A DNA stretch of 64,000 nt from positions 62,001 through 126,000 of the forward strand of contig NZ_AQXQ01000010.1 in NCBI RefSeq assembly GCF_000376865.1, in the 5' to 3' direction. Position numbers and translations under genes: made by a program. The notes beneath the pieces were generated by a model that was not told where the DNA came from, searched no databases, and saw only the letters and a list, made by a program, of their open reading frames with translations. The stretch comes from Thioalkalivibrio sp. ALJ7 (lineage in GTDB: Bacteria > Pseudomonadota > Gammaproteobacteria > Ectothiorhodospirales > Ectothiorhodospiraceae). Positions 1 to 64,000 of this stretch are shown here, piece after piece (within the stretch, counting starts at the first letter, position 1; each line of letters starts with the position of its first letter).

Positions 1-203
1 ACTCCTTGTACTGTGTCGTGAGAAACTGCGTGGCGGCGCGCCCCGAAGCAGGACCGCCGCCGAACTCGACAACGATAGTCACCTTGCCCAAGCGATGCAA
101 TTTCCGATGATTCAGGTTGGTCTTGTAATGGGGGGAAAACTGTTCTCGATTAGTGTTTCTTCAGTGGTTTTTCGAATCCCTGATCGCCTGAAAGACGAGG
201 TAG
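1..203. other. Window edge, no gene assigned
   Basis: No plus-strand gene lies here. On the minus strand a stop-free frame runs from about position 170 off the left edge (it includes ...KLHRLGKVTIVVEFGGG...), but it has no ATG near its 5' end and begins directly after a stop codon. It could be the tail of a broken gene whose remainder lies outside the window, or chance in GC-rich DNA. A GAGG run lies just ahead of the ATG at 204 and serves the next gene. Confidence 0.25.
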
Positions 204-1706
204 ATGGCCGATCGTGACGATAGTACGCAGCCGGACCAGGCGGAGTTGCCTGGAAAAACGCCGGTGAACTGGCGCGGCCGGTTCGGGTTGCTGCTTGGGC
301 CACTGATCTTCGCGCTGTTCCTGATAGCGCCGGCACCGGCAGGCTTCGATCCCGCCGCCTGGTGGGTGCTGGGGCTGACTCTGTTCATGGCGATCTGGTG
401 GATTAGCGAGGCTTTGCCGTTGCCGGTGACGGCGTTGCTGCCGATCGCGATCCTGCCGATCCTCGACATCACGTCGATGGAGTCGGCGACCGCCCCCTAT
501 GCCAACCCCATCATCTTTCTCTTTATGGGCGGGTTTGCGATCGCTCTGGCGGTTCAACGCTGGGACCTGCACCGGCGCATGGCGCTGGCGATTGTGGCGC
601 GCTCCGGTAATCGTCTGCATATGCTGGTCGGGGCCTTCATGCTGGCGACCGCTGGGCTGTCGATGTGGGTCAGCAATACCGCGACCGCGGCGCTGATGCT
701 GCCGATTGCCCTGTCCGTCCTGGGCCTGATTGAGCGGGGTGCCCCGCCGCAAGAGCAGGATGTGGCCTCGCGGCGCCCTGCGCTGGCCTTGCTATTGGGG
801 ATCGCGTTCGCGGCGAACATCGGCGGTATGGCCACCATCATTGGGTCGCCACCGAACGCCCTGACCGCGGCCTATCTTGGGGACCGGCACGGGATTGAGA
901 TCGGTTTTCTGGAATGGATGACCCTGGGATTGCCGCTGGCCGCGATTCTATTGGCGATGGCCTGGTGGCTACTGACGCAATGGGTGTTTCCTGTGCACCG
1001 GGTGGAGCTGAGCGGTCTACGTAGCTTGCTGGACGAGCAGCGAGCCTCTGTCGGTCGATGGTCGGCGGCGGAGAAACGGGTGGCGGGGGTGTTCGTGCTG
1101 GTCGCGCTGGCGTGGCTGACCCGGCCATCGCTGGAGGGGCTGCTGCCGATCTCGTTGACTGATGCTGGAATCGCGATTCTGGGTGCGGGGTTGTTGTTCC
1201 TGATCCCCTCGGGCTCGCGCGAGCAGCGCCGCCTGCTGACTTGGGACAACACCCGCGAACTACCCTGGGGTGTACTCCTTCTGGTCGGCGGCGGGTTGAG
1301 CCTGGGGGCGGCGATCGAGTCCAGCGGGCTGGCGGCGCTGGCGGCCGATGCGCTGGTGGTCGCACAGGTCTGGCCACTCATCTTGATCATGGCCGGCGTG
1401 GCTTTGCTGACGATGACGCTCAGTCATGTGACCAGTAACACCGCGACGGCGGCTACGTTGCTGCCCCTGGTGACCGCGTTCGCCTTGAGCATGGATGTGC
1501 CCGTGTTGTTGCTCGCACTACCCGTCGCGTTTGCTGCTTCGGTGGCTTTCATGCTGCCGGTGGCGACCCCGCCGAATGCCATCGTGTTCGCCAGCAATCG
1601 GTTGCGAGTGCTGGATATGGTGCGCGGTGGCGCGCTGTTGTCGGTGGTCGCGTTGGTTCTGATCAGCCTGGCGGTCTATGTCTTTGCCGAGGCGTTTTTG
1701 CTATAG
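204..1706 (+). CDS. DASS/SLC13-family anion:sodium symporter
   Basis: This 500-residue polytopic inner-membrane protein belongs to the divalent anion:Na+ symporter family, which imports dicarboxylates, sulfate or related anions with sodium. Both family signature repeats are visible: SNTATAA near residues 157-163 followed by GGMATIIGSPPNA near 207-219, and a second SNTATAA near 411-417 followed by PVATPPNA near 452-459. These form the two Na+/substrate hairpins in characterised members. The hydrophilic N-terminus is about 20 residues, and an upstream GAGG supports the start. Length matches the family. It stands alone, with no dedicated regulator beside it. The substrate cannot be read from sequence; a sodium-coupled carrier would suit a haloalkaliphile (inference). 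Confidence 0.9.
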   Translation: MADRDDSTQPDQAELPGKTPVNWRGRFGLLLGPLIFALFLIAPAPAGFDPAAWWVLGLTLFMAIWWISEALPLPVTALLPIAILPILDITSMESATAPYANPIIFLFMGGFAIALAVQRWDLHRRMALAIVARSGNRLHMLVGAFMLATAGLSMWVSNTATAALMLPIALSVLGLIERGAPPQEQDVASRRPALALLLGIAFAANIGGMATIIGSPPNALTAAYLGDRHGIEIGFLEWMTLGLPLAAILLAMAWWLLTQWVFPVHRVELSGLRSLLDEQRASVGRWSAAEKRVAGVFVLVALAWLTRPSLEGLLPISLTDAGIAILGAGLLFLIPSGSREQRRLLTWDNTRELPWGVLLLVGGGLSLGAAIESSGLAALAADALVVAQVWPLILIMAGVALLTMTLSHVTSNTATAATLLPLVTAFALSMDVPVLLLALPVAFAASVAFMLPVATPPNAIVFASNRLRVLDMVRGGALLSVVALVLISLAVYVFAEAFLL

Positions 1707-1944
1707 GGAGACGCTGCTTTACGCGCGGGTTTGCGCTCGAGTCGCTTTGGCTTACATTTTATGCGCGGTTACTGCCGTGCAGCCATTCTGCACAAGGGAA
1801 TCGCAACGCGGTTCGCGCACCCGTTTCTGGTCAACAACGGCCGGCCGAGCCCGCTCTTTCAATCAGTGTCTCCCCAGCCGCTTACGCCCGGTCATGGGTC
1901 GGTGTCTCCCCGGTGTTCTTGTGGGGAAAAAGGCTCTACGGGGT

Positions 1945-1971
1945 TCAAGTTTTAGCATTCGCCGCCGCTAG
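1945..1971 (+). promoter_or_regulatory. Candidate sigma-28 (FliA) promoter of the chemoreceptor gene
   Basis: The sequence reads TCAAGTTT, 11 bases, then GCCGCTAG, against the enterobacterial FliA consensus TAAAGTTT-N11-GCCGATAA (7/8 and 6/8 matches, exact spacing). It lies about 65 bases before the chemoreceptor start at 2038. The rest of 1707-2037 holds no convincing gene. Confidence 0.65.
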
Positions 1972-2037
1972 TGGGGTGACGGACCTGACTTTCCCGCGGT
2001 GCCGACTGGCATCCGATTGATCGAAGGAACTGGATAG

Positions 2038-3948
2038 ATGTTCAACAACATTCGAATTGGCGTGCGGCTCATGGTGGGCATCATTGGCGTGGTGGTCCTC
2101 GCCGTGGCGCTGACCCTGGTGGTGGTGGTGAATGCCCTGGGGACGATGGCAGATCGGGCGGAGCAGCGTGAGCTGAACGACCTAACCGGGCAGTTGCTTG
2201 ACCGTCTGGATCAGGAAGCCGTGCGGGCAACGGCCATGGCCGAGGCCGTCGCACGTATCCCGGATGTCGAGGAGGCCATGGCCAATGGCGACCGTGAACG
2301 CCTGGCCGCGATGACCGTGCCCAGCTTCGAGTCGCTCAGCAGCGATTTCGGGGTGAGTCAATACCAGTTCCATACGCCGCCGGCGACCTCTTTCTTGCGT
2401 GTACATCGCCCGGATCGCTACGGTGACGATCTGTCTGGCTTCCGCCAGACCGTTGTGGATACCAACGATCGGCAGGCCCCCATCTCGGGTCTGGAAGAGG
2501 GTGTGGCAGGCCTGGGTATCCGCGGTGTCGTGCCGATCGCCCACAACGGCGAGCATGTCGGCTCCGTTGAGTTCGGCTTGTCCTTCGGCGAACCCTTCTT
2601 CGAGCAGTTCACTGAAGAGCTGGGCGCCCCGGCTGCACTCTACCTGCGCGACGACGGTCGGTTCTCCCGCTTTGCTGGCACCATTGAGGGTGATGCGACC
2701 TTTACTGATGCGGAGATGCGTGGGGTGCTGGAAGGCGAGGAACGGGTGCGTAACGTCACCTATCAGGGCGAGCCGATGGCCGTCATCGCGCGTCCGGTGC
2801 TGGACTTTTCCGGTGATGCAGTCGGTGTGCTCGAACTCATGGTTGATCGCAGTGCCTATGTCGCGATGGCCCGCAATGCGACTGGAACGGTTGTGATGGT
2901 AGGCGCGCTTGCCGTCGTGCTGGGTGCCCTGCTGGCCTGGTTCCTGACTCGCAGCATTGTGCATCCGTTGTGCCAGACGGTGGTGCGCCTGAATGACATC
3001 GCCAGTGGGGAAGGGGATCTGACCCGCAAGCTGGAGGTTTCCGGAAAGAATGAACTGGGCGACCTCTCGATTGCCTTCAACCATTTCGTAGAGAAGATCC
3101 GGGTGCTGATCCAGCAGGTGGCTGCCGGGTCCGATCAGGTGGCAGCCGCCGCCACCGAGCTGTCCGCGACGAGCGAGGAGACCAACGAGCAGGTGCGCCG
3201 TCAGAAGGCGGAGACCGACCAGGTTGCCACCGCAATGAACGAAATGACGGCGACCGTCCAGGAAGTGGCGCGCAACGCGTCGGATGCCGCCGCTGCCGCG
3301 CGCAGCACGGACCAGGACGCCACTGCTGGCCAGCAGGTTGTGCAGAAGACCGTCAGCACGATCAATGGACTGTCCACGCAGGTGGAGAGCGCGGCGGATG
3401 TGGTGAGTCGCCTGTCGCAGGATGCCGAGCAGATCAATAAGGTCCTCGAGGTGATCGGTGATATCGCGGATCAGACGAATCTGCTGGCTCTGAACGCGGC
3501 CATCGAGGCGGCGCGTGCGGGCGAACAAGGCCGTGGCTTTGCCGTGGTCGCGGACGAGGTGCGCACGCTCGCGAGTCGTACGCAGGACTCGACCCACGAG
3601 ATCCAGCAGATGATCGAGCGGGTTCAGAACGGTACCCGCGAGGCGGTCCAGGCGATGGAGGACGGGCGCGTTAAGGCGCATGCGAGCGTCGAACAGGTGA
3701 ACCTTGCCGGCGAGTCGCTGATTGCGATTACCCAGTCCGTCACTCGTATCAGCGACATGAACACGCAGATCGCCAGCGCCGCGGAGGAACAGTCCACGGT
3801 GGCCGAGGAGATCAACCGTAACGTCGCCAATATCACCGAGGTACTGGACCAGACCGCCGCCGGATCGGAACAGATCCGCAATGCTTCCGAGGAGCTGTCC
3901 AAGCTGGCTTCGCAGCAGCAGCAGCGCGTGGGTCAGTTCAAGGTCTGA
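2038..3948 (+). CDS. Methyl-accepting chemotaxis protein, dCache-type sensor
   Basis: This 636-residue transmembrane chemoreceptor passes ligand signals to CheA/CheW. An N-terminal membrane helix (about residues 12-34) is followed by a periplasmic region of about 240 residues. Its features, such as [24 protein letters not shown] and a repeated PAS-like layout, resemble the dCache_3 ligand domain. A second helix (about 282-304), a HAMP domain and a long coiled coil follow. The coil carries the conserved MCP hairpin ([20 protein letters not shown], about 478-497). There is no CheR-docking pentapeptide at the C-terminus. A GAAGGAA ribosome site and a sigma-28 promoter lie upstream, and a terminator follows, so it is probably a single-gene unit co-expressed with flagella. 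The ligand is unknown. Confidence 0.93.
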
Positions 3949-3970
3949 TCACGCCCCAATGCCCGTAGCC

Positions 3971-4008
3971 GAGCCCGCCATCCTCGTTTCGAGGGGGCGG
4001 GCTTTTTC
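3971..4008 (+). terminator. Intrinsic terminator after the chemoreceptor
   Basis: AGCCCGCC (3972-3979) pairs with GGCGGGCT (3996-4003), with an inner CCTCG/CGAGG extension, and is followed by a T run. It lies 23 bases after the chemoreceptor stop. Confidence 0.85.
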
Positions 4009-4033
4009 ATGCGTGTGGGGGCGAAGGGGTTGA

Positions 4034-4375
4034 TTCGCCACGGAGTGCGCGAAGGCACGAAGAAGGGCTGGGTCAAGGGCGAAGACCGGTCTACAGGAAG
4101 TGGGGAAGATCGGAAGAGAGATTGATGAGGTAGTGGAACTGGCAGGACTCGCCGGGGAGGGTTGGTGTGAAGGCCGGTGCTAGAGGACACGCGGGCGGGG
4201 GCTTCGCGGGCAAGCCCGCTCCCACAGGGGCGATCGGTGCGCCTGGTGGACCATCGTTTCGAACGGGTCCCGGGCGGTTCTGGCCGATCTATCCTTCGCG
4301 ACTTCCAGTCTTCCTGTGAGTCGCCTTTGACCTTGGCCCAGCCGTTTTTCGTGCCTTCGTGCACTTCGTGGTGAA
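4034..4375. repeat. Intergenic repeat, copy A (~340 bp, inverted ends)
   Basis: The left end (CACGGAGTGCGCGAAGGCACGAAG) and the right end (CGTGCCTTCGTGCACTTCGTGG) are imperfect inverted repeats, MITE-like in layout. The interior carries a REP-like hairpin (GCGGGC-AA-GCCCGC at 4206-4219) followed by TCCCACAGGGG. A second copy in the same orientation lies at 5884-6213, with many identical blocks (AGAAGGGC..GGTCAAGGGCG, GATCTATCCTTC, TTCCTGTGA). No convincing protein is encoded, so this element explains nearly all of the gap 3949-4384. Confidence 0.8.
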
Positions 4376-4384
4376 TAGTGGGCT

Positions 4385-5248
4385 TTACGGAGCGGGGAAG
4401 AGGCGTTGGCCGTTTTCCCAGGCGATCATGCGAGCGACGTTGTCGGGGAGCTGCATCAGCCAGTCTCGGGTGCCGTCTTTTAGCACGGTGAAGTGTTCCC
4501 AGCGTGCGAGGCTGAAGGTGTCATTGCCGATCAGGAAGCGATCGGGATAGTCGAGAAATAGTTCGAACCAGTCGGCGTCGATAATCCCACCGGGATTGAT
4601 GCGCGGATTGCGCATGGAGACGTCGATGACCATGTTGGGGTGACGGATCAGGTAGTCGCGTACCAGTGATGGGTAGGCATAGGACCCGGCATGGGCCCAG
4701 AGGATGCGTACCTCGGGCTGGAGAGCGTAGGCATGGTCGATTACGGCCGGGTCGCCATGGATGACGATCCAAAGATTGCGTTCCACCGCCAGTTCGAGCA
4801 GGTCTTCGAAACTCGGCGCAAAGCGGTCATCCGCCTGGATGTGGAGTTCGCCGATGCCACGCCAGGCCACGGCGTCGCGGTCCAGAATGGCCTCGACCTG
4901 TTCGCGCAGGTCCTCAACGTACATCCAGTCCATCTTGCGCCCGAGGCGTTGAGCGATCTCGAGAAACGGGATAATGCGCGCCTGGCTTGAGGATTCGAGC
5001 GACTCGATCAGCGAGGCCCGGGGGGCCATCATGATCGCGGCCTCGATGTGGTTTTCATCCAGCGTGCGAGCAACGGCATCAGGGGGGAAGCGCTCGGCCT
5101 GGGTGTCGCGATAGTGAAGGTGCGCGTCGAACAGCGGTTCGATCGCGTGGCTTGGGCTGCAAATTAGCAGTAGCGGACCTAGCAGAAGGGCCGCAGCGGC
5201 AACGGCTAGAACGTGGGGAAAGCGGCGCTGGGCGGTCGTCGATTCCAT
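4385..5248 (-). CDS. Secreted amidohydrolase-family (TIM-barrel) protein
   Basis: This 287-residue protein starts with a clear signal peptide (basic start, hydrophobic core about 12-30, likely cleavage after SHA near 35), so a periplasmic location is expected. The mature part resembles the Amidohydro_2 family (PF04909). FDAHLHY near residues 40-46 supplies the HxH metal motif, a later IVIHGDP and ILWAHAG supply further histidines, and a late GNDTF gives the final aspartate. Members hydrolyse or decarboxylate small cyclic or aromatic compounds, but the substrate cannot be inferred here. It sits with the glutaredoxin gene between two direct copies of an intergenic repeat. The two genes are co-oriented but 96 bases apart. 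Confidence 0.8.
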   Translation of the reverse strand: MESTTAQRRFPHVLAVAAAALLLGPLLLICSPSHAIEPLFDAHLHYRDTQAERFPPDAVARTLDENHIEAAIMMAPRASLIESLESSSQARIIPFLEIAQRLGRKMDWMYVEDLREQVEAILDRDAVAWRGIGELHIQADDRFAPSFEDLLELAVERNLWIVIHGDPAVIDHAYALQPEVRILWAHAGSYAYPSLVRDYLIRHPNMVIDVSMRNPRINPGGIIDADWFELFLDYPDRFLIGNDTFSLARWEHFTVLKDGTRDWLMQLPDNVARMIAWENGQRLFPAP

Positions 5249-5344
5249 TCTGCGAGTTCCTCTAAATACGGGAACTCCAATTTTATACCGTAGAGTGCGA
5301 CAGGGCGGGCCCCACGGTCGAGGGCGTCGCAGCTGCGCGGGGCT

Positions 5345-5800
5345 TCAGGCGCGGCTATCCCCAGACACGGTGGTGTCATTCGAAGAGCGATTGGAGTGGC
5401 CATCTCCGTGGTTGGGGTCGAAGCGTTCACGCAGGTACTGGCCGATCGCGTCCGACTCGTACAGCCAGCGGACGCTCCCGTCGGCTTCCTGGATGCGCAG
5501 GCAGGGTACCTGCAGCTTGCCGCCCTCACTTTGTAGTTCCTCGCGCCACGCGCCGGCGGCCTGCGCGTTGCGTAACTCGATATCCAGCGAGAGACGCTGC
5601 ATGGTTCGCCGTGCGCGGATGCAGAACGGGCATGCGGGGAAGTGATAAAGCGCGAGTTGGCGCGTCTGCTCATCGACCTTGGCCTGGTCCGCCGGGTCAC
5701 GCTCGATTCCACGCGGGCGCGACAGGCGCTCGCCGATCAGCATGAACGGGGTGAGCAGCAGGCGTACGCCACGGAAGAACCATCGGATCAGAAATCGCAT
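5345..5800 (-). CDS. Membrane-anchored glutaredoxin-like protein
   Basis: This protein of about 151 residues has one N-terminal membrane helix (RFLIRWFFRGVRLLLTPFMLI) followed by a thioredoxin-fold domain. The domain shows the dithiol motif CPFC in LALYHFPACPFCIRARR, a cis-proline-type segment (QVPCLRI) and the glutaredoxin/GST-N ending DGSVRWLYESDAIGQYL. A thiol-disulfide exchange or glutathione-linked role near the inner membrane is likely. I start at the ATG at 5800, just before the membrane helix; an ATG seven codons upstream (5821) is also possible. The tail after the domain is polar and not conserved in the family. The physiological partner is not indicated by the neighbours. Confidence 0.85.
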   Translation of the reverse strand: MRFLIRWFFRGVRLLLTPFMLIGERLSRPRGIERDPADQAKVDEQTRQLALYHFPACPFCIRARRTMQRLSLDIELRNAQAAGAWREELQSEGGKLQVPCLRIQEADGSVRWLYESDAIGQYLRERFDPNHGDGHSNRSSNDTTVSGDSRA

Positions 5801-5883
5801 GGCCGAAGAATGCCACAGCAACCCGCGCCCAATACAACACCCCGATCCCCTGTAGCGTTAGTCATGCTGGGTCAAGGGCGTTT

Positions 5884-6213
5884 TTCACCACGAAGGGCAC
5901 GAAGGCACGAAGAAGGGCCAGGTCAAGGGCGAAAAAGCATCTACAAGAAGAAGGTAAGAGGGGCAGGGGACGTGATGTGGAATTGGAACTGGCCAGGCCC
6001 GCCGGAGAGGGTAGGTGGGAAGGCTGGTGCTCGAGTGGGCGTGGGATTCGCGGGCAAGTCCGCTCCTACAGGGGCGCGAGCCGGACCCTGGTTTCGGCGG
6101 GTTTCCGGGCGGTCCTGCCCGATCTATCCTTCCGATCTTCCAGCCTTCCTGTGAATCGCTTTTTACCTGGCCCTTCTTCGTGCCTTCGTGCCTTCGTGCG
6201 CTTCGTGGTGAAA
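5884..6213. repeat. Intergenic repeat, copy B (~330 bp, inverted ends)
   Basis: This is the second copy of the element at 4034-4375, in direct orientation. The inverted ends are clearer here: TTCACCACGAAGGGCACGAAG on the left against CTTCGTGCGCTTCGTGGTGAA on the right. The inner arms also match in reverse complement (AGAAGGGCCAGGT with ACCTGGCCCTTCT). The REP-like core appears as GCGGGCAAGTCCGCTCCTACAGG. It fills most of 5801-6232, which has no other gene. Confidence 0.8.
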
Positions 6214-6232
6214 AAGCCCCTTAGATGAAGGA

Positions 6233-6829
6233 TCAGGGGGTGCCGAAGTCGAATTGCCAGGGGTCTTCTTCGGGGGCGTCGAGAAGGGAGGGGCGCAGGC
6301 GGATGATCTCGAAGCCGAGTTCGCGATAGTCATCAATGCGATCGGGTGCGAGGTCGGCGACTTCGACGAAGTCGGCGAAGGCATCGGCCTCCAGACCGCG
6401 CCAGTCAGCGAAGGTGCCGCAGACCGCGACGTTTACGCCCTCGTCGCGGACCAGGGCCTCCACCTCGGAATGCAGGCCTGGGTGCTGGGCCGCTTCGCTG
6501 CGAGTCAGGCTGAACTGCTCCGCGCCGTGCGCCACAACGGCGACCGGATAGTCGGGATCGTGATCGCGCAGCCGGGCGATGTTGGCCCGGATCTCGGGCA
6601 GTAGCGCGGAGAGCGCCGCGCGGTCATTCTCGATAATCTCGAAGACCACGCCCTCGGGGAGTTCGTCTCGCTTCAGGAGTTCGAGAATGGCGTCCGAGGG
6701 TTCGCCCTCGGGTGTAGCGTCGGGGGCGCTGAGCGGGTCGGCCGCCAGTGCGGGCAGGACGAACAGACACAGGGTCACAAGCCCGCCGAGGCGGGTGGAA
6801 AATATACTGGCGAGTCGATGTGGGCTCAT
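6233..6829 (-). CDS. Periplasmic DsrE-like protein
   Basis: This 198-residue protein has an N-terminal signal peptide (hydrophobic 15-29, cleavage likely after ALAA). The mature domain has the alternating pattern of the DsrE/DsrF-like fold (PF02635): VVFEIIEND, YPVAVVAHG, then GVNVAVCGTFADWRGL with a conserved cysteine at 137, and a C-terminal LGFEIIRLRPSLL strand. Cytoplasmic DsrE proteins carry sulfur on such a cysteine in sulfur-oxidising bacteria. Exported versions are widespread and of uncertain role. The gene follows phoU by 67 bases on the same strand but need not be co-regulated. Sulfur handling is an inference from family only. Confidence 0.75.
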   Translation of the reverse strand: MSPHRLASIFSTRLGGLVTLCLFVLPALAADPLSAPDATPEGEPSDAILELLKRDELPEGVVFEIIENDRAALSALLPEIRANIARLRDHDPDYPVAVVAHGAEQFSLTRSEAAQHPGLHSEVEALVRDEGVNVAVCGTFADWRGLEADAFADFVEVADLAPDRIDDYRELGFEIIRLRPSLLDAPEEDPWQFDFGTP

Positions 6830-6896
6830 GCCCCCTATTCAATCGGGCGCGTGTTCAGGACGCAAACGACCGCGTCCTTTCTGCGATGGACTCCAA

Positions 6897-7619
6897 TCAG
6901 TGGCGGTCGCCGGTGGCTTGCTCGGCCATCTGGTCGTAGCTGGTGTGGCGCACGTCCTTGCCCTTAACGAAGTAGACGACGTACTCGCAGATATTGCGTG
7001 CGCGGTCGCCGATACGTTCCAGGGATCGGGTGGCCCAGATGATGTCCATCAGGCGCGGTACCGAGTCCGGCGAAGCGGTCATCTGCTTCATCAGTTTCTG
7101 GGTGATGGTCTCGTACAGGCTGTCGATCTGGATGTCGAGCTGAGCGACGCGCACGGCTTGATCCACGTCCATGCGGGCGAAGGCGTCGAGGGCGCCACGG
7201 GTCATCTCGCGGGCGTGTTCCCCCATGCTGGCGATATCCGCCATCGGGGCGCTGTTGCGGTCCTCGTCCAGCAGGTGCAGACCCATACGGCCCACGCGCT
7301 CGGCTTCGTCGCCCATGCGCTCCAGGTCGGTAATGGTCTTGATCACCGCGATCACCAGGCGCAGGTCGGAGGCAGTGGGCTGGCGCCGCGCGAGGATGTG
7401 AGTGCACTCCTCGTCGATCTCGACTTCCTTGGCGTTGACCTGGTAGTCCGAGGTCATCACCTTTTCAGCGAGTTCGACATCCCCCTCGACCATGGCGTGG
7501 ACGGCATCGGCGAGTTGCTGCTCGACCAGGCCACCCATGGCCATCACCTGCTTGATGATGTCCTCGAGCTCCGCATTGAACTGCTGCGAGATATGCTGTT
7601 TGAAGAAGGTCTTGTCCAT
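6897..7619 (-). CDS. phoU: Phosphate-specific transport system regulator PhoU
   Basis: PhoU (240 residues) links the Pst transporter to the PhoR kinase and keeps the Pho regulon off when phosphate is plentiful. The product is all-helical with two PhoU repeats. Metal-contacting segments such as MGDEAERVG (first repeat) and a matching ERIGDRARNI (second repeat) are visible. I chose the ATG at 7619 (MDKTFFKQHISQQFNAEL), the normal family start; the frame extends further upstream but only as a shadow of pstB. It lies 11 bases after the pstB stop, the usual operon end of pstCAB-phoU. Confidence 0.97.
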   Translation of the reverse strand: MDKTFFKQHISQQFNAELEDIIKQVMAMGGLVEQQLADAVHAMVEGDVELAEKVMTSDYQVNAKEVEIDEECTHILARRQPTASDLRLVIAVIKTITDLERMGDEAERVGRMGLHLLDEDRNSAPMADIASMGEHAREMTRGALDAFARMDVDQAVRVAQLDIQIDSLYETITQKLMKQMTASPDSVPRLMDIIWATRSLERIGDRARNICEYVVYFVKGKDVRHTSYDQMAEQATGDRH

Positions 7620-7630
7620 GGTGCGTGTCC

Positions 7631-8461
<831 letters not shown>

Positions 8462-8526
8462 CTCGGGTACTCCATGGGGAACAGGGTTCGACACATCGCG
8501 TGATCGCGACGGTACGGAAAAGCATG

Positions 8527-8644
8527 GTCATCGCGAGCGCCGCATGCGCGTGGCGATCGGCGTGGTCGACCTCGACGCGACTCGGGGCAGGCGTCGGAGT
8601 TGCGTTGGGAGATGGCCACGGGTCCTGCGGACCCTCGCAATGAC
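8527..8644. repeat. BIME-like palindromic repeat, unit 1
   Basis: The unit opens with GTCATCGCGAGCGCCGCATG and closes with CCTCGCAATGAC, which is its imperfect inverse (GTCATTGCGAGG...), so the unit can fold on itself. A second unit follows at 8659. The family resembles the widespread GTCATTGCGAGGAGCG intergenic repeats. It lies between pstA and pstB. Confidence 0.8.
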
Positions 8645-8658
8645 GGGGAAACAGCACC

Positions 8659-8776
8659 GTCATCGCGAGCGCCGCAGGCGCGTGGCGATCTCCGTGGTCG
8701 ACCCCGACGTGAGCCAGGACGGGCGTCGCGCTTGCGTCACGAGGTTGCCGCGGCCCCCGCGGGGCCTCGCAATGAC
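8659..8776. repeat. BIME-like palindromic repeat, unit 2
   Basis: This is a tandem copy of the preceding unit, offset by 132 bases. It opens with GTCATCGCGAGCGCCGCAGG and closes with CCTCGCAATGAC. Together the two units fill most of the 348-base gap 8462-8809, which holds no gene. Confidence 0.8.
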
Positions 8777-8809
8777 GGGGTGTGTGAGGCACGTTGTGCA
8801 TCGCGTGCC

Positions 8810-10477
8810 TCAGTCGCTGTCGGCGCGGTACTTCTCGCGCAGGTAGTTGCGAATCGAGATCGCGGTCAGGTTGAGCACGATGATCAGCATCACCAGCACC
8901 AGGGCGGTGGCGTAGACCAGCGGGCGTCCGGCCTCGACGTTCGGGCTCTGGAAGCCGACGTCGAAGATATGGAAGCCCAGGTGCATGAACGCGCGGTCCA
9001 GGTGCAGATAGGGGAAGTTGCCGTCCAGCGGCAGGGTCGGGGCCAGCTTGACCACACCCACCAGCATCAGCGGGGCCACTTCGCCGGCGGCGCGGGCGAC
9101 CGCGAGGATCAGGCCGGTCATCATCGCCGGGGCCGACAGCGGCACGATCAGGCGCCACAGCGTCTCGGCCTTGGTTGCGCCCAGCGCCAGCGAGCCGTGA
9201 CGGATGCTGGCGCCGATGCGGGTCAGTCCTTCCTCGGTGGAGACGATCACCACCGGCAGGGTCAGTAGTGCGAGCGTCAGCGAAGCCCAGATGATCGCGG
9301 GCGAGCCGAAGGTCGGCGAGGGCAGTGCATCGCGGAAGAAGATCTGGTCGATGTTGCCGCCGATCAGGTAGACGAAGAAGCCTAGCCCGAACACGCCGAA
9401 CACGATCGACGGCACCCCGGCGAGGTTGTTCACCGAGATACGGATGGTGCGCACCAGTGGGCCCTGCTTCGCATATTCGCGCAGGTAGATCGCGGCGAGC
9501 ACGCCGAACGGGGTGACGACGATGGACATCAGGATGACCATCAGCACGGTGCCGAAGATCGCCGGCAGGATGCCGCCCTCGGTGTTGGCCTCGCGCGGGA
9601 AGCCGGTCATAAAGTCCCAGAAGGCGACGACATAGTGGCGCAGCTTGGCCGGCACGCTCATGTCGTTCGGCCACCAGGCATTCACGATGCGTGACAGCGG
9701 GATGGTCGCGTGCTGCCCGTCGGCGGTCTCCAGCACGATCGCAAAGCGGGCCAGTTCGTCGCGCAGGGCGTTGCGTTCGGCCTCCAGTTCGGCGTAGCGG
9801 GCGTCCAGCTCCTCGCGTTCGGCCTCCAGTTCTTCCTGCCGCTGGCCGCGTTCCTCCAGCGACAGCTCTTCGGCCCGCTCCACGCCGCGCTGGGCGATGC
9901 GCAGGCGTTCGAGATCGAAGTTGACCCGGCCGATCTCGATGCGCTCGATACGCTGGATCTGTTGGACCAGTTCGCGGGTCTGCGGCATGCGTTCCTCGAA
10001 CGCGGTCCGCGCCTCGGCCCCCTCGGCGACGGTCTCGCCGTCCTCCTGGTATTCGCGGATATAGCCGAAGAAATCGCCCCACTGCAGGCGCTCCAGCACG
10101 ACGACGTCGCGCGGGCGTTCCCACTCGGACATGAAGTCGTCCAGGTACCACTGGAAGTCGCGGCTGTCGAGGTCACGATTGCCACGCTTGATCAGGTGGC
10201 GGACCACGATGTCCTGGCCTTCCGGCACGGTGAAGCCGGCGTCGCGCATGGCCTGGGCGGTCATGGTCTCGGAGCGCTGCAGCTCGCCCATGACGCGTCG
10301 GGGCTCGGAGTCCTGCTCGGTCTGGTATTCGAATTCGATGACCTCGGAGGGCCAGAAGAAGGACAGACCGTTCACGGCGATCATCAGGATCAGGCCGAAG
10401 ACCATCACCAGTGAGGCAGCGACCGCTCCAGCATTCAGCCAGATCCACGGGGTGCCGGATTTGAACCAACGATTCAT
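8810..10477 (-). CDS. pstA: Phosphate ABC transporter permease PstA (long form)
   Basis: PstA (555 residues) pairs with PstC to form the phosphate channel. A first membrane helix (about 15-38) is followed by an inserted periplasmic region of about 240 residues. Its second part (about 155-250) is strongly charged and heptad-like (EERGQRQEELEAEREELDAR), predicting a coiled coil. The C-terminal half is the normal permease core, with the EAA-type loop GATKAETLWRLIVPLSAPAM and several membrane helices. E. coli PstA is about 296 residues; longer versions are known in other gammaproteobacteria. It starts 10 bases after the pstC stop. Confidence 0.95.
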   Translation of the reverse strand: MNRWFKSGTPWIWLNAGAVAASLVMVFGLILMIAVNGLSFFWPSEVIEFEYQTEQDSEPRRVMGELQRSETMTAQAMRDAGFTVPEGQDIVVRHLIKRGNRDLDSRDFQWYLDDFMSEWERPRDVVVLERLQWGDFFGYIREYQEDGETVAEGAEARTAFEERMPQTRELVQQIQRIERIEIGRVNFDLERLRIAQRGVERAEELSLEERGQRQEELEAEREELDARYAELEAERNALRDELARFAIVLETADGQHATIPLSRIVNAWWPNDMSVPAKLRHYVVAFWDFMTGFPREANTEGGILPAIFGTVLMVILMSIVVTPFGVLAAIYLREYAKQGPLVRTIRISVNNLAGVPSIVFGVFGLGFFVYLIGGNIDQIFFRDALPSPTFGSPAIIWASLTLALLTLPVVIVSTEEGLTRIGASIRHGSLALGATKAETLWRLIVPLSAPAMMTGLILAVARAAGEVAPLMLVGVVKLAPTLPLDGNFPYLHLDRAFMHLGFHIFDVGFQSPNVEAGRPLVYATALVLVMLIIVLNLTAISIRNYLREKYRADSD

Positions 10478-10487
10478 CGGGTATGCC

Positions 10488-12758
10488 TCAAAGGGAGCTG
10501 TATTTCTGGCGCAGGCGCTGGCGCACGATCTCGGCGACCGTGTTTACCGCAAAGGTCAGCGCGAACAGGACCAGGGCGGCCAGGAACAGGATGCGGAAAT
10601 GGGTGCTGCCGACGGCGGCCTCCGGCATCTCCACCGCGATGTTCGCGGAGAGCGTGCGCATGCCCTCGAAAATGTTGAAGTTGACCACCGGCGAGTTGCC
10701 GGTGGCCATCAGTACAATCATGGTCTCGCCCACCGCGCGGCCGAAGCCGATCATCACCGCCGAGAAAATCCCGGGGCTGGCGGTCAGCAGCACTACGCGC
10801 ACCACCGTCTGCCACGGGGTGGCGCCCAGGGCCAGCGAGCCCTGGGTCAGGTGTTTGGGCACGTTGAAGACCGCGTCCTCGGAGATCGAGTAGATGGTCG
10901 GGATGACCGCGAAGCCCATCGCGATGCCGATCACGAGCGCATTGCGCTGGTCATAGGTGATGCCCTGGTCGGTCAGCCACTGGCGGGCATCTCCACTGAA
11001 CATCCAGACCTCGATCAGCGGGCTCATGGACACGGAGAACCAGCCGATGGCCAGAATCACGGGGATCAGGATCGCGGCTTCCCAGCCAGCGGGTACGAGG
11101 TTGCGCAGGCTCTCCGGCAGCGCCCGTGTCCACAGGAACGCGGCGACCAGCATGCCCAGCGGCATCAGGATCAGGATGCTGGCGATCGCCGGCAGGTTGG
11201 CCTCGATGAAGGGGGCCAGCCACAGCCCGGCGAGGAAGCCGAGGATGACAGTCGGCAGCGCCTCCATCAGCTCGATCGAGGGCTTGGTGATGCTGCGCAT
11301 GCGCCGCGACATGAAATAGGCGCTGTAGATCGCGCCCATGATCGCCAGCGGGGTGGCGAACAGCATCGCGTAGAACGCGGCCTTGATAGTGCCGATGGTC
11401 AGGGGTACCAGCGAGAATTTCGGCTCGAACTCGTCCGTGGCCGAGGACGACTGCCAGACGTAGTCACCCCCGGAACGGCCTTCGTACCAGACCTTTTGCC
11501 AAAGCACATGGAAGGAGACCTCCGGGTGCGGGTTGGAGAGGTCCTGCAGGTGCCAGGTCTCGTGGTCGTCGATCCCGATCAGCAGGCGGTTGCGCGGGTC
11601 GACATACACCCGATGCAGCGGCTGGTCGGTGATCTGACGTTCGATCAGGGTCCTTTGCGAAGTGGAATAGTGGATCTTGACCTCGCCGCGGTCGTCGGCG
11701 GTCAGGAAGCCCTTGCGGATGTACTCCGGCTGGGTGTTGCGGATCGGGCCGGCGTGCGACGGGAAATCGCGCACCCGGGTGATGCGGTTCACGTTGTCGT
11801 CGTCGCGCACCAGCATGTACTGCGCGACCGTGCCGTCAGATCCACCGACGATGATGGAGACCGTGCCCAGTAGGTATTCCAGCGAGGTCACCTTGGCATC
11901 GTCGCCGCGGATGACGCGCTTGCTGTCGACCAGGCTGGCGCGCGAGGGGTTGTTGATGTCGAAGAAGTGCAGCTGCCCCTGGTCGTCGCCGACCAGCATG
12001 TGGCGGCCGGTGATATCCAGCAGGATGCGGGTCGGCGTGGCGCCCTCCGGGAGCGAGGGCAGGTCGTAGGCGGAGCGTCGGACCTCGGTCTCGCCGGTCA
12101 TCATCGAAGTGCGTTCCTCGAAGCGCACCAGCTTGAGGTCGCCATCTTCCGTTGCGGCGGCTATACGGATGCCACTGGAACCGCGTTGCACCCCGACGAC
12201 CGAGATGGCGCGGCCCTCATCATCGACGTCCAGCAGGGCCGAGTCCTCATCGCCCAGCGGATACACCAGACCTGGGTCGTACAGGCGACCCTCGGGGCTG
12301 AAACGTTCGTTGTATTCGTACTCGATGGCCAGCACCTGGCCGTTGTCCAGGCCGGCGGCCACCAGGCGCGTGCGCGGCTCGGCTGCGCTGAAGCTCGTAA
12401 CCTGCACATCCTCCGGTATCGGAAGTGCCTCCTCGTTCACGATCTCGCCGCTGTAGGGGCGGAAGAAGAGAGCACGGCGGTCCTCGGTCAGGCGCACGGC
12501 CATCTCGCGGTGGCGGTTCACGGCGAGATGGATGGTCTGGGTGTCGGCGCCGCCTGGGGCCGCGTATTCGGTGCGCGGTTCCAGTGTGGCCCCCTGGAAC
12601 ATGGGCAGCGTCTCGCTGGCCAGGTACACGAACATCAGGGTGAGCGCGCCGATCACGGCCACACCGAAAAAGCCGATGGTGTAGCGGGCGGTGTGATCCT
12701 TGGCGCGGCGCCAGCGCTGGAAGCGACCGAGGGTCGTGGTTGCGGTAAGGCTGGACAT
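10488..12758 (-). CDS. pstC: Phosphate ABC transporter permease PstC (long form)
   Basis: PstC (756 residues) is the second phosphate permease. A membrane helix near 30-52 precedes a periplasmic insert of almost 400 residues. The insert has repeated short beta motifs (for example RHMLVGDDQGQLHFFDINNPS and VSIIVGGSDGTVAQYML), suggesting a WD/beta-propeller-like domain. The permease core follows, with the EAA loop GATPWQTVVRVVLLTASPGI. E. coli PstC has about 319 residues and lacks this insert. The gene has its own PhoB box (12819-12846) and a terminator between it and pstS, so it can be transcribed separately from pstS. What the propeller-like insert does is not established. Confidence 0.94.
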   Translation of the reverse strand: MSSLTATTTLGRFQRWRRAKDHTARYTIGFFGVAVIGALTLMFVYLASETLPMFQGATLEPRTEYAAPGGADTQTIHLAVNRHREMAVRLTEDRRALFFRPYSGEIVNEEALPIPEDVQVTSFSAAEPRTRLVAAGLDNGQVLAIEYEYNERFSPEGRLYDPGLVYPLGDEDSALLDVDDEGRAISVVGVQRGSSGIRIAAATEDGDLKLVRFEERTSMMTGETEVRRSAYDLPSLPEGATPTRILLDITGRHMLVGDDQGQLHFFDINNPSRASLVDSKRVIRGDDAKVTSLEYLLGTVSIIVGGSDGTVAQYMLVRDDDNVNRITRVRDFPSHAGPIRNTQPEYIRKGFLTADDRGEVKIHYSTSQRTLIERQITDQPLHRVYVDPRNRLLIGIDDHETWHLQDLSNPHPEVSFHVLWQKVWYEGRSGGDYVWQSSSATDEFEPKFSLVPLTIGTIKAAFYAMLFATPLAIMGAIYSAYFMSRRMRSITKPSIELMEALPTVILGFLAGLWLAPFIEANLPAIASILILMPLGMLVAAFLWTRALPESLRNLVPAGWEAAILIPVILAIGWFSVSMSPLIEVWMFSGDARQWLTDQGITYDQRNALVIGIAMGFAVIPTIYSISEDAVFNVPKHLTQGSLALGATPWQTVVRVVLLTASPGIFSAVMIGFGRAVGETMIVLMATGNSPVVNFNIFEGMRTLSANIAVEMPEAAVGSTHFRILFLAALVLFALTFAVNTVAEIVRQRLRQKYSSL

Positions 12759-12818
12759 TCAGGGTCCCCTGATGCGGCAGGTGTAGGGTGGAACTGGCGG
12801 GAATGCTACGGGTGCTTC

Positions 12819-12846
12819 GTGACAAAAACGTGACAGCAATATGACG
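12819..12846 (-). promoter_or_regulatory. PhoB box upstream of pstC
   Basis: On the minus strand three TGTCA-like repeats (CGTCAT, TGTCAC, TGTCAC) recur at exactly 11-base intervals (12841, 12830 and 12819 on the plus strand). This is the known head-to-tail pho box pattern (CTGTCAT repeats every 11 bases). It lies 60-90 bases before the pstC start. Confidence 0.8.
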
Positions 12847-12898
12847 GACGATTGAACGCTGGATGGCAGGTTGTGGCGCCTGGGCGCATGCAACGGCC

Positions 12899-12932
12899 AC
12901 AAAAAAACCGGGCCCCGCGAGGGGCCCGGTTC
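12899..12932 (-). terminator. Terminator between pstS and pstC
   Basis: The stem CCGGGCCCC/GGGGCCCGG has a GCGA loop. Read on the minus strand it is followed by seven T residues. It lies 35 bases after the pstS stop and upstream of the pstC PhoB box, so most pstS transcripts should end here. This would let the binding protein be made in excess over the membrane parts (inference). Confidence 0.88.
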
Positions 12933-12966
12933 AGACCATCCGAAGATGGCCGGCAACTGACCTGGT

Positions 12967-13935
12967 TTATTCCAGGCCGAGGTTCTTGCGCTCGCGTTCG
13001 GCCACGGAGGCGGGCAGCGGGATGAACCCGTCACGCACCACGACTTCCTGGCCTTCCTTCGACAGCACCATCTTCAGGAACTCGGCCGCGCGCGGGGTCA
13101 GGCCGTCTTCCGGGTGCTTGTTGACCATCACGTAGAGGAAGCGGGCCAGCGGGTAGTCGCCGGTGGAGGCGTTTTCGGCGTTCGGCTCAAAGTACTCGCC
13201 CTCGTTCTCGCCTAGCGGGATGGCACGAACGCCGGACGTCATGTAGCCGATGCCGGAATAGCCGATACCGTTCAGGGACTCGGAGACACCCTGGACCACC
13301 GAGGCGGAGCCGGGCTGTTCGTTGACCGAATCCTTGAAGTCACCGTCGCACAGGGCATGCTGGCGGAAGAATCCATAGGTACCGGAGACCGCATTACGGC
13401 TGTAGATGGTGATGTCGCGGTTGTCCCAGGAACCATCCAGGCCGACCTGGCCCCAGCGGGTGATGTCCTCGGCGCCACCGCAGCGACGGGTGGAGGAGAA
13501 GATCGCATCGGTCTGCTCGAGGGTCAGGCCTTCGATCGGGTTATCGCGGTTCACGTACACGGCGATGGTGTCGATCGCGACCGGAACGGCGGTCATCTCG
13601 TAGCCGTGGCGCTGTTCGAACTCGGCGTGTTCGCTGTCACGCGGCATGCGCGACATCGGGCCGAAGTCGGCGGTGCCTTCGGTCAGGGCCGGCGGCGCGG
13701 TGGAGGTGCCGGCGCCCTGGATCTGGACGTTGACGTTCGGGTAGAAGTTCTGGAACTCCTCGGCCCACAGCGTCATCAGGTTGTTCAGGGTGTCGGAGCC
13801 GATGCTCGACAGGTTGCCGGAGATACCGGAGACCGACTCGTAGGCCGGGATGTCGGCATCGACTTCGGCCATCGCCGGGGTGATGGCGAGGGCGGCGGCC
13901 GCGGCGGCGGCGAGAATGGTGCGCTTGAACAGCAT
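12967..13935 (-). CDS. pstS: Phosphate-binding periplasmic protein PstS
   Basis: PstS (322 residues) captures phosphate in the periplasm and delivers it to PstCA. It starts with a signal peptide ([19 protein letters not shown], cleavage after AMA). Phosphate-pocket segments are visible: [33 protein letters not shown] and SGTYGFFR. The ATG at 13935 has GGGAG upstream; the open frame continues further 5' but has no signal peptide there. It is preceded by a strong PhoB box and followed by a terminator, giving a monocistronic phosphate-starvation unit next to phoR. Confidence 0.96.
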
Positions 13936-14023
13936 AGGTGTACTCCCTGGTGCTTGCTTGAAAGGTTGCTCGGACCCGGTCGGTCCTTGATGGAGGATTA
14001 TCGGGAGGCTTGCTTGCAGTTCG

Positions 14024-14052
14024 GTGACGCGCACGTGACAGGCATGTGACAT
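14024..14052 (-). promoter_or_regulatory. PhoB box upstream of pstS
   Basis: On the minus strand TGTCAC, TGTCAC and CGTCAC occur at exact 11-base spacing (plus-strand GTGAC at 14046, 14035 and 14024). The site is about 90-115 bases ahead of the pstS start. The pattern fits a tandem PhoB dimer site. Confidence 0.85.
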
Positions 14053-14111
14053 GTGGTGGGCCACTACGCCTGCGCAGCGATCGGGGATAGGGGTTCGGCC
14101 AGGCTCGGGCG

Positions 14112-14198
14112 ATCCCCGATGGATTACTTCGCTGCGCTCGCAATGACATGGCGCTGTAGCGGTCATTGCGAGGAGCGCAGCGACGCGGCAATCGGTCC
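14112..14198. repeat. Inverted pair of GTCATTGCGAG intergenic repeats
   Basis: A left half (reverse complement starting GTCATTGCGAGCGCAGCGAA) and a right half (GTCATTGCGAGGAGCGCAGC) face each other head to head. This repeat family is common between genes in many proteobacteria. It lies between phoR and pstS, 5' to the PhoB box. Confidence 0.8.
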
Positions 14199-14234
14199 TA
14201 AGGGACCGCGGGTCGGGAGCCTTGCGGATGACCG

Positions 14235-15578
14235 TCAGGCGCCCGCCGGGTCTGCCTGACTGGACCGGTCTGGGGCTTCTCCGTGGCGGGTACGGCTCAG
14301 GGGGAACAGACAAGTGAAGCGGCTGCCTTGGCCGACCTGGCTCTCGATTGCGAGGTGGCCATCGTGGCGTGCGAGCACATGCTTGACGATCGCCAGCCCG
14401 AGCCCGGTGCCGCCGCGGGACTGTGTGCGCCCCGCATCCACGCGGTAGAAGCGCTCGGTGAGGCGGCCCAGGTGATGACTGGCAATCCCAGGGCCGGCAT
14501 CCTCAACGATCAGCCGGGCCCCGTCTGGATCACGGCGCCAACGCAGGGTAATTGTGGTCCCGCCGGGGGTGTATTTCACGGCATTGAACAGCAGGTTCGC
14601 GCAGGCGGAGCGCAGTTCGTCCGGGTTGCCCCGGAACTCCAGTTCCGGGTCCGCCTGCAGTTCAATCTGGTGTGCCTCGCTGCCCGAAAGGAGGCGAGCC
14701 TCTTCGATCAGTTTATTGAGCATCGGATATGGGTTGAACCAGTCCTGCGGGCCGGTGGTTTCGCCCGTCTCCAGGCGTGATAGCAGTAGCAGGTCATCCA
14801 CCAGCAGTTTCATGCGTTCGGACTGTTCACGCAGCATCTGGACCGAGCGCGTCAGTTGCGGCTGTTCCCCCAACTCGTCTTCAAGGCTTTCGGTGACGCC
14901 GTAGAGCACGGTGAGTGGGGTGCGTAGCTCATGCGAGACATTGGCAATGAAGTCGCGCCGCATCACCTCAAGCCGGTGAAGGTGGGTGGTGTCCCGGGCC
15001 AGCAACAGGTACTGCGCATCGCCATAGGGGAGCATGCGCATCTCCAGCTGACGCTCGCTGTCCAGTGGGCAGGGGACGGTGACGCGGGCCAGGGATTCGC
15101 GGGCGCGTTCCATGAAGGCGAGGAATTCCGGGTGGCGCAGCAGGTGGGTGATGCGCTGCCCCTCGTCCCGGGGCCAGTGCAGCCCCAGTAGTTGGCAGGC
15201 CATGTCGTTGACCCATTCGATGCGCAGGTCATCGTTGAGGATGACGACGGCGTCCGGCATCGCGCGAGCGGATTCGCGGTAGCGCTCCAGCAGTTGGCGC
15301 AGGCGGTGGACCCGGTTCTCGTGGCGTTTGCGGCGGCGGTAGAGGTGATCGAAGATCACCCCCCAAAGGCCGCGCACGTCTGGTGGTTCGGCGCGCCCGC
15401 CGCGCCGCAGCCAAGTCTCCAGCCACATCAGGTTGGCGATGTTCCAGGCCAGTGCGGCGCCGAGCAGGAAGGCCACGGTAGGCCAGAACTGGCCCGTGGC
15501 CCAGCCAAGCAACAGGATCGGCAGCGCGATCAGCAGGCTGGTAATGAGGATGTCGGGCCAGGTATTGCGTGGCTGCAC
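14235..15578 (-). CDS. phoR: Phosphate regulon sensor histidine kinase PhoR
   Basis: PhoR (447 residues) is the inner-membrane kinase/phosphatase of PhoB. Two N-terminal membrane helices (about 10-50), a short linker, a PAS domain (about 100-200, [17 protein letters not shown]), a HisKA domain with NVSHELRTP (phosphorylated His near 216) and a HATPase_c domain ([32 protein letters not shown]) are in the standard order. It lies 55 bases after phoB on the same strand and would be co-transcribed. Its input comes through PstSCAB-PhoU, all encoded immediately downstream. Confidence 0.96.
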
Positions 15579-15633
15579 GGGAACCGCCGGAGCTCAAGTA
15601 GATACCGATGAGTGTACAAACATCGGGAGCCGA

Positions 15634-16323
15634 TTACGGCGTTTGCGAGAAACGGTACCCCGAGCCGCGGACGGTTTGCACAAGGTGGTCGTGGCCGGTG
15701 TCGGTCAACGCTTTGCGCAAGCGACGGATATGCACGTCCACCGTGCGTTCTTCTACGTAAACATTCGTACCCCAGACCTTGTCGAGGAGTTGTTCCCGGC
15801 TGAATACCCGGTCCTGATGGGTCATGAAGAAATGCAGCAGGTTGTATTCGGTGGGACCCATGCTGAGTGGTTCACCGTTGCCGGTGATGCGGTGCGAAAT
15901 CGGGTCCAGGCGCAGCCCTTCGACCTCGATGGGTTCCTCGCTGGTGGTGGGCGAGGTGCGCCGCAGAACGGCCTTCATGCGGGCGACCAGTTCGCGTGGG
16001 GAGAACGGTTTGGTCACATAGTCGTCGGCGCCCACGTCCAAACCACGCACACGGTCTTCTTCTTCGCCGCGAGCGGTCAGCATGATCAGAGGAATGTCCT
16101 TGGTGACCGCGCTGGTCTTCAGGGTGCGTGCCCAGTCAATGCCGCTGATATCGGGCAGCATCCAGTCCAGCAAAATCAAATCGGGTGGGTCTTCCAGAAG
16201 CAAAGACTTGGCACTGCGGACATCGCCCGCTTCACGCACGTCGTAGCCAGCCTTCTGGAACGGCAGCTGTAGCATCTCGCGGATAGCCGCGTCATCCTCA
16301 ACCAGCAGAATTCGAGTGGCCAT
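15634..16323 (-). CDS. phoB: Phosphate regulon response regulator PhoB
   Basis: PhoB (229 residues) has a receiver domain (acidic LVEDD near 7-11, phospho-Asp 53 in LLDWMLP, conserved K near 105 in VTKPFSP) and an OmpR-type winged-helix C-terminus ([23 protein letters not shown]). When phosphorylated it binds pho boxes; three candidate boxes lie in this window. The ATG at 16323 ([11 protein letters not shown]) has GAGG upstream. A further ATG at 16353 is in frame but would abut the candidate PhoB box. Confidence 0.97.
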
Positions 16324-16356
16324 GGCCTCGCCTCGTGATTGCCTGGTCGGCATTAG

Positions 16357-16385
16357 ATAACAGCCATGTTACAGCCATGTGAACG
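16357..16385 (-). promoter_or_regulatory. Candidate PhoB box of phoBR (autoregulation)
   Basis: On the minus strand the repeats GTTCAC, GTAACA and GTTATC are spaced by 11 bases and share a CATGGC linker. The match to the pho box is weaker than at pstS and pstC, but the 11-base periodicity and position (34-62 bases before phoB) support autoregulation. Confidence 0.55.
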
Positions 16386-16442
16386 CACGGACGTTGGATA
16401 GCCGTGGAATGGATAGAAGACCGATTCTAGGGAGACGCGGAT

Positions 16443-17222
16443 TTAACTGCCGAGGACGAAGCGCTCGTCCCCGTGGAGGAAGATCATGCCGTCGTGGTGG
16501 GGCGAACGCGCCAATTGTTGACGTATGGCTTGTTCGTGACCTGGTTTGAGATGGGTAATGGCAATGCGCGGGCGGTGTTCCAGCAGGGCCAGATCCTCTT
16601 CCAGGTGTTGCGGGGTGTAGTGCTTGGCCAGGTCCGCCATGCCTTCCATCTCGTCGGGCAGCCCCGTCTCGATCATCAACAGGTCGAGATTGGGCATGGC
16701 GTTGAGGGCAGGCCAGAGCTTGCTGGAGGAGGTGGTGTCGCCGCTAAAGGCGAAGGCCGCGCCGTCGCTGTTGGTCACGCTATAGCCAACCGCCGGGACT
16801 GTGTGGCGCGCGGGTAGCACCCGTAGCTCGCGTTGGTCGACGTGAAGGATCTGATCCGGCTGTAACGACTCCAGGCGGATCAACGGTTGATCGGGTCGGG
16901 GTAGCCGGGTGAAATCCGGCCAGATGACCCAATTGAACACGTGATCGCAGAGGGCCTTCAGGGTTGCTGGGAGCCCATGCACGTGAATGGGCTCGGCGTT
17001 CGGGCTGTAGACCATGTCCGCCAGCATCGGCAGAAAGGCGATATGGTCCAGGTGCGAGTGGGTCAGAAAGACGTGGCGAATCCGCCGCAGTTCTTCCAGC
17101 GTTAGATCACCCACGCCACTGCCAGCGTCGATGAGGATATCGTCATCGATCAGGATCGAGGTGGTACGCCGACCTGGACCGATTCCCCCACTGGCGCCGA
17201 GGATGCGAACGGAGAGGCTCAT
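16443..17222 (-). CDS. Class II 3',5'-cyclic-nucleotide phosphodiesterase-like MBL protein
   Basis: This 259-residue cytoplasmic metallo-beta-lactamase-fold protein has the motif THSHLDHI (about 53-60), later FSGDTTSS (metal aspartate) and ITHLKPGH near the C-terminus. The combination THxHLDH plus TGLPDE and HLKP segments is typical of the class II cAMP phosphodiesterase family (PF02112, CpdP-like). Related RNase Z-type enzymes are the main alternative. It would lower cAMP or a related second messenger. It lies between phoB and tRNA-Ala as a single minus-strand gene. No signal peptide is visible. Confidence 0.78.
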   Translation of the reverse strand: MSLSVRILGASGGIGPGRRTTSILIDDDILIDAGSGVGDLTLEELRRIRHVFLTHSHLDHIAFLPMLADMVYSPNAEPIHVHGLPATLKALCDHVFNWVIWPDFTRLPRPDQPLIRLESLQPDQILHVDQRELRVLPARHTVPAVGYSVTNSDGAAFAFSGDTTSSSKLWPALNAMPNLDLLMIETGLPDEMEGMADLAKHYTPQHLEEDLALLEHRPRIAITHLKPGHEQAIRQQLARSPHHDGMIFLHGDERFVLGS

Positions 17223-17486
17223 GGGTGATCGTCGTCCAGTCCCATTTCGGGTGCACCTGCGGCCCCCGACATAAACCGGAGGCCAGGGCCGCTCGCCCCG
17301 GAACGCTGAAAGTGGGTGACGGACATATCGGTATGCTAGACCGGGTCCAGGCTCCAGTTCCGTGATGGGTCACGCGAAAAGGGCATTCGGTTGAGCGGTA
17401 GGACGAGTGAATCCTGTACCGATGGACTTTGCGCGGCCGGGGCTTCCCGCTAACAGGTGGAGTTGCTAGAATGCGCAGCTTCTGAA

Positions 17487-17562
<76 letters not shown>

Positions 17563-17571
17563 GGATTCAAG

Positions 17572-17602
17572 AAAAAAGGCCTGCTTTTGCAGGCCTTTTT
17601 TT
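17572..17602. terminator. Bidirectional terminator between tRNA-Ala and cynS
   Basis: GGCCTGC-TTTT-GCAGGCC is flanked by an A run on the left and a T run on the right. It can therefore stop transcription from tRNA-Ala on the plus strand and from cynS on the minus strand. Confidence 0.9.
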
Positions 17603-17628
17603 GGTTTCAGGTGTCGGCTCTTAACAAC

Positions 17629-18075
17629 CTACCAGCTCTTGTAGGGCAGGAACTTGCCGTTCCAGGTGATCTTCACGCGGTCACCCTTCGGATCTTCGAC
17701 TTTGTCGATGTCCATGGTGAAGTCAATCGCGCTCATGATGCCGTCGCCAAACTTCTCGTGGATCAGCGCCTTCATGGTGTCGCCGTAGACGTTGATCGCC
17801 TCGTAGAAGCGGTAGAGCACCGGATCAGTGGGAATGGTCTTGTCCCAATCCTTGTGCGGAAAGACCTGGAGTGCCTGTGAGACCTCCGGCCCGAGGCCGA
17901 GGAAGCTGACGAGCTTGTCGGCCTGGTCCGTTTCCAGGTGGTTCATGCCGTAGCAGGCGGAGGTCACGTAGACCTCGTGCAGGCCGGTGGCCTTGGCAAT
18001 CTCGGCCCAGGTGGTGTCGCGGTTCTCCTTGGCCTCCAGGATGGTGGTGGTCATGGCGCTCTTGCTGAGACTCAT
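17629..18075 (-). CDS. cynS: Cyanate hydratase (cyanase) CynS
   Basis: Cyanase converts cyanate and bicarbonate to carbamate, which breaks down to ammonia and CO2. It detoxifies cyanate and yields nitrogen. The 148-residue product matches the family length (E. coli 156). The catalytic triad is present with the right spacing: Arg89 and Glu92 in LYRFYEAINVYG, and Ser115 in GDGIMSAIDF (E. coli Arg96, Glu99, Ser122). The N-terminal part is the usual helical HTH-like domain. AAGGAG stands six bases before the second of two adjacent ATGs, so I start there. It is the last gene of a cynA-cynB-cynD-cynS operon and ends at a bidirectional terminator. Confidence 0.97.
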   Translation of the reverse strand: MSLSKSAMTTTILEAKENRDTTWAEIAKATGLHEVYVTSACYGMNHLETDQADKLVSFLGLGPEVSQALQVFPHKDWDKTIPTDPVLYRFYEAINVYGDTMKALIHEKFGDGIMSAIDFTMDIDKVEDPKGDRVKITWNGKFLPYKSW

Positions 18076-18108
18076 CATGTGCTCCTTGAATGCGATGGAT
18101 AAAGGGGG

Positions 18109-19020
18109 CTAGACCGCGCGGACCATGCGCGGGCCCGGTTCGGGGTTGGCCTCGGGGTTGGCCGGATTGACGCTGCGCGGGCTGTGGCGCGGATTGTCAC
18201 CACGCGCGGCCGCTTCCTGAGCCTTGGCAGACATCACCTTGGCGCCCTCGACGAGGAAGTCGACCAGATGGTTTCGGATTGGGTAGTAGGCCTCTTCCTG
18301 GTGCAGCGTGGCCCGTGTGCGTGGGCGCGGGATGTCGATCTTGACCGACTCGGCGACCTGGGCATGCGGGCCGTTGGTCATCAGCAGCACGCGGTCGGCT
18401 AGCAGGATCGCTTCATCCACGTCGTGGGTGATCATGAAGACGGTCTGATGGGTCTCCGACCAGATCTTCAGCAGCTCTTCCTGGATCACGCCTCGGGTCA
18501 GGGCGTCCAGGGCCCCGAACGGCTCGTCCATGAGCAGCAACTTGGGTTCGATGGCGAATGCCCGGGCAATCCCGACGCGTTGGCGCATGCCGCCGGAGAG
18601 TTGCGACGGCTTGCGGTCCATCGCATCGTCCAGGCCGACCATCTTCAGGTATTTCTCGGCGTGTTCCAGCCGTTTGGCCTTGCTCCAGTTCGGCCAGCGA
18701 GCACGTACCGCGAACATCACGTTGTCGCGTGCCGACAGCCAGGGCAGCAGGCTGTGGTTCTGGAAGATCACACCCTGATCGAGACTCGGGCCCTTGATCT
18801 CCTTGTTATCCATGATCACGTTGCCGTCGGTGGGCGTGGCCAGGCCGGCGAGCACGTTCAGGATGGTGGATTTACCGCAGCCTGAATGGCCGATCAGGCA
18901 GACGAACTCGCCTTTTTCAATCCCGAGGTCGACGCCCTCAAAGACCGTCATCAGGTCCGGCGAGTCAGGTTGCGGGAAGCGCTGGCTCAGGTTCTCGATT
19001 TCGAGGAATCCCTTGCTCAT
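18109..19020 (-). CDS. cynD: Cyanate ABC transporter ATP-binding protein
   Basis: This 303-residue ATPase is of the nitrate/cyanate/taurine (NrtD/SsuB) class. Walker A GHSGCGKST, Q-loop segment VIFQNHSLLPWLSARDN, signature LSGGMRQRV and Walker B LLLMDEPFGALDALTR are complete. A C-terminal tail of about 40 residues is proline-, asparagine- and glutamate-rich. AGGAG lies eight bases before the ATG at 19020. The gene sits between the permease and cynS in the order binding protein-permease-ATPase-cyanase, the same order as cyanobacterial cynABDS, which supports cyanate as substrate. Confidence 0.9.
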   Translation of the reverse strand: MSKGFLEIENLSQRFPQPDSPDLMTVFEGVDLGIEKGEFVCLIGHSGCGKSTILNVLAGLATPTDGNVIMDNKEIKGPSLDQGVIFQNHSLLPWLSARDNVMFAVRARWPNWSKAKRLEHAEKYLKMVGLDDAMDRKPSQLSGGMRQRVGIARAFAIEPKLLLMDEPFGALDALTRGVIQEELLKIWSETHQTVFMITHDVDEAILLADRVLLMTNGPHAQVAESVKIDIPRPRTRATLHQEEAYYPIRNHLVDFLVEGAKVMSAKAQEAAARGDNPRHSPRSVNPANPEANPEPGPRMVRAV

Positions 19021-19049
19021 GTTTTTACTCCTGGTTGGGCTGCGCCGAC

Positions 19050-19901
19050 TCAGTCGGCGTAGCGCACAAGTTTGGTGGCCTGCGCGAGGGAGGCATCCAG
19101 CAGGAAGCCGATTACGCCGATCATCAGGATCGCGAAGATCACGCTGGCAAGATCGAGGTTGTTCCACTCGTTCCAGATGTAGTAGCCGATGCCGGTACCA
19201 CCCACGAGCATCTCGGCGGCGACGATGACCAGCCAGGCGATGCCGATGGAGATGCGCATGCCGGTCAGAATGGTCGGGGCCGCGGCGGGCAGGATCACCG
19301 TGAACGCGGTGCGGACCTTGGACAGCTGATGCGTCTTGGCTACATTCAGCCAGTCGTTACGGACCGAGGCCACGCCATAGGCGGTGTTCACCAGCATCGG
19401 CCAGATCGAACAGATGAAGATCACGAAGATCGCCGAGATGTTCGAGTCGCGGATGACGAACAGGGCCAGCGGCATCCAGGCCAGCGGCGAGATCGGCTTG
19501 AGCACCTGGATGAACGGATCGAAGGCCTTGTTCAGCAGGGGCGACATACCGATCACGAAGCCGAACGGGATGGCGATCAGAGCGGCCAGGGCGAAGCCCA
19601 GCAGGACCCGGTAGATCGAGTAGGCCAGCTGGATGCCGATGCCCTTGTCGTTCGGGCCCGCGTCGTAGAACGGGTTGCTCAGCTCGCTGAAGGCGTGAGC
19701 GAACACTTCGGTGGGTGCCGGGATGCCGCTGCTCGAACTTCTGCGGTCCGTACCGGCGCCCATCAGCTGTTCGTACTCGCTTAGTTCGCCTTGTTGCGGG
19801 ATCAATGCCTCCGGGGCGGTGGCAAGCTGCCACACGCCCAGGAAGAGCACCAGAATGGCGATCGAAAGTAGCGTTGCGCGGAAGTTGAGATTACTCAACA
19901 T
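19050..19901 (-). CDS. cynB: Cyanate ABC transporter permease
   Basis: This 283-residue inner-membrane permease is of the NrtB/CmpB/SsuC type (BPD_transp_1). A first helix near 10-30 precedes a periplasmic loop that carries a poorly conserved stretch with RRSSSSG. The core has five further helices and the EAA-type loop (NVAKTHQLSKVRTAFTVILP followed by AAAPTILTGMR). It starts three bases after the cynA stop and is followed closely by the ATPase, as expected in an operon. The gene name rests on synteny with cynS. Confidence 0.9.
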   Translation of the reverse strand: MLSNLNFRATLLSIAILVLFLGVWQLATAPEALIPQQGELSEYEQLMGAGTDRRSSSSGIPAPTEVFAHAFSELSNPFYDAGPNDKGIGIQLAYSIYRVLLGFALAALIAIPFGFVIGMSPLLNKAFDPFIQVLKPISPLAWMPLALFVIRDSNISAIFVIFICSIWPMLVNTAYGVASVRNDWLNVAKTHQLSKVRTAFTVILPAAAPTILTGMRISIGIAWLVIVAAEMLVGGTGIGYYIWNEWNNLDLASVIFAILMIGVIGFLLDASLAQATKLVRYAD

Positions 19902-19904
19902 GGC

Positions 19905-21359
19905 TTAGCTCCTGCGGATTTCGAAGCTGTCGAGATAGCCTTCCGGGTCGGTGTAGTCGAACACCTTGCCCATGATCTCGAAGTTCTTGTAGGTGTCGCT
20001 GGGGGCTTCGTATCCTAGCTCGGCCATGACCTCGGCACACTCACTGGCGAGGAATACGTCTTCGGCCAGCTGGTTGTAGTCGAAGTCGCGATCCACGTAG
20101 CCCCAGCGCTTCATCTGCGTGAGAATCCAGGTCGCCATCGAGTGCCAGGGGAAGGGATCGAAGTCGATCCGGTGCGGGTCGTTCTTGACCTCGCCCAGAC
20201 CGTCCGCGTAGCGCCCGGTCAGGACCTGTTCCACCACCGACTGCGGCTGGTTGAGGTATGCACGCGGGGAGATGGCCTCGGCGATCTCGGCCCGGTTGTT
20301 GATGTCCGAGCTGTACTGCGTGGCCTCAATCAGGGAACGGAACAGGGCCCCGAAGGTGTTCGGATGCTCTTCCGCCCAGGCCGCCGAGCAGGCAAAGGCG
20401 CAGCACGGGTGGCCGTCCCAGATCTCTTTGGTGAGCATGTGGATGAAGCCGATCCCGTCCCAGACCGCGCGCTGGTTGAACGGGTCGGGGGCCAGGTAGC
20501 CGTCGACGTTCTCGGCGCGCAGGTTGGCCACCATCTCGGGCGGCGGGACGACGCGGATGCTGATATCGCGATCCGGGTCCAGCCCGTGCTCGGCGACCAG
20601 GTAGCGCAGCAGGAAGTTGTGCATGGAGTACTCGAAGGGCACGGCGAAGGTGAAGCCCTTCCAGTCCTTCGGGTCCCGCTTGTCCTTGTGCTTGTTGTGC
20701 AGGGTGATGGCCTGGCCGTTGATGTTTTCCACCGCCGGCATGATGTAGTGCTCGCGCGAAGAGCCCGATCCCAGGGTCATCGACAGCGGCATCGGCGAGA
20801 GCATGTGCGAGGCGTCGTATTCGCCGGACAGCGACATGTCGCGGGCCACCGCCCAGCCTGCGGTCTTGATCACGTCGACATCCAGACCCTGGCGTTCGTA
20901 GAAGCCCATCGGGTGCGCCATGATGATCGGGGTCGCGCAGGTGATCGGCACGAAACCGACGCGCAGCTTGGTCTTCTCGAGCGGCCCGCCGTCCTTGATG
21001 GCGGCCTTCACCTTGTCCAGCGGCAGGACAGAGCCGAGAGCCGCGGCGACGGTGCCGCCTCCGATCATCTGCAGGAAGCGGCGGCGATTGATCTCATTAT
21101 GTCCGAACATCCCGCGGACGATGGCGCTTTCGACCGCGCGGTCGACCATGGCCTCGTCGCTCAGGTCTTCTCCGGTGGTGTGGGCCTCGGCCGCCACGGG
21201 ATCGTGGGTCGCGCGGCGTTCCAGCTTTTCTTCCAGGTCCGGGGAGGCCGTATCGAAGCAGCTGCAGCTACCGGGGCTGGTGTGGCCGTGGCGGCAACTG
21301 GAGCCGTGGCGCAGATCGGCATTGGCGTCAAACGGGTCGTGAAGGCTCTTGGTCGGCAT
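19905..21359 (-). CDS. cynA: Cyanate ABC transporter substrate-binding protein, Tat-type leader
   Basis: This 484-residue protein is of the NrtA/CmpA/CynA family. It binds the substrate outside the membrane and passes it to CynB/CynD. A twin-arginine motif (NRRRFLQMIGGG, Arg92-Arg93) precedes a hydrophobic segment. Unusually, about 90 residues lie before it, including a Cys/His cluster (HGSSCRHGHTSPGSCSCF, about 18-35). The mature part shows VGFVPITCATPIIMAHPMGF, YSMHNFLLR, PPPEMV and a vicinal Cys pair in GHPCCAF, all shared with the second binding protein in this region. GAGGAG precedes the ATG at 21359. A sigma-54 promoter and a palindromic operator lie upstream. Confidence 0.88.
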   Translation of the reverse strand: MPTKSLHDPFDANADLRHGSSCRHGHTSPGSCSCFDTASPDLEEKLERRATHDPVAAEAHTTGEDLSDEAMVDRAVESAIVRGMFGHNEINRRRFLQMIGGGTVAAALGSVLPLDKVKAAIKDGGPLEKTKLRVGFVPITCATPIIMAHPMGFYERQGLDVDVIKTAGWAVARDMSLSGEYDASHMLSPMPLSMTLGSGSSREHYIMPAVENINGQAITLHNKHKDKRDPKDWKGFTFAVPFEYSMHNFLLRYLVAEHGLDPDRDISIRVVPPPEMVANLRAENVDGYLAPDPFNQRAVWDGIGFIHMLTKEIWDGHPCCAFACSAAWAEEHPNTFGALFRSLIEATQYSSDINNRAEIAEAISPRAYLNQPQSVVEQVLTGRYADGLGEVKNDPHRIDFDPFPWHSMATWILTQMKRWGYVDRDFDYNQLAEDVFLASECAEVMAELGYEAPSDTYKNFEIMGKVFDYTDPEGYLDSFEIRRS

Positions 21360-21422
21360 GGGTTTGCTCTCCTCGTGTGTCGAATCGTTGCGGGCTTCTT
21401 TGCCGCGCATGTCGAGGGTCTT

Positions 21423-21438
21423 TGCAGGTGCCATGCCA
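21423..21438 (-). promoter_or_regulatory. Sigma-54 (-24/-12) promoter of cynABDS
   Basis: The minus strand reads TGGCATGGCACCTGCA: GG and GC separated by exactly 10 bases, close to the consensus TGGCAYR-N4-TTGCW. It lies about 65 bases before the cynA start, within reach of the sigma-54 activator encoded next door. Confidence 0.8.
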
Positions 21439-21511
21439 ACACCCGGGAAACGTACAGACGCGCGGACGAGGATCAAAAATGAGCAGACGCTTTGACGTCA
21501 ATCCAAACAAA

Positions 21512-21528
21512 GTGGACGAAACGTCCAC
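21512..21528. promoter_or_regulatory. Palindromic activator site upstream of cynABDS
   Basis: GTGGAC-GAAAC-GTCCAC is a perfect interrupted palindrome about 75-90 bases upstream of the -24 element of the cynA promoter. Its core GGAC-N5-GTCC recurs twice at 26601 and 26632. I propose it as the upstream activating sequence of the neighbouring NifA-like regulator. Confidence 0.7.
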
Positions 21529-21547
21529 GTTCCGAGTAGGAGGTGCG

Positions 21548-23188
21548 CTAAGTCGTTTCTATGCCGAGTTTTTTCAGGCGGTAACGCAACTGGCGCGGCG
21601 TCAGGCCCAGGGCCATGGCGGCGCGGGTCTTGTTCCCGCCGGTTTGCACGATCGCCTGCTTCAGGCGTTCCGCTTCGGAGGCATTGACTCGTTGATAGGG
21701 GCGCACTATGTCGGTGCGCATTGCGCTGGAAGAGGGCATGGTTTGGCCCGTTGTGCCCGCCGATGGTGCCTCCGCGGGGGGCGATCGGGTTTCGGACTCG
21801 AAGGGGCTGATGCGCGACTCCTCATGCAGGATTTCGTCAATCAACGGGGTGCCGATGCGTCCGTCGGTGGATAGCAGCACGGCCCGTTCCAGTACGTTCT
21901 CCAGCTGGCGAATATTGCCCGGCCAGTCGAAGCCTTCCAGGCGCTCCAGTACGCCATCGTCGACGACCACGTTCCAGCCATGCAGATGGGTGTAACGGTC
22001 AAGGAAGTGGCGGGTCAGCAGGCGGATATCACTGGAACGGTCGCGCAGGGCGGGCATGTGTAGCGGGATCACGTTGAGCCGATAAAACAGGTCCAGACGG
22101 AAGTGCCCGGCGTTCACCGCGGCTTGCAGATTCTGGTGGGTAGCGGCGATGATGCGGACATCCACCGGTAGATCCCGATTGCCCCCGATGGGTTGTACGA
22201 CGCGTTCCTGTAGCACGCGCAGGATCTTCGACTGCAGTGCCTCGGGCATGTCCCCGATCTCGTCCAGGAACAGCGTGCCACCGTCGGCCAGGGCGATCTT
22301 GCCGACTTTGGCGCTGGAGGCGCCGGTGAACGCGCCCTTTTCGTGCCCGAACAATTCGGATTCGAGCAGGTCGGCGGGGATCGCGGCGCAGTTAATGGAG
22401 ATGAAGGGCTTGGCATTGCGCTGGCTGATCCGGTGGATCATGCGCGCAATCTTCTCCTTGCCCGTGCCCGAGGCCCCAGTGACCAGCACAGTCGCCTGGG
22501 TATCCGCGATGCGGTGGACCTGCTTGAGCACATGGCGCAGTGCGGGGCTTTCGCCGAGGATGCCGTACTGGCCGCCCTGGGTATCCAACGCGCTTTTCAG
22601 ATAACGATTCTCGGAGACCAGTTCGGCGGTGCGTTCGGCAATCAATTGATGGATGCGCAGGACCTGGCCGATCATGCTGGCGACCACCCGTAAAAGATTC
22701 AGGTCGTCCTGGAACTGGCGCGTGCGCCGGCGCAGGCGATGCACGCCGAGCACGCCGATTGCGTGTTCGTCCTGGACGATGGGTACCGCGATATAGGCGA
22801 CCGTCTCCTGCGGCAGGGTAGAGCGGTCGATGGCGCGGGCGAGGTATTCCGGTTCGTTGTCGATGTCCTGGATCAGCGCAATCTGACCCGTCTTCATGAC
22901 GCGGCCGGTCACACCTTCGCCGAGGCTGTAGCTGCCACGGGCGCGTTCGGCATCGGTCAGGCCGTAGGCGTGTCGAATGCGCAGTTGGCCGCTATCGGGG
23001 TCCGGGAGCAGGACTCGGCCCCGGTTCAGGCCCAGCAGCTGCGACATCATCCCGAGGATGCGATATATGGCGGCGTCCGGGTCGCCGGAGCGTCCCATCA
23101 GCTTGGCGACTTCCAGCAGGAGGGTGATCTCCTGTTCACGGGTGGCCAGATCGGGGCTGGCGTGCTCTGTGGAGGTCTCCAGTGTCAT
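21548..23188 (-). CDS. Sigma-54-dependent NifA-family transcriptional activator (GAF-AAA+-HTH)
   Basis: This protein of about 546 residues has a GAF sensor (about 25-175), an AAA+ sigma-54 contact domain (Walker A GASGTGKE near 238-245, GAFTGA at 285-290, Walker B TLFLDEIGDMP) and a Fis-type HTH at the C-terminus (NKTRAAMALGLTPRQLRYRL), most like NifA. It should open -24/-12 promoters from palindromic enhancers. Such promoters and matching palindromes lie on both sides of it. The GAF ligand is unknown; cyanate, its products or nitrogen status are candidates. It is separated from the upstream transporter operon by a terminator. The start is uncertain: no ATG has a good ribosome site, and in-frame ATGs exist at 23200, 23248 and 23302. 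Confidence 0.92.
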   Translation of the reverse strand: MTLETSTEHASPDLATREQEITLLLEVAKLMGRSGDPDAAIYRILGMMSQLLGLNRGRVLLPDPDSGQLRIRHAYGLTDAERARGSYSLGEGVTGRVMKTGQIALIQDIDNEPEYLARAIDRSTLPQETVAYIAVPIVQDEHAIGVLGVHRLRRRTRQFQDDLNLLRVVASMIGQVLRIHQLIAERTAELVSENRYLKSALDTQGGQYGILGESPALRHVLKQVHRIADTQATVLVTGASGTGKEKIARMIHRISQRNAKPFISINCAAIPADLLESELFGHEKGAFTGASSAKVGKIALADGGTLFLDEIGDMPEALQSKILRVLQERVVQPIGGNRDLPVDVRIIAATHQNLQAAVNAGHFRLDLFYRLNVIPLHMPALRDRSSDIRLLTRHFLDRYTHLHGWNVVVDDGVLERLEGFDWPGNIRQLENVLERAVLLSTDGRIGTPLIDEILHEESRISPFESETRSPPAEAPSAGTTGQTMPSSSAMRTDIVRPYQRVNASEAERLKQAIVQTGGNKTRAAMALGLTPRQLRYRLKKLGIETT

Positions 23189-23313
23189 ACAAGGGGGCAT
23201 GCAGAAAACTTGCCAGCGGCGAACACGGGTTGCGGCCCGTTGTTCCATCGCCAGCAGGCGCGATTGTGGTGCTTGTGCATTGCGATGGGGCGGGTGTTGC
23301 ACCGGACGGTGGC

Positions 23314-23355
23314 GAAAAACAAGAAAGGTGTGGCCGGGGTAGCCCCGACCACACC
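23314..23355 (-). terminator. Terminator between the second transporter operon and the activator gene
   Basis: GGTGTGGCCGGGG (23327-23339) pairs with CCCCGACCACACC (23343-23355). Read on the minus strand the stem is followed by TTTCTTGTTTTT. It begins eight bases after the permease stop, so the activator gene probably has its own promoter. Confidence 0.85.
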
Positions 23356-23362
23356 GGATGCA

Positions 23363-24202
23363 TCAGCCTTGTGCGTGGTAGCTGCTGCGCTTGATGAGCC
23401 GTACACAGATCGCGTCCAGCATGTAGCCGATGATGCCGATCACCAGGACGATGGCGGCAAGCTTGTCGTACTCAAGGGTGTCGCGGGCGTCGTTGATCGC
23501 ATAGCCCAGGCCGGAGGTCACCCCCAGGTATTCGGCCGGTACCAGGACGATCCAGGCCACCCCGACCGCCAGGCGGATCCCGGCGAAGACATCCTGGGCT
23601 ATCGCGGGCATCACGATATAACGCAGGGTGTGATACGGGTTGGCACCCAGGTTGTTGCCGACCTTCAGCCACGTCGGGTCAATACGTTGCACGCCATGCG
23701 CGGTCGCGTAGGTGATGGGCCAGACGGCGGCAATGGCGATCAGGAAGATGATGGCCGCGTCCCAGGTGGCGAAGGCCAGCACCGCGATCGGCATCCAGGC
23801 CAGCGGCGAGATCATGCGCAGGAACTGGAACGGCACATGGGTGACCTGCTTCAGGGTCAGGAAGTAGCCGATCATTACCCCCAGCGGGACGCCGATGGCG
23901 ATTGCATAGGCCAGGCCCCAACCCACGCGATATAGGCTGGACTCGATCGGGGACCAGACGTTGCCAGTGCTGACAAGCTCCCAGAAGGCCGCCAGCGTGG
24001 GCCCGGGGGCGAAGCTGGCAAAGGCCATCGTGTCCTCGTTGTTGGCGATGGCCCAGCCGCCCCAGTACCACAGGGCGAACAGGCCGGCGATCCCCAGTGC
24101 CGGGTATTGCAGTGCCCGGCGGGCGCGGTCGGCGAACCGCAGAAGCGGCATCAGCCGCTCCACGGTTGTGGGGTCGACGGAGAGCGTGGCTTCGCGGTTC
24201 AT
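23363..24202 (-). CDS. NrtB-like ABC transporter permease (second system)
   Basis: This 279-residue membrane protein is of the nitrate/sulfonate/taurine permease family, paralogous to CynB at 19050-19901. Helices lie near 38-50, 90-110, 120-140, 150-172, 210-235 and 240-262, with the EAA-type loop NNLGANPYHTLRYIVMPA. The N-terminus carries about 35 polar residues before the first helix. The ATG overlaps the stop of the binding-protein gene by four bases, showing translational coupling. The substrate is not identified. Confidence 0.88.
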   Translation of the reverse strand: MNREATLSVDPTTVERLMPLLRFADRARRALQYPALGIAGLFALWYWGGWAIANNEDTMAFASFAPGPTLAAFWELVSTGNVWSPIESSLYRVGWGLAYAIAIGVPLGVMIGYFLTLKQVTHVPFQFLRMISPLAWMPIAVLAFATWDAAIIFLIAIAAVWPITYATAHGVQRIDPTWLKVGNNLGANPYHTLRYIVMPAIAQDVFAGIRLAVGVAWIVLVPAEYLGVTSGLGYAINDARDTLEYDKLAAIVLVIGIIGYMLDAICVRLIKRSSYHAQG

Positions 24203-25482
24203 AGGACCACCACCTCCTCGCGGTCAAAGGGCGAATCCATGTCGACGCCGGGCGCGCCCTGCCACGCGGTGTGTTGTTCCATGGCCTTGCGCACGAACTC
24301 ATAGTTGACCAGGTCGTCCTTGACGAAGTCCGGATCAAGGTCGTCCAGGAACCGGGTGTCGCCGCCGACCAGGGTCTCGTTCATTGCGCCCACCAGCATC
24401 TTGGTGGCGGATGGGTAGGGCCACGGGGAGAAATCGATGCGCCCGTTCTCCCATTCGGGATGCCGGATCGCGCCGCTGTCGGCGTAGGTGCTTTCGTCGT
24501 GGTAGTGGGTCATGGCGCGTTCGACCACATTGGCGGGCATGGGCAGGTAACCCTTGCCATCCCGCGACAGCATGGTGGCGATGCTCTTCTTGTCTTCCTG
24601 AATGGTGCCCTGGGCGCGGACCACGGCGTTCATCACCTTCTGGGTCCACTCCGGCTCGCGTTCGGTCAGGCGCTCGTTCATGCAGACCACGCAGCAGGGG
24701 TGGTTCTTCCAGATGTCACCGGTGAAGCGCAGTACGTTCCCACGCGCCAGGAGTTCGCCAGCGGCATTGAAGGGCTCGGCGACGATGTAGGCATCGATAG
24801 AACGGGCGGCCAGGGCCGGGGGCATGTCCGGCGGCGGCATGATCATCAGGTTGACTTCGTGCGACTCGAGCGCGGCGCCCTGGTCGCGGATCACGGGGGT
24901 CAGGCCGGCATCGCGCAAGGCCATCTGCATCACGACGTTGTGCATGGAGTACCAGTAGGGGACCGCGACGCTCTTGCCGCCCAGGTCGGAGAACGACTGC
25001 ACGTCTACGTGGCGTCCGGTGACCACGGCGGAACCGTTGGTGTGCGCCCAGGACATGATCTTCACCGGGAAGTCGTTCTGATAGCGCATCCACAGGGGGA
25101 TGGGCTTGAGCAGATGCACCAGGTTGAAGCGGTTGGAGGCGAAGGACTCGATCAGCGGCGACCAGCCCCGGATCAGGGTCGGGTCGGCGACCTCCAGGCC
25201 TTCGTCCTCGAAATAACCCTCGGAGTGGGCGACCAGCAGGGCCGCGGCGTCGGTGATCGGGATGTAGCCGATGCGGACCACTCCGTCGAAGTCGCGAACG
25301 ATGTTATCGGGTTCTTCGAGGGCGTCGGGTTCAACGCCGAACAGAGAGCCCGGCATGGCCAGGCCGGTACCGGCCAGACCACCCACAGCGGCGGTGCGCA
25401 GGAAGTTGCGGCGGGAAAAGCTGCGATCCAGCAGCTGGTCCAGTTCGCGGTCGATGTCGTGGTGATTGTCGCAGTTGCACAT
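24199..25482 (-). CDS. NrtA/CmpA-like substrate-binding protein, Tat-type leader (second system)
   Basis: This 427-residue paralogue of CynA has a short, Cys/His-rich N-terminus (MCNCDNHHDID) followed by a twin-arginine motif (SRRNFLRTAAVGG, Arg24-Arg25) and a hydrophobic stretch ending near AMPGS. The mature part shares IGYIPITDAAALLVAHSEGY, YWYSMHN, PPPDMP and NHPCCVV with CynA. It should bind a small anion or neutral molecule related to cyanate or nitrate, but the ligand is unknown. The leader suggests export in folded form, perhaps with a bound cofactor or metal (inference). The gene is the middle of an ATPase-binding protein-permease operon. Confidence 0.88.
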   Translation of the reverse strand: MCNCDNHHDIDRELDQLLDRSFSRRNFLRTAAVGGLAGTGLAMPGSLFGVEPDALEEPDNIVRDFDGVVRIGYIPITDAAALLVAHSEGYFEDEGLEVADPTLIRGWSPLIESFASNRFNLVHLLKPIPLWMRYQNDFPVKIMSWAHTNGSAVVTGRHVDVQSFSDLGGKSVAVPYWYSMHNVVMQMALRDAGLTPVIRDQGAALESHEVNLMIMPPPDMPPALAARSIDAYIVAEPFNAAGELLARGNVLRFTGDIWKNHPCCVVCMNERLTEREPEWTQKVMNAVVRAQGTIQEDKKSIATMLSRDGKGYLPMPANVVERAMTHYHDESTYADSGAIRHPEWENGRIDFSPWPYPSATKMLVGAMNETLVGGDTRFLDDLDPDFVKDDLVNYEFVRKAMEQHTAWQGAPGVDMDSPFDREEVVVL

Positions 25483-25521
25483 GGTGGCAATTCCTCGGTC
25501 AGGGTCGGTGATGGCGTTGGA

Positions 25522-26376
25522 TCAGGCGGCGCGCACGCGGGCGCTGGAATGCTCGGTCTTGCTCTTGTCCTCGCCAGCGTCGTCGTCCGGCGTGGTTTCG
25601 GTTTCTCCGGTGCTGCTTTCGGCGGTGGCCGCGGTGCGAGTCGCGCCGAAGTACCCCATTAGTTCGGCCTTGAGGTCGACGAAGGCCTGGCTGTTCCGGT
25701 TGCGTGGGTGGGCGATATCCACCTTCAGTTCGGCTGTGATGGTTCCGGGGTTGGAGCCCATGACGAGGACGCGGTCGGCCATGGCAACGGCCTCCTCGAT
25801 GTCGTGGGTGACGAACACCACGGAGATCCCGCGTTCGTGGGCGAGGCGTACGACCTCGTCCTGCAAGGCGACGCGGGTAAAGGCATCCAGGGCCGAGAAC
25901 GGCTCGTCCAGCAACAAGAGCTCGGGGTCTGTGGCGAGGCTGCGGGCCAGGGCGACCCGTTGCTGCTGGCCACCGGACAGGGACTGCACGTTGACCTCGG
26001 CCTTCTCGGTCAGGCCGACGGTCTCCAGCAGGCTGTCGATGCGGGACTGCATGTCGCGCTTGCGCCCCTGAAAGATCAGGCCTAGCGAGGCGTTCTTGCG
26101 GACGGTCATCCAGGGATAGAGCGAAGGCTTCTGGAACATCATGTTCCAGCGCGGGCTGGGCTTGATGACCTGATGCCCGTTGATGCGCACGCAGCCGTCG
26201 CTGGGGATGAGCAGCCCCGCAAGCATGTGCAGCAGGGTGGATTTCCCGCAGCCACTCTGGCCGATCAGGGCGATGGTCTCGCCCGGTGCGACCTGCACCT
26301 GGATGTCCTTCAGGGTTGGCTGTTCCTGCCCGGGATAGTGATGGGTGATGTAGTCGATGGAGATGGCGGCGCCCAT
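25522..26376 (-). CDS. NrtD/SsuB-like ABC transporter ATPase (second system)
   Basis: This 284-residue ATPase has Walker A GQSGCGKST, Q-loop segment MMFQKPSLYPWMTVRKN, signature LSGGQQQRV and Walker B LLLLDEPFSALDAFTR. The last 40 or so residues form an acidic, serine/threonine-rich tail (ESSTGETETTPDDDAGEDKS) with no counterpart in standard SsuB. GAGGG precedes the ATG at 26376. It is the first gene of the minus-strand transporter operon, reading away from the OsmC operon across a shared regulatory region. It probably energises the permease encoded at 23363-24202. Confidence 0.9.
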   Translation of the reverse strand: MGAAISIDYITHHYPGQEQPTLKDIQVQVAPGETIALIGQSGCGKSTLLHMLAGLLIPSDGCVRINGHQVIKPSPRWNMMFQKPSLYPWMTVRKNASLGLIFQGRKRDMQSRIDSLLETVGLTEKAEVNVQSLSGGQQQRVALARSLATDPELLLLDEPFSALDAFTRVALQDEVVRLAHERGISVVFVTHDIEEAVAMADRVLVMGSNPGTITAELKVDIAHPRNRNSQAFVDLKAELMGYFGATRTAATAESSTGETETTPDDDAGEDKSKTEHSSARVRAA

Positions 26377-26451
26377 GGCGATTCCCTCTTGACCTTGCGT
26401 TCATGAGCCGGCGGATCTCGTGAGCCGACGGCGCGTTCACAGAGGTTCCTT

Positions 26452-26466
26452 ACAAGCAGCGTGCCA
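26452..26466 (-). promoter_or_regulatory. Sigma-54-like promoter of the second transporter operon
   Basis: The minus strand reads TGGCACGCTGCTTGT. The -24 half (TGGCACG) is perfect and the spacing is correct, but the -12 dinucleotide is GT instead of GC. It lies about 75 bases before the ATPase start. It diverges from the promoter at 26712 across two shared operators. Confidence 0.6.
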
Positions 26467-26600
26467 AACCCGCACCGGGGACCGGAGATTGTTTGGATAA
26501 AGGGGTTGAAATCGCGTCTTGAAGCCGAATAGGGGTGGTTGCGGTCATGAAGCCGAACCACCGCGTGGTCGGTGGCGGGCTCGTCCAGGGCGGACAAAGC

Positions 26601-26613
26601 GGACAAAGTGTCC
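26601..26613. promoter_or_regulatory. Palindromic activator site 1 in the divergent region
   Basis: GGACA-AAG-TGTCC is a perfect palindrome matching the core of the site before cynA. A half-site GGACAAAG precedes it directly at 26592. It lies between the two divergent sigma-54-type promoters. Confidence 0.7.
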
Positions 26614-26631
26614 GACGCGGTTGAACAAATG

Positions 26632-26644
26632 GGACGAATTGTCC
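26632..26644. promoter_or_regulatory. Palindromic activator site 2 in the divergent region
   Basis: GGAC-GAATT-GTCC has the same core as the sites at 26601 and 21514. Its centre is 31 bases, about three helical turns, from that of site 1, so bound dimers would face the same side of the DNA. Confidence 0.7.
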
Positions 26645-26711
26645 TGTTTGGGCGGACGGCTTTGGAAGCGATTTGCGGCGAAACGGCTTCATGCTGCGGT
26701 CTGCACGGTTT

Positions 26712-26727
26712 TGGCACGGCTTCTGCA
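26712..26727 (+). promoter_or_regulatory. Sigma-54 (-24/-12) promoter of the OsmC-rubredoxin operon
   Basis: TGGCACGGCTTCTGCA has GG and GC separated by exactly 10 bases, close to the consensus TGGCACG-N4-TTGCA. It is about 65 bases before the OsmC start and 70-110 bases downstream of the two palindromes. This pair of promoters and sites accounts for the gene-free stretch 26377-26790. Confidence 0.85.
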
Positions 26728-26790
26728 CTGGATTGGGCGACCCGGTCGAACGCCGGGCTTCATCGAATCCCAAATGTGAGGAGCCAAACC

Positions 26791-27339
26791 ATGTCCGTAG
26801 CCGAAGCCACCACTTCCTTGTCCATGAACGCCCTGGAACCGATTGATCAGGACGGCCTGAACAATCTGGCCACCAAGGGCAAGGCCAACCCCGAGAGCAT
26901 CGTGACCTTGAAGGCCACCACGGTCTGCGAGGGCAAGTTCCGCAACCTGACCTACGTGCGCGATCTGGATGCCCACGTGATCGACGAGCCGCCGCACCTG
27001 CTGGGTGACGATACCGCCCCGAACCCCTCCGAGGCGGTACTGGCCAGCCTGGGTGCCTGCCTGTCGGTCGGCATGCATGCAAATGCCATCGATCGTGGTA
27101 TCACCCTGACCAAGCTGGAGCTGACGCTGGAAGGGGATATCAACGTGACTGCCGTCTGGGGCGTGGGTGACACCGATCAGACGAAGCGTCTGGGTTTCAC
27201 TGACATCCGCGTGAAGGCCCATCTGGAAGGCGACGCCAGCGAAGAACAGTTGAAGGACCTGGTCGCTCATGCGGACTTCTGGTCCCCGGTCGCCAACACC
27301 ATGCGTAACCCGGTGAACGTCAGCGTCGAGCTCGGCTGA
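26791..27339 (+). CDS. OsmC-family protein
   Basis: This 182-residue cytoplasmic protein is of the OsmC/Ohr superfamily (thiol-based peroxide or reactive-sulfur handling). The N-terminal active-site cysteine is present in EAVLASLGACLSVGM (Cys90). The second position, which is Cys in peroxidatic OsmC/Ohr (CPV), is Ser165 here in WSPVANTMRNPV, a substitution also seen in poorly characterised OsmC-like proteins. A two-cysteine peroxidase cycle is therefore unlikely. The ATG at 26791 has GAGGAG upstream; the open frame continues 5' into the regulatory region but only as noncoding sequence. First gene of a four-gene sigma-54 operon. Confidence 0.9.
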   Translation: MSVAEATTSLSMNALEPIDQDGLNNLATKGKANPESIVTLKATTVCEGKFRNLTYVRDLDAHVIDEPPHLLGDDTAPNPSEAVLASLGACLSVGMHANAIDRGITLTKLELTLEGDINVTAVWGVGDTDQTKRLGFTDIRVKAHLEGDASEEQLKDLVAHADFWSPVANTMRNPVNVSVELG

Positions 27340-27372
27340 ACCGCGCTCTGAACCCAACGGGAGAAAACCCCA

Positions 27373-28512
27373 ATGCTTGAAACCCGCACTCAAGATGTGA
27401 CGGGGGTGTCGCCGGCCGCAAGGCCGGCGGATGCCGACGCGGCCCTGCAGGCGCTGGTGGAGCGAGATCTGGCTCCGCTGACCGCCCGTATCGACCGCGA
27501 GGGCCTGTACCCCGAAGAATTCCTCCGCGAGGCCGGACGCCTCGGGGCCTTTAATCGCCACCTGGCCAGTCAGAACGCGACAGGGACTACCGACATCGCC
27601 AGCGCGATCCGCGGAACCGAGGTGATCTCGGCGGAGTGCATGACGACAGGCTTCGTGGCCTGGTGCCAGAACGCCTGCGCCTGGTACGTGGAGAACAGTG
27701 CTTCGGACACCCTGAAGCGCGAGGCATTGCCGAAGCTGGCCAATGCCGAGGCGCTGGGTGCGACCGCGTTGTCCAACCCGATGAAATGGTTCGCCAACAT
27801 CGAGGACCTCAAGCTGAGCGCCGAGCGGGTGGACGGGGGTTACGTCGTCTCCGGCTCGCTGCCGTGGGTCTCCAACCTGGGCGAGGACCATTACTTTGGC
27901 GCGATCTTCCGCACGACCGACGCCAACCCGCGCCCCGTGATGGCCCTGATCAACTGCTCCGATCCCGGCTTCAGCCTGACCGCCTGCCCGGAGTTCACCG
28001 CGCTGGAAGGTTCGCGCACCTTCGGCTGCCACTTCGATCGAGTCTTCGTACCGGATGAGCATGTTCTTGCGGATTCGCTTCCGGAGTACATCCGCCGCAT
28101 CCGTCCCGGCTTCGTGCTGCTGCAAATGGGGATGGGTCTGGGGTTGATCGACGGCTGCATTCGCACCATGCGCGAGTCGAACGAGACCCTGGCGCATGTC
28201 AACGGCTATCTGGACGACCAGGTCGGGGAGCTGGAAGAGGCGCTGGAGGATGGCCGCGCGGCCTGTTACGCCCTGTCCGAGACCCCGTTCGACGACTCCG
28301 AAAGCTTCTTTGCGGACGTACTGCAAATGCGGCTCACCGGATCCGAACTTTCCCTGCGGGCCTCGCAGTCGGCCCTGTTGCACTGCGGTGCTCGCGGGTA
28401 CCTGGCGAACGCGGCGGCCCAGCGCAAGCTGCGCGAGTCGTACTTTGTCGCCATCGTGACCCCGGCGATCAAGCACCTACGTAAGGAGCTGGCGCGTATC
28501 CACGCGCACTGA
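27373..28512 (+). CDS. Acyl-CoA-dehydrogenase-fold flavoprotein (possible monooxygenase)
   Basis: This 379-residue protein has the acyl-CoA dehydrogenase fold: a helical N-domain, a beta domain with ATALSNPMKW and GGYVVSGSLPWVSNLGE (flavin contacts), and a helical C-domain. The usual catalytic-glutamate region (YEGT in dehydrogenases) is replaced by VAIVTPAIKHL. This is more like flavin-dependent hydroxylases of the same fold (DszC, SfnB, amine or nitroalkane oxidising enzymes) than a true acyl-CoA dehydrogenase. No other beta-oxidation gene is near. In this operon it could oxidise the compound imported by the neighbouring transporter, with electrons from the rubredoxin reductase (inference). 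Substrate unknown. Confidence 0.78.
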   Translation: MLETRTQDVTGVSPAARPADADAALQALVERDLAPLTARIDREGLYPEEFLREAGRLGAFNRHLASQNATGTTDIASAIRGTEVISAECMTTGFVAWCQNACAWYVENSASDTLKREALPKLANAEALGATALSNPMKWFANIEDLKLSAERVDGGYVVSGSLPWVSNLGEDHYFGAIFRTTDANPRPVMALINCSDPGFSLTACPEFTALEGSRTFGCHFDRVFVPDEHVLADSLPEYIRRIRPGFVLLQMGMGLGLIDGCIRTMRESNETLAHVNGYLDDQVGELEEALEDGRAACYALSETPFDDSESFFADVLQMRLTGSELSLRASQSALLHCGARGYLANAAAQRKLRESYFVAIVTPAIKHLRKELARIHAH

Positions 28513-28545
28513 GTGCCCCCAACCCGAACCGCGAAGGATAGACCG

Positions 28546-28932
28546 ATGCTTGAAATCACCACCCGACTCGATGCGGAAACCGTGGTCGAGAAGCTCAAGG
28601 CCGCAATTGAAGACCAGGGCTTGAAGCTGGTCGCGCACATCAATGGCCAGGCCAATGCCGCCAAGATTGGTGTCGAGGTCCCGACGGATCAGATCCTGGA
28701 GATCTTTCATCCTGCCTACGCCGTGCGGGTCTGGGAGGCCTGCAAGTCGGCGGGCATCGACATTCCTCTGCGCATCCATGTGTCCGAGGAGGGGGGACTG
28801 ATTCACGTTCGTACTCGCCCCGCGAGTTCGGTGTTTGCGCCCTGGGGTAGCCCCCAGCTGGACGCCATCGGTGCCGAGCTGGATCCCAAGCTGGCGGCCG
28901 TTCTGGATGCCCTGGAAGAGGTGATGTCATGA
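28546..28932 (+). CDS. DUF302-family protein
   Basis: This protein of about 128 residues matches the DUF302 pattern: [23 protein letters not shown], then [21 protein letters not shown], then [20 protein letters not shown]. No catalytic function is established for the family, which often occurs in genomes of sulfur- and metal-metabolising bacteria. I start at the ATG at 28546 (MLEITTRLD) with GAAGGA upstream. It overlaps the rubredoxin gene by four bases (ATGA), so the two are likely made together. Confidence 0.8.
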
Positions 28933-30362
28933 GCGACGAACAAGACGATTTCAAGCGGTACATCTGCAAGGTCTGCGGCTACATCTACGACGAGGCGAAG
29001 GGTGATCCGGACTCCGGCCTCGCCCCCGGGACCCGTTTCGAGGATATCCCCGACGACTGGTATTGCCCGGACTGCAATGTGACCAAGGCCGACTTCACCG
29101 CGCTGGAACCGCGTGGCGAACTGGCGGATGCGGGCGCGGCGGCCATGGCCTGGAGTGCCACCGGTGGTGCAGATGATCCGAATGCGGTCGTGATCATTGG
29201 CGGCGGCATGGCGGGATGGGCCCTGGCCGAGGCGCTGCGTGAGCGCGATCCGCGCCGGACAATCCGGCTGCTCACCGCCGATTCGGGGGATTATTACAGC
29301 AAGCCACGGCTGTCCAACGCGGTCGAGCGCGGGGTGGCCGTGGAGGATCTGGTCGAGGAGCGCGGTGTGTCTCGAGCGGCGCGGTTGGGCGTCGAACTCA
29401 TGCCGTTTGTTCGCGTGCTGGATATTCATCGTGCTCAGAAACGGGTGATTACGGCACGCGGGGGCATCCCCTACGGCGAGCTGGTCCTGGCGACCGGGGC
29501 GCGCCCGCGGCGCATCGAGTTTCCTGGCGATGCCGCGCCGCCTTTGAGCGTGAACACGCTGGATGATTACCGGCTTTTGCGGTCGGCGCTTGAGGATCGG
29601 GATGGCGCCCCCAGCCACACCCGTGTGGCGATCGTCGGGGCGGGACTGGTCGGCTGCGAGCTGGCGGATGATCTCGCCGCCGGTGGGTACCCGGTATCGC
29701 TGATCGAATGCGCTTCACAGCCACTGTCCGGTTTGTTACCAGGGGCACTCGCGGAAGACCTGCAAAACGCGCTCGCCGAGCGGGGTGTGGAATGGCATAT
29801 GGAGGCCACGGTTGAGCGTATCGAGCGCGTGGCCGAGGGTACCCAGCGGCTGCAGCTGGCCACTGGCGAAGCCATTGAGGCCGAAGTGGTGATCACCGCG
29901 CTGGGACTGGTGCCGAATCGGGACCTGGCCGAGCGCATCGGCTTGGCCTGTCACCAGGGTATCGAGGTGGATGCACTGCTGCGCACCACCGATACGTCGA
30001 TCTACGCCCTGGGGGATGGCTGTGAGTTCGAAGGGAAGCTGCGACCCTACGTGGAAACCCTGCGGGGTCAGGCCGCTGCGCTGGCGCGCACGTTGTCGGG
30101 CGAGCCCACGGTGTTTCGTCCGGATGCCGGGATCGTCCAGGTGAAGACCGCAAGCCTGCCGCTCAATGTCTGTCCGCCGTCGGCGGCGGGTGGTGACTGG
30201 GTCGAGATCGCAGGCGGTGCCTCAGGGCGTCATCTCGAATATCACGCCGAAGGGCGCCTCGTCGGCTTTGCCCTGTCCGGAGACCAGGCCCGACGGGTGC
30301 GCGAGCTGGAGACGCGCCTGGGCGAGTCGGCCGCGGATAACCGGCCCCGACTCGCGTCCTGA
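28929..30362 (+). CDS. Rubredoxin-rubredoxin reductase fusion protein
   Basis: This 477-residue protein fuses an N-terminal rubredoxin (CKVCGY and CPDCN; iron ligands Cys13, 16, 46, 49) to an FAD/NAD(P)H-dependent reductase. The FAD site is [15 protein letters not shown] (about 86-100), the NAD(P) site is [18 protein letters not shown], and the second FAD motif is TSIYALGDG. This arrangement moves electrons from NAD(P)H through FAD to the Fe(Cys)4 centre, as AlkT/AlkG do for alkane hydroxylase, but no alkane hydroxylase is nearby. The most likely recipient in this operon is the flavoprotein encoded at 27373-28512, or O2/peroxide as in rubredoxin-linked detoxification (inference). Confidence 0.92.
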
Positions 30363-30383
30363 CGATGCACCCGGCAGGCGGGG

Positions 30384-30548
30384 TCAGATGACCCCGTCGA
30401 GCCGCAGATAGCCGATCAGGAACAGCACGGCCAGTACACCCGCCAGGGCATACAGCCAGTTGGACAGCGTTGGATTGTCCGGGCGGCTGAAGAAGGCCGC
30501 CCACAGCGCGAGCAGAATCAGGACGAAAAAGAAGAACAGGAAGCGCAT
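30384..30548 (-). CDS. Small two-helix membrane protein (54 aa)
   Basis: The minus strand encodes MRFLFFFFVLILLALWAAFF, a polar loop SRPDNPTLSNW, then a second hydrophobic helix (LYALAGVLAVLFLIGYLRL) and DGVI. Two membrane helices and a short loop make it a plausible small inner-membrane protein. GGAG lies eight bases upstream, inside the end of ygfZ, and the gene starts three bases after the ygfZ stop, so translation is probably coupled. Function unknown. Confidence 0.7.
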   Translation of the reverse strand: MRFLFFFFVLILLALWAAFFSRPDNPTLSNWLYALAGVLAVLFLIGYLRLDGVI

Positions 30549-30551
30549 CGG

Positions 30552-31598
30552 TCAGGCTCCTTCCGGCACGGCATAGGGAAGCTCGACGATCTGAGCCTTC
30601 GGGCCATCCGGTGTGCCCCAGTGCAAATCGGTCTCGGCAGCGGCGACCTGGACGACCGCCAGTGCGGAATACAGGCCGTCCGGATGTAACTCCGCCGCGA
30701 CAATCTGGCCGTCCGACTGATCCGGATTACCGGCGGCCTGGAATACGGGGGAACCCGGCTGGGGTGGGGTCTGAGTGTGGATCGCCAGGCGGAACATGCG
30801 TTTTTTGAGCTTACCCAGGTAGTGCATGCGGGCCACGACTTCCTGGCCGGGATAACAGCCCTTGTCGAAGCTGATCGCGCCCAGGGCGTGCAGGTTCAGC
30901 ATTTGCGGAACAAACATCTCGGTGGTCTCTTCGACAACCGTCGGGACGCCGGCGAGGATGTCCAGCAGTGCCCAGTCGCGCGGGCCGACCGGAGCGGCGT
31001 GGACGTTCAGGCTATCCCAGGCCTTGCGCATGGCGTCGAGTTCGCCGAACAGTTCGAAGCGCGGGTGCAGGCCCGGGACTCGGACGACGGTAACGCCATC
31101 CTTCTCGGCGACATCCTCGGGGCTTTCCGGGCAGATGCCCAGGGCATTTTGCAGTTCCTTTTCGGCGTCCGGGCCAGAGAACCCGAAATGGATGCGCGAG
31201 TCGCCCGCGTGTTCGATGATCACGTTGGCGCGCAGCACGAACATCTGCAGGCGCTTGGCGACCGGATCGACGCGATCGGCCGGCATCTCCAGCAGATAGC
31301 CGTCGGCTGTGCGCAGCACCCGAAACACCGCGTAGGCGCGGCCCTTGGGGCTCGCGTAGCTGGAGAGCTGACCGTGCTGGTGGTCGACCGCGCGGATGTC
31401 ATTGCCGAACTGGCCCTGCAGGAAGTCGGTGGCGTCGTCGCCGCGTACCTCCAGCAGACCGCGATGGGAGAGATCACAGATCACCTCGCCGTTGACGGCC
31501 ATGCGCCGTTCGCGCTCCGGATTGCCGTAGTGCAGGAGGTCGTCCTCCTCGAACTCGGCCCCGGCATCGATCAAGTGATTTTTCCAGTCTTCGCGCAT
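30552..31598 (-). CDS. ygfZ: Folate-binding Fe-S cluster repair protein YgfZ
   Basis: YgfZ (348 residues) resembles aminomethyltransferase (GcvT) and helps maintain certain iron-sulfur enzymes in a folate-dependent way. The family motif KGCYPGQEV (about 246-254) with the essential cysteine is present. The N-terminal part shows LEVRGDDATDFLQGQFGNDI. GGGAG lies before the ATG at 31598; the frame is open further 5' but without family similarity. It diverges from sdhCDAB, whose Fe-S subunit could be a client (inference). Confidence 0.92.
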   Translation of the reverse strand: MREDWKNHLIDAGAEFEEDDLLHYGNPERERRMAVNGEVICDLSHRGLLEVRGDDATDFLQGQFGNDIRAVDHQHGQLSSYASPKGRAYAVFRVLRTADGYLLEMPADRVDPVAKRLQMFVLRANVIIEHAGDSRIHFGFSGPDAEKELQNALGICPESPEDVAEKDGVTVVRVPGLHPRFELFGELDAMRKAWDSLNVHAAPVGPRDWALLDILAGVPTVVEETTEMFVPQMLNLHALGAISFDKGCYPGQEVVARMHYLGKLKKRMFRLAIHTQTPPQPGSPVFQAAGNPDQSDGQIVAAELHPDGLYSALAVVQVAAAETDLHWGTPDGPKAQIVELPYAVPEGA

Positions 31599-31789
31599 CG
31601 GAGATCTCCCGTGGCAACACTCGCCGCCGTGCGCCGCCGGACCCGGTCGATGATCGGGTATCGGGGCGTGCGGACAAGGCAGCGCTGCCCTGGACTGAGG
31701 TGGTAAGCTGAACCAAGCGGCTCGATAGTAGACGAACCGTTTGCAGGGTGTCAGCCCTGTTTCTCTTTCTTCCCGTTCTTGGGGGTGGC

Positions 31790-32170
31790 ATGGCTCGGCA
31801 GGCACGTCCCGTTTTTCTGGATTTGCGCAAGATACGGCTGCCGTTGAATGCCGTGGTTTCTATTCTGCACCGGATTACCGGTGTCTTCCTGATTCTGGCG
31901 ATCCCCGTGGTGCTTTGGCTGCTGGATCGTTCTCTGGCCAGCCCGGAGGGGTTCGCACAGGTCGTTACGATCATCCATCACCCGGCGGGGCTGGTGCTGC
32001 TCGCCATCGGATTGTGGTGGCTGCTGCATCACTTGTTTGCCGGGATCCGCTACCTGTTGATGGAATTCGGGATTGGCGAGGACCGCGAGGGGTCGCTGCG
32101 CACCGCACGCGACGCGCTTTACGCCGGTCTCCTGGCAACGGCGCTCGTCTGGCTGGGGCTGGTCCTGTGA
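31790..32170 (+). CDS. sdhC: Succinate dehydrogenase cytochrome b556 subunit SdhC
   Basis: This 126-residue membrane anchor of complex II, which binds heme b and quinone with SdhD, has three helices. The family motif SILHRITGVFL is near the N-terminus (quinone-site serine and arginine), and the segment HHLFAGIRYLLMEFG carries heme-ligand-type histidines. I start at the ATG at 31790 (MARQARPVFLDL), preceded by GGGGGTGG. The stop overlaps the GTG start of sdhD. Confidence 0.9.
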   Translation: MARQARPVFLDLRKIRLPLNAVVSILHRITGVFLILAIPVVLWLLDRSLASPEGFAQVVTIIHHPAGLVLLAIGLWWLLHHLFAGIRYLLMEFGIGEDREGSLRTARDALYAGLLATALVWLGLVL

Positions 32171-32505
32171 GGCTCCTGAGCGGGCAGCGCGCCTGGCTTT
32201 TGCAGCGCATCACCGCGGTGTATGTCGGGGTCTACGTGATCCTGGCGCTGGGCTTCTTTGTCCTGGCGGCCCCGGACGATCACGCCGCCTGGCTGGGCGT
32301 TGTCGGGCACCCGGTCGTCGGGCTGTTGACGGCCCTGTTTGTGCTGTTGCTTCTGCTGCACGCTTGGATTGGTCTGCGCGATGTGGTGATGGACTACGTG
32401 CACCCACCCGCGACGCGGCTCACCGTGCTGGTGTTCGCGGCCGGGGGGCTGCTGCTGATGGGATTCTGGGCCTTACTTATTCTGATCCGCGCGGGGCTTG
32501 CATGA
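32167..32505 (+). CDS. sdhD: Succinate dehydrogenase membrane anchor subunit SdhD
   Basis: This 112-residue anchor has three hydrophobic helices. [14 protein letters not shown] opens the first, and [16 protein letters not shown] carries the heme-side histidine and the conserved D-Y near the quinone site. Translation most likely begins at the GTG at 32167, overlapping the sdhC stop by four bases, giving [16 protein letters not shown]. It is followed after 10 bases by sdhA. Confidence 0.9.
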
Positions 32506-32515
32506 AGGTTTTGGC

Positions 32516-34291
32516 ATGAACGTGACACGACGCAAGTTCGACGCTTTGATTATCGGGGCCGGCGGTGCAGGGCTGCGCGCGGCACTGCAGCTGGCGAATG
32601 GCGACGCCAAGGTGGCCGTCGTGTCCAAGGTATTCCCGACCCGTTCGCACACGGTGGCAGCGCAGGGCGGGGTGAATGCCGCGCTCGCCAATGTGCTGCC
32701 GGATTCGTGGCACTGGCACATGTTCGACACGGTCAAGGGTTCGGACTACCTGGGCGACCAGGACGCGATCGAGTACATGTGCCGTGCCGCCCCCAAGGTG
32801 GTGTACGAGCTGGACCACTTCGGCGTGCCGTTCTCGCGACTGGACAACGGCAATATCTATCAACGCGCCTTTGGCGGGCAGAGCCAGAATTTCGGCCAGG
32901 ATCAGGCGGCGCGGACCTGTGCCGCGGCGGATCGTACCGGACACGCGATTCTGCACTCCCTTTATCAGCAGAACCTGCGCGCGCGCTCGCACTTCTTCGA
33001 CGAGTATTTTGCGGTCGATCTGCTGCGTGATGAGCAGGGCTACGTACTCGGCGTACTGGCCTTCGAGATCCTGACGGGCGAGCCGATCGTGATCGAGGCC
33101 AAGACTACGCTGATCGCCACTGGTGGGGCCGGGCAGTTGTTCCGTACCACGACCAACGCCCTGATCAACACCGGTGACGGCATGGCGATGGCGCTGCGCG
33201 CGGGCGTGCCGCTCGAGGACATGGAGTTCGTACAGTTCCATCCGACCGGCATTGCCGGGCGCGGGATGCTGATCACCGAGGGCGCGCGCGGGGAGGGCGG
33301 GTTCCTGATCAACTCCGAGGGCGAGCGTTTCATGGAGCGGTACGCCCCACGGGCGAAAGACCTGGCGTCGCGGGACGTGGTCAGTCGTTCCATCGCCACC
33401 GAGGTGCGCGAAGGGCGCGGTTGCGGGCGCAACGCCGATCACGTGCTGCTGGATCTGCGCCACCTTGGGGCCGACACCATCATGCACAAGCTTCCGGGCA
33501 TCCGCGAGACGAGCATGACCTTCCTCGGCGTGGACCCGATCGAGGCGCCGATTCCGGTGTTTCCGACCTGCCACTACAGCATGGGCGGGATCCCGACCAA
33601 TCGTTTTGGGCAGGTGGTCGCGCCGGTAAAAGATACGCCCGAGGACCCGGTACCCGGTTTGTACGCGGCGGGCGAGGCCGCGTGTGTGTCGGTGCACGGC
33701 GCGAACCGCCTGGGCGGCAACTCGCTGCTGGATATCCTGGTCTTCGGCCGCGCGGCGGCCAACCATATCCTCGAATACCTGGCCGAGAACCGCTATCACC
33801 GCGCGTTGGACGACACCGCGGTAGAGCAGGCGATGGCGCGGCTCACGCGCTGGGACCGCAAGGACCCGGGCGATGGCTCCGCGGAGCAGGTCGAGCCGCT
33901 CAAGCGCGAACTGCGCAAGGTGATGGAGGATCACTGTTCGGTATTCCGTAGCGACGAGGTGATGCGCGAGGGTGTGGACAAGGTTCAGGCCCTGCGCGAG
34001 CGCCTGAACCATGCAGTGATCGCGGACCATTCCAGTACCTTCAATACCGCACGCGTCGAGGCGATGGAGCTGGAGAATTTGATGGACTGTGCCATCGCGA
34101 CCATCCGTTCGGCCCTGGGCCGCGAGGAGAGCCGAGGGGCGCATTCACGCATCGACTTCCCGGAACGCGATGACCAGCACTGGCTGAAGCACAGCCTGTA
34201 CTCGTTGACCGACGACAGCCTCGACTACAAGCCAGTGCGCACAAAACCCAACACCGTGGCCTCATTCCCGCCGAAGGAGCGGGTGTACTGA
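32516..34291 (+). CDS. sdhA: Succinate dehydrogenase flavoprotein subunit SdhA
   Basis: SdhA (591 residues) oxidises succinate to fumarate with covalently bound FAD. Visible are the dinucleotide fold [13 protein letters not shown], the flavinylated histidine in [10 protein letters not shown], the substrate-binding [15 protein letters not shown], and the C-terminal [22 protein letters not shown] start at the ATG at 32516 (MNVTRRKFD) with GAAGG upstream rather than a TTG at 32498. SdhE, which attaches the flavin, is encoded just downstream of sdhB. Confidence 0.97.
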
Positions 34292-34371
34292 TGGCCCGTT
34301 GGCAATGCAATGCAACGCGGGATGCGGTTCGTGCGGCGAATCGCAGCGGCAAGCGCTGAAGGAAAAGACCG

Positions 34372-35073
34372 ATGGAATTCTCGATCTACCGCTTTAACCC
34401 GGAGACGGACACGCTGCCGAAGATGCAGCGCTTCAGCCTGTCCGACGCTCAGGTCGAGCCGGGGATGATGCTGCTGGACGCCTTGCTGCTGCTGAAAGAG
34501 CAGGACGATTCGCTCGGTTTTCGCCGCTCCTGTCAGCATGGCGTCTGTGGCTCGGATGGCATGAACATCAACGGTATGAACGGCCTGGCCTGTATTACGC
34601 CGCTGGCGGATCTGGATGCACCCATAACCCTGCGGCCGTTCCCCGGCATGCCGGTGATCCGCGACCTGATCGTGGACATGGGCAACTTCTGGGATCAATA
34701 CCGCAAGGCCGAACCCTGGCTGGTCAACGACAGCCCGGAGCCTGAGGTCGAGCGCAAGCAGAGCCCCGAAGACCGTGAACAGATTGACGGGTTGTACGAG
34801 TGCATCCTGTGCGGCTGCTGTTCCGCCGCCTGTCCTTCCTACTGGTGGAATCCGGACAAGTTTCTGGGGCCGGCGGCGCTGCTGCAGGCGGCACGGTTCA
34901 TTCAGGACAGCCGCGACGAGGCCACCGAACACCGCCTGGAGCAGCTGGACGATGCCTGGAAGCTCTACCGCTGCCACACCATCATGAACTGCACCCAGGT
35001 CTGCCCCAAGGGCCTGAACCCGAGCCGGGCCATCAGCGACATCCGCCGCACCATGCTGAAGAAGTCGCTGTGA
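34372..35073 (+). CDS. sdhB: Succinate dehydrogenase iron-sulfur subunit SdhB
   Basis: SdhB (233 residues) passes electrons from SdhA to quinone. The [2Fe-2S] ligands are in RRSCQHGVCGSDGM and the following GLACIT. The C-terminal ferredoxin-like part has CILCGCCSAACPSYWW and CHTIMNCTQVCPKGLNP for the [4Fe-4S] and [3Fe-4S] clusters. GAAGGAAAAG precedes the ATG. Eighty bases separate it from sdhA, without a terminator. Confidence 0.97.
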   Translation: MEFSIYRFNPETDTLPKMQRFSLSDAQVEPGMMLLDALLLLKEQDDSLGFRRSCQHGVCGSDGMNINGMNGLACITPLADLDAPITLRPFPGMPVIRDLIVDMGNFWDQYRKAEPWLVNDSPEPEVERKQSPEDREQIDGLYECILCGCCSAACPSYWWNPDKFLGPAALLQAARFIQDSRDEATEHRLEQLDDAWKLYRCHTIMNCTQVCPKGLNPSRAISDIRRTMLKKSL

Positions 35074-35108
35074 CCGAACTGCTGCAAACCGGCGGTTCAG
35101 CCCCCGTA

Positions 35109-35180
35109 GGAGCCTGCTTGCAGGCGAATGCCCCCGCCAAAGCCGGACGCGGGCAGGGGCTTCGCCTGCGAGCAGGCTCC
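35109..35180. repeat. REP-like inverted pair between sdhB and sdhE
   Basis: GGAGCCTGCTTGCAGGCGAA (35109-35128) and its 19/20 inverse (35161-35180) are flanked by GTA/CCCACAGG, as in pseudomonad-type REP sequences. Each half is itself a small hairpin (GCCTGC-TT-GCAGGC). The pair is in the middle of the sdh operon and could stabilise or attenuate the mRNA. Confidence 0.8.
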
Positions 35181-35209
35181 CACAGGGGGGCTGGGCGGGC
35201 GTGTTGGTG

Positions 35210-35464
35210 ATGGAACCCGATAGCCGGACGCGCTGGCGTTGCCGCCGCGGCATGCTGGAGAACGACTGGCTGCTCGGGCAGTTTCTCGCGCAGGGATATG
35301 CGCAACTGGACCAGGAGGGTCGCGATGCCTTCGAGCGCCTGCTCGACTACCCCGACAACGTGTTACTGGATGTGGTCATGGGGCGCCAGACCACGGTGGA
35401 CGACGGGATAGCCCGGCTTGTCCCGGCGATCCGCGCCGCCGCTCAGGCTGCGGCTCCGACCTGA
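35210..35464 (+). CDS. sdhE: FAD assembly factor SdhE
   Basis: SdhE (84 residues) promotes covalent FAD attachment to SdhA. The family motif RGxxE is present in CRRGMLENDWLLGQFL, followed by the usual helical tail (AFERLLDYPDNVLLDVVMG). I start at the ATG at 35210; a GTG three codons upstream is possible. A ygfX-like frame overlaps its end, matching the sdhE-ygfX order of E. coli. Confidence 0.92.
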   Translation: MEPDSRTRWRCRRGMLENDWLLGQFLAQGYAQLDQEGRDAFERLLDYPDNVLLDVVMGRQTTVDDGIARLVPAIRAAAQAAAPT

Positions 35465-36374
35465 TCCGCTTCTCCCCCGGCTCGCGCTTGCGGGCCAGAT
35501 CCTGCTGCTGTTGGCGGTTGTGGCCTACGTGCTGGTCTACAGCCCGCTGTGGACGCTGGCCCCGGTATTCGGCCTGGCCATAGTCGGATGGTGGTGGCAA
35601 TGGCGTTCGCGCCCGCCGGCCTGGGACTGGCTGGGCCAAACGCCGGATGGTGCGACCTGGCTGGCGACGGCTGAGGGCCTACGCCAAGAGCAGGTGGACT
35701 GGGTTGAGGTGTTGCCCGACACGCGGGTGCTGTGGCGCGTCGTGGTCCTGATCGTGCGCGAGCGCAGTACCGGGCGCGTGTCGCGCCTGTGGCTGCATGC
35801 CGCGCGCATGGATGCAGATGACCTGCGCCGGCTGCGAGTGCGGCTGCGCTGGTCGCCCGGCCGCGAGGTGGCGGATCCCGGCTGGTGGGTGCGGCTTCGC
35901 GCGGGGGTTGCGCAGGGCGTTGCTATACTGGCGCAAAGCCGAGTACCCGGAGGCCCGAGCATGGCTGGACCCTATAACGCGCAGGTGATGGTGGATGTCT
36001 CGCATCTGCTGAGCGACGAGCCCGATCACGTCTACAGCGAGGACGAACTGGATGCGATCGAAGAGCTCGATCCGGAGCTTGCGCTGCGTCTGGACCGGGC
36101 GCAGACCCATGCGCAGCGCGAGGCGGCGGACGTGCCCGCCGATGGCCCGATTGACGAGGACGCCGTGCGCGCGGCCATCGAGGAGGCACGCCGGATTCTG
36201 ATGCAGGACGGCGGCGATATCGAGTTCGTGGAACTTGATGGCCGGACCGTCCGGGTCCGGCTCAAGGGTGCCTGTGTCGGTTGTCCGCGTTCCACCCTCG
36301 ATCTCAAGAATGTGGTAGAGCGCCTAGTGCGTTCGCGGGCCCCCGGCGTGGCCAGCGTCGCCAATACCTTCTGA
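35418..36374 (+). CDS. YgfX-like frame continuing in frame into a NifU-like domain
   Basis: A single stop-free frame of 318 codons. The first ~180 codons resemble YgfX/CptA (PF07254), the membrane partner encoded after sdhE: two adjacent helices (LALAGQILLLLAVVAYVLVY, then LAPVFGLAIVGWWW), then LWLHAARMDADDLRRLRVRL near the domain end. The remainder is NifU-like. No stop separates them, but an internal ATG at 35961 has GGAGG seven bases upstream and an extended -10 before it. The two are therefore more likely nested genes than a fusion, and YgfX may carry the NifU domain only as an extension. The start is uncertain (TTG at 35418; no ATG near the expected N-terminus). Confidence 0.6.
   Translation: MSRRSAPPLRLRLRPDPLLPRLALAGQILLLLAVVAYVLVYSPLWTLAPVFGLAIVGWWWQWRSRPPAWDWLGQTPDGATWLATAEGLRQEQVDWVEVLPDTRVLWRVVVLIVRERSTGRVSRLWLHAARMDADDLRRLRVRLRWSPGREVADPGWWVRLRAGVAQGVAILAQSRVPGGPSMAGPYNAQVMVDVSHLLSDEPDHVYSEDELDAIEELDPELALRLDRAQTHAQREAADVPADGPIDEDAVRAAIEEARRILMQDGGDIEFVELDGRTVRVRLKGACVGCPRSTLDLKNVVERLVRSRAPGVASVANTF
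35921..35929 (+). promoter_or_regulatory. Candidate extended -10 promoter for the NifU-like gene
   Basis: TGCTATACT matches an extended -10 (TGN-TATAAT, one mismatch in the hexamer). It lies 31 bases before the ATG at 35961. No good -35 is seen, as is usual for extended -10 promoters. Confidence 0.4.
35961..36374 (+). CDS. NifU C-terminal-domain protein
   Basis: This 137-residue protein has an acidic N-terminal half (VDVSHLLSDEPDHVYSEDELDAIEELD) with no clear family, and a C-terminal NifU-type domain. The domain has EEARRILMQDGGDIEFVELDGRTVRVRLKGACVGCPRSTLDLKN, whose CVGC pair binds or transfers an Fe-S cluster. The NfuA/NifU family delivers clusters to apoproteins. Location beside sdhB, sdhE and ygfZ points to Fe-S enzyme maturation (inference). 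The ATG has a strong ribosome site; the frame is also continuous with the YgfX-like reading frame upstream. Confidence 0.85.
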   Translation: MAGPYNAQVMVDVSHLLSDEPDHVYSEDELDAIEELDPELALRLDRAQTHAQREAADVPADGPIDEDAVRAAIEEARRILMQDGGDIEFVELDGRTVRVRLKGACVGCPRSTLDLKNVVERLVRSRAPGVASVANTF

Positions 36375-36451
36375 CCCCCTTTCCGGACTTTCTGGTCAGC
36401 AGAACCGGGTTGTCGGCTGCGTCCCGGGCCTGATCGGAGGCCCACTTTGCA

Positions 36452-36487
36452 AGTGCCCCAGGACATGAACCCCTGCGCTGGGGCACT
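36452..36487. repeat. Ten-base-pair hairpin after the NifU-like gene
   Basis: AGTGCCCCAG and CTGGGGCACT are perfect inverses around a 16-base loop. No T run follows, so it is not a standard terminator for either strand. The gene-free stretch 36375-36589 between the convergent NifU-like and srkA genes holds nothing else obvious. Confidence 0.6.
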
Positions 36488-36589
36488 GCGCCCGGACCGC
36501 GGGTTAGAGGATTGCCTTTGGGAGGCCTTCTGCAATTGGCGCCGGAGCCCTCAGGGCGTCTGATGCTCGATAAAAAACCGTTCGGCGCA

Positions 36590-37576
36590 TCAGTAGCCGA
36601 GGTCCAGGGCGGGTTCGTCGAGGGCGGCGGCCTGCTCACGCAGAGTGAGGATGTGGTCTTCCCAGAAGCGCGGGGTGTAGAAGACCGGGAAGCCGTCGAT
36701 GAAGGCGGGGTCGTCCGCGCGCCGTGCCAGCCATGCGGCATGGCGCAGGATCCGAAGAGTACGTAACGGTGCGATCAGGCCCAGTTGACGACGATCCAGG
36801 GGTACGAAGGTCTCGTAACCCTCCAGCAAGGCCTGCATCTGCCAGGCCATCTCGCCGAGGTCCCCTGACAGGAACATCCACAAGTCCTGCATCGCAGGGC
36901 CGGTGCAGGCGTCGTCCAGGTCCACGAAATGCGGGCCTTCCTCGGTCCACAGGATGTTGCCGGGATGAGTATCGCCGTGCAGCCGCAACTGGGGGACCGG
37001 TCCGATGGTCTCCAGCGTGCGCTGGATGCGTCCGAGCAGGTCGGCGCTGAGATCCCGATACACCGATTCCAGCTCCATTGGCAGAAAGCCGGAGGCCAGT
37101 ACGTCCTGGCGCGCCTCTTCGCCGCGCGGGATCGGATCCAGTATTGGGCGTTCGTGGAAGGTGGCGGCCCGGCCGACCTCGTGGATGCGCGCAATGAAAC
37201 GTCCGATACGGACCAGGGTGTCGCGCTGTTCCAGATCCGGTGCCCGGCCGCCACAGCGTGGGTAAACGGCGAACAGGAAATCCGCGTGCAGATGCAGTGT
37301 CTCGCCCCGGTCATCGGCGAGCGGGGCCACCACCGGGACCTCACGGGCGGCCAGTTCCTGGCTGAATGCGTGTTCCTCGCGGATCGCCGCGGGTGTCCAC
37401 CGCTGCGGACGGTAGAACTTGGCGATGACCGGCGTCGCGTCCTCGATCCCGACCTGGTACACGCGATTCTCGTAGCTGTTGAGCGCGAGCAGGCGGCCGT
37501 CGCAGCGCAGGCCGGTGGTCTCCACTGCATCGAGGATGTGGCCAGGTGTTAACGCGTCGTAGGGATGTGCATACAT
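36590..37576 (-). CDS. srkA: Stress response kinase A (SrkA/YihE family)
   Basis: This 328-residue aminoglycoside-phosphotransferase-fold kinase is of the SrkA/YihE family, a Ser/Thr kinase linked to envelope stress survival in E. coli. The catalytic loop LRLHGDTHPGNILW and metal-binding HFVDLDDACTGPAMQDLW are intact. The N-terminal part shows LALNSYENRVYQVGIED and the lysine in VIAKFYRP. Length agrees with the family (about 328 in E. coli). It is convergent with the NifU-like gene and divergent from the TVP38-family gene. Confidence 0.92.
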   Translation of the reverse strand: MYAHPYDALTPGHILDAVETTGLRCDGRLLALNSYENRVYQVGIEDATPVIAKFYRPQRWTPAAIREEHAFSQELAAREVPVVAPLADDRGETLHLHADFLFAVYPRCGGRAPDLEQRDTLVRIGRFIARIHEVGRAATFHERPILDPIPRGEEARQDVLASGFLPMELESVYRDLSADLLGRIQRTLETIGPVPQLRLHGDTHPGNILWTEEGPHFVDLDDACTGPAMQDLWMFLSGDLGEMAWQMQALLEGYETFVPLDRRQLGLIAPLRTLRILRHAAWLARRADDPAFIDGFPVFYTPRFWEDHILTLREQAAALDEPALDLGY

Positions 37577-37636
37577 CCTTGCAGTGTACGGGTTTGCCGC
37601 GCATGGTTCCGGGCGGGATGGCGAAAGGGGGCGCGG

Positions 37637-38320
37637 GTGAATCGGTATTACTGGGGGCTGTTGGCAGCGCTTGTGTTGTTGCTGATCGCGTGGTTGGTTG
37701 CAAGCACCGGGAACTGGCTGGACCTGGCATCGCTACAAGCCGCAGGTGGCCGGATCGAGACCTGGCGCGTGGATCATCCGGCGATCGCGGTGGTCCTGTT
37801 TTTCTTGCTGTACATGGTCGTAGCGGCGTTCTCGGTACCCGGGATTGTGGTGATGACCTTGGCCGGCGGTGCTCTGTTCGGGGTGTTCTGGGGAACCGTG
37901 CTGTCGTCACTGGCGTCGACCCTGGGTGCGACGATCACCTTCGCCGTCGCTCGGGTTCTGGCGCGGGATGCGGTCCAGCGGCGTTATGCGCAACGATTGG
38001 AGCGGATCAACGAAGGATTTCTCCGCGAGGGCGCGTTTTATCTGTTTGCGCTACGTATGATCCCGGTGTTCCCTTTTCTGCTGGTCAACGCGGGGATGGG
38101 CCTGTTGCCGATACGGGCCTGGACTTATTTCTGGGTGTCGCTGGTTGGGATGTTACCGGCGACCGCGGTGTTTGCGAACGCGGGGACGCAGCTCGGCCGG
38201 CTGGAGGGGCTTGAGGATGTGCTTTCACCCATTCTGATCCTGTCCCTGGTCGCCACCGGGGTATTTCCTCTCCTGGCCCGGTGGCTAGTGGGGGCTGTAA
38301 GGCGCCGAAGGCTGCGGTAG
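37637..38320 (+). CDS. TVP38/TMEM64-family (DedA-related) membrane protein
   Basis: This 227-residue integral membrane protein has a first helix at about 5-25, another at about 50-72, and the conserved SNARE-associated/VTT region (AAFSVPGIVVMTLAGGALFG, then GATITFAVARVLARDAV). Later, FLLVNAGMGLLPIRAWTYFWVSLVGMLPA gives the typical re-entrant loop and helices. The family is linked to lipid scrambling or membrane homeostasis. The likely start is a GTG at 37637 (MNRYYWGLLAAL) with AAAGGGGG upstream. A weak AT-rich terminator follows. Confidence 0.85.
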   Translation: MNRYYWGLLAALVLLLIAWLVASTGNWLDLASLQAAGGRIETWRVDHPAIAVVLFFLLYMVVAAFSVPGIVVMTLAGGALFGVFWGTVLSSLASTLGATITFAVARVLARDAVQRRYAQRLERINEGFLREGAFYLFALRMIPVFPFLLVNAGMGLLPIRAWTYFWVSLVGMLPATAVFANAGTQLGRLEGLEDVLSPILILSLVATGVFPLLARWLVGAVRRRRLR

Positions 38321-38366
38321 CCGCCGTTGACACAAGTCTCCACGGCCTACCGTTACACCCCTCGAT

Positions 38367-38400
38367 ATACATATCTGAAAAAACAGATGTATTATTTTTT
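38367..38400 (+). terminator. AT-rich hairpin with T run after the TVP38-family gene
   Basis: TATCTG-AAAAAA-CAGATG forms a short stem, with a loop of six A residues, followed by TATTATTTTTT. It stands out as an AT-rich island in GC-rich DNA. It probably ends the upstream transcript, although the stem is weak. Confidence 0.5.
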
Positions 38401-38495
38401 CGCAAGCCGTCGCATCGGCGGCCCGGAACGGCCGGCCGGGCGGGAAGTCATAACCACAACGAAAAAGGCGGTCGGGGATCCCCCGGGACGTCACG

Positions 38496-39500
38496 ATGAC
38501 GAGGAATCCTGCTTTGAAAACGAGTTTGTTGTTGCGACAGGGACAGGCGATTGTGCTTGCGCTGGGTCTGCTGGGACTTGGCCTGGTGGCACAAGCCGAG
38601 GAAGAGGAGCCGCGCGATCGTCCGATCGACCAGGTGCTGGAGCCGATCCAGCTGACGGATCGGGTGTACTACTTCTACGGTTCTCTGGAGAACCGCACAC
38701 CGGAGAATCTAGGCTTCACCAACAACACGGGCTTTGTGGTGACCGATGATGGTGTGGTTCTGCTCGATTCCGGCCCCAGCTACAAAGTGGCGAAGCGGAT
38801 GGCGAAGGCCATCGCCGAGGTAACCAACCAGCCGATCACCCATGTAATCTCGGTCGGGAGCCAGGATCATCGCTGGCTGGGCAACGGCTATTTTCATGAG
38901 CAGGGCGCCGACATCGTCGCTCTGGCGCGTACTGCCGCCACCCAGGCCGAACGCGGCGAAGGGCAGATCGCTTCGCTGGCGAATGCCGTGGGCGAGGACG
39001 CAATGAAAGGGACCGAACCGGTCCCCGCGCCCAATCCGATTGACGCGGACGAGCACACACTGACGGTTGGTGGCGTGGACTTCGAGTTGATCTTTGCCGG
39101 TGATGCCCACTTTCCGGGTGACATCATGGTGCACCTGCCGGGGGAAGATGTGGTGTTCACCGGTGACATCGTTTATACCGAGCGCATGCTGGGTATCCAC
39201 CCGTTCAGCAATCCGGTCGAGAAGCTGGAGGCGTTCCGCCATCTGGAATCGATCGATCCGGAGATTGTTGTTCCGGGGCACGGGCGTGCGACGGATATGG
39301 CCGAGGCCCGCCGTGACACTGGCGACTATCTCGAGCTGTTGGTGCGAGAAGTGACCGCCGGCGTGGAGGACTGGGAATCGCTGGACGAGACGGTTAGCCG
39401 GTTGGCCGACCTGGACGACTTCAAGCATCTGCGTCACTACGATGACTGGCATCGCCCGAACGTGAACCGCACCTACCTGTTCATCGAAGGCAACATGTAA
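38496..39500 (+). CDS. Exported MBL-fold protein with altered metal motif
   Basis: This 334-residue protein has a signal peptide (hydrophobic 18-34, cleavage after AQA). The metallo-beta-lactamase fold is clear: [19 protein letters not shown], then [15 protein letters not shown] (His205), [12 protein letters not shown] (Asp224) and [11 protein letters not shown] (His262). The usual HxHxDH after beta-strand 4 is SVGSQDH (119-125), so the first two zinc-1 histidines are missing while the Asp-His pair remains. It may bind a single metal or act on a different substrate than the quinoprotein-associated MBL hydrolases it resembles. The start ATG has a poor ribosome site. Confidence 0.82.
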
Positions 39501-39512
39501 GTATCGACCGAA

Positions 39513-39531
39513 CCCCGGCCGCAGGCCGGGG
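39513..39531. repeat. Short GC hairpin between the MBL gene and thrS
   Basis: CCCCGGCC-GCA-GGCCGGGG is a perfect eight-base-pair stem 13 bases after the MBL stop. No T run follows; it may be a weak terminator or processing stem. Confidence 0.5.
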
Positions 39532-39648
39532 AACCTGCCGACGGCGCGTAGCACATGGTATGCTTCGCGCCGTTGTCGTTTCCGGCAACTTCCAATTTCT
39601 GATACGCGACGCGCGACCCCGCGTATGGGTCGGCGAAGGAGCCCCGCA

Positions 39649-41565
39649 ATGCCCGCAGTAACCCTCCCCGACGGCAGCCGCCGCGAGTTCGATCATGCAG
39701 TCACCGTGCTGGATGTGGCCAAGGACATCGGTCCGGGCCTCGCCAAGGCGACCCTGGCCGGCAAGGTGAATGGCCAGCTGGTCGATGCCCGCCACCAGAT
39801 CGACGACGACGTTGAACTCGCGATCGTGACCGACCGCGACCCGGAGGGGGTGGAGATCATCCGGCATTCGACCGCGCACCTGATGGCGCAGGCGGTCAAA
39901 CAGCTCTTTCCCGAGGCGCAGGTCACCATCGGCCCGACCATCGAGAACGGCTTCTACTACGACTTCGCCTATGACCGCGGCTTCACGCCGGAGGATCTGG
40001 AGAAGATCGAGAAGCGTATGAAGGAGCTGGCCAAGCAGGACCTGCCGGTAGAGCGCTCGCTGATGGACCGCGACGAGGCGGTGAAGTACTTCCGCGACAT
40101 GGGCGAGGCGTACAAGGCCGAGATCATCGCGTCGATCCCGCAGGGCGAGAACATCTCGCTGTACAAGCAGGGCGACTTCGTCGACCTCTGCCGGGGTCCG
40201 CATATCCCGTCCACCGGCAAGTTGAAGGCCTTCAAGCTGACGAAGGTGGCCGGTGCGTACTGGCGTGGCGATTCCGACAACGAGATGCTGACGCGGATCT
40301 ATGGCACTGCCTGGCCGAACAAGGACCAGCTGAAAGAGCACCTGGAGCGGCTGAAAGAGGCCGAGCGTCGCGATCATCGCAAGATCGGCCAGGAGCTGGA
40401 TCTGTTCTCGATCCAGGACGAGGCCGGTGGCGGCCTGGTGTTCTGGCACCCGAAGGGCGCACGAATCCGCCGCGAGATCGAAAAATACTGGTACGACATG
40501 CACGAGAAGGCGGGTTACGACTTCGTCGTCTCGCCGCACATCGCGAACCTGGAGCTGTGGAAGACCTCCGGCCACGCGGACTTCTACGCCGAGTCCATGT
40601 ACGAGCCGATGGAGGACGAGCACCAGGCCTTCCAGTTGAAGCCGATGAACTGCCCGTTCCATGTGCTGATGTACAAGGACCGGCTGCACTCCTACCGCGA
40701 CCTGCCGCTGCGCTGGGCGGAGATGGGTACGGTGTACCGTCGCGAGATGTCCGGTGCGCTGCACGGGCTGATGCGTGTGCGCGGCTTCACCCAAGATGAT
40801 GCGCATATCTTTTGCCGCGAGGACCAGATCGAGTCCGAGGTGATGGCGGTCATCGACCTCACCCTGGAAGTGCTGCAAACCTTTGGTTTCGAGAAGTTCG
40901 ACGTGAACCTGTCGACCAAGCCGGAAGATGCCGTCGGGTCCGACGCGATCTGGGAGCACGCGACCGCGTCGCTGCGCTCGGCAATCGAGAAGAAGGGGCT
41001 GGAGTACTCGGTGGACGAGGGCGGTGGTGCCTTCTATGGCCCGAAGATCGACATCAAGATCCATGACGCCATTGGCCGCGAATGGCAGTGCTCCACGGTA
41101 CAGCTGGACTTCAACCTGCCCGAGCGTTTTGGCATGGAGTACGTCGCCGAGGATAACGAGCGCCGGCGCCCGATCATGATCCACCGCGCGCTGCTGGGCT
41201 CGGTGGAGCGCTTCTTCGGCGTGTTGATCGAGCACTATGCCGGACACTTCCCGACCTGGCTGGCCCCGGTGCAAGCCGAGGTGCTGACGATCACCGAGCG
41301 CCAGGATGCGTATGCCCAGGAAGTGACCAAAGCGCTGCGTGACAGGGGTTTCCGGGTCGAGGCCGACTTGAGAAACGAGAAGATCGGCTTTAAGATTCGC
41401 GAGCACACGCTCAAGCGCGTGCCGTACTTGCTGGTCCTTGGAGACAAGGAAATGGAAAACGGGCAGGTCGCGGTGCGCACGCGAAGCGGAGAAGACCTCG
41501 GCGTCATGAGCCTCGAGGACTTCGGCGAGCACCTCCGGGAGGAGGTTGCCGCTCGCCAACACTGA
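39649..41565 (+). CDS. thrS: Threonyl-tRNA synthetase
   Basis: ThrRS (638 residues) charges tRNA-Thr. Domains in order are N-terminal TGS (about 1-60), second additional domain for editing ([19 protein letters not shown], about 70-180, with HSTAH), the class II catalytic core (motif 2 region [15 protein letters not shown]; zinc ligand Cys in [11 protein letters not shown]) and the anticodon-binding domain near the C-terminus. I start at the ATG at 39649 (MPAVTLPDG) with GAAGGAG eight bases upstream; an upstream in-frame ATG at 39625 lacks one. It heads the classical thrS-infC-rpmI-rplT-pheST-ihfA block. Confidence 0.97.
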
Positions 41566-41586
41566 CCTTGAATTGGAGAAAAGGCT

Positions 41587-42105
41587 ATTAGCGCAGCAAA
41601 AACGGTCCGCCTGAACGATCAGATCACCAGCCCACAAATCCGGCTGATCGACGCCGAAGGCGAGAATCGAGGGGTCTGCAGTACTGCAGAAGCTCTGGAA
41701 ATGGCCGCCGAAAGTGGTCTGGACCTGGTCGAGATCTCGCCGAATGCCGAGCCACCCGTGGCCCGGATCATGGACTACGGGAAGTTCAAGTTCGAACAGG
41801 CGAAGAAGGCTCAGGAAGCCAAGAAGAAGCAGAAGCAGATCCAGATCAAGGAAGTGAAGTTCCGTCCGGGTACGGACGAGGGCGACTACAACGTCAAGAT
41901 TCGCAACCTCCGCCGCTTCATTGAGGGCGGCGACAAGGGCAAGGTGACCATCCGCTTCCGCGGTCGCGAAATGCGCCACCAGGAGCTGGGTGGCGAGCTG
42001 CTGGACAAGATTGAGCAGGACATGTCCGATATCGCGGTCGTCGAGCAGCGACCGAAGATGGAAGGACGCCAGATGATCATGGTGCTGACGGGCAAGAAGA
42101 AGTAA
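41587..42105 (+). CDS. infC: Translation initiation factor IF-3 (AUU start)
   Basis: IF-3 (172 residues) controls start-codon fidelity on the 30S subunit. The frame begins at ATT at 41587 ([20 protein letters not shown]), with GGAG eight bases upstream and no ATG or GTG before 41701. An AUU start is the known autoregulatory feature of infC. The N-domain ([22 protein letters not shown]) and C-domain ([35 protein letters not shown]) are complete. Starting at the first ATG (41701) would remove most of the N-domain. Confidence 0.96.
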
Positions 42106-42207
42106 GCCCGTCAGACAACAAGGGCGGTCGGGTCTCCGCATACCCGCATCGCCTTTTCACAAACGGCCGACCCATTTGGGGTACGGCCCAAAATGCCGGA
42201 GAGAGTA

Positions 42208-42405
42208 ATGCCTAAGATCAAGACCAATCGGGGTGCGGCCAAGCGCTTCACCCGTACCGGGTCGGGGAAGTTCAAGCGGTTCCAGTCGCACCGCAGCCAC
42301 ATCCTGACCAAGAAGCCTACCAAGCGTAAGCGTCACCTGCGCAGCCCAGCGATGGTGCACGAGTCGGATGCCCCGGCCGTGCGCAAACTGCTGCCATACC
42401 GTTGA
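42208..42405 (+). CDS. rpmI: 50S ribosomal protein L35
   Basis: This 65-residue basic protein shows the L35 pattern [20 protein letters not shown], with [13 protein letters not shown] in the middle. I start at the ATG at 42208 with GGAGAGAG upstream. The 102-base leader after infC contains a GC-rich stem ending in CGCCTTTT, a possible attenuator or L20-binding leader as known from E. coli (inference). Confidence 0.96.
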
Positions 42406-42425
42406 ACTGACCGAGGAATCGAGAC

Positions 42426-44000
<1,575 letters not shown>

Positions 44001-44001
<1 letters not shown>

Positions 44002-46361
44002 TGCGTATCAGTGTGCAGTGGCTGCAGGAATGGCTGCAGATCGACGAAACCCCGGAAGCGCTGGGTCATCGCCTCACCATGGCCGGGCTCGAACTGGATG
44101 CGCTGGAGCCGGCGGCACCGGCGTTCAGTGGCGTCCGGGTCGGGCATGTGGTGGCGGTCGAACCGCACCCGGACGCGGACCGTCTGCGCGTATGCCGTGT
44201 GGAAGCGGGCGAGGCGGAGCCATTGACCATCGTCTGTGGTGCGCCGAACGTCCATCAGGGGATGCGGGCGCCGGTCGCGGTGATTGGTGCCGTGCTCCCC
44301 GGTGATTTCCGTATCAAGCGCTCCAAGCTGCGGGGTGTGGCATCCGAAGGGATGCTCTGCTCCGCCCGCGAGCTCGGACTTGCCGAGGATGCCGCGGGCC
44401 TGATGGCCTTGCCGGAGGGTTTGGAGGCTGGTGTCGACCTGCGCGAAGCCCTGGGCCTGGATGACACTATCCTTGAGGTCGACTTGACGCCGAACCGGGC
44501 GGACTGCCTTGGAATGCGCGGGATTGCTCGCGAGTGTTCGGCGCTCTTGGATCGTGCACTTCATGCCCCGGAGTGGCCCGAGCCGAAGGTAAGCCTGGAG
44601 GCCCGTATCGCGGTGGAGTCCGGGGACGCGGCGGCTTGCCCGTTGTATGGCGCACGGGTCTTTGAGGGACTCGATGCCAAGGCGGCAACACCGTTGTGGA
44701 TGACGGAGCGTCTTCGCCGGGCCGGGGTGCGCCCGCTCAGCGCCATCGTGGACGTAACCAATTACGTCATGCTGGAACTCGGGCAGCCCTTGCATGCCTT
44801 TGATGCCGACCGCATTGGAGACCAGATCCAGGTTCGCTGGGGTAAGGAGGGGGAGGCCCTTACGCTTCTGGGTGGCGATCAGACAGTCAAACTTTCGCCG
44901 CAGGACCTGGTGATTGCAGATGTCGAACGACCCCTGGCGCTGGCCGGGGTGATGGGTGGAGCGGACAGCGCTGTCAGCGACACCACCACGCGGGTGGTCC
45001 TGGAGTGTGCGCATTTCGCACCGCGGGCCTTGGCCGGCCGGGCGCGCGCCCATGGCCTGCATACGGACGCCTCCCATCGTTTCGAGCGGGGCGTGGATCC
45101 AACGCTGGTTGCGCAGGCCATGGCGCGCGCGACGCAGTTGCTGCTGGAAATTTGCGGCGGACGCTGCGGCCCGGTCGCGCAGGTGGGGGAATCACCAGCC
45201 ACCCATGGGGAGCAGGCGATCGGCTTGCGCTCGGAACGTATTCAGCGCTTGCTGGGTGTAAGCCTGGAAGCGCCTGAGGTCGAGCGCATCCTGCAGGCAC
45301 TCGATTGTCGTGTTGAGCGTGCAGCGGACGGTTGGACCGTTCATGCGCCACGTGCGCGTTTTGATCTGGAACGCGAAGAGGACCTGGTCGAAGAACTGGC
45401 ACGGGTGCACGGCTACGACGCCTTGCCGCAGACCCTACCCAAGCCGGTGGCGCCCGCCTTGCCGGCGACCGGGTTGCGGTCACTGCGCACAGGGCTTTCC
45501 CGCCAAGGTTTCCACGAGGTGATCAGTTTCAGCTTCATCGCCCGCGAAGCCGCGAGCGCCTTCTATCCGGATGTGGAGCCCTTGGCACTGGCCAACCCGA
45601 TCTCGTCGGACCTGGCGGTGATGCGTCCAGGGTTGTGGCCGGGGCTCGTGACCACCGCCGCGTACAACCAGGCGCGGCAGCAGTCGGATCTGCGTTTGTT
45701 CGAACACGGCCTGCGTTTTGTTCCGGATGCATCCGGGCTGCGCCAGGAGCCACGACTGGCGGGTCTGCTCGGGGGGCGGGCGTCCCTGGAGAACTGGGAG
45801 GGTGAGGCCCGTCGTCTGGACTTCTTCGATGCCAAGGGAGTGGTCGAAGGGCTGTGCAAACGCGTGGACGGGACGCTGGGCTTCCGGATGGAGCGGCACC
45901 CGGCCCTGCATGATGGCCAGTCGGCCCGCGTGCTGGTCGCCGGCGCGGCAGTCGGCTGGGTGGGGCGCTTGCATCCAGCGCTCTGCGAGCGCTTCGATGT
46001 CGAGCCGGTCTTTCTGTTCGACCTGGATGCTGCGGCCGTCACGCACGCACCAGTGGCCCAGTTCACGCCCTTGTCGGCCTATCCGTCGATCCGCCGTGAC
46101 CTGGCGCTGGTTGTGGCCGACACGGTAGCTGCTGGGGATGTGCTGGCCGCCATCGATGAACTGGACCTGGAGCTCCTGCAGGATGTGCGCCTGTTCGACG
46201 TGTACCAGGGCAAGGGCTTGAATCCGGACGAAAAGAGCCTGGCTTTGGGCTTGATTTTGCGGGCTTTTGATCGCACCCTAGGCGAACAGGATGTGGCTGG
46301 CGTCACTGATTCGGTGGTGCAGCATCTCCAGGCTCAGTTCAACGCAACCTTGAGACAATAG
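44001..46361 (+). CDS. pheT: Phenylalanyl-tRNA synthetase beta subunit
   Basis: PheT (786 residues) provides tRNA recognition and editing. It has an N-terminal tRNA-binding domain (VGHVVAVEPHPDADRLRVCRV, about 45-65), B5 and B3/4 domains (MTERLRRAGVRPLSAIVDVTN, the editing region, and RFERGVDPTLVAQAM), a catalytic-like module, and the C-terminal ferredoxin-fold anticodon-binding domain (FTPLSAYPSIRRDLALVV ... YQGKGLNPDEKSLALGLILR). Length is normal. It begins on the last base of the pheS stop, indicating coupled translation. Confidence 0.97.
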
Positions 46362-46364
46362 CCG

Positions 46365-46664
46365 ATGGCAGCTGTAACCAAGGCGGACCTCGCCGCCGCG
46401 CTTAACGAGGAATTGGGTCTCAACAAGCGTGAGGCGAAGGAATTCGTCGAGATGTTCTTTGAGGAGATGCGTCAGTCGCTGGAGACCGGCGAGGGTGTCA
46501 AACTCTCCGGCTTTGGCAACTTTATTCTGCGCGACAAGAACCAACGGCCTGGACGCAATCCGAAGACGGGCGAAGAGATCCCGGTCTCTGCACGTCGGGT
46601 GGTGACCTTCCGGCCGGGACAAAAGCTGCGTGAACGGGTAGAGAGCTATGCTGGAGGCGAGTAA
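46365..46664 (+). CDS. ihfA: Integration host factor subunit alpha
   Basis: IHF-alpha (99 residues) bends DNA with IhfB, assisting sigma-54 promoters among others. [21 protein letters not shown], the beta-arm region [20 protein letters not shown] and the C-terminal [17 protein letters not shown] are canonical. It lies three bases after pheT and overlaps the following merR-type gene by 17 bases, the standard gammaproteobacterial arrangement. Several sigma-54 promoters in this window could use IHF. Confidence 0.97.
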
Positions 46665-47004
46665 CCACCAGGAACTCCCGGCGATCCCGGGTAAGCGCTA
46701 CTTCACGATCGGCGAAGTCGCGGAGCTGTGTCAGGTCAAGCCGCATGTTCTGCGCTATTGGGAACAGGAGTTCCCAATGCTGGAGCCGGTCAAGCGCCGC
46801 GGCAACCGACGCTACTACCAGCGTCAGGACGTGATCCTGATCCGTCAGATTCGGGCGCTGCTCTACGAGGAGGGCTACACTATCAACGGTGCTCGGCAGA
46901 AGCTCTCCGGTGACGAGGCCAAGGGCGATCGCCAACAGGCCCAGCAAATCATCCAGGACACGATCTCTGAACTCGAATCCGTATTGCGGGTGCTGCGCGC
47001 CTGA
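46648..47004 (+). CDS. MerR-family transcriptional regulator
   Basis: This 118-residue protein has a winged HTH at residues 18-90 ([40 protein letters not shown]) and a short C-terminal coiled coil ([20 protein letters not shown]). It lacks the cysteines of metal-sensing MerR proteins. It belongs to the conserved MerR-like gene that follows ihfA in many gammaproteobacteria; its target is not known. It overlaps ihfA, so it is co-translated. Confidence 0.9.
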
Positions 47005-47035
47005 CGTTCGCTCCTGCCCGGGTTCGGAAGAGAGT

Positions 47036-47259
47036 GTTTGAACCACAGAGGGCACAGAGTTCACGGAGAAAGTCGTTAGGGTGTGATCGCAGGATGAATG
47101 CCCTGCATGTCGGTATTTTCACTAGCCGAGCGCCTTAACGCCCAGGCCGGTTCCGCGCCAGTGGGGCTCACTTCTTCTTTGAATTCACTATCCATCGTTG
47201 TCCTGCGTCTCCCTAGCGCATTTCTCCGTGTCCTCGGTGCTCTCTGTGGTGAAACAAAC
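47036..47259. repeat. MITE-like element with CACAGAG ends
   Basis: The left end GTTTGAACCACAGAGGGCAC and right end (reverse complement GTTTGTTTCACCACAGAGAG) are imperfect inverted repeats of about 35 bases, each continuing into CACGGAGAAA. The 224-base interior has no credible gene. The CACAGAGGACACGGAG ends are a known type of dispersed intergenic repeat in bacteria. It fills most of the gap 47005-47370 between the merR-type gene and tRNA-Pro. Confidence 0.75.
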
Positions 47260-47370
47260 AGCCGAGCGCACGATGCTTTATCGGCATGATTGCCTCATAG
47301 GCCGATAAGTTCTCTGTGACGGTGATTGGCGCTTTCGTGAGGGGCGGGAATCCGCTATGATTCGCTGCTT

Positions 47371-47447
47371 CGGGGCGTGGCGCAGCCTGGTAGCGCATCT
47401 GCATGGGGTGCAGAGGGTCGCAGGTTCAAATCCTGCCGTCCCGACCA
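47371..47447 (+). tRNA. tRNA-Pro (anticodon GGG)
   Basis: Acceptor CGGGGCG/CGTCCCG with one G-T pair, D-loop AGCCTGGTA, anticodon stem TCTGC/GCAGA with loop ATGGGGT, T-arm GCAGG-TTCAAAT-CCTGC, and encoded CCA. Anticodon GGG reads CCC proline codons. Confidence 0.96.
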
Positions 47448-47454
47448 AAAAATA

Positions 47455-47490
47455 AAGCCGGATCAACCGCTTGGTCGATCCGGCTTTTTT
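47455..47490 (+). terminator. Terminator after tRNA-Pro
   Basis: AAGCCGGATC (47455-47464) and GATCCGGCTT (47477-47486) form a 10-base-pair stem followed by a T run. It lies eight bases after the tRNA end. Confidence 0.9.
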
Positions 47491-47591
47491 GTGTCCGGGG
47501 ATTGGTTCGGCACCACGGAATCGATTGCTTCGCGTCCCAGGGTAACGGTGGCATCAACGCGGGGCAATTCTGGTGGCGAGTGACGCGTTCC

Positions 47592-48308
47592 TCACTCCAT
47601 GGAGCGGCGGCGTGCCTCGCGCTGATAGTGCAGCAGGGCGATGTTGGTTTGTCTCTCCAACCACTGTGTCATCCCTACGATCTCGAAACCGGCGTACTCG
47701 TGGCCGTCTCGGGTGCTGTTACGACGATTGGCCAGGCGCAGGTCGCCGGAAAGTCGTTCACTCACCTCGGGAAGCAACAGGTTCGCGAAGGCAAGGGCCT
47801 CGCCGGTCTCGAGGGTATCCAGGATCGTGGTGGGAAGTTCGATGCACATACCCTGGCCGGAGAGATCGACGAGATCGCCGATGACTGGATCCTTCCAGTC
47901 CTTTGCGCGTAGCTCGACCTGTGGCCGTTGGGACATGGGGATGTGGACCCGGAAGGTCTCGCGGCGTTGCAAATGCTGGAGTGTGTCTGGGTAGGGGCAG
48001 GCATAGAGAGCCCCGTCTTCTTCCTGCTCGATGCGGGCGACCGGCGTCGTGAAGCGCACGGCGACTCCGCGCAAGGCGGCAAAGACGCGCAGGCTCATGC
48101 CGCTCTTCACGTGCTGATGGGCACGAGGCGGGTTCAGCTCGTCGAGAAAGAGTTCTTTGGCTTCGGGGTCGAGTCGGATCAGGGCAGATGTGTACAGCGG
48201 GCCGTCGGCGTCCAGGCGAACGCTGACCATCGTGAGTTTGTTATCCAGATCCTTGAGGATGCCGGCGATCCGGTCGGGTTTGTCGACCGTGTAGTCGGTT
48301 TCGTCCAT
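47592..48308 (-). CDS. ycgR: Flagellar brake protein YcgR (PilZ domain)
   Basis: YcgR (238 residues) slows the flagellar motor when bound to cyclic di-GMP. The N-terminal YcgR domain (about 15-105) contains RVFAALRGVAVRFTTPV. The C-terminal PilZ domain has the two c-di-GMP motifs, QRRETFRVHIP (RxxxR) and DLVDLSGQGMCIEL (DxSxxG). It is the last gene of a minus-strand group after flgA, flgM and flgN, divergent from cheV and flgB-L, so its placement in the flagellar locus supports the assignment. Confidence 0.92.
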   Translation of the reverse strand: MDETDYTVDKPDRIAGILKDLDNKLTMVSVRLDADGPLYTSALIRLDPEAKELFLDELNPPRAHQHVKSGMSLRVFAALRGVAVRFTTPVARIEQEEDGALYACPYPDTLQHLQRRETFRVHIPMSQRPQVELRAKDWKDPVIGDLVDLSGQGMCIELPTTILDTLETGEALAFANLLLPEVSERLSGDLRLANRRNSTRDGHEYAGFEIVGMTQWLERQTNIALLHYQREARRRSME

Positions 48309-48391
48309 GCGTCCGTGGAGTTAGTAAAGTGTGAGGACGCAAGGTACTGGTGGATGTTCGGAAATGCCAGCACCGCGGCGAAAAAGATGTC

Positions 48392-48877
48392 TCAGGCTTG
48401 AGTAATACGCCGTCCGCCGCGGCTATTGGGACGCGTTCGACCGTAGGGGTCGTAGGTCGCGGCTGGGCCGATTTCTTCCCCACGCAGGATCTGCATCGAA
48501 AGCTCAACACGCTGGCGGTCGCGCTCGATCAGGCGGGCATTTCCGTGGTTCAGGGTATTGCAGCGTTCGATGGACTGACGCAGGGCCTGCCAGTGGTCGT
48601 TTAACACTGCACCATCCTCGAGCCGTGCCAGCAGGCGCGCCATGCCCTCGGGTGTAAAGGACTCGTGCTCGGCTTCGGCGATCTCGCGCTGTTGCCGCGT
48701 TTCGGTCTCGAGTTCCTGTAGCAGGCCCTGCTTGCTGGCGACCACGTCCTGCAACGTCTCGGGCGTGCGGGCCTGGACCGCGCGGGTTTCCTGGATCAAC
48801 GCTTCCTCCAGCTGATGGGCAAGCCGGATGGAGGTTTCCAGGGAACGTTGCAGACGGTGGCGCGTGTCGGTGTTCAT
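48392..48877 (-). CDS. flgN: Flagellar export chaperone FlgN
   Basis: FlgN (161 residues) keeps the hook-filament junction proteins FlgK and FlgL export-competent. The product is mostly alpha-helical with long amphipathic helices, and ends in ATYDPYGRTRPNSRGGRR, a common FlgN tail (YxxxG, cationic). No enzyme motif is seen. It follows flgM by 20 bases and should share its transcript. FlgK and FlgL are encoded at the other end of the flagellar cluster. Confidence 0.88.
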   Translation of the reverse strand: MNTDTRHRLQRSLETSIRLAHQLEEALIQETRAVQARTPETLQDVVASKQGLLQELETETRQQREIAEAEHESFTPEGMARLLARLEDGAVLNDHWQALRQSIERCNTLNHGNARLIERDRQRVELSMQILRGEEIGPAATYDPYGRTRPNSRGGRRITQA

Positions 48878-48897
48878 GGCGGGGTCCTGGCGTCGGA

Positions 48898-49212
48898 TCA
48901 GCGCAGCAGGCGTTCGAGGTCAATCATGCGATCGGCCAGCTGTTCGTTGTCCATGGGGTAGTTGCCATTGGAGATCGCCTCGCGCAATTCGGCAACCCGT
49001 GCCGCGTCGAACGGAGCGTTTTCCCCGGCGCTGGAGGCCGAGCTCATGGCCTGGGCGGCACCGGTCAACGTAAGCGAGTCGTTCCCGGCCGCAGGGGCAT
49101 TGCTGGGGCCCTGGGCGTGGTTACCGGTGTTGCCGTTGTCCTCGCGTCCCTTAACCGTGGAGCTTTGGCTGTCGGGGCGCAGACTGTTCGAATTGAGGCC
49201 CTTGATATCCAT
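48898..49212 (-). CDS. flgM: Anti-sigma-28 factor FlgM
   Basis: FlgM (104 residues) holds FliA inactive until it is secreted after hook completion. The N-terminus MDIKGLNSNSLR and the C-terminal FliA-binding part (DAARVAELREAISNGNYPMDNEQLADRMIDLERLL) are typical; the middle is disordered, rich in Ser, Asn and Gly. A candidate FliA promoter lies 36-62 bases upstream, giving the usual negative-feedback loop. Confidence 0.92.
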   Translation of the reverse strand: MDIKGLNSNSLRPDSQSSTVKGREDNGNTGNHAQGPSNAPAAGNDSLTLTGAAQAMSSASSAGENAPFDAARVAELREAISNGNYPMDNEQLADRMIDLERLLR

Positions 49213-49247
49213 TGTGCCGTCCTGTCGTTGTAACTGTGCTGCAATTG

Positions 49248-49274
49248 TTTACGGCCGGGATGACTGAAACTGTA
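49248..49274 (-). promoter_or_regulatory. Candidate sigma-28 promoter of flgMN
   Basis: The minus strand reads TACAGTTT, 11 bases, GCCGTAAA, against the consensus TAAAGTTT-N11-GCCGATAA. It is between flgA and flgM, allowing flgMN to be expressed by FliA independently of flgA. Confidence 0.65.
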
Positions 49275-49318
49275 GCCCGAGCGCGACCGGTTTTGTAACC
49301 GTCTTCACAAACCGGTGT

Positions 49319-50050
49319 TTAAAGCGCGACCCGGACATGCCCGGAAGGCATGATCTCGCCCTCTACGATGCGCCCTGAAGAGGCATTCTTGACCCGAATG
49401 CGATCCCCCAGGGTACCGTTCTCCAGCGCTTCCCCTTGCATGCGGATGGCGATCGAGCCGTTCTCGGCCAGAATCGTCACCCGCTGACCGCGGCTCACGA
49501 TTTCGCGCTGGGTGACATGCTGGGTGCCAATGATTTGTCCCGGTCGTATGCTGCGACGGGTTTGTTGGCCGACCAGGTCGGATTTGTCTTCATGATAACT
49601 GCCGGCGTGCCGCGACGTCTCGATCCGCTGATAGCGGAGATCCCCGTTCGTGAGTGTGTGCTGACGCGGCAAGTTGCGGCTGGCTACCAGCACTTCGGCG
49701 TAGCGCTCGACCGTGGCCGGGACGTACAGCTGCCAGGTCACCGGGCCCGCGCATTGGAGATGGACAGCGGTATTGCCATCACTTCGCCCGCCGGGTGGGA
49801 ATCGAGCGTTCAGTCCATCGTGGCAATAGGCCAGACGCAAGCGGTTGTCGAGCTGGCCGATCTCGATGTTGATGTCGTCCGCAGCCGAGGCGTTTAGCTC
49901 TTGTAACAGGAATTGCTCGGCGGCTTGGCGAATCTCTCCGACGGGATGGATCTCCGCGGCGCCTGCGGCGCTTGGCAATACCAGAATAGCGATCAGGCCC
50001 AGCCAGCGCGGGGCCCTGATTCGGTGGTTGTCGGTTGGCCACAGTGCCAT
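49319..50050 (-). CDS. flgA: Flagellar basal body P-ring formation protein FlgA
   Basis: FlgA (243 residues) is the periplasmic chaperone for P-ring assembly by FlgI. It has a signal peptide (hydrophobic 17-31, cleavage near GAA), an N-domain with LAYCHDGLNARFP, and the C-terminal SAF domain (VASRNLPRQHTLTNGDL ... VGQQTRRSIRPGQIIGTQHV ... GRIVEGEI). I start at the ATG at 50050 with AGGAAACG upstream; the frame is open further 5' but outside homology. A sigma-54 promoter lies upstream. Confidence 0.92.
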   Translation of the reverse strand: MALWPTDNHRIRAPRWLGLIAILVLPSAAGAAEIHPVGEIRQAAEQFLLQELNASAADDINIEIGQLDNRLRLAYCHDGLNARFPPGGRSDGNTAVHLQCAGPVTWQLYVPATVERYAEVLVASRNLPRQHTLTNGDLRYQRIETSRHAGSYHEDKSDLVGQQTRRSIRPGQIIGTQHVTQREIVSRGQRVTILAENGSIAIRMQGEALENGTLGDRIRVKNASSGRIVEGEIMPSGHVRVAL

Positions 50051-50127
50051 TTTCGTTTCCTGTCCGCCCAGGGCGGAGGTGCTACGTCGTGTACGGGGGC
50101 ACAATGCCCCTGGCATGGCAAGAGGTA

Positions 50128-50143
50128 TGCACAATTAATGCCA
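50128..50143 (-). promoter_or_regulatory. Sigma-54 promoter of flgA
   Basis: The minus strand reads TGGCATTAATTGTGCA, with GG and GC separated by exactly 10 bases. It is about 80 bases before the flgA start, where flagellar class II sigma-54 promoters controlled by FleQ/FlrC-type activators are expected. Confidence 0.75.
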
Positions 50144-50317
50144 GGAAGAGATTGGGGGTTCGGTTCAAGCCCGGGCCACAGCCGCCGTTATCCCGAGGAG
50201 ACGGCGCGTGGCGGGGCCTGCGCGCCTGTATGAATGACAGGCCGGGGGTGCGCAGTGCAAACTCGGGCACAGATACCGGCCCGAGCGCACGGTATTCGGG
50301 ACAAGGAGAGCGGCACC

Positions 50318-51247
50318 ATGAGTCAATTCATTGACGATGTGAATCAACGAACACAGTTGGTCGGGCAGAACCGGATGGAGCTGCTGCTGTTCCACCTGGG
50401 CGGGTCTCAGACATTTGGGATCAACGTGTTCAAGGTGCGCGAGGTCATCCCATCGCCGCCCCTGCGCCAGATCCCGGGCTCGATGAGCGTGGTGCGGGGC
50501 GTGGCGACCCTGCGCGGCGGTACGGTTCCAATTATTGACCTGGCCCTATCCATGGGCCTGCGAAGCGCCGCGGGTACAAGCGAAAGCGACTCCCAGAAGG
50601 TGGTGGTCACCGAATTTAATCGCTCTGTGCAGGGCTTCTGGGTATCGGCGGTGGATCGGATCGTCAACGTGAACTGGCAGGATGTGAAATCACCCCCGCG
50701 CGGTACCGGGCGCGAATCCTTCCTGGTCGCGGTGACCGAGATCGACAACAAGCTGGTCGAGATCATCGATGTCGAAAGGGTGCTTTCCATCGTGAATCCA
50801 TTGCCAACCGAGGTCTCCGAATCTATTCGTGACGAAGCCGTGTCACCAGGGGGGCGCAAGGTAGTAATCGTCGATGACTCGGTGGTTGCCCGCAAACAGA
50901 TCGAAAGCGCGATCAATGGCTTGGGCTTTGAATACGTGATCTTTAAGGATGGCCAGGAAGCACTGGAGTTCCTGGAGCAAAAGGCCGAGGAAGGTCCGAT
51001 CAGAGAACAGATCGAGCTGGTGATCTCGGATATCGAGATGCCGCGGATGGACGGCTATACCCTGACTGCGCGCATCCGGGATTCTGCCGGGCTTAAGGAT
51101 CTGAAGGTGCTGCTGCACTCTTCGCTTAGTGGCGAATTCAACACCGACATGGTCAAGCGTGCGGGTGCCGATGCCTTCTTGTCCAAGTTCAACCCGGACG
51201 AGCTGGCGAGCGCGGTGCTGGATCAGACCGGGCGTGATGGTCAGTGA
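50318..51247 (+). CDS. cheV: Chemotaxis coupling protein CheV
   Basis: CheV (309 residues) has an N-terminal CheW-like domain (LLLFHLGGSQTFGINVFKVREV ... VVRGVATLRGGTVPIIDLALSMG) and a C-terminal receiver domain (VVIVDDSVVARKQ; phospho-acceptor in LVISDIEMPRMDGYTL). It couples receptors to CheA and tunes signalling through phosphorylation. I start at the ATG at 50318 with AAGGAG upstream; earlier in-frame codons are not conserved. Together with cheR it precedes flgB, as in vibrios and pseudomonads. A weak sigma-28-like sequence lies near 50160-50190. Confidence 0.94.
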   Translation: MSQFIDDVNQRTQLVGQNRMELLLFHLGGSQTFGINVFKVREVIPSPPLRQIPGSMSVVRGVATLRGGTVPIIDLALSMGLRSAAGTSESDSQKVVVTEFNRSVQGFWVSAVDRIVNVNWQDVKSPPRGTGRESFLVAVTEIDNKLVEIIDVERVLSIVNPLPTEVSESIRDEAVSPGGRKVVIVDDSVVARKQIESAINGLGFEYVIFKDGQEALEFLEQKAEEGPIREQIELVISDIEMPRMDGYTLTARIRDSAGLKDLKVLLHSSLSGEFNTDMVKRAGADAFLSKFNPDELASAVLDQTGRDGQ

Positions 51248-51476
51248 CGCGGCGAGGCGGCAGCCGCTTGCCGGGTGGCCATGCAGGAGCGGTGCTGAAT
51301 GGCCGGATCGGTGCTTGCGCAGCGTTCTGGGCTTGGAGCCTGTCGTGCCGAGTGCTGGAAACCGTATACTGGAAGCTGCTTAGTGATGTTGACCCGGACC
51401 GTGGAGCCGGGCGGCCCTGTCAAGGATTCGTCATCAGGATGCTCCATCACCATGGACTGCGCTTAGGGATGAACGG

Positions 51477-52292
51477 GTGATTGATTCCCGCGACTACGAG
51501 GAATTCTCGCGTTTCCTGCAGGATTGCTGCGGTCTCGTGCTCGGCGATAGCCGGCAATACCTAGTGTCCAGCCGCTTGTCGCGCCTGCTCGACGAGTTCA
51601 GCTTCAAGAGCGTTCCTGAACTTTTGCATGCGATGCGCCAGGCGCCGAATCCGCGCCTGCGGACGCGTGTGATCGACGCGATGACGACGAACGAGACCTC
51701 CTGGTTTCGTGATGGTTTTCCGTTCGAGATCCTGCGCCATGTGTTGTTGCCGGAACTCGCTGCCAAGAACAGCAGTATTAAGGTCTGGTCGTCGGGGTGC
51801 TCCAGTGGCCAGGAGGCCTACAGCATCTCCATGGTGGTCTCGGAGTGGGAGGAGTCCCGTCCAAGCCGCAAGGTGCCTGTTTCGATTCTGGGCACTGATC
51901 TTTCCGAGAAGATTGTGGAAGACGCTAGGCGCGCCATCTATGACGGTCTGAGCATTGTGCGTGGCTTGAGTGAGAGTCGTCGAGCCCGCTTTTTCGAAAC
52001 GGTTGCGGACGGGCACAAGGTCATCCCGGAGGTCCAGCGCCGTTGTCGCTTCCAGAAGCTCAACCTGATCGATAGCTATGCGGCGCTAGGCAAGTTCGAC
52101 CTGGTGTTCTGTCGGAACGTGCTGATCTACTTCTCCGGCGAGACCAAGCGACAGGTTCTTGACGGTATTGCCCGGCAGATGAACCCAGGTGGCTACCTGT
52201 TTCTTGGCGCTTCCGAGACGGCAGGCCCCTACACGCAGTCCTTCGAGACGGTGCGGACCGAGTATGGCTCGGTCCTGCGGGTGAAGTCCTGA
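51477..52292 (+). CDS. cheR: Chemoreceptor methyltransferase CheR
   Basis: CheR (271 residues) methylates glutamates on chemoreceptors using S-adenosylmethionine. An N-terminal helical domain (1-75, SRLSRLLDEFSFKSVPELL) and a C-terminal Rossmann domain with TTNETSWFRD, IKVWSSGCSSGQEAYSISMV, ILGTDLSEKIVEDA and FDLVFCRNVLIYFSGE are complete. The likely start is GTG at 51477. It is 229 bases after cheV, a stretch that shows no other gene and only a poor -24/-12 look-alike. Pentapeptide docking sites are absent from the nearby receptor. Confidence 0.94.
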   Translation: MIDSRDYEEFSRFLQDCCGLVLGDSRQYLVSSRLSRLLDEFSFKSVPELLHAMRQAPNPRLRTRVIDAMTTNETSWFRDGFPFEILRHVLLPELAAKNSSIKVWSSGCSSGQEAYSISMVVSEWEESRPSRKVPVSILGTDLSEKIVEDARRAIYDGLSIVRGLSESRRARFFETVADGHKVIPEVQRRCRFQKLNLIDSYAALGKFDLVFCRNVLIYFSGETKRQVLDGIARQMNPGGYLFLGASETAGPYTQSFETVRTEYGSVLRVKS

Positions 52293-52411
52293 TCGATCTC
52301 TGATATCGGGCTGCTGTGCCCAAAAGGCCCGTGCAATGCGGGCTCCGGGTGGGGCCTGAACGGCTGGCCCTCTCCGCCTCCTCCTCGTACCTGACGTTTG
52401 TTCCCCTCCGA

Positions 52412-52427
52412 TGGCATAGGCCTTGCA
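52412..52427 (+). promoter_or_regulatory. Sigma-54 promoter of the flgB operon
   Basis: TGGCATAGGCCTTGCA is a near-perfect -24/-12 element (TGGCAYR-N4-TTGCA). It lies 81-97 bases before flgB and should drive the flgBCDEFGHIJ(KL) operon. Confidence 0.9.
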
Positions 52428-52508
52428 TCTGCCTCCATACAAGGGAGCGCAATGGTTGCGTCTCCGTTTCGATGCGAGGGCCGCCAACGGCGGGCAGGAC
52501 GGAAGCAG

Positions 52509-52916
52509 ATGAGTCTCTCACTGGACAAGGCGATGGGGATTTTGCCGCAGGCGATCAACGTGCGTGCGCAACGCATGGAATTGCTCGCTTCCAACATCGC
52601 CAATGCGGACACCCCTAACTACAAGGCGCGGGATATCGACTTTCGCTCGGTGCTGGAGTCCGCGGCCGGGGGCGGCAACGCCTTGCCTATGGCTCGCAGC
52701 CAGGCGGCACATCTCGACCCCAATGCCGGCGCCATGAACGGACAGGCCGAGGCGCTATACCGAGTGCCTTCGCAGGCATCCCTGGACGGCAACACCGTGG
52801 ACCCGCAGATGGAGCGGGCCGCCTTTGCGGAGAACGCCGTGCAGTACCAAAGCAGTCTGGAATTCCTTAATCGCCGGGTCTCTGGCATCCGCGAAGCCCT
52901 GCGGGGCGATCGCTAA
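52509..52916 (+). CDS. flgB: Flagellar basal-body rod protein FlgB
   Basis: FlgB (135 residues) forms the proximal rod. The N-terminal motif QRMELLASNIANADTPNYKARDIDF and the C-terminal helical ENAVQYQSSLEFLNRRVSGIREAL are the D0 segments common to rod proteins. I start at the ATG at 52509; the frame is open further 5' into the leader region. First gene of the rod/hook operon. Confidence 0.95.
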   Translation: MSLSLDKAMGILPQAINVRAQRMELLASNIANADTPNYKARDIDFRSVLESAAGGGNALPMARSQAAHLDPNAGAMNGQAEALYRVPSQASLDGNTVDPQMERAAFAENAVQYQSSLEFLNRRVSGIREALRGDR

Positions 52917-52943
52917 CGTCGACCGGATCGGGAGATCGATGTC

Positions 52944-53363
52944 GTGAGCAACCTCTTTAGCCTTTTCAATACCTCGGCCTCGGCGTTGTCGGCGCAATCC
53001 GTGCGCCTCAACACCGTGGCCTCGAACCTGGCCAACGCCAACACGGCGGCCACGAATCCGGACGAGGCCTACCGCGCCAAGCAGGTGTTGTTTCAAAGCG
53101 TGATGGATCAGGCCAACCCGAACGGTTCTGCGACCTCGGTGCGTGTCGCCGGTGTTACCGAATCGCAGGCGGCCCCGCATGCCCACTACGAGCCGCACCA
53201 CCCGCAGGCGAACGAGGAGGGCTACATCTTCCGCCCGGCGATCAGCGTGGTGGAGGAGATGGCCAACATGATGTCCGCCTCGCGCAACTACGAGGCGAAC
53301 GTCGAGGTGATGGAAACCTCGCGTCAGCTGCTCCAGCGAACATTGCAGATCGGTCAAGGCTAG
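52944..53363 (+). CDS. flgC: Flagellar basal-body rod protein FlgC
   Basis: FlgC (139 residues) is the second proximal-rod component. SASALSAQSVRLNTVASNLANANTAATNPDEAYR at the N-terminus and the C-terminal NYEANVEVMETSRQLLQRTL are characteristic. The start codon is GTG at 52944, 28 bases after flgB, with GGGAG upstream. The intervening YVFRPAIS-like middle segment (GYIFRPAISVVEEMANMMSA) is also typical of FlgC. Confidence 0.95.
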   Translation: MSNLFSLFNTSASALSAQSVRLNTVASNLANANTAATNPDEAYRAKQVLFQSVMDQANPNGSATSVRVAGVTESQAAPHAHYEPHHPQANEEGYIFRPAISVVEEMANMMSASRNYEANVEVMETSRQLLQRTLQIGQG

Positions 53364-53374
53364 AGGAACTCCAC

Positions 53375-54049
53375 ATGACACAGATATCCCCTGAACTTCT
53401 GGATCGTCTTGGCCTGTCGCGCCCTGACAAGAAGCCGGAAGGCGAGATGGACCGTTTGGGCCAATCGGACTTCCTCAAGCTGATGACCACTCAGCTTGAG
53501 AACCAGGATCCGATGGACCCGATGGACAACGGTGACTTTCTTGGCCAGATGGCCCAGTTCTCGACGGTGACCGGTATTGAGCAGTTGTCGAAGTCCTTTG
53601 AAAAGCTGGCGCAGTCGCTGGGGCAGAACCAGACGTTGCAGGCGGCTTCGCTGGTGGGTAAGGACGTGCTGGTTCCGGTGGAGTTCGGCGAGCTGGGCCC
53701 GGACGGGATGATCAATGGCGCAGTAGACCTCGAGCGCTCAACGGATGAGTTGCAAATCGATGTGTACAGCCCGAACGGCGAGCGCATACGCCGGATGAAC
53801 CTGGGTGCTGCGGGTAGTGGCCTTCGGGAGTTTAGCTGGGACGGGATGCGCGACGACGGCACGTTCGCCCCACCCGGCGTGTACGAATTCAAGGCCTCGG
53901 CTCGTTCCGGCACTCAGACCGAATCCGTGGATACCTTTCTGGATGCTCGGGTGGAAAGCGTCGCGGTAGGTGGCGATTCGGGGCTTGCACTGACCGTGCA
54001 GGGCCTTGGCGAAATCAGTTTTTCGGATGTACGGCGGATTGGCGGCTGA
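53375..54049 (+). CDS. flgD: Flagellar hook assembly scaffold FlgD
   Basis: FlgD (224 residues) caps the growing hook. The N-terminal signature DFLKLMTTQLENQDPMDPMDNGDFLGQMAQFSTVTGIEQL is present, followed by an Ig/FnIII-like core with YSPNGERIRRMNLGAAGSGLREFSWDG and a FlgD Tudor-like part. Eleven bases separate it from flgC. It acts outside the cell at the hook tip and is discarded at hook completion. Confidence 0.94.
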   Translation: MTQISPELLDRLGLSRPDKKPEGEMDRLGQSDFLKLMTTQLENQDPMDPMDNGDFLGQMAQFSTVTGIEQLSKSFEKLAQSLGQNQTLQAASLVGKDVLVPVEFGELGPDGMINGAVDLERSTDELQIDVYSPNGERIRRMNLGAAGSGLREFSWDGMRDDGTFAPPGVYEFKASARSGTQTESVDTFLDARVESVAVGGDSGLALTVQGLGEISFSDVRRIGG

Positions 54050-54092
54050 CGCCGGGCCCGCGACGAGCGAACCCTAACGGAGGAAACACCCT

Positions 54093-55325
54093 ATGCCTTT
54101 CAATATCGGATTGAGCGGTCTTAACGCGGCCCAGGCCGACCTGCAGACCACCGGTAATAACGTCTCCAACTCTGGAACTACGGGCTTTAAGCGTTCGCGT
54201 GCGGAGTTCGGTGATGTGTTTGCCCAGAGCTTCGGTGGCATCAGCCAGACGGCCATCGGTTCCGGTACGCGCCTGCACGCCGTGACCCAGCAGTTCTCTC
54301 AGGGTCGGACCGAGTTCACCGAGAACGGCCTGGATCTGGCGATCCAAGGCGAAGGATTCTTCGTCCTTAACGATCAGGGCACCAGGGCCTATACCCGGGC
54401 GGGCGCATTCCAAGTCAGCCGTGATGGGTTCCTGGAGAATAGTCAGGGCCAGCAGCTGCAGGGTTACCCACCGCAGGATGCCAATTCTTCCGATCCGAAT
54501 TTCAACACCGGTCAGCTGGAGGATATTCGGCTGCAAACGGGGGCGGCGCCTCCGAGGGCGACGACGTCGGTTGAGGCCCTTCTTAACCTGCGATCCGATG
54601 CGGAGGAGCCGCCCGTCGCGCCGTTCGACCTGGGTGATCCGGACACGTACAACTTCTCGACGTCGTTGACGGTGTATGACTCCCTGGGCACGTCCCGCGA
54701 CGCTAGCATCTATTTCGTGAAGGGTGCGAATGAGCTCGAATGGACCGCTCATGTGGCTGTCGACGGTGAGGCCTATGACTCCTTCGACCTGACATTCGAT
54801 GGCAGTGGCGCGCTCGATACGGTTCTTCCAGATCCCGCAGAGGTGACCGTCCCGGCGGGGACCTTTGGCAATGGTGCGGAAGAGTTGGTCTTCGAGATGG
54901 ACTTTGCCGGAACGACCCAGTACGGCGGCGATTTTGCCGTCAATGACCTCGGTCAGGACGGCTTTGCTTCCGGGCGCCTGACTGGTGTGGATATCGATGA
55001 CTCCGGCGTCGTATTTGCCCGCTTCACCAACGGGCAGTCGACCGTCCTGGGGCAGGTCGCGATGGCCAATTTCACCAATCCACAGGGCCTGGAACAGCTT
55101 GGGGACAACAATTGGGCTGAAACCTTTGCGGCCGGGGAGCCGGTGTTCGCGGCCCCCGGCACCGGGAACCTCGGGACCATCCAGGCGGGTGCGCTGGAAG
55201 CCTCGAATGTGGATATCGCCCAGGAGCTGGTGAAGCTGATCACCGCGCAGCGCAACTTCCAGGCGAATGCGCAGACGATCTCCACGGCCGATCAGGTCAC
55301 CCAGACGATCATCAACATTCGTTAA
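54093..55325 (+). CDS. flgE: Flagellar hook protein FlgE
   Basis: FlgE (410 residues) polymerises into the hook. N-terminal FNIGLSGLNAAQADLQTTGN and NVSNSGTTGFKRSRAEF, the central QGEGFFVL and YTRAGAFQVSRDGFL motifs, and the C-terminal VDIAQELVKLITAQRNFQANAQTI are the conserved D0/D1 parts. The variable middle (about 150-300) is acidic, consistent with a salt-adapted surface protein (inference). Length is usual. GGAGG lies upstream of the ATG. Confidence 0.96.
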   Translation: MPFNIGLSGLNAAQADLQTTGNNVSNSGTTGFKRSRAEFGDVFAQSFGGISQTAIGSGTRLHAVTQQFSQGRTEFTENGLDLAIQGEGFFVLNDQGTRAYTRAGAFQVSRDGFLENSQGQQLQGYPPQDANSSDPNFNTGQLEDIRLQTGAAPPRATTSVEALLNLRSDAEEPPVAPFDLGDPDTYNFSTSLTVYDSLGTSRDASIYFVKGANELEWTAHVAVDGEAYDSFDLTFDGSGALDTVLPDPAEVTVPAGTFGNGAEELVFEMDFAGTTQYGGDFAVNDLGQDGFASGRLTGVDIDDSGVVFARFTNGQSTVLGQVAMANFTNPQGLEQLGDNNWAETFAAGEPVFAAPGTGNLGTIQAGALEASNVDIAQELVKLITAQRNFQANAQTISTADQVTQTIINIR

Positions 55326-55357
55326 GTAGCGGATGAGACGCTGAAGAGGGCTTGAGC

Positions 55358-56098
55358 ATGGATCGGTTCCTGTACATCGCGATGTCCGGTGCGAAAGAGA
55401 CGATGCACGCACAGGCCATCAACAACCACAATCTGGCGAACGCCAATACCGACGGCTTTCGCCAAGCCCTGGCCACGGCGGACACCGTACCGGTACGTGG
55501 TCCCGGATATGCCTCGCGTGACTACACCCAGGTTGGCAATGAAGGCGTGGACTTCAGTAAAGGCAAGATGCAGAGCACCGGACGTGATCTGGACATCGCC
55601 ATCGAGGGCGAGGGCTTTATCGCGGTGCAGGGTCCGGACGGGGAAGAAGGCTACACCCGTGCCGGCTCCCTGCACGTGGATGCCTTCGGTCTGTTGCGCA
55701 CTGCACAGGGCCACCAGGTGCTGGGCGATGGCGGTCCGATCGCGATCCCGCCGGCGGAGCAGATCGAGATTGGTACCGACGGGACCATCAGCGTGCGGCC
55801 GCTGGGCGTGGGGCCGGAGGCGCTGGCCGCGGTGGAACGCATTCGGTTGGTGAACCCGGACACCGACGCGCTGCAACGAGGTGATGACGGATTGTTTCGT
55901 CTCGCGGAAGGCGGGGAGGCCCCGGCGGATGCCGAGGTGCGCCTGGTCTCCGGGATGCTGGAGGGTAGCAACGTCAACACCGTCGAGGCCCTGACCCGAA
56001 TGATCGAGCTGTCCCGTCACTTCGAGATGCAGGTGAAGATGATGGACAGCGCCAACACGCTGGAACAAAGCAGCAACCGCTTGCTCGGCCTCGGCTAG
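55358..56098 (+). CDS. flgF: Flagellar basal-body rod protein FlgF
   Basis: FlgF (246 residues) is a rod protein between the proximal and distal rod. MDRFLYIAMSGAKETMHAQA, NHNLANANTDGFRQAL, the GEGFIAVQGPDGEEGYTRAG segment and the C-terminal NVNTVEALTRMIELSRHFEMQ identify it. I start at the ATG at 55358 with AGAGGG upstream; a TTG two codons earlier is unlikely. Confidence 0.95.
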   Translation: MDRFLYIAMSGAKETMHAQAINNHNLANANTDGFRQALATADTVPVRGPGYASRDYTQVGNEGVDFSKGKMQSTGRDLDIAIEGEGFIAVQGPDGEEGYTRAGSLHVDAFGLLRTAQGHQVLGDGGPIAIPPAEQIEIGTDGTISVRPLGVGPEALAAVERIRLVNPDTDALQRGDDGLFRLAEGGEAPADAEVRLVSGMLEGSNVNTVEALTRMIELSRHFEMQVKMMDSANTLEQSSNRLLGLG

Positions 56099-56133
56099 CA
56101 GCGGTCACTTTGCAGGACTGACAGGAGAACACC

Positions 56134-56922
56134 ATGAACCAGGCACTGTGGATCGCCAAGACCGGCCTCGACGCGCAGCACACGCGCATGTCGACGGTCT
56201 CGAACAACCTGGCCAACGTCAATACCACCGGCTTCAAGAAGGACCGGGCGGTATTCGAGGACCTGATCTATCAAACCGTGCGCCAGCCCGGCGCCCAGGC
56301 CACCCAGGATCAGCAGCTGCCCTCGGGCCTGCAGATCGGGACCGGGGTGCGCGCCGTGTCCACCGAGAAGATGTTCCAGCAGGGCAATCTGCAGCAGACG
56401 GACAACTCGCTGGATGTCGCCATTGAAGGTCGCGGGTTCTTTCAGATCCTGCTACCGGACGGGAACGTTGGCTACACCCGTGACGGCAGCTTCCAGCTGA
56501 ATTCCGATGGCCAGGTCGTGATGTCCAATGGCTATCCGTTGCAGCCGGGCCTGTTCGTGCCGGAGGACACTCAGTCCCTGGCGATTGGCAAGGACGGCAC
56601 GGTGAGCGCGCAGATTCCGGGTCAGGCCGCGCCGGTGGAGCTGGGCAATATCCAGCTGGCCGATTTCGTGAACCCGGCCGGTCTGCAGGCGGTGGGCGAG
56701 AACCTCTTCCGTGAGACTGCGGCGTCGGGTGTGGCGCAGCAATCCCTGCCGGGGCTGAATGGCACCGGCACGGTGGTACAGGGCTCGCTGGAGACCTCGA
56801 ACGTGAACATCGCCGAGGAACTGGTGAACATGATCGAGACCCAGCGCGCCTACGAGGTCAACTCCAAGGCGATTTCGGCGGCTGACCAGTCGTTGCAGTT
56901 CGTCAATCAGACGATTGGGTGA
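56134..56922 (+). CDS. flgG: Flagellar distal rod protein FlgG
   Basis: FlgG (262 residues) forms the distal rod that crosses the peptidoglycan and LP rings. [40 protein letters not shown] and [20 protein letters not shown] (the FlgG-specific segment) and the C-terminal [27 protein letters not shown] are complete. AGGAGAACACC precedes the ATG. Spacing within the operon is short on both sides. Confidence 0.96.
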
Positions 56923-56926
56923 TGCC

Positions 56927-57625
56927 ATGACCCGCCTCGGACACTTTCTTCGCCCCGGTCTGGCCGTTGCCGCCACGCTCCTGTTGTCGGCCTGTGCGGC
57001 GACGCATACGACCAAGCCGGACGACAACCCGGATTATCAGCCGGTGATGCCGGCGCAGCCAGTGCCGCAGTCGCAGAACAATGGCGGCATCTATCAGGCG
57101 GCGCATTCCCAGGGACTGTTCGAGGACTACAAGGCTCGCAACGTGGGGGACATCCTCACGGTGATCCTGGCCGAGAGCACCAATGCCCAGAAGTCGGCGT
57201 CTACGTCCACCAGCAAGGATTCGAACCTCGACGTTGGCAATCTCTCCGCCTTCGGGCGCGATGCCACCTTCCAGGGGCGCCCGCTGTTCGGCGCCAGCAA
57301 TTCCAGCTCGCGGGACTTCGACGGGTCTGGGGATTCCTCGCAGAGCAACCAGCTCGATGGCGAGATCACCGTGACCGTTGCCGAGGTATTGGCGAACGGG
57401 AATCTGGTGGTCCAGGGCGAAAAGTGGTTGGGCATCAACCAGGGCGAGGAATATGTGCGCTTTCGCGGCATCGTGCGCCCGGTAGACGTGACGACCAATA
57501 ACACCGTCCTTTCGACCCAGGTGGCCAATGCACGTGTGTACTACGGCGGCTCCGGTGTCCTGGCGGACAGCAACACGCCCGGCTGGATCACTCGGTTCTT
57601 CAACAGCCCGATCTGGCCCTTCTGA
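56927..57625 (+). CDS. flgH: Flagellar L-ring lipoprotein FlgH
   Basis: FlgH (232 residues) forms the outer-membrane L-ring bushing. The lipoprotein signal is clear (VAATLLLSACAA, lipidated Cys near residue 24). The family motifs SLFEDYKARNVGDILTVIL-like (QGLFEDYKARNVGDILTVIL), LDGEITVTVAEVLANGNLVV and GEKWLGINQGEEYVRFRGIV are present. I start at the ATG at 56927, four bases after the flgG stop. Confidence 0.95.
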   Translation: MTRLGHFLRPGLAVAATLLLSACAATHTTKPDDNPDYQPVMPAQPVPQSQNNGGIYQAAHSQGLFEDYKARNVGDILTVILAESTNAQKSASTSTSKDSNLDVGNLSAFGRDATFQGRPLFGASNSSSRDFDGSGDSSQSNQLDGEITVTVAEVLANGNLVVQGEKWLGINQGEEYVRFRGIVRPVDVTTNNTVLSTQVANARVYYGGSGVLADSNTPGWITRFFNSPIWPF

Positions 57626-57652
57626 CCCGGTATGACCGCGGTGAGGTACGAC

Positions 57653-58870
57653 ATGGACACGACACCCATGAAACAAAGCGCCCCCGGCAGTCGGATGACA
57701 CCCTTTGGCGACTGGCTGCGGCTGGGATTGCTGCTCACCGTGACATTGGTAGTCGCGGGGTTGGGAAGCGCCGGTGTCTCCGCCCAGACCGCGATCCAGC
57801 AGCAGGCGGCCATGCAGGAACGCAGCTACATGGAGCGGGTCAAGGACGTGGCCAGCGTGTCTGGTGTCCGCGATAACCAGCTAATCGGGTATGGCCTGGT
57901 CGTGGGCCTCGATGGCACGGGTGACCAGACCACCCAGACGCCGTTCACGATCCAGAGTCTGAACAATATGCTGGGCCAGTTGGGCTTGACGCCGGATGCG
58001 GGCAACCCGCAGCTACGCAATGTTGGGGCGGTCATGGTGACCGCAGAACTGCCTCCGTTTGCCAAGCCCGGCCAGCGGATCGACGTGACCGTTTCGTCCA
58101 TGGGTAACGCGACCAGCCTGCGCGGCGGGACGCTGCTGATGACGCCTCTGAAGGGCGCGGATGGGCAGACCTACAGCATCGCTCAGGGCAACCTTGTGGT
58201 CGGTGGTTTCGGTGCCGAGGGCACGGATGGTTCTCGCATCACGGTCAATGTCCCCAGTGTGGGCCGAATCCCCAATGGCGCGACCGTAGAACGTGAAGTG
58301 CCAACGGCCTTCGCCCAAGGCGATCACGTCACGTTGAATTTGAATCGTCCGGATTTCACCACGGCCAATCGGTTGGTGCAGACGGTCAATGACACCTTTG
58401 GCCATGGTGTGGCACACGCCCTGGATGGCTCTTCGGTTCAGGTGCGCGCCCCGTCCAACCCTGACCATCGGGTTGGTTTTGTGGCGGAGCTTGAGAATCT
58501 GCCCATTGAGCGCGGTACTCCACCTGCCCGTGTGATCGTGAACTCGCGCACGGGCACGGTCGTGATTGGTTCCAGCGTGCAGGTCACACCCGCGGCGGTG
58601 TCGCACGGGAGCTTGACAGTCACGATCAGCGAGGCGCCTCAGGTGGTGCAGCCCGCGCCCTTTGGAGAGGGCGAAACGGCCATCCAGCCGGATACCGATA
58701 TTGCGATCGAGGAGAGTGACAACACCATGTTCCTGTTCGACCCCGGTACCTCCCTGGATGAGATCGTACGTGCCGTCAACAATGTGGGCGCAGCCCCCGG
58801 CGATCTGGTGGCAATCCTGGAGGCCTTGCGCGAGGCGGGGGCCCTGCGGGCAGAGTTGGTGGTCATCTAA
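57653..58870 (+). CDS. flgI: Flagellar P-ring protein FlgI
   Basis: FlgI (about 405 residues) forms the periplasmic P-ring around the rod. A signal peptide (hydrophobic region before SAGVSAQ) precedes [36 protein letters not shown], and [20 protein letters not shown]; the C-terminal [19 protein letters not shown] is typical. I prefer the ATG at 57653 (GAGG seven bases upstream); in-frame ATGs at 57632, 57668 and 57695 give different leader lengths. It shares one base with the flgJ start. Confidence 0.95.
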
Positions 58871-59910
58871 TGATTAGCTCGGGCGTCGACACCCAGATGC
58901 AGGCCCGCGCGGCCATGGCCTCCGACCCCAGTGGCCTGCACGACCTGGCCCGGGGTGCCCGTTCAGGCGACCAAAAGGGCCTCGAGGCGGTTGCACGCGA
59001 GTTCGAGGCGATGCTGATCGGACAGATGCTCAAGCAGATGCGCGAGGCGTCTCTGGGTGACGGCCTGTTCGACAATGACCAAAGCAATATGTACCTGGAA
59101 ATGCAGGATCAGGAATTCGCCAAGTCCATGAGCCAGGGGGACGGGATTGGGTTGCGCGAGGTCCTGATGCGCCAGCTTTCCGCCCAGCAGCCGGTCGATG
59201 CCGAGACGCTCAACGATCCGGATCGCCAGGCAGCCCTCGAGTTGCCGAGGCGGCGTTCGGAGCTGGATACCTTGCGGGCTTTGCAGGGCGAAGCTGAAAC
59301 CGAGCTGCGTCCGGTGGGGTCTCAACGACCGGATGCGGTGTCGACAGAGGCAGCGCGCAAGGCGGCGCCGCTATCGACGTCGATCACTTGGCCCCCGCGC
59401 GATGCCGCCGACTTCGTGCAAACGCTGGAGCCCCTGGCGCGCGATGCGGCGGAAGAGCTGGGGGTCAACCCGGGCATTCTGTTGGCGCAAAGCGCCTTGG
59501 AAACGGGTTGGGGCCAGCACGTGCCGACACGGGCCGATGGGCAGCCGAGTTTCAATCTGTTCGGTATCAAGGCCGACAGTCGCTGGGATGGGGATCGCGT
59601 ATCGGTGGGGACGCTGGAGTTCCGTGAGGGCGTGGCCCAGCGGGAACAAGCACGCTTCCGCGCCTATTCCGACCCGGCCGAGTCGTTTTCCGACTACGTG
59701 GACTTCATCCGCAACAACCCGCGTTACCACCGCGCCCTGCAGGCCGGAGATGACGCGCAGTACATTCGCGAGCTGCAGGACGCCGGTTATGCGACCGACC
59801 CCGCCTACGCGGACAAGGTCCTGCGGGTGCGGGATCAGTTGGCAGCCCACCAGGGCGCTGGATCGACTCAAGTCGCGGCCGAGGCGGCCGTTACCCGGAA
59901 CGAGGGGTAG
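58870..59910 (+). CDS. flgJ: Flagellar rod assembly protein/muramidase FlgJ
   Basis: FlgJ (346 residues) joins a rod-cap domain (about 30-110, EFEAMLIGQMLKQMREASLGD and YLEMQDQEFAKSMSQGDGIG) to a glucosaminidase domain (about 175-320) that opens peptidoglycan for the rod. SALETGWGQHVP contains the catalytic glutamate, followed by FNLFGIKADSRWDGDRV and YSDPAESFSDYVDFIR. The dual-domain form is that of gammaproteobacteria. It starts on the last base of flgI. Confidence 0.94.
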   Translation: MISSGVDTQMQARAAMASDPSGLHDLARGARSGDQKGLEAVAREFEAMLIGQMLKQMREASLGDGLFDNDQSNMYLEMQDQEFAKSMSQGDGIGLREVLMRQLSAQQPVDAETLNDPDRQAALELPRRRSELDTLRALQGEAETELRPVGSQRPDAVSTEAARKAAPLSTSITWPPRDAADFVQTLEPLARDAAEELGVNPGILLAQSALETGWGQHVPTRADGQPSFNLFGIKADSRWDGDRVSVGTLEFREGVAQREQARFRAYSDPAESFSDYVDFIRNNPRYHRALQAGDDAQYIRELQDAGYATDPAYADKVLRVRDQLAAHQGAGSTQVAAEAAVTRNEG

Positions 59911-59972
59911 AGCATGAAGCAGAAATGGCCCAATCCGTTGACTGAGCCGGTCCTCCATGGGGAGGAGCGGCT

Positions 59973-61856
59973 ATGAGCACGTCCGGTATTGGTACTTCGG
60001 CGTTGCTGGCTTTCCAGCGCGCGATCGGGACCACCAGCAACAACATCGCGAACTCGGCGACCGAAGGCTACAGCCGTCAGCGCACCGAATTCTCCAATCA
60101 GACCCCTCAGTTTCTGGGTGGCAGCTTCCAGGGGCAGGGCGTACAGGTCGATACGATCCGTCGTATCTCCGACGACTTTGTAAATACTCAGCTGCGCAAC
60201 TCCATTTCCGAGCAGTCGAACGCGGAACTGAAGGCCTCTCTCGCTGGGCGCATCGATGACCTCCTTGGCAGCTCGAGTTCCGGTTTGACCCCTGTGCTGC
60301 AGGATTTCTTCGATGCGGCGCAGGACCTGGCGAACGATCCGACTTCCAATGCCGCGCGGACCGTTTTCCTGACTGAAGCGGAGTCGCTCGCGGAGCGATT
60401 CGGTTCCATCGACCGGCGCCTGGAGGAGCAGCGCGAGATCATTAACGGTCAGATCCGTACCAACGTCGACGAGATCAATTCCTTGACGGAGGCGGTGGCC
60501 GGGCTCAATCGCGAGATCGTATCCAAATCCACTCAAGGGACGCCCAACGATCTTCTGGATCAAAGGGACCGGGTGCTCAACCAGCTGGCCGAGAAGGTCA
60601 ACGTGCGCGTTACCGAACAGGACGACGGTGCGGTCAACGTGTTCGTGGGTAATGGTCAGGCGCTGGTGCTTGGCGGAAACAATCGTGAACTGGTGGCCGA
60701 GTCACTTACTGGGGACCCGCGGGCGCCGGATATTGGGCTCGTCGGCTCGGGGGGTACAGTCAACGTTTCACGTTTCATCGATGGCGGTGAATTGGGTGGA
60801 TTGCTGGAGACTCGTTCGGGGATTATCGACGACGCGCAGAACACCTTGGGCCAGCTCGCCATCAGTATTGGTAGCGAATACAACCAGCAGAACAACCTCG
60901 GGCTGGATCTGAATGATCAACTGGGCGCCGATATCTTTGATGTCGGCAGCCCGGGGGTCCGAGGCTTCCCAGGCAATAGCAGCAACGGGACGCCCGCTGT
61001 GGATTTTGGTGATACCCGAGAACTCACGGCGTCGGATTACCGGCTGGATTTCGACGGGACGGACTACCAGCTGACACGTCTGTCCGATGGCGAGACCACG
61101 ACGCTGGTGCTGGATGGCGATAACGTCGCGGAGCCGGTGGATGGGCTGGTGATTGATATTGATGGTCTCGGCGCGGCGGACGGCGATCAGTGGCTGATTC
61201 AGCCAACCCGCAATGGCGCGCGGGACCTTTCGGTGGACATGACGAACCCTTCCGGTATCGCGGCGGCTGCGGCCGTGCGGGCGGATCGTGGAGCTGGCAA
61301 TAGCGGTGATGCGACGATTGCTTCGGTGCAGGCCGTGGATGCGGATGACCCAGATTTGCTGGCGGACGCGGTGGTCACCTTCGACGGCGCGACGCAGGAA
61401 TTCTCAGTCGGAGGGGAGACATTTGCCCTTGATCCGGACGGTGTCACCACCATTAGCGTGAATGGCTGGGAGATGGAGATCCGCGGAACCCCGGCGGATG
61501 GGGACACATTCGAGGTTGGCAGCAATGCCGGGTACCCGGGCGATAACCGCAACATGCTGGCGATGAACGACTTGTCAGACGAGCGCCTTGTGGGCGGTGA
61601 TCGCACCTTCGGGGATGGGTACAACAGTCTGCTTGCCAATGTCGGTACACGCACGCGCCAGGCCCAGGTCGCCCAGCAATCAGCCGATGCCCAACTGGAG
61701 CAGGCGCGCGCCCAACGCGAGGCGGTGTCCGGGGTTAACCTCGACGAAGAGGCGGCGGACCTGATTCGCTATCAGCAGGCCTATCAGGCGGCGGCACAGG
61801 TCATCTCGGTCAGCAACTCGCTGTTTGATTCGCTGCTGGGCGCGGTCCGCCGCTAG
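59973..61856 (+). CDS. flgK: Flagellar hook-associated protein FlgK (HAP1)
   Basis: FlgK (627 residues) joins hook and filament. The N-terminal part (SALLAFQRAIGTTSNNIANS, ATEGYSRQRTEFSNQTPQ) and C-terminal part (DLIRYQQAYQAAAQVISVSN, SLFDSLLGAVRR) form the conserved D0/D1 bundle. The middle is Asp-rich and variable. GGAGGAG precedes the ATG. It is a client of FlgN, encoded near 48.4 kb. Confidence 0.95.
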   Translation: MSTSGIGTSALLAFQRAIGTTSNNIANSATEGYSRQRTEFSNQTPQFLGGSFQGQGVQVDTIRRISDDFVNTQLRNSISEQSNAELKASLAGRIDDLLGSSSSGLTPVLQDFFDAAQDLANDPTSNAARTVFLTEAESLAERFGSIDRRLEEQREIINGQIRTNVDEINSLTEAVAGLNREIVSKSTQGTPNDLLDQRDRVLNQLAEKVNVRVTEQDDGAVNVFVGNGQALVLGGNNRELVAESLTGDPRAPDIGLVGSGGTVNVSRFIDGGELGGLLETRSGIIDDAQNTLGQLAISIGSEYNQQNNLGLDLNDQLGADIFDVGSPGVRGFPGNSSNGTPAVDFGDTRELTASDYRLDFDGTDYQLTRLSDGETTTLVLDGDNVAEPVDGLVIDIDGLGAADGDQWLIQPTRNGARDLSVDMTNPSGIAAAAAVRADRGAGNSGDATIASVQAVDADDPDLLADAVVTFDGATQEFSVGGETFALDPDGVTTISVNGWEMEIRGTPADGDTFEVGSNAGYPGDNRNMLAMNDLSDERLVGGDRTFGDGYNSLLANVGTRTRQAQVAQQSADAQLEQARAQREAVSGVNLDEEAADLIRYQQAYQAAAQVISVSNSLFDSLLGAVRR

Positions 61857-61878
61857 CGGCCATCGGAGACACAAGACT

Positions 61879-63099
61879 ATGCGCATCTCGAGCACCCAAA
61901 TCTTCCAGACTGGGATCGATCAGATCCAGCGTGGTCAGGTGGAATTGAACCGGACCTCGCTACAGATGGGCCGAGGGGAACGCATTTTGAGTCCCTCTGA
62001 CGACCCGAGTGGCGCGACCCAGGTCAACCAGTTCGAGCGCATCATCCAGGCCACCAAGCAGTTCCAGCGCAATATCGACAATACCCAGCCGCGCCTGCAG
62101 CAGGAGGAATCCGCTCTGCAGAGTGGGACGGACCTGCTACAGCGGGCTCGCGAGCTGGTGGTTGCGGGTAACAACGACAGCCAGACCAATGAAACGCGTG
62201 AGTACCTTGCCGGTGAATTGCGCCAACTGCGGGATGGTCTGTTCGATATCGCGAACACCAAGGACCCGAACGGAGAGTACCTGTTTGCGGGTACCAAATC
62301 GTTGCAGCAGCCCTTCCAGCAGGATGGCTCGGGTGCGGTGCGCTACGAAGGGGCCGATGGTACGGGGAGTATCCGCGAGGTTGCGATCTCGGCCAACCGA
62401 AAGATACCAATCGGAGACACCGGCGCCCGGGTGTTCATGGACATTCCGGAGAATGATGGACGTGTTGGTGCCGAAGTGATCAACCGCGAGCCGGGTAGCC
62501 GCCTGGTGATCGATCAGACCGGCGTTAATGACTCGGCGAGCCTGACCGCAGACACCTACACCATCACCTTTGAGGATCTGGGCGGTGGCGAGATCGGGTA
62601 TGTAGTCGAGGATGGGGGTGGTAACACGGTCGCCAATGGTCCGTATGTGCCGGGCGAGGCGATCACATTCCAGGGACGCTCGATTACCCTCAGCGGTACG
62701 CCCGAACTCGGGGATGAAGTGGAATCTCGGCCGGCGCAGAACAAAAGCGTCTTCGAAAGCCTGGATGCGATTATTGCTGCCCTGGAAGAGGGGGGCGCCA
62801 GCGGAAGCAGTCGCGCTAACCTGGCCACTGCCAGCAACACTGCACTGGCGGATCTTGATGCCGTGTTGGGTAACTTCAGTGACATCCGCGCCGAAGTGGG
62901 GTCGCGCCTGAAGAGCTTCGATCAGCAAAAGGACCTGAATGAGGACCGCCTGGTGGATTTGAACAGCGCGGTCTCCGAGATCCGCGACCTGGACTACGCC
63001 GAAGCGATCAGCCGGTTCAACCAGCAGCAGGTAGCCCTGCAGGCGGCCCAGCAGACCTATACCCAGGTGAATCGCTTGTCGTTGTTCGATTTCCTCTGA
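61879..63099 (+). CDS. flgL: Flagellar hook-associated protein FlgL (HAP3)
   Basis: FlgL (406 residues) is the second junction protein. MRISSTQIFQTGIDQIQRGQ and GRGERILSPSDDPSGATQV at the N-terminus, and the C-terminal DLDYAEAISRFNQQQVALQAAQQTYTQV, match the flagellin-like family. Start at the ATG at 61879 with GGAGAC upstream; the frame is open further 5' inside flgK. It is 22 bases after flgK. Confidence 0.95.
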   Translation: MRISSTQIFQTGIDQIQRGQVELNRTSLQMGRGERILSPSDDPSGATQVNQFERIIQATKQFQRNIDNTQPRLQQEESALQSGTDLLQRARELVVAGNNDSQTNETREYLAGELRQLRDGLFDIANTKDPNGEYLFAGTKSLQQPFQQDGSGAVRYEGADGTGSIREVAISANRKIPIGDTGARVFMDIPENDGRVGAEVINREPGSRLVIDQTGVNDSASLTADTYTITFEDLGGGEIGYVVEDGGGNTVANGPYVPGEAITFQGRSITLSGTPELGDEVESRPAQNKSVFESLDAIIAALEEGGASGSSRANLATASNTALADLDAVLGNFSDIRAEVGSRLKSFDQQKDLNEDRLVDLNSAVSEIRDLDYAEAISRFNQQQVALQAAQQTYTQVNRLSLFDFL

Positions 63100-63173
63100 T
63101 CGGATGATTCCGCGTACGTCCTGGGCGCGCCTTTATGCGACCATGAGGCCGTTTCGATCTACGAGAGTCCGGC

Positions 63174-63863
63174 ATGGCCAAGAAGCAAGAACCCTCCGCG
63201 CCCATTCAGTACCGATCCACTGGGCGGCCCCCGCGTTATCTGATTGTGCTGTTGATCCTGGCTGCTTTGTGGGCTGGATTCTGGGGCATTATCCACCTGC
63301 AGTCGGGCGAGCCGGAGTCGGTCACCCTGGACGTTCAGGAACAAGCCGAGCTGGAGGCCAAACTCCAGGCGCTGGGCCAGCGCGATGGTGAGCCTCGCCC
63401 GGATTCGGCGCCCAGCGATCCCATCATTGATCTCGACGCCGAGGCCGAGCCCCTGGTGCCGGAGCTCTACGAAGAACGGGCCGAGGCGCGCGAGGTGCGC
63501 TTCAGCGAGCGCGAGCTGAATGCCATGATTGCGCAGGATCTGGACCTGGCGGGTCGGGTCGCCATCCGGCTGACGCCGGGGCAGGTCAGCACTCGGGTGC
63601 GGATCGACGTACCGGCGGACATCCCCTTGCTGGGCGGTCGCGTACTCAATGTGCGCTCGGGCGTGCGCTTCGGAACGGAAGAGGGGCAGGTATACGCCCA
63701 TCTCGTGGGCGTCAGCGTGGCCGGGATCCCGTTGCCAGATGCCTGGCTGGGCGGCCTGAAGGACGAGGACCTCCTGGCGCTGGAACCGTTTCAGCAACTC
63801 CGTGCCGGGGTCGAATCCATCGAGGTCCGCGACGGCGAGTTGGCCCTGCAGCTGGCCCGCTGA
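63174..63863 (+). CDS. One-TM protein of unknown function
   Basis: This 229-residue protein has a short cytoplasmic N-terminus, one membrane helix (YLIVLLILAALWAGFWGII, about 22-40), a charged linker rich in Glu, Gln and Asp, and a C-terminal beta-rich domain (about 105-229: VRFSERELNAMIAQDLDLA, VSTRVRIDVPADIPLLGGRV, VYAHLVGVSVAGIPLPDAWL). The layout resembles the YpmS/LptC-like lipid-handling fold, but I do not recognise a characterised family. It follows flgL by 74 bases and may be co-transcribed with it or independent. The remaining 137 bases of the window hold no convincing gene. Confidence 0.75.
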   Translation: MAKKQEPSAPIQYRSTGRPPRYLIVLLILAALWAGFWGIIHLQSGEPESVTLDVQEQAELEAKLQALGQRDGEPRPDSAPSDPIIDLDAEAEPLVPELYEERAEAREVRFSERELNAMIAQDLDLAGRVAIRLTPGQVSTRVRIDVPADIPLLGGRVLNVRSGVRFGTEEGQVYAHLVGVSVAGIPLPDAWLGGLKDEDLLALEPFQQLRAGVESIEVRDGELALQLAR

Positions 63864-64000
63864 AGCGAATGCCCGGATCGGGCACATACGGTTTCCTTCA
63901 AAGGGCAGGGATTCTTCGTCTTGCATTACCTCGAAGAGATCGCCACCCCTGAAACCGGCCCCTTCACCCCCGCCAGTCCGCAAGCCGCGCAGCAGTGATT

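Follow-up and report, generated by a model that had tools for sequence, protein, structure and literature searches.

On the forward strand of the window, the 64,000-nucleotide stretch of DNA analyzed here from the sulfur-oxidizing bacterium Thioalkalivibrio, sdhB is followed by sdhE (35210..35464; Pfam Sdh5, E 7e-22), encoding the 84-residue flavinylation factor of succinate dehydrogenase (SDH), and then by a single open frame that runs from a TTG at 35418 to a TGA ending at 36374. These 318 codons join a YgfX-like part to a NifU domain with no stop between the two, as the initial annotation of this DNA had claimed, and the frame is continuous at all 28 loci found in the genus. The last 47 nt of sdhE overlap the ygfX frame as counted from its TTG, an arrangement shared by each of the 27 congeners (of 28) in which it could be scored; as that TTG is also part of the sdhE coding frame, its conservation does not count as independent evidence. 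With residues numbered on the 318-residue frame, the YgfX-like part comprises residues 1-146 (35418..35855), with two predicted membrane helices followed by a beta-rich part. It is succeeded by 35 codons (residues 147-181; 35856..35960) which hold the ygfX tail together with the nifU promoter region, and to which we refer as the joint. The remainder is a nested nifU (35961..36374), whose 137-residue protein is the predicted main product, and within which the NifU domain proper occupies 36165..36359 and includes a CxxC motif (C286 and C289). An extended -10 of a predicted internal promoter, TGCTATACT, lies at 35921..35929, and a Shine-Dalgarno GGAGG at 35949..35953 precedes the nifU ATG at 35961 by 7 nt. 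Between sdhB and sdhE lies a REP-like palindrome (35109-35180), composed of two inverted copies of GGAGCCTGCTNGCAGGCGA, which has 42 matches in the genome at no more than one mismatch, against none for a reversed control pattern. In the 15 congeners (of 28) where it could be scored, the spacing between the sdhB stop and a fixed motif in sdhE ranges from 32 to 169 nt, and this element may therefore be gained and lost among congeners.

The NifU end of the frame matches PF01106 over residues 250-314 (E 8e-21; 74.4 bits, against a Pfam cut-off of 27), and is the sole match to this family in the genome. Both cysteines of the CxxC, which is the cluster-binding motif of the NifU domain, are invariant among the 13 sequences of alignment A2. 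Nfu proteins hand clusters to client proteins. The whole-protein models lie far from either form of the protein: NfuA (TIGR03341) returns 18.9 bits for the long form and 21.6 for the short, against a cut-off of 269.35, and NifU proper (TIGR02000) returns 43.8 and 46.2 bits, respectively, against 273.3. The YgfX end is a weak member of its family (PF07254, Cpta_toxin), which it matches at E 8e-5 and 23.3 bits, under the cut-off of 27.3, when that part is searched alone. It does occupy the place of ygfX directly 3' of sdhE, by way of the 47-nt overlap, and two homologous fusions from another genus of the same family (g3; loci L044 and L045) pass both Pfam cut-offs in one frame, with 38.9 and 29.1 bits for PF07254. 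An AlphaFold2 model of the fusion, built with 13 close sequences, is of low confidence overall (mean pLDDT 56, pTM 0.34). It places helices at residues 18-41 and 44-63, with block means of 83-89 pLDDT over residues 21-60 in that model of pTM 0.34, and falls below 50 from residue 148 to 206. The three best hydropathy windows all fall in the first helix, starting near residue 22.

The initial annotation had proposed a search for the same frame in relatives, and this search was productive. The locus was found in 28 of 30 Thioalkalivibrio genomes, that of the window included, and all 28 loci are uninterrupted, at 316-323 codons and down to 57% identity. The two genomes without it, G006 (80% complete) and G019 (66% complete), yielded no sdhE match either. 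Beyond the genus, the fused frame occurs in three of the five genomes of g3 (G031, G034 and G036). The other two (G066 and G067) keep ygfX, and a PF01106 search found no NifU domain in either. The ygfX frame of G067 (L134; that of G066 is L135) closes with QERLEALPGE, which resembles the beginning of nifU, as though that gene had been lost by deletion. A search of contigs gave a concordant picture, as 12 of 13 named loci were from Thioalkalivibrio and carried the entire frame, and the thirteenth, from a Candidatus Aegiribacteria MAG, matched the NifU domain alone. The fused in-frame state is thus seen in two genera only, and as the congeners are related to one another, counts of conservation among them are not counts of independent events. 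The suggestion that the missing stop is an error of sequencing or assembly can practically be dismissed, given that 28/28 congener assemblies agree, those of G010 and G012, as single contigs, among them.

The internal signals are as described in the initial annotation, are conserved, and point to a nested gene. The extended -10 TGNTATACT is present in 26 of 28 congeners, and in each of these the first T of TATACT stands 37 nt before the ATG; it is missing from L029 (TGCTACACT) and from L041, the locus of G012. A Shine-Dalgarno sequence (GGAGG in 15 of 28, GGAG in 12) and the ATG occur at 27 of the 28 loci, G012 again being the one without. In all three fused g3 loci the 37-nt spacing of TATACT is identical. 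The -10 forces an ATA isoleucine codon, which is found at that site in 26 of 28 loci against 2 of the 212 other isoleucine codons of the same frames. Synonymous diversity is also depressed around these signals; in clade A, pS is 0.12 in the joint compared with 0.40-0.45 in ygfX and 0.39-0.44 in NifU, and in clades B, C and D it is likewise below that of both neighbors. In the pair G010-G012, the latter of which had lost the signals, pS of the joint is 0.35 and not clearly lower. The joint measures 102 nt in 20 loci and 105 nt in eight, a difference that a single one-codon indel explains. Together these conserved nested-gene signals look selected as DNA. A promoter scan that required a -35 element as well found none between 35000 and 36600. 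In three g5 genomes of the family (G058, G061 and G065), TATACT was absent 5' of nifU in the stretches examined, and the promoter is therefore not kept throughout the family.

How far the open joint itself speaks for a selected fusion depends on how readily such frames stay open. Of the two control frames across the joint, frame +2 has a stop in one of 28 loci and frame +1 in nine, and a neutral simulation found the observed frame and control frame +2 equally improbable (0.007 each). On the opposite strand, an antisense frame of at least 300 codons (and of up to 376) was read in 10 of 16 congener loci, a sign that with so high a G+C content an open frame carries little weight. Openness by itself is not beyond chance. 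We had entertained it as proof of a selected fusion, and set it aside on the grounds that frame +2 is nearly as open and that stop-making changes in the joint are near expectation. The same figures invite a more austere account, in which the 137-residue NifU is the only product made in meaningful amounts, ygfX being barely translated or the fusion degraded, and in which the open joint is an accident of G+C-rich sequence. The near-openness of frame +2, the long antisense frames, the strength of the internal signals, and a joint pN/pS indistinguishable from 1 are all in keeping with this account. It nonetheless conflicts with the protein selection on YgfX (pN/pS 0.25-0.51) and the avoidance of stops there, which indicate translation, and with the lack of any sequence barrier before nifU; we judge it decidedly improbable.

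Selection was compared along the frame in clades A (eight genomes), B (five) and D (11), leaving out clades C and E, which contain two genomes each. In YgfX, pN/pS is 0.26, 0.25 and 0.51 in A, B and D, respectively; in NifU it is 0.05, 0.03 and 0.10; and in the joint it is 0.74, 0.59 and 1.11, with all three intervals including 1. Thus no protein selection on the 35-codon joint was demonstrated in these three clades, and the point estimates in A and B may reflect weak constraint on the protein. Uncorrected dN/dS across all 28 loci gives a similar profile, at 0.74 for residues 14-58, 0.41 for the remainder of YgfX, 1.03 for the joint, and 0.15 and 0.07 for NifU. Parsimony changes at first, second and third codon positions number 408, 335 and 759 in ygfX, 103, 125 and 131 in the joint, and 76, 71 and 679 in NifU. 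In the ygfX frame, fewer stop-creating changes were reconstructed than expected (3.9 vs. 15.5), the two control frames of ygfX being near expectation, and this argues that ygfX is translated. The NifU frame shows 0.5 such changes vs. 7.1 expected, and the joint approximately 2.6 vs. 3.6, which is no clear deficit. This test is a weak one, as the reconstruction produces false internal stops (the 3.9 in the ygfX frame compare with none in living sequences), and as control frame +1 of NifU is likewise short of expectation (8.6 vs. 23.7). Judged by these substitution patterns, both ends of the frame are translated and selected, and the joint evolves like an unconstrained linker or like promoter DNA.

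One congener, G012, bears directly on the roles of the two forms, as it has lost the -10, the Shine-Dalgarno sequence and the ATG, and retains the continuous frame, the CxxC and a single PF01106 match. It is the genome in which the nifU signals trapped within ygfX were lost. We considered G012 as proof that the fusion suffices; that argument is weakened by a NifU branch which looks relaxed. NifU pN/pS is 0.59 (0.27-1.49) on the G012 branch vs. 0.11 (0.02-0.29) on that of its sister, in a contrast of one lineage with overlapping intervals, and the assignable amino acid changes in NifU number 15 (the lost Met included) vs. 5. For YgfX the order is reversed, at 0.24 on the G012 branch and 0.50 on the sister's. 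Since NifU appears relaxed in G012 and YgfX does not, function probably resides in the short form, and the simplest reading is that the short NifU form was lost together with relaxation of selection on NifU, leaving a fusion that would be without the selected function. A later in-frame ATG of G012, within REMPAVEH, could also start a shorter form.

In other lineages the same two genes adjoin one another as separate frames. The initial annotation had named a stop between the two domains in close relatives as evidence against a fusion; such a separation exists in 14 genomes of other lineages (three of f127, five of f151, and six of g5), in which ygfX and this small nifU are adjacent but each has an open frame of its own, and in none of the 28 congeners. 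In the three f127 genomes, which are outgroups, a TAA closes ygfX 5' of a TATAAT, which the nifU ATG follows, and in one of these (G380) the genes share a register with the TAA between them. In the five f151 genomes the two frames overlap in differing registers, and in the three whose sequence was read, an ATG in the nifU frame lies just 5' of the ygfX TGA. The g5 genomes are more varied. In G033 the ygfX TAA falls shortly 5' of the nifU ATG and TATACT is present; in G058, G061 and G065 the ygfX frame, in a different register, reaches a TGA that begins 8 nt past the A of the nifU start codon; and in G063 and G064 a TGA lies 26 nt 5' of an ATG, G064 having a second ATG at 17 nt. In four more g5 genomes (G059, G060, G062 and G035; loci L131, L136, L137 and L138), ygfX has its own end and this NifU type went unmatched, and a PF01106 search of G059, G060 and G035 also found none. 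Two adjoining genes can thus be seen here standing apart, overlapping in different registers, or fused, in which last case the promoter of the second gene has become enclosed in the first.

A sample of 369 genomes of the class yielded close matches to this NifU type, at E 1e-25 or better, in 20 genomes, 17 of them outside the family; six of these 17 have ygfX upstream within 1.5 kb, all in the two-frame state. Two further two-frame genomes of f151 came from a separate search. In G201 (L087), a 537-codon open frame that begins at 280 has a close relative of this NifU at its end, and YgfX was not found in it. The neighborhood is shared more widely than the fusion, as sdhB and sdhE lie just upstream of the ygfX-nifU pair on the same strand in 8/8 genomes of f127 and f151, and adjoin it on the opposite strand in the six g5 genomes; the pair therefore neighbors SDH assembly genes in several lineages. 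A tree of rpoB (27 genomes; a twenty-eighth that was searched, G018, gave a partial match and was left out) did not resolve how the two fused genera and g5 branch relative to one another, and the fusion may accordingly have arisen once or twice. In this tree G032, which has neither sdhE nor this NifU, groups with the genus of the window at 94/96.

Taken together, these data favor, with a probability we would put at around two in three, a locus in which a nested nifU gives rise to a 137-residue carrier, and in which translation of the stop-less ygfX also gives rise to a 318-residue fusion. We propose that ygfX and the gene for a small Nfu-type carrier came into one frame, and that nifU would have an extended -10 promoter of its own inside the ygfX tail, as well as its own ribosome site and ATG for translation, to yield a soluble carrier of 137 residues as the main and functional product. 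Translation of ygfX would begin at the TTG inside sdhE, and every full pass would run on to the nifU stop, to produce a 318-residue YgfX-NifU with a flexible joint; if YgfX makes two membrane passes, the NifU of this fusion would sit on the cytoplasmic side. Since YgfX is under protein selection and lacks a stop, its translation must yield the fusion, and an active internal promoter and ribosome site, which their conservation suggests, would add the short form. The initial annotation had posed a nested gene and a fusion as alternatives; the nested signals are indeed conserved, and the two are not exclusive, as ygfX translation would give the fusion as well. The activity of the internal promoter, the two products, their ratio and the topology are what we infer. 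Function most likely lies with the short NifU, and the fusion would be made alongside it unavoidably and might have some role of its own; were it unstable, however, it might fail to accumulate.

A stronger proposition is that the fusion is itself the selected product, with YgfX, as a partner of SdhE, tethering NifU to the membrane and so coupling the loading of FAD and Fe-S onto SdhA-SdhB. The genomic context is agreeable to it: the order sdhB, sdhE, ygfX, nifU lies on one strand in the three f127 and five f151 genomes too, every one of the 31 genomes of the two genera that yielded the gene retains the fused frame, G012 still has the frame after losing the internal signals, and the point estimates of joint pN/pS fall below 1 in clades A (0.74) and B (0.59). 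An interaction of YgfX with SdhE in Serratia is also reported, by the title of a study cited in PMC8621075. Against this, the joint lacks demonstrated protein selection (1.11 in clade D) and does not clearly avoid stops, NifU looks relaxed where the short-form signals are gone, two of five g3 genomes kept ygfX without a NifU domain, and an interaction between YgfY and YgfX was not found in Shewanella, according to PMC8621075. We consider a selected fusion unlikely; that the fusion, which the initial annotation had called sensible, is the functional product is supported neither by the joint nor by G012. A variant that we would hold with similar reserve is that the only NifU-domain carrier of the cell exists in two forms, one free and one tethered by YgfX beside SdhE, that FAD and Fe-S assembly of SDH would thereby be coupled, and that two promoters would set the ratio of the forms.

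The interest of the locus lies partly in the dispute over YgfX, for which a role as a toxin or as a partner of SdhE has been argued, as PMC8621075 relates. In that paper the toxicity of Shewanella YgfX was not reproduced and binding to YgfY was not found, and the CptAB type IV toxin-antitoxin scheme, in which YgfY would relieve the toxicity of YgfX, is disputed. A natural YgfX-NifU frame within a cluster of sdhB, sdhE, ygfX and nifU suggests a tie to the supply of Fe-S to succinate dehydrogenase. Among the open-licence papers listed by our searches we found no YgfX-NifU fusion, nor any paper that pairs YgfX with NifU; in PMC12727194, YgfX is absent and the NifU-like mention is a table row.

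Both halves of the frame have recognizable counterparts. The ygfX of the window resembles YgfX/CptA (PF07254), the partner gene of sdhE (ygfY), in beginning just inside the 3' end of sdhE and, in a low-confidence prediction, in having membrane helices near its start; it differs in that it has no stop of its own and runs into NifU, and in scoring under the Pfam cut-off that its relatives exceed. With the Nfu-type carriers NfuA, NifU and Nfu1 the frame shares a C-terminal NifU domain (PF01106) with its CxxC. NfuA and NifU carry an A-type or IscU-like domain. The protein encoded here, by comparison with NfuA and NifU, scores below the whole-protein models, and has a short N-terminal stretch (HVYSEDELDAIEE...), with YgfX upstream in frame. 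The arrangement is real and extends across the genus: a stop-less ygfX frame encloses a nested nifU that has signals of its own. A precedent is Cas11b, which, according to PMC11899642, is made from an internal in-frame start inside cas8b such that one gene gives two proteins. There, as would be the case here, translation from an in-frame ATG within the longer gene gives the shorter product; unlike cas8b, the ygfX-nifU frame is composed of unrelated genes that are separate in other lineages, and the inner gene has a predicted promoter of its own.
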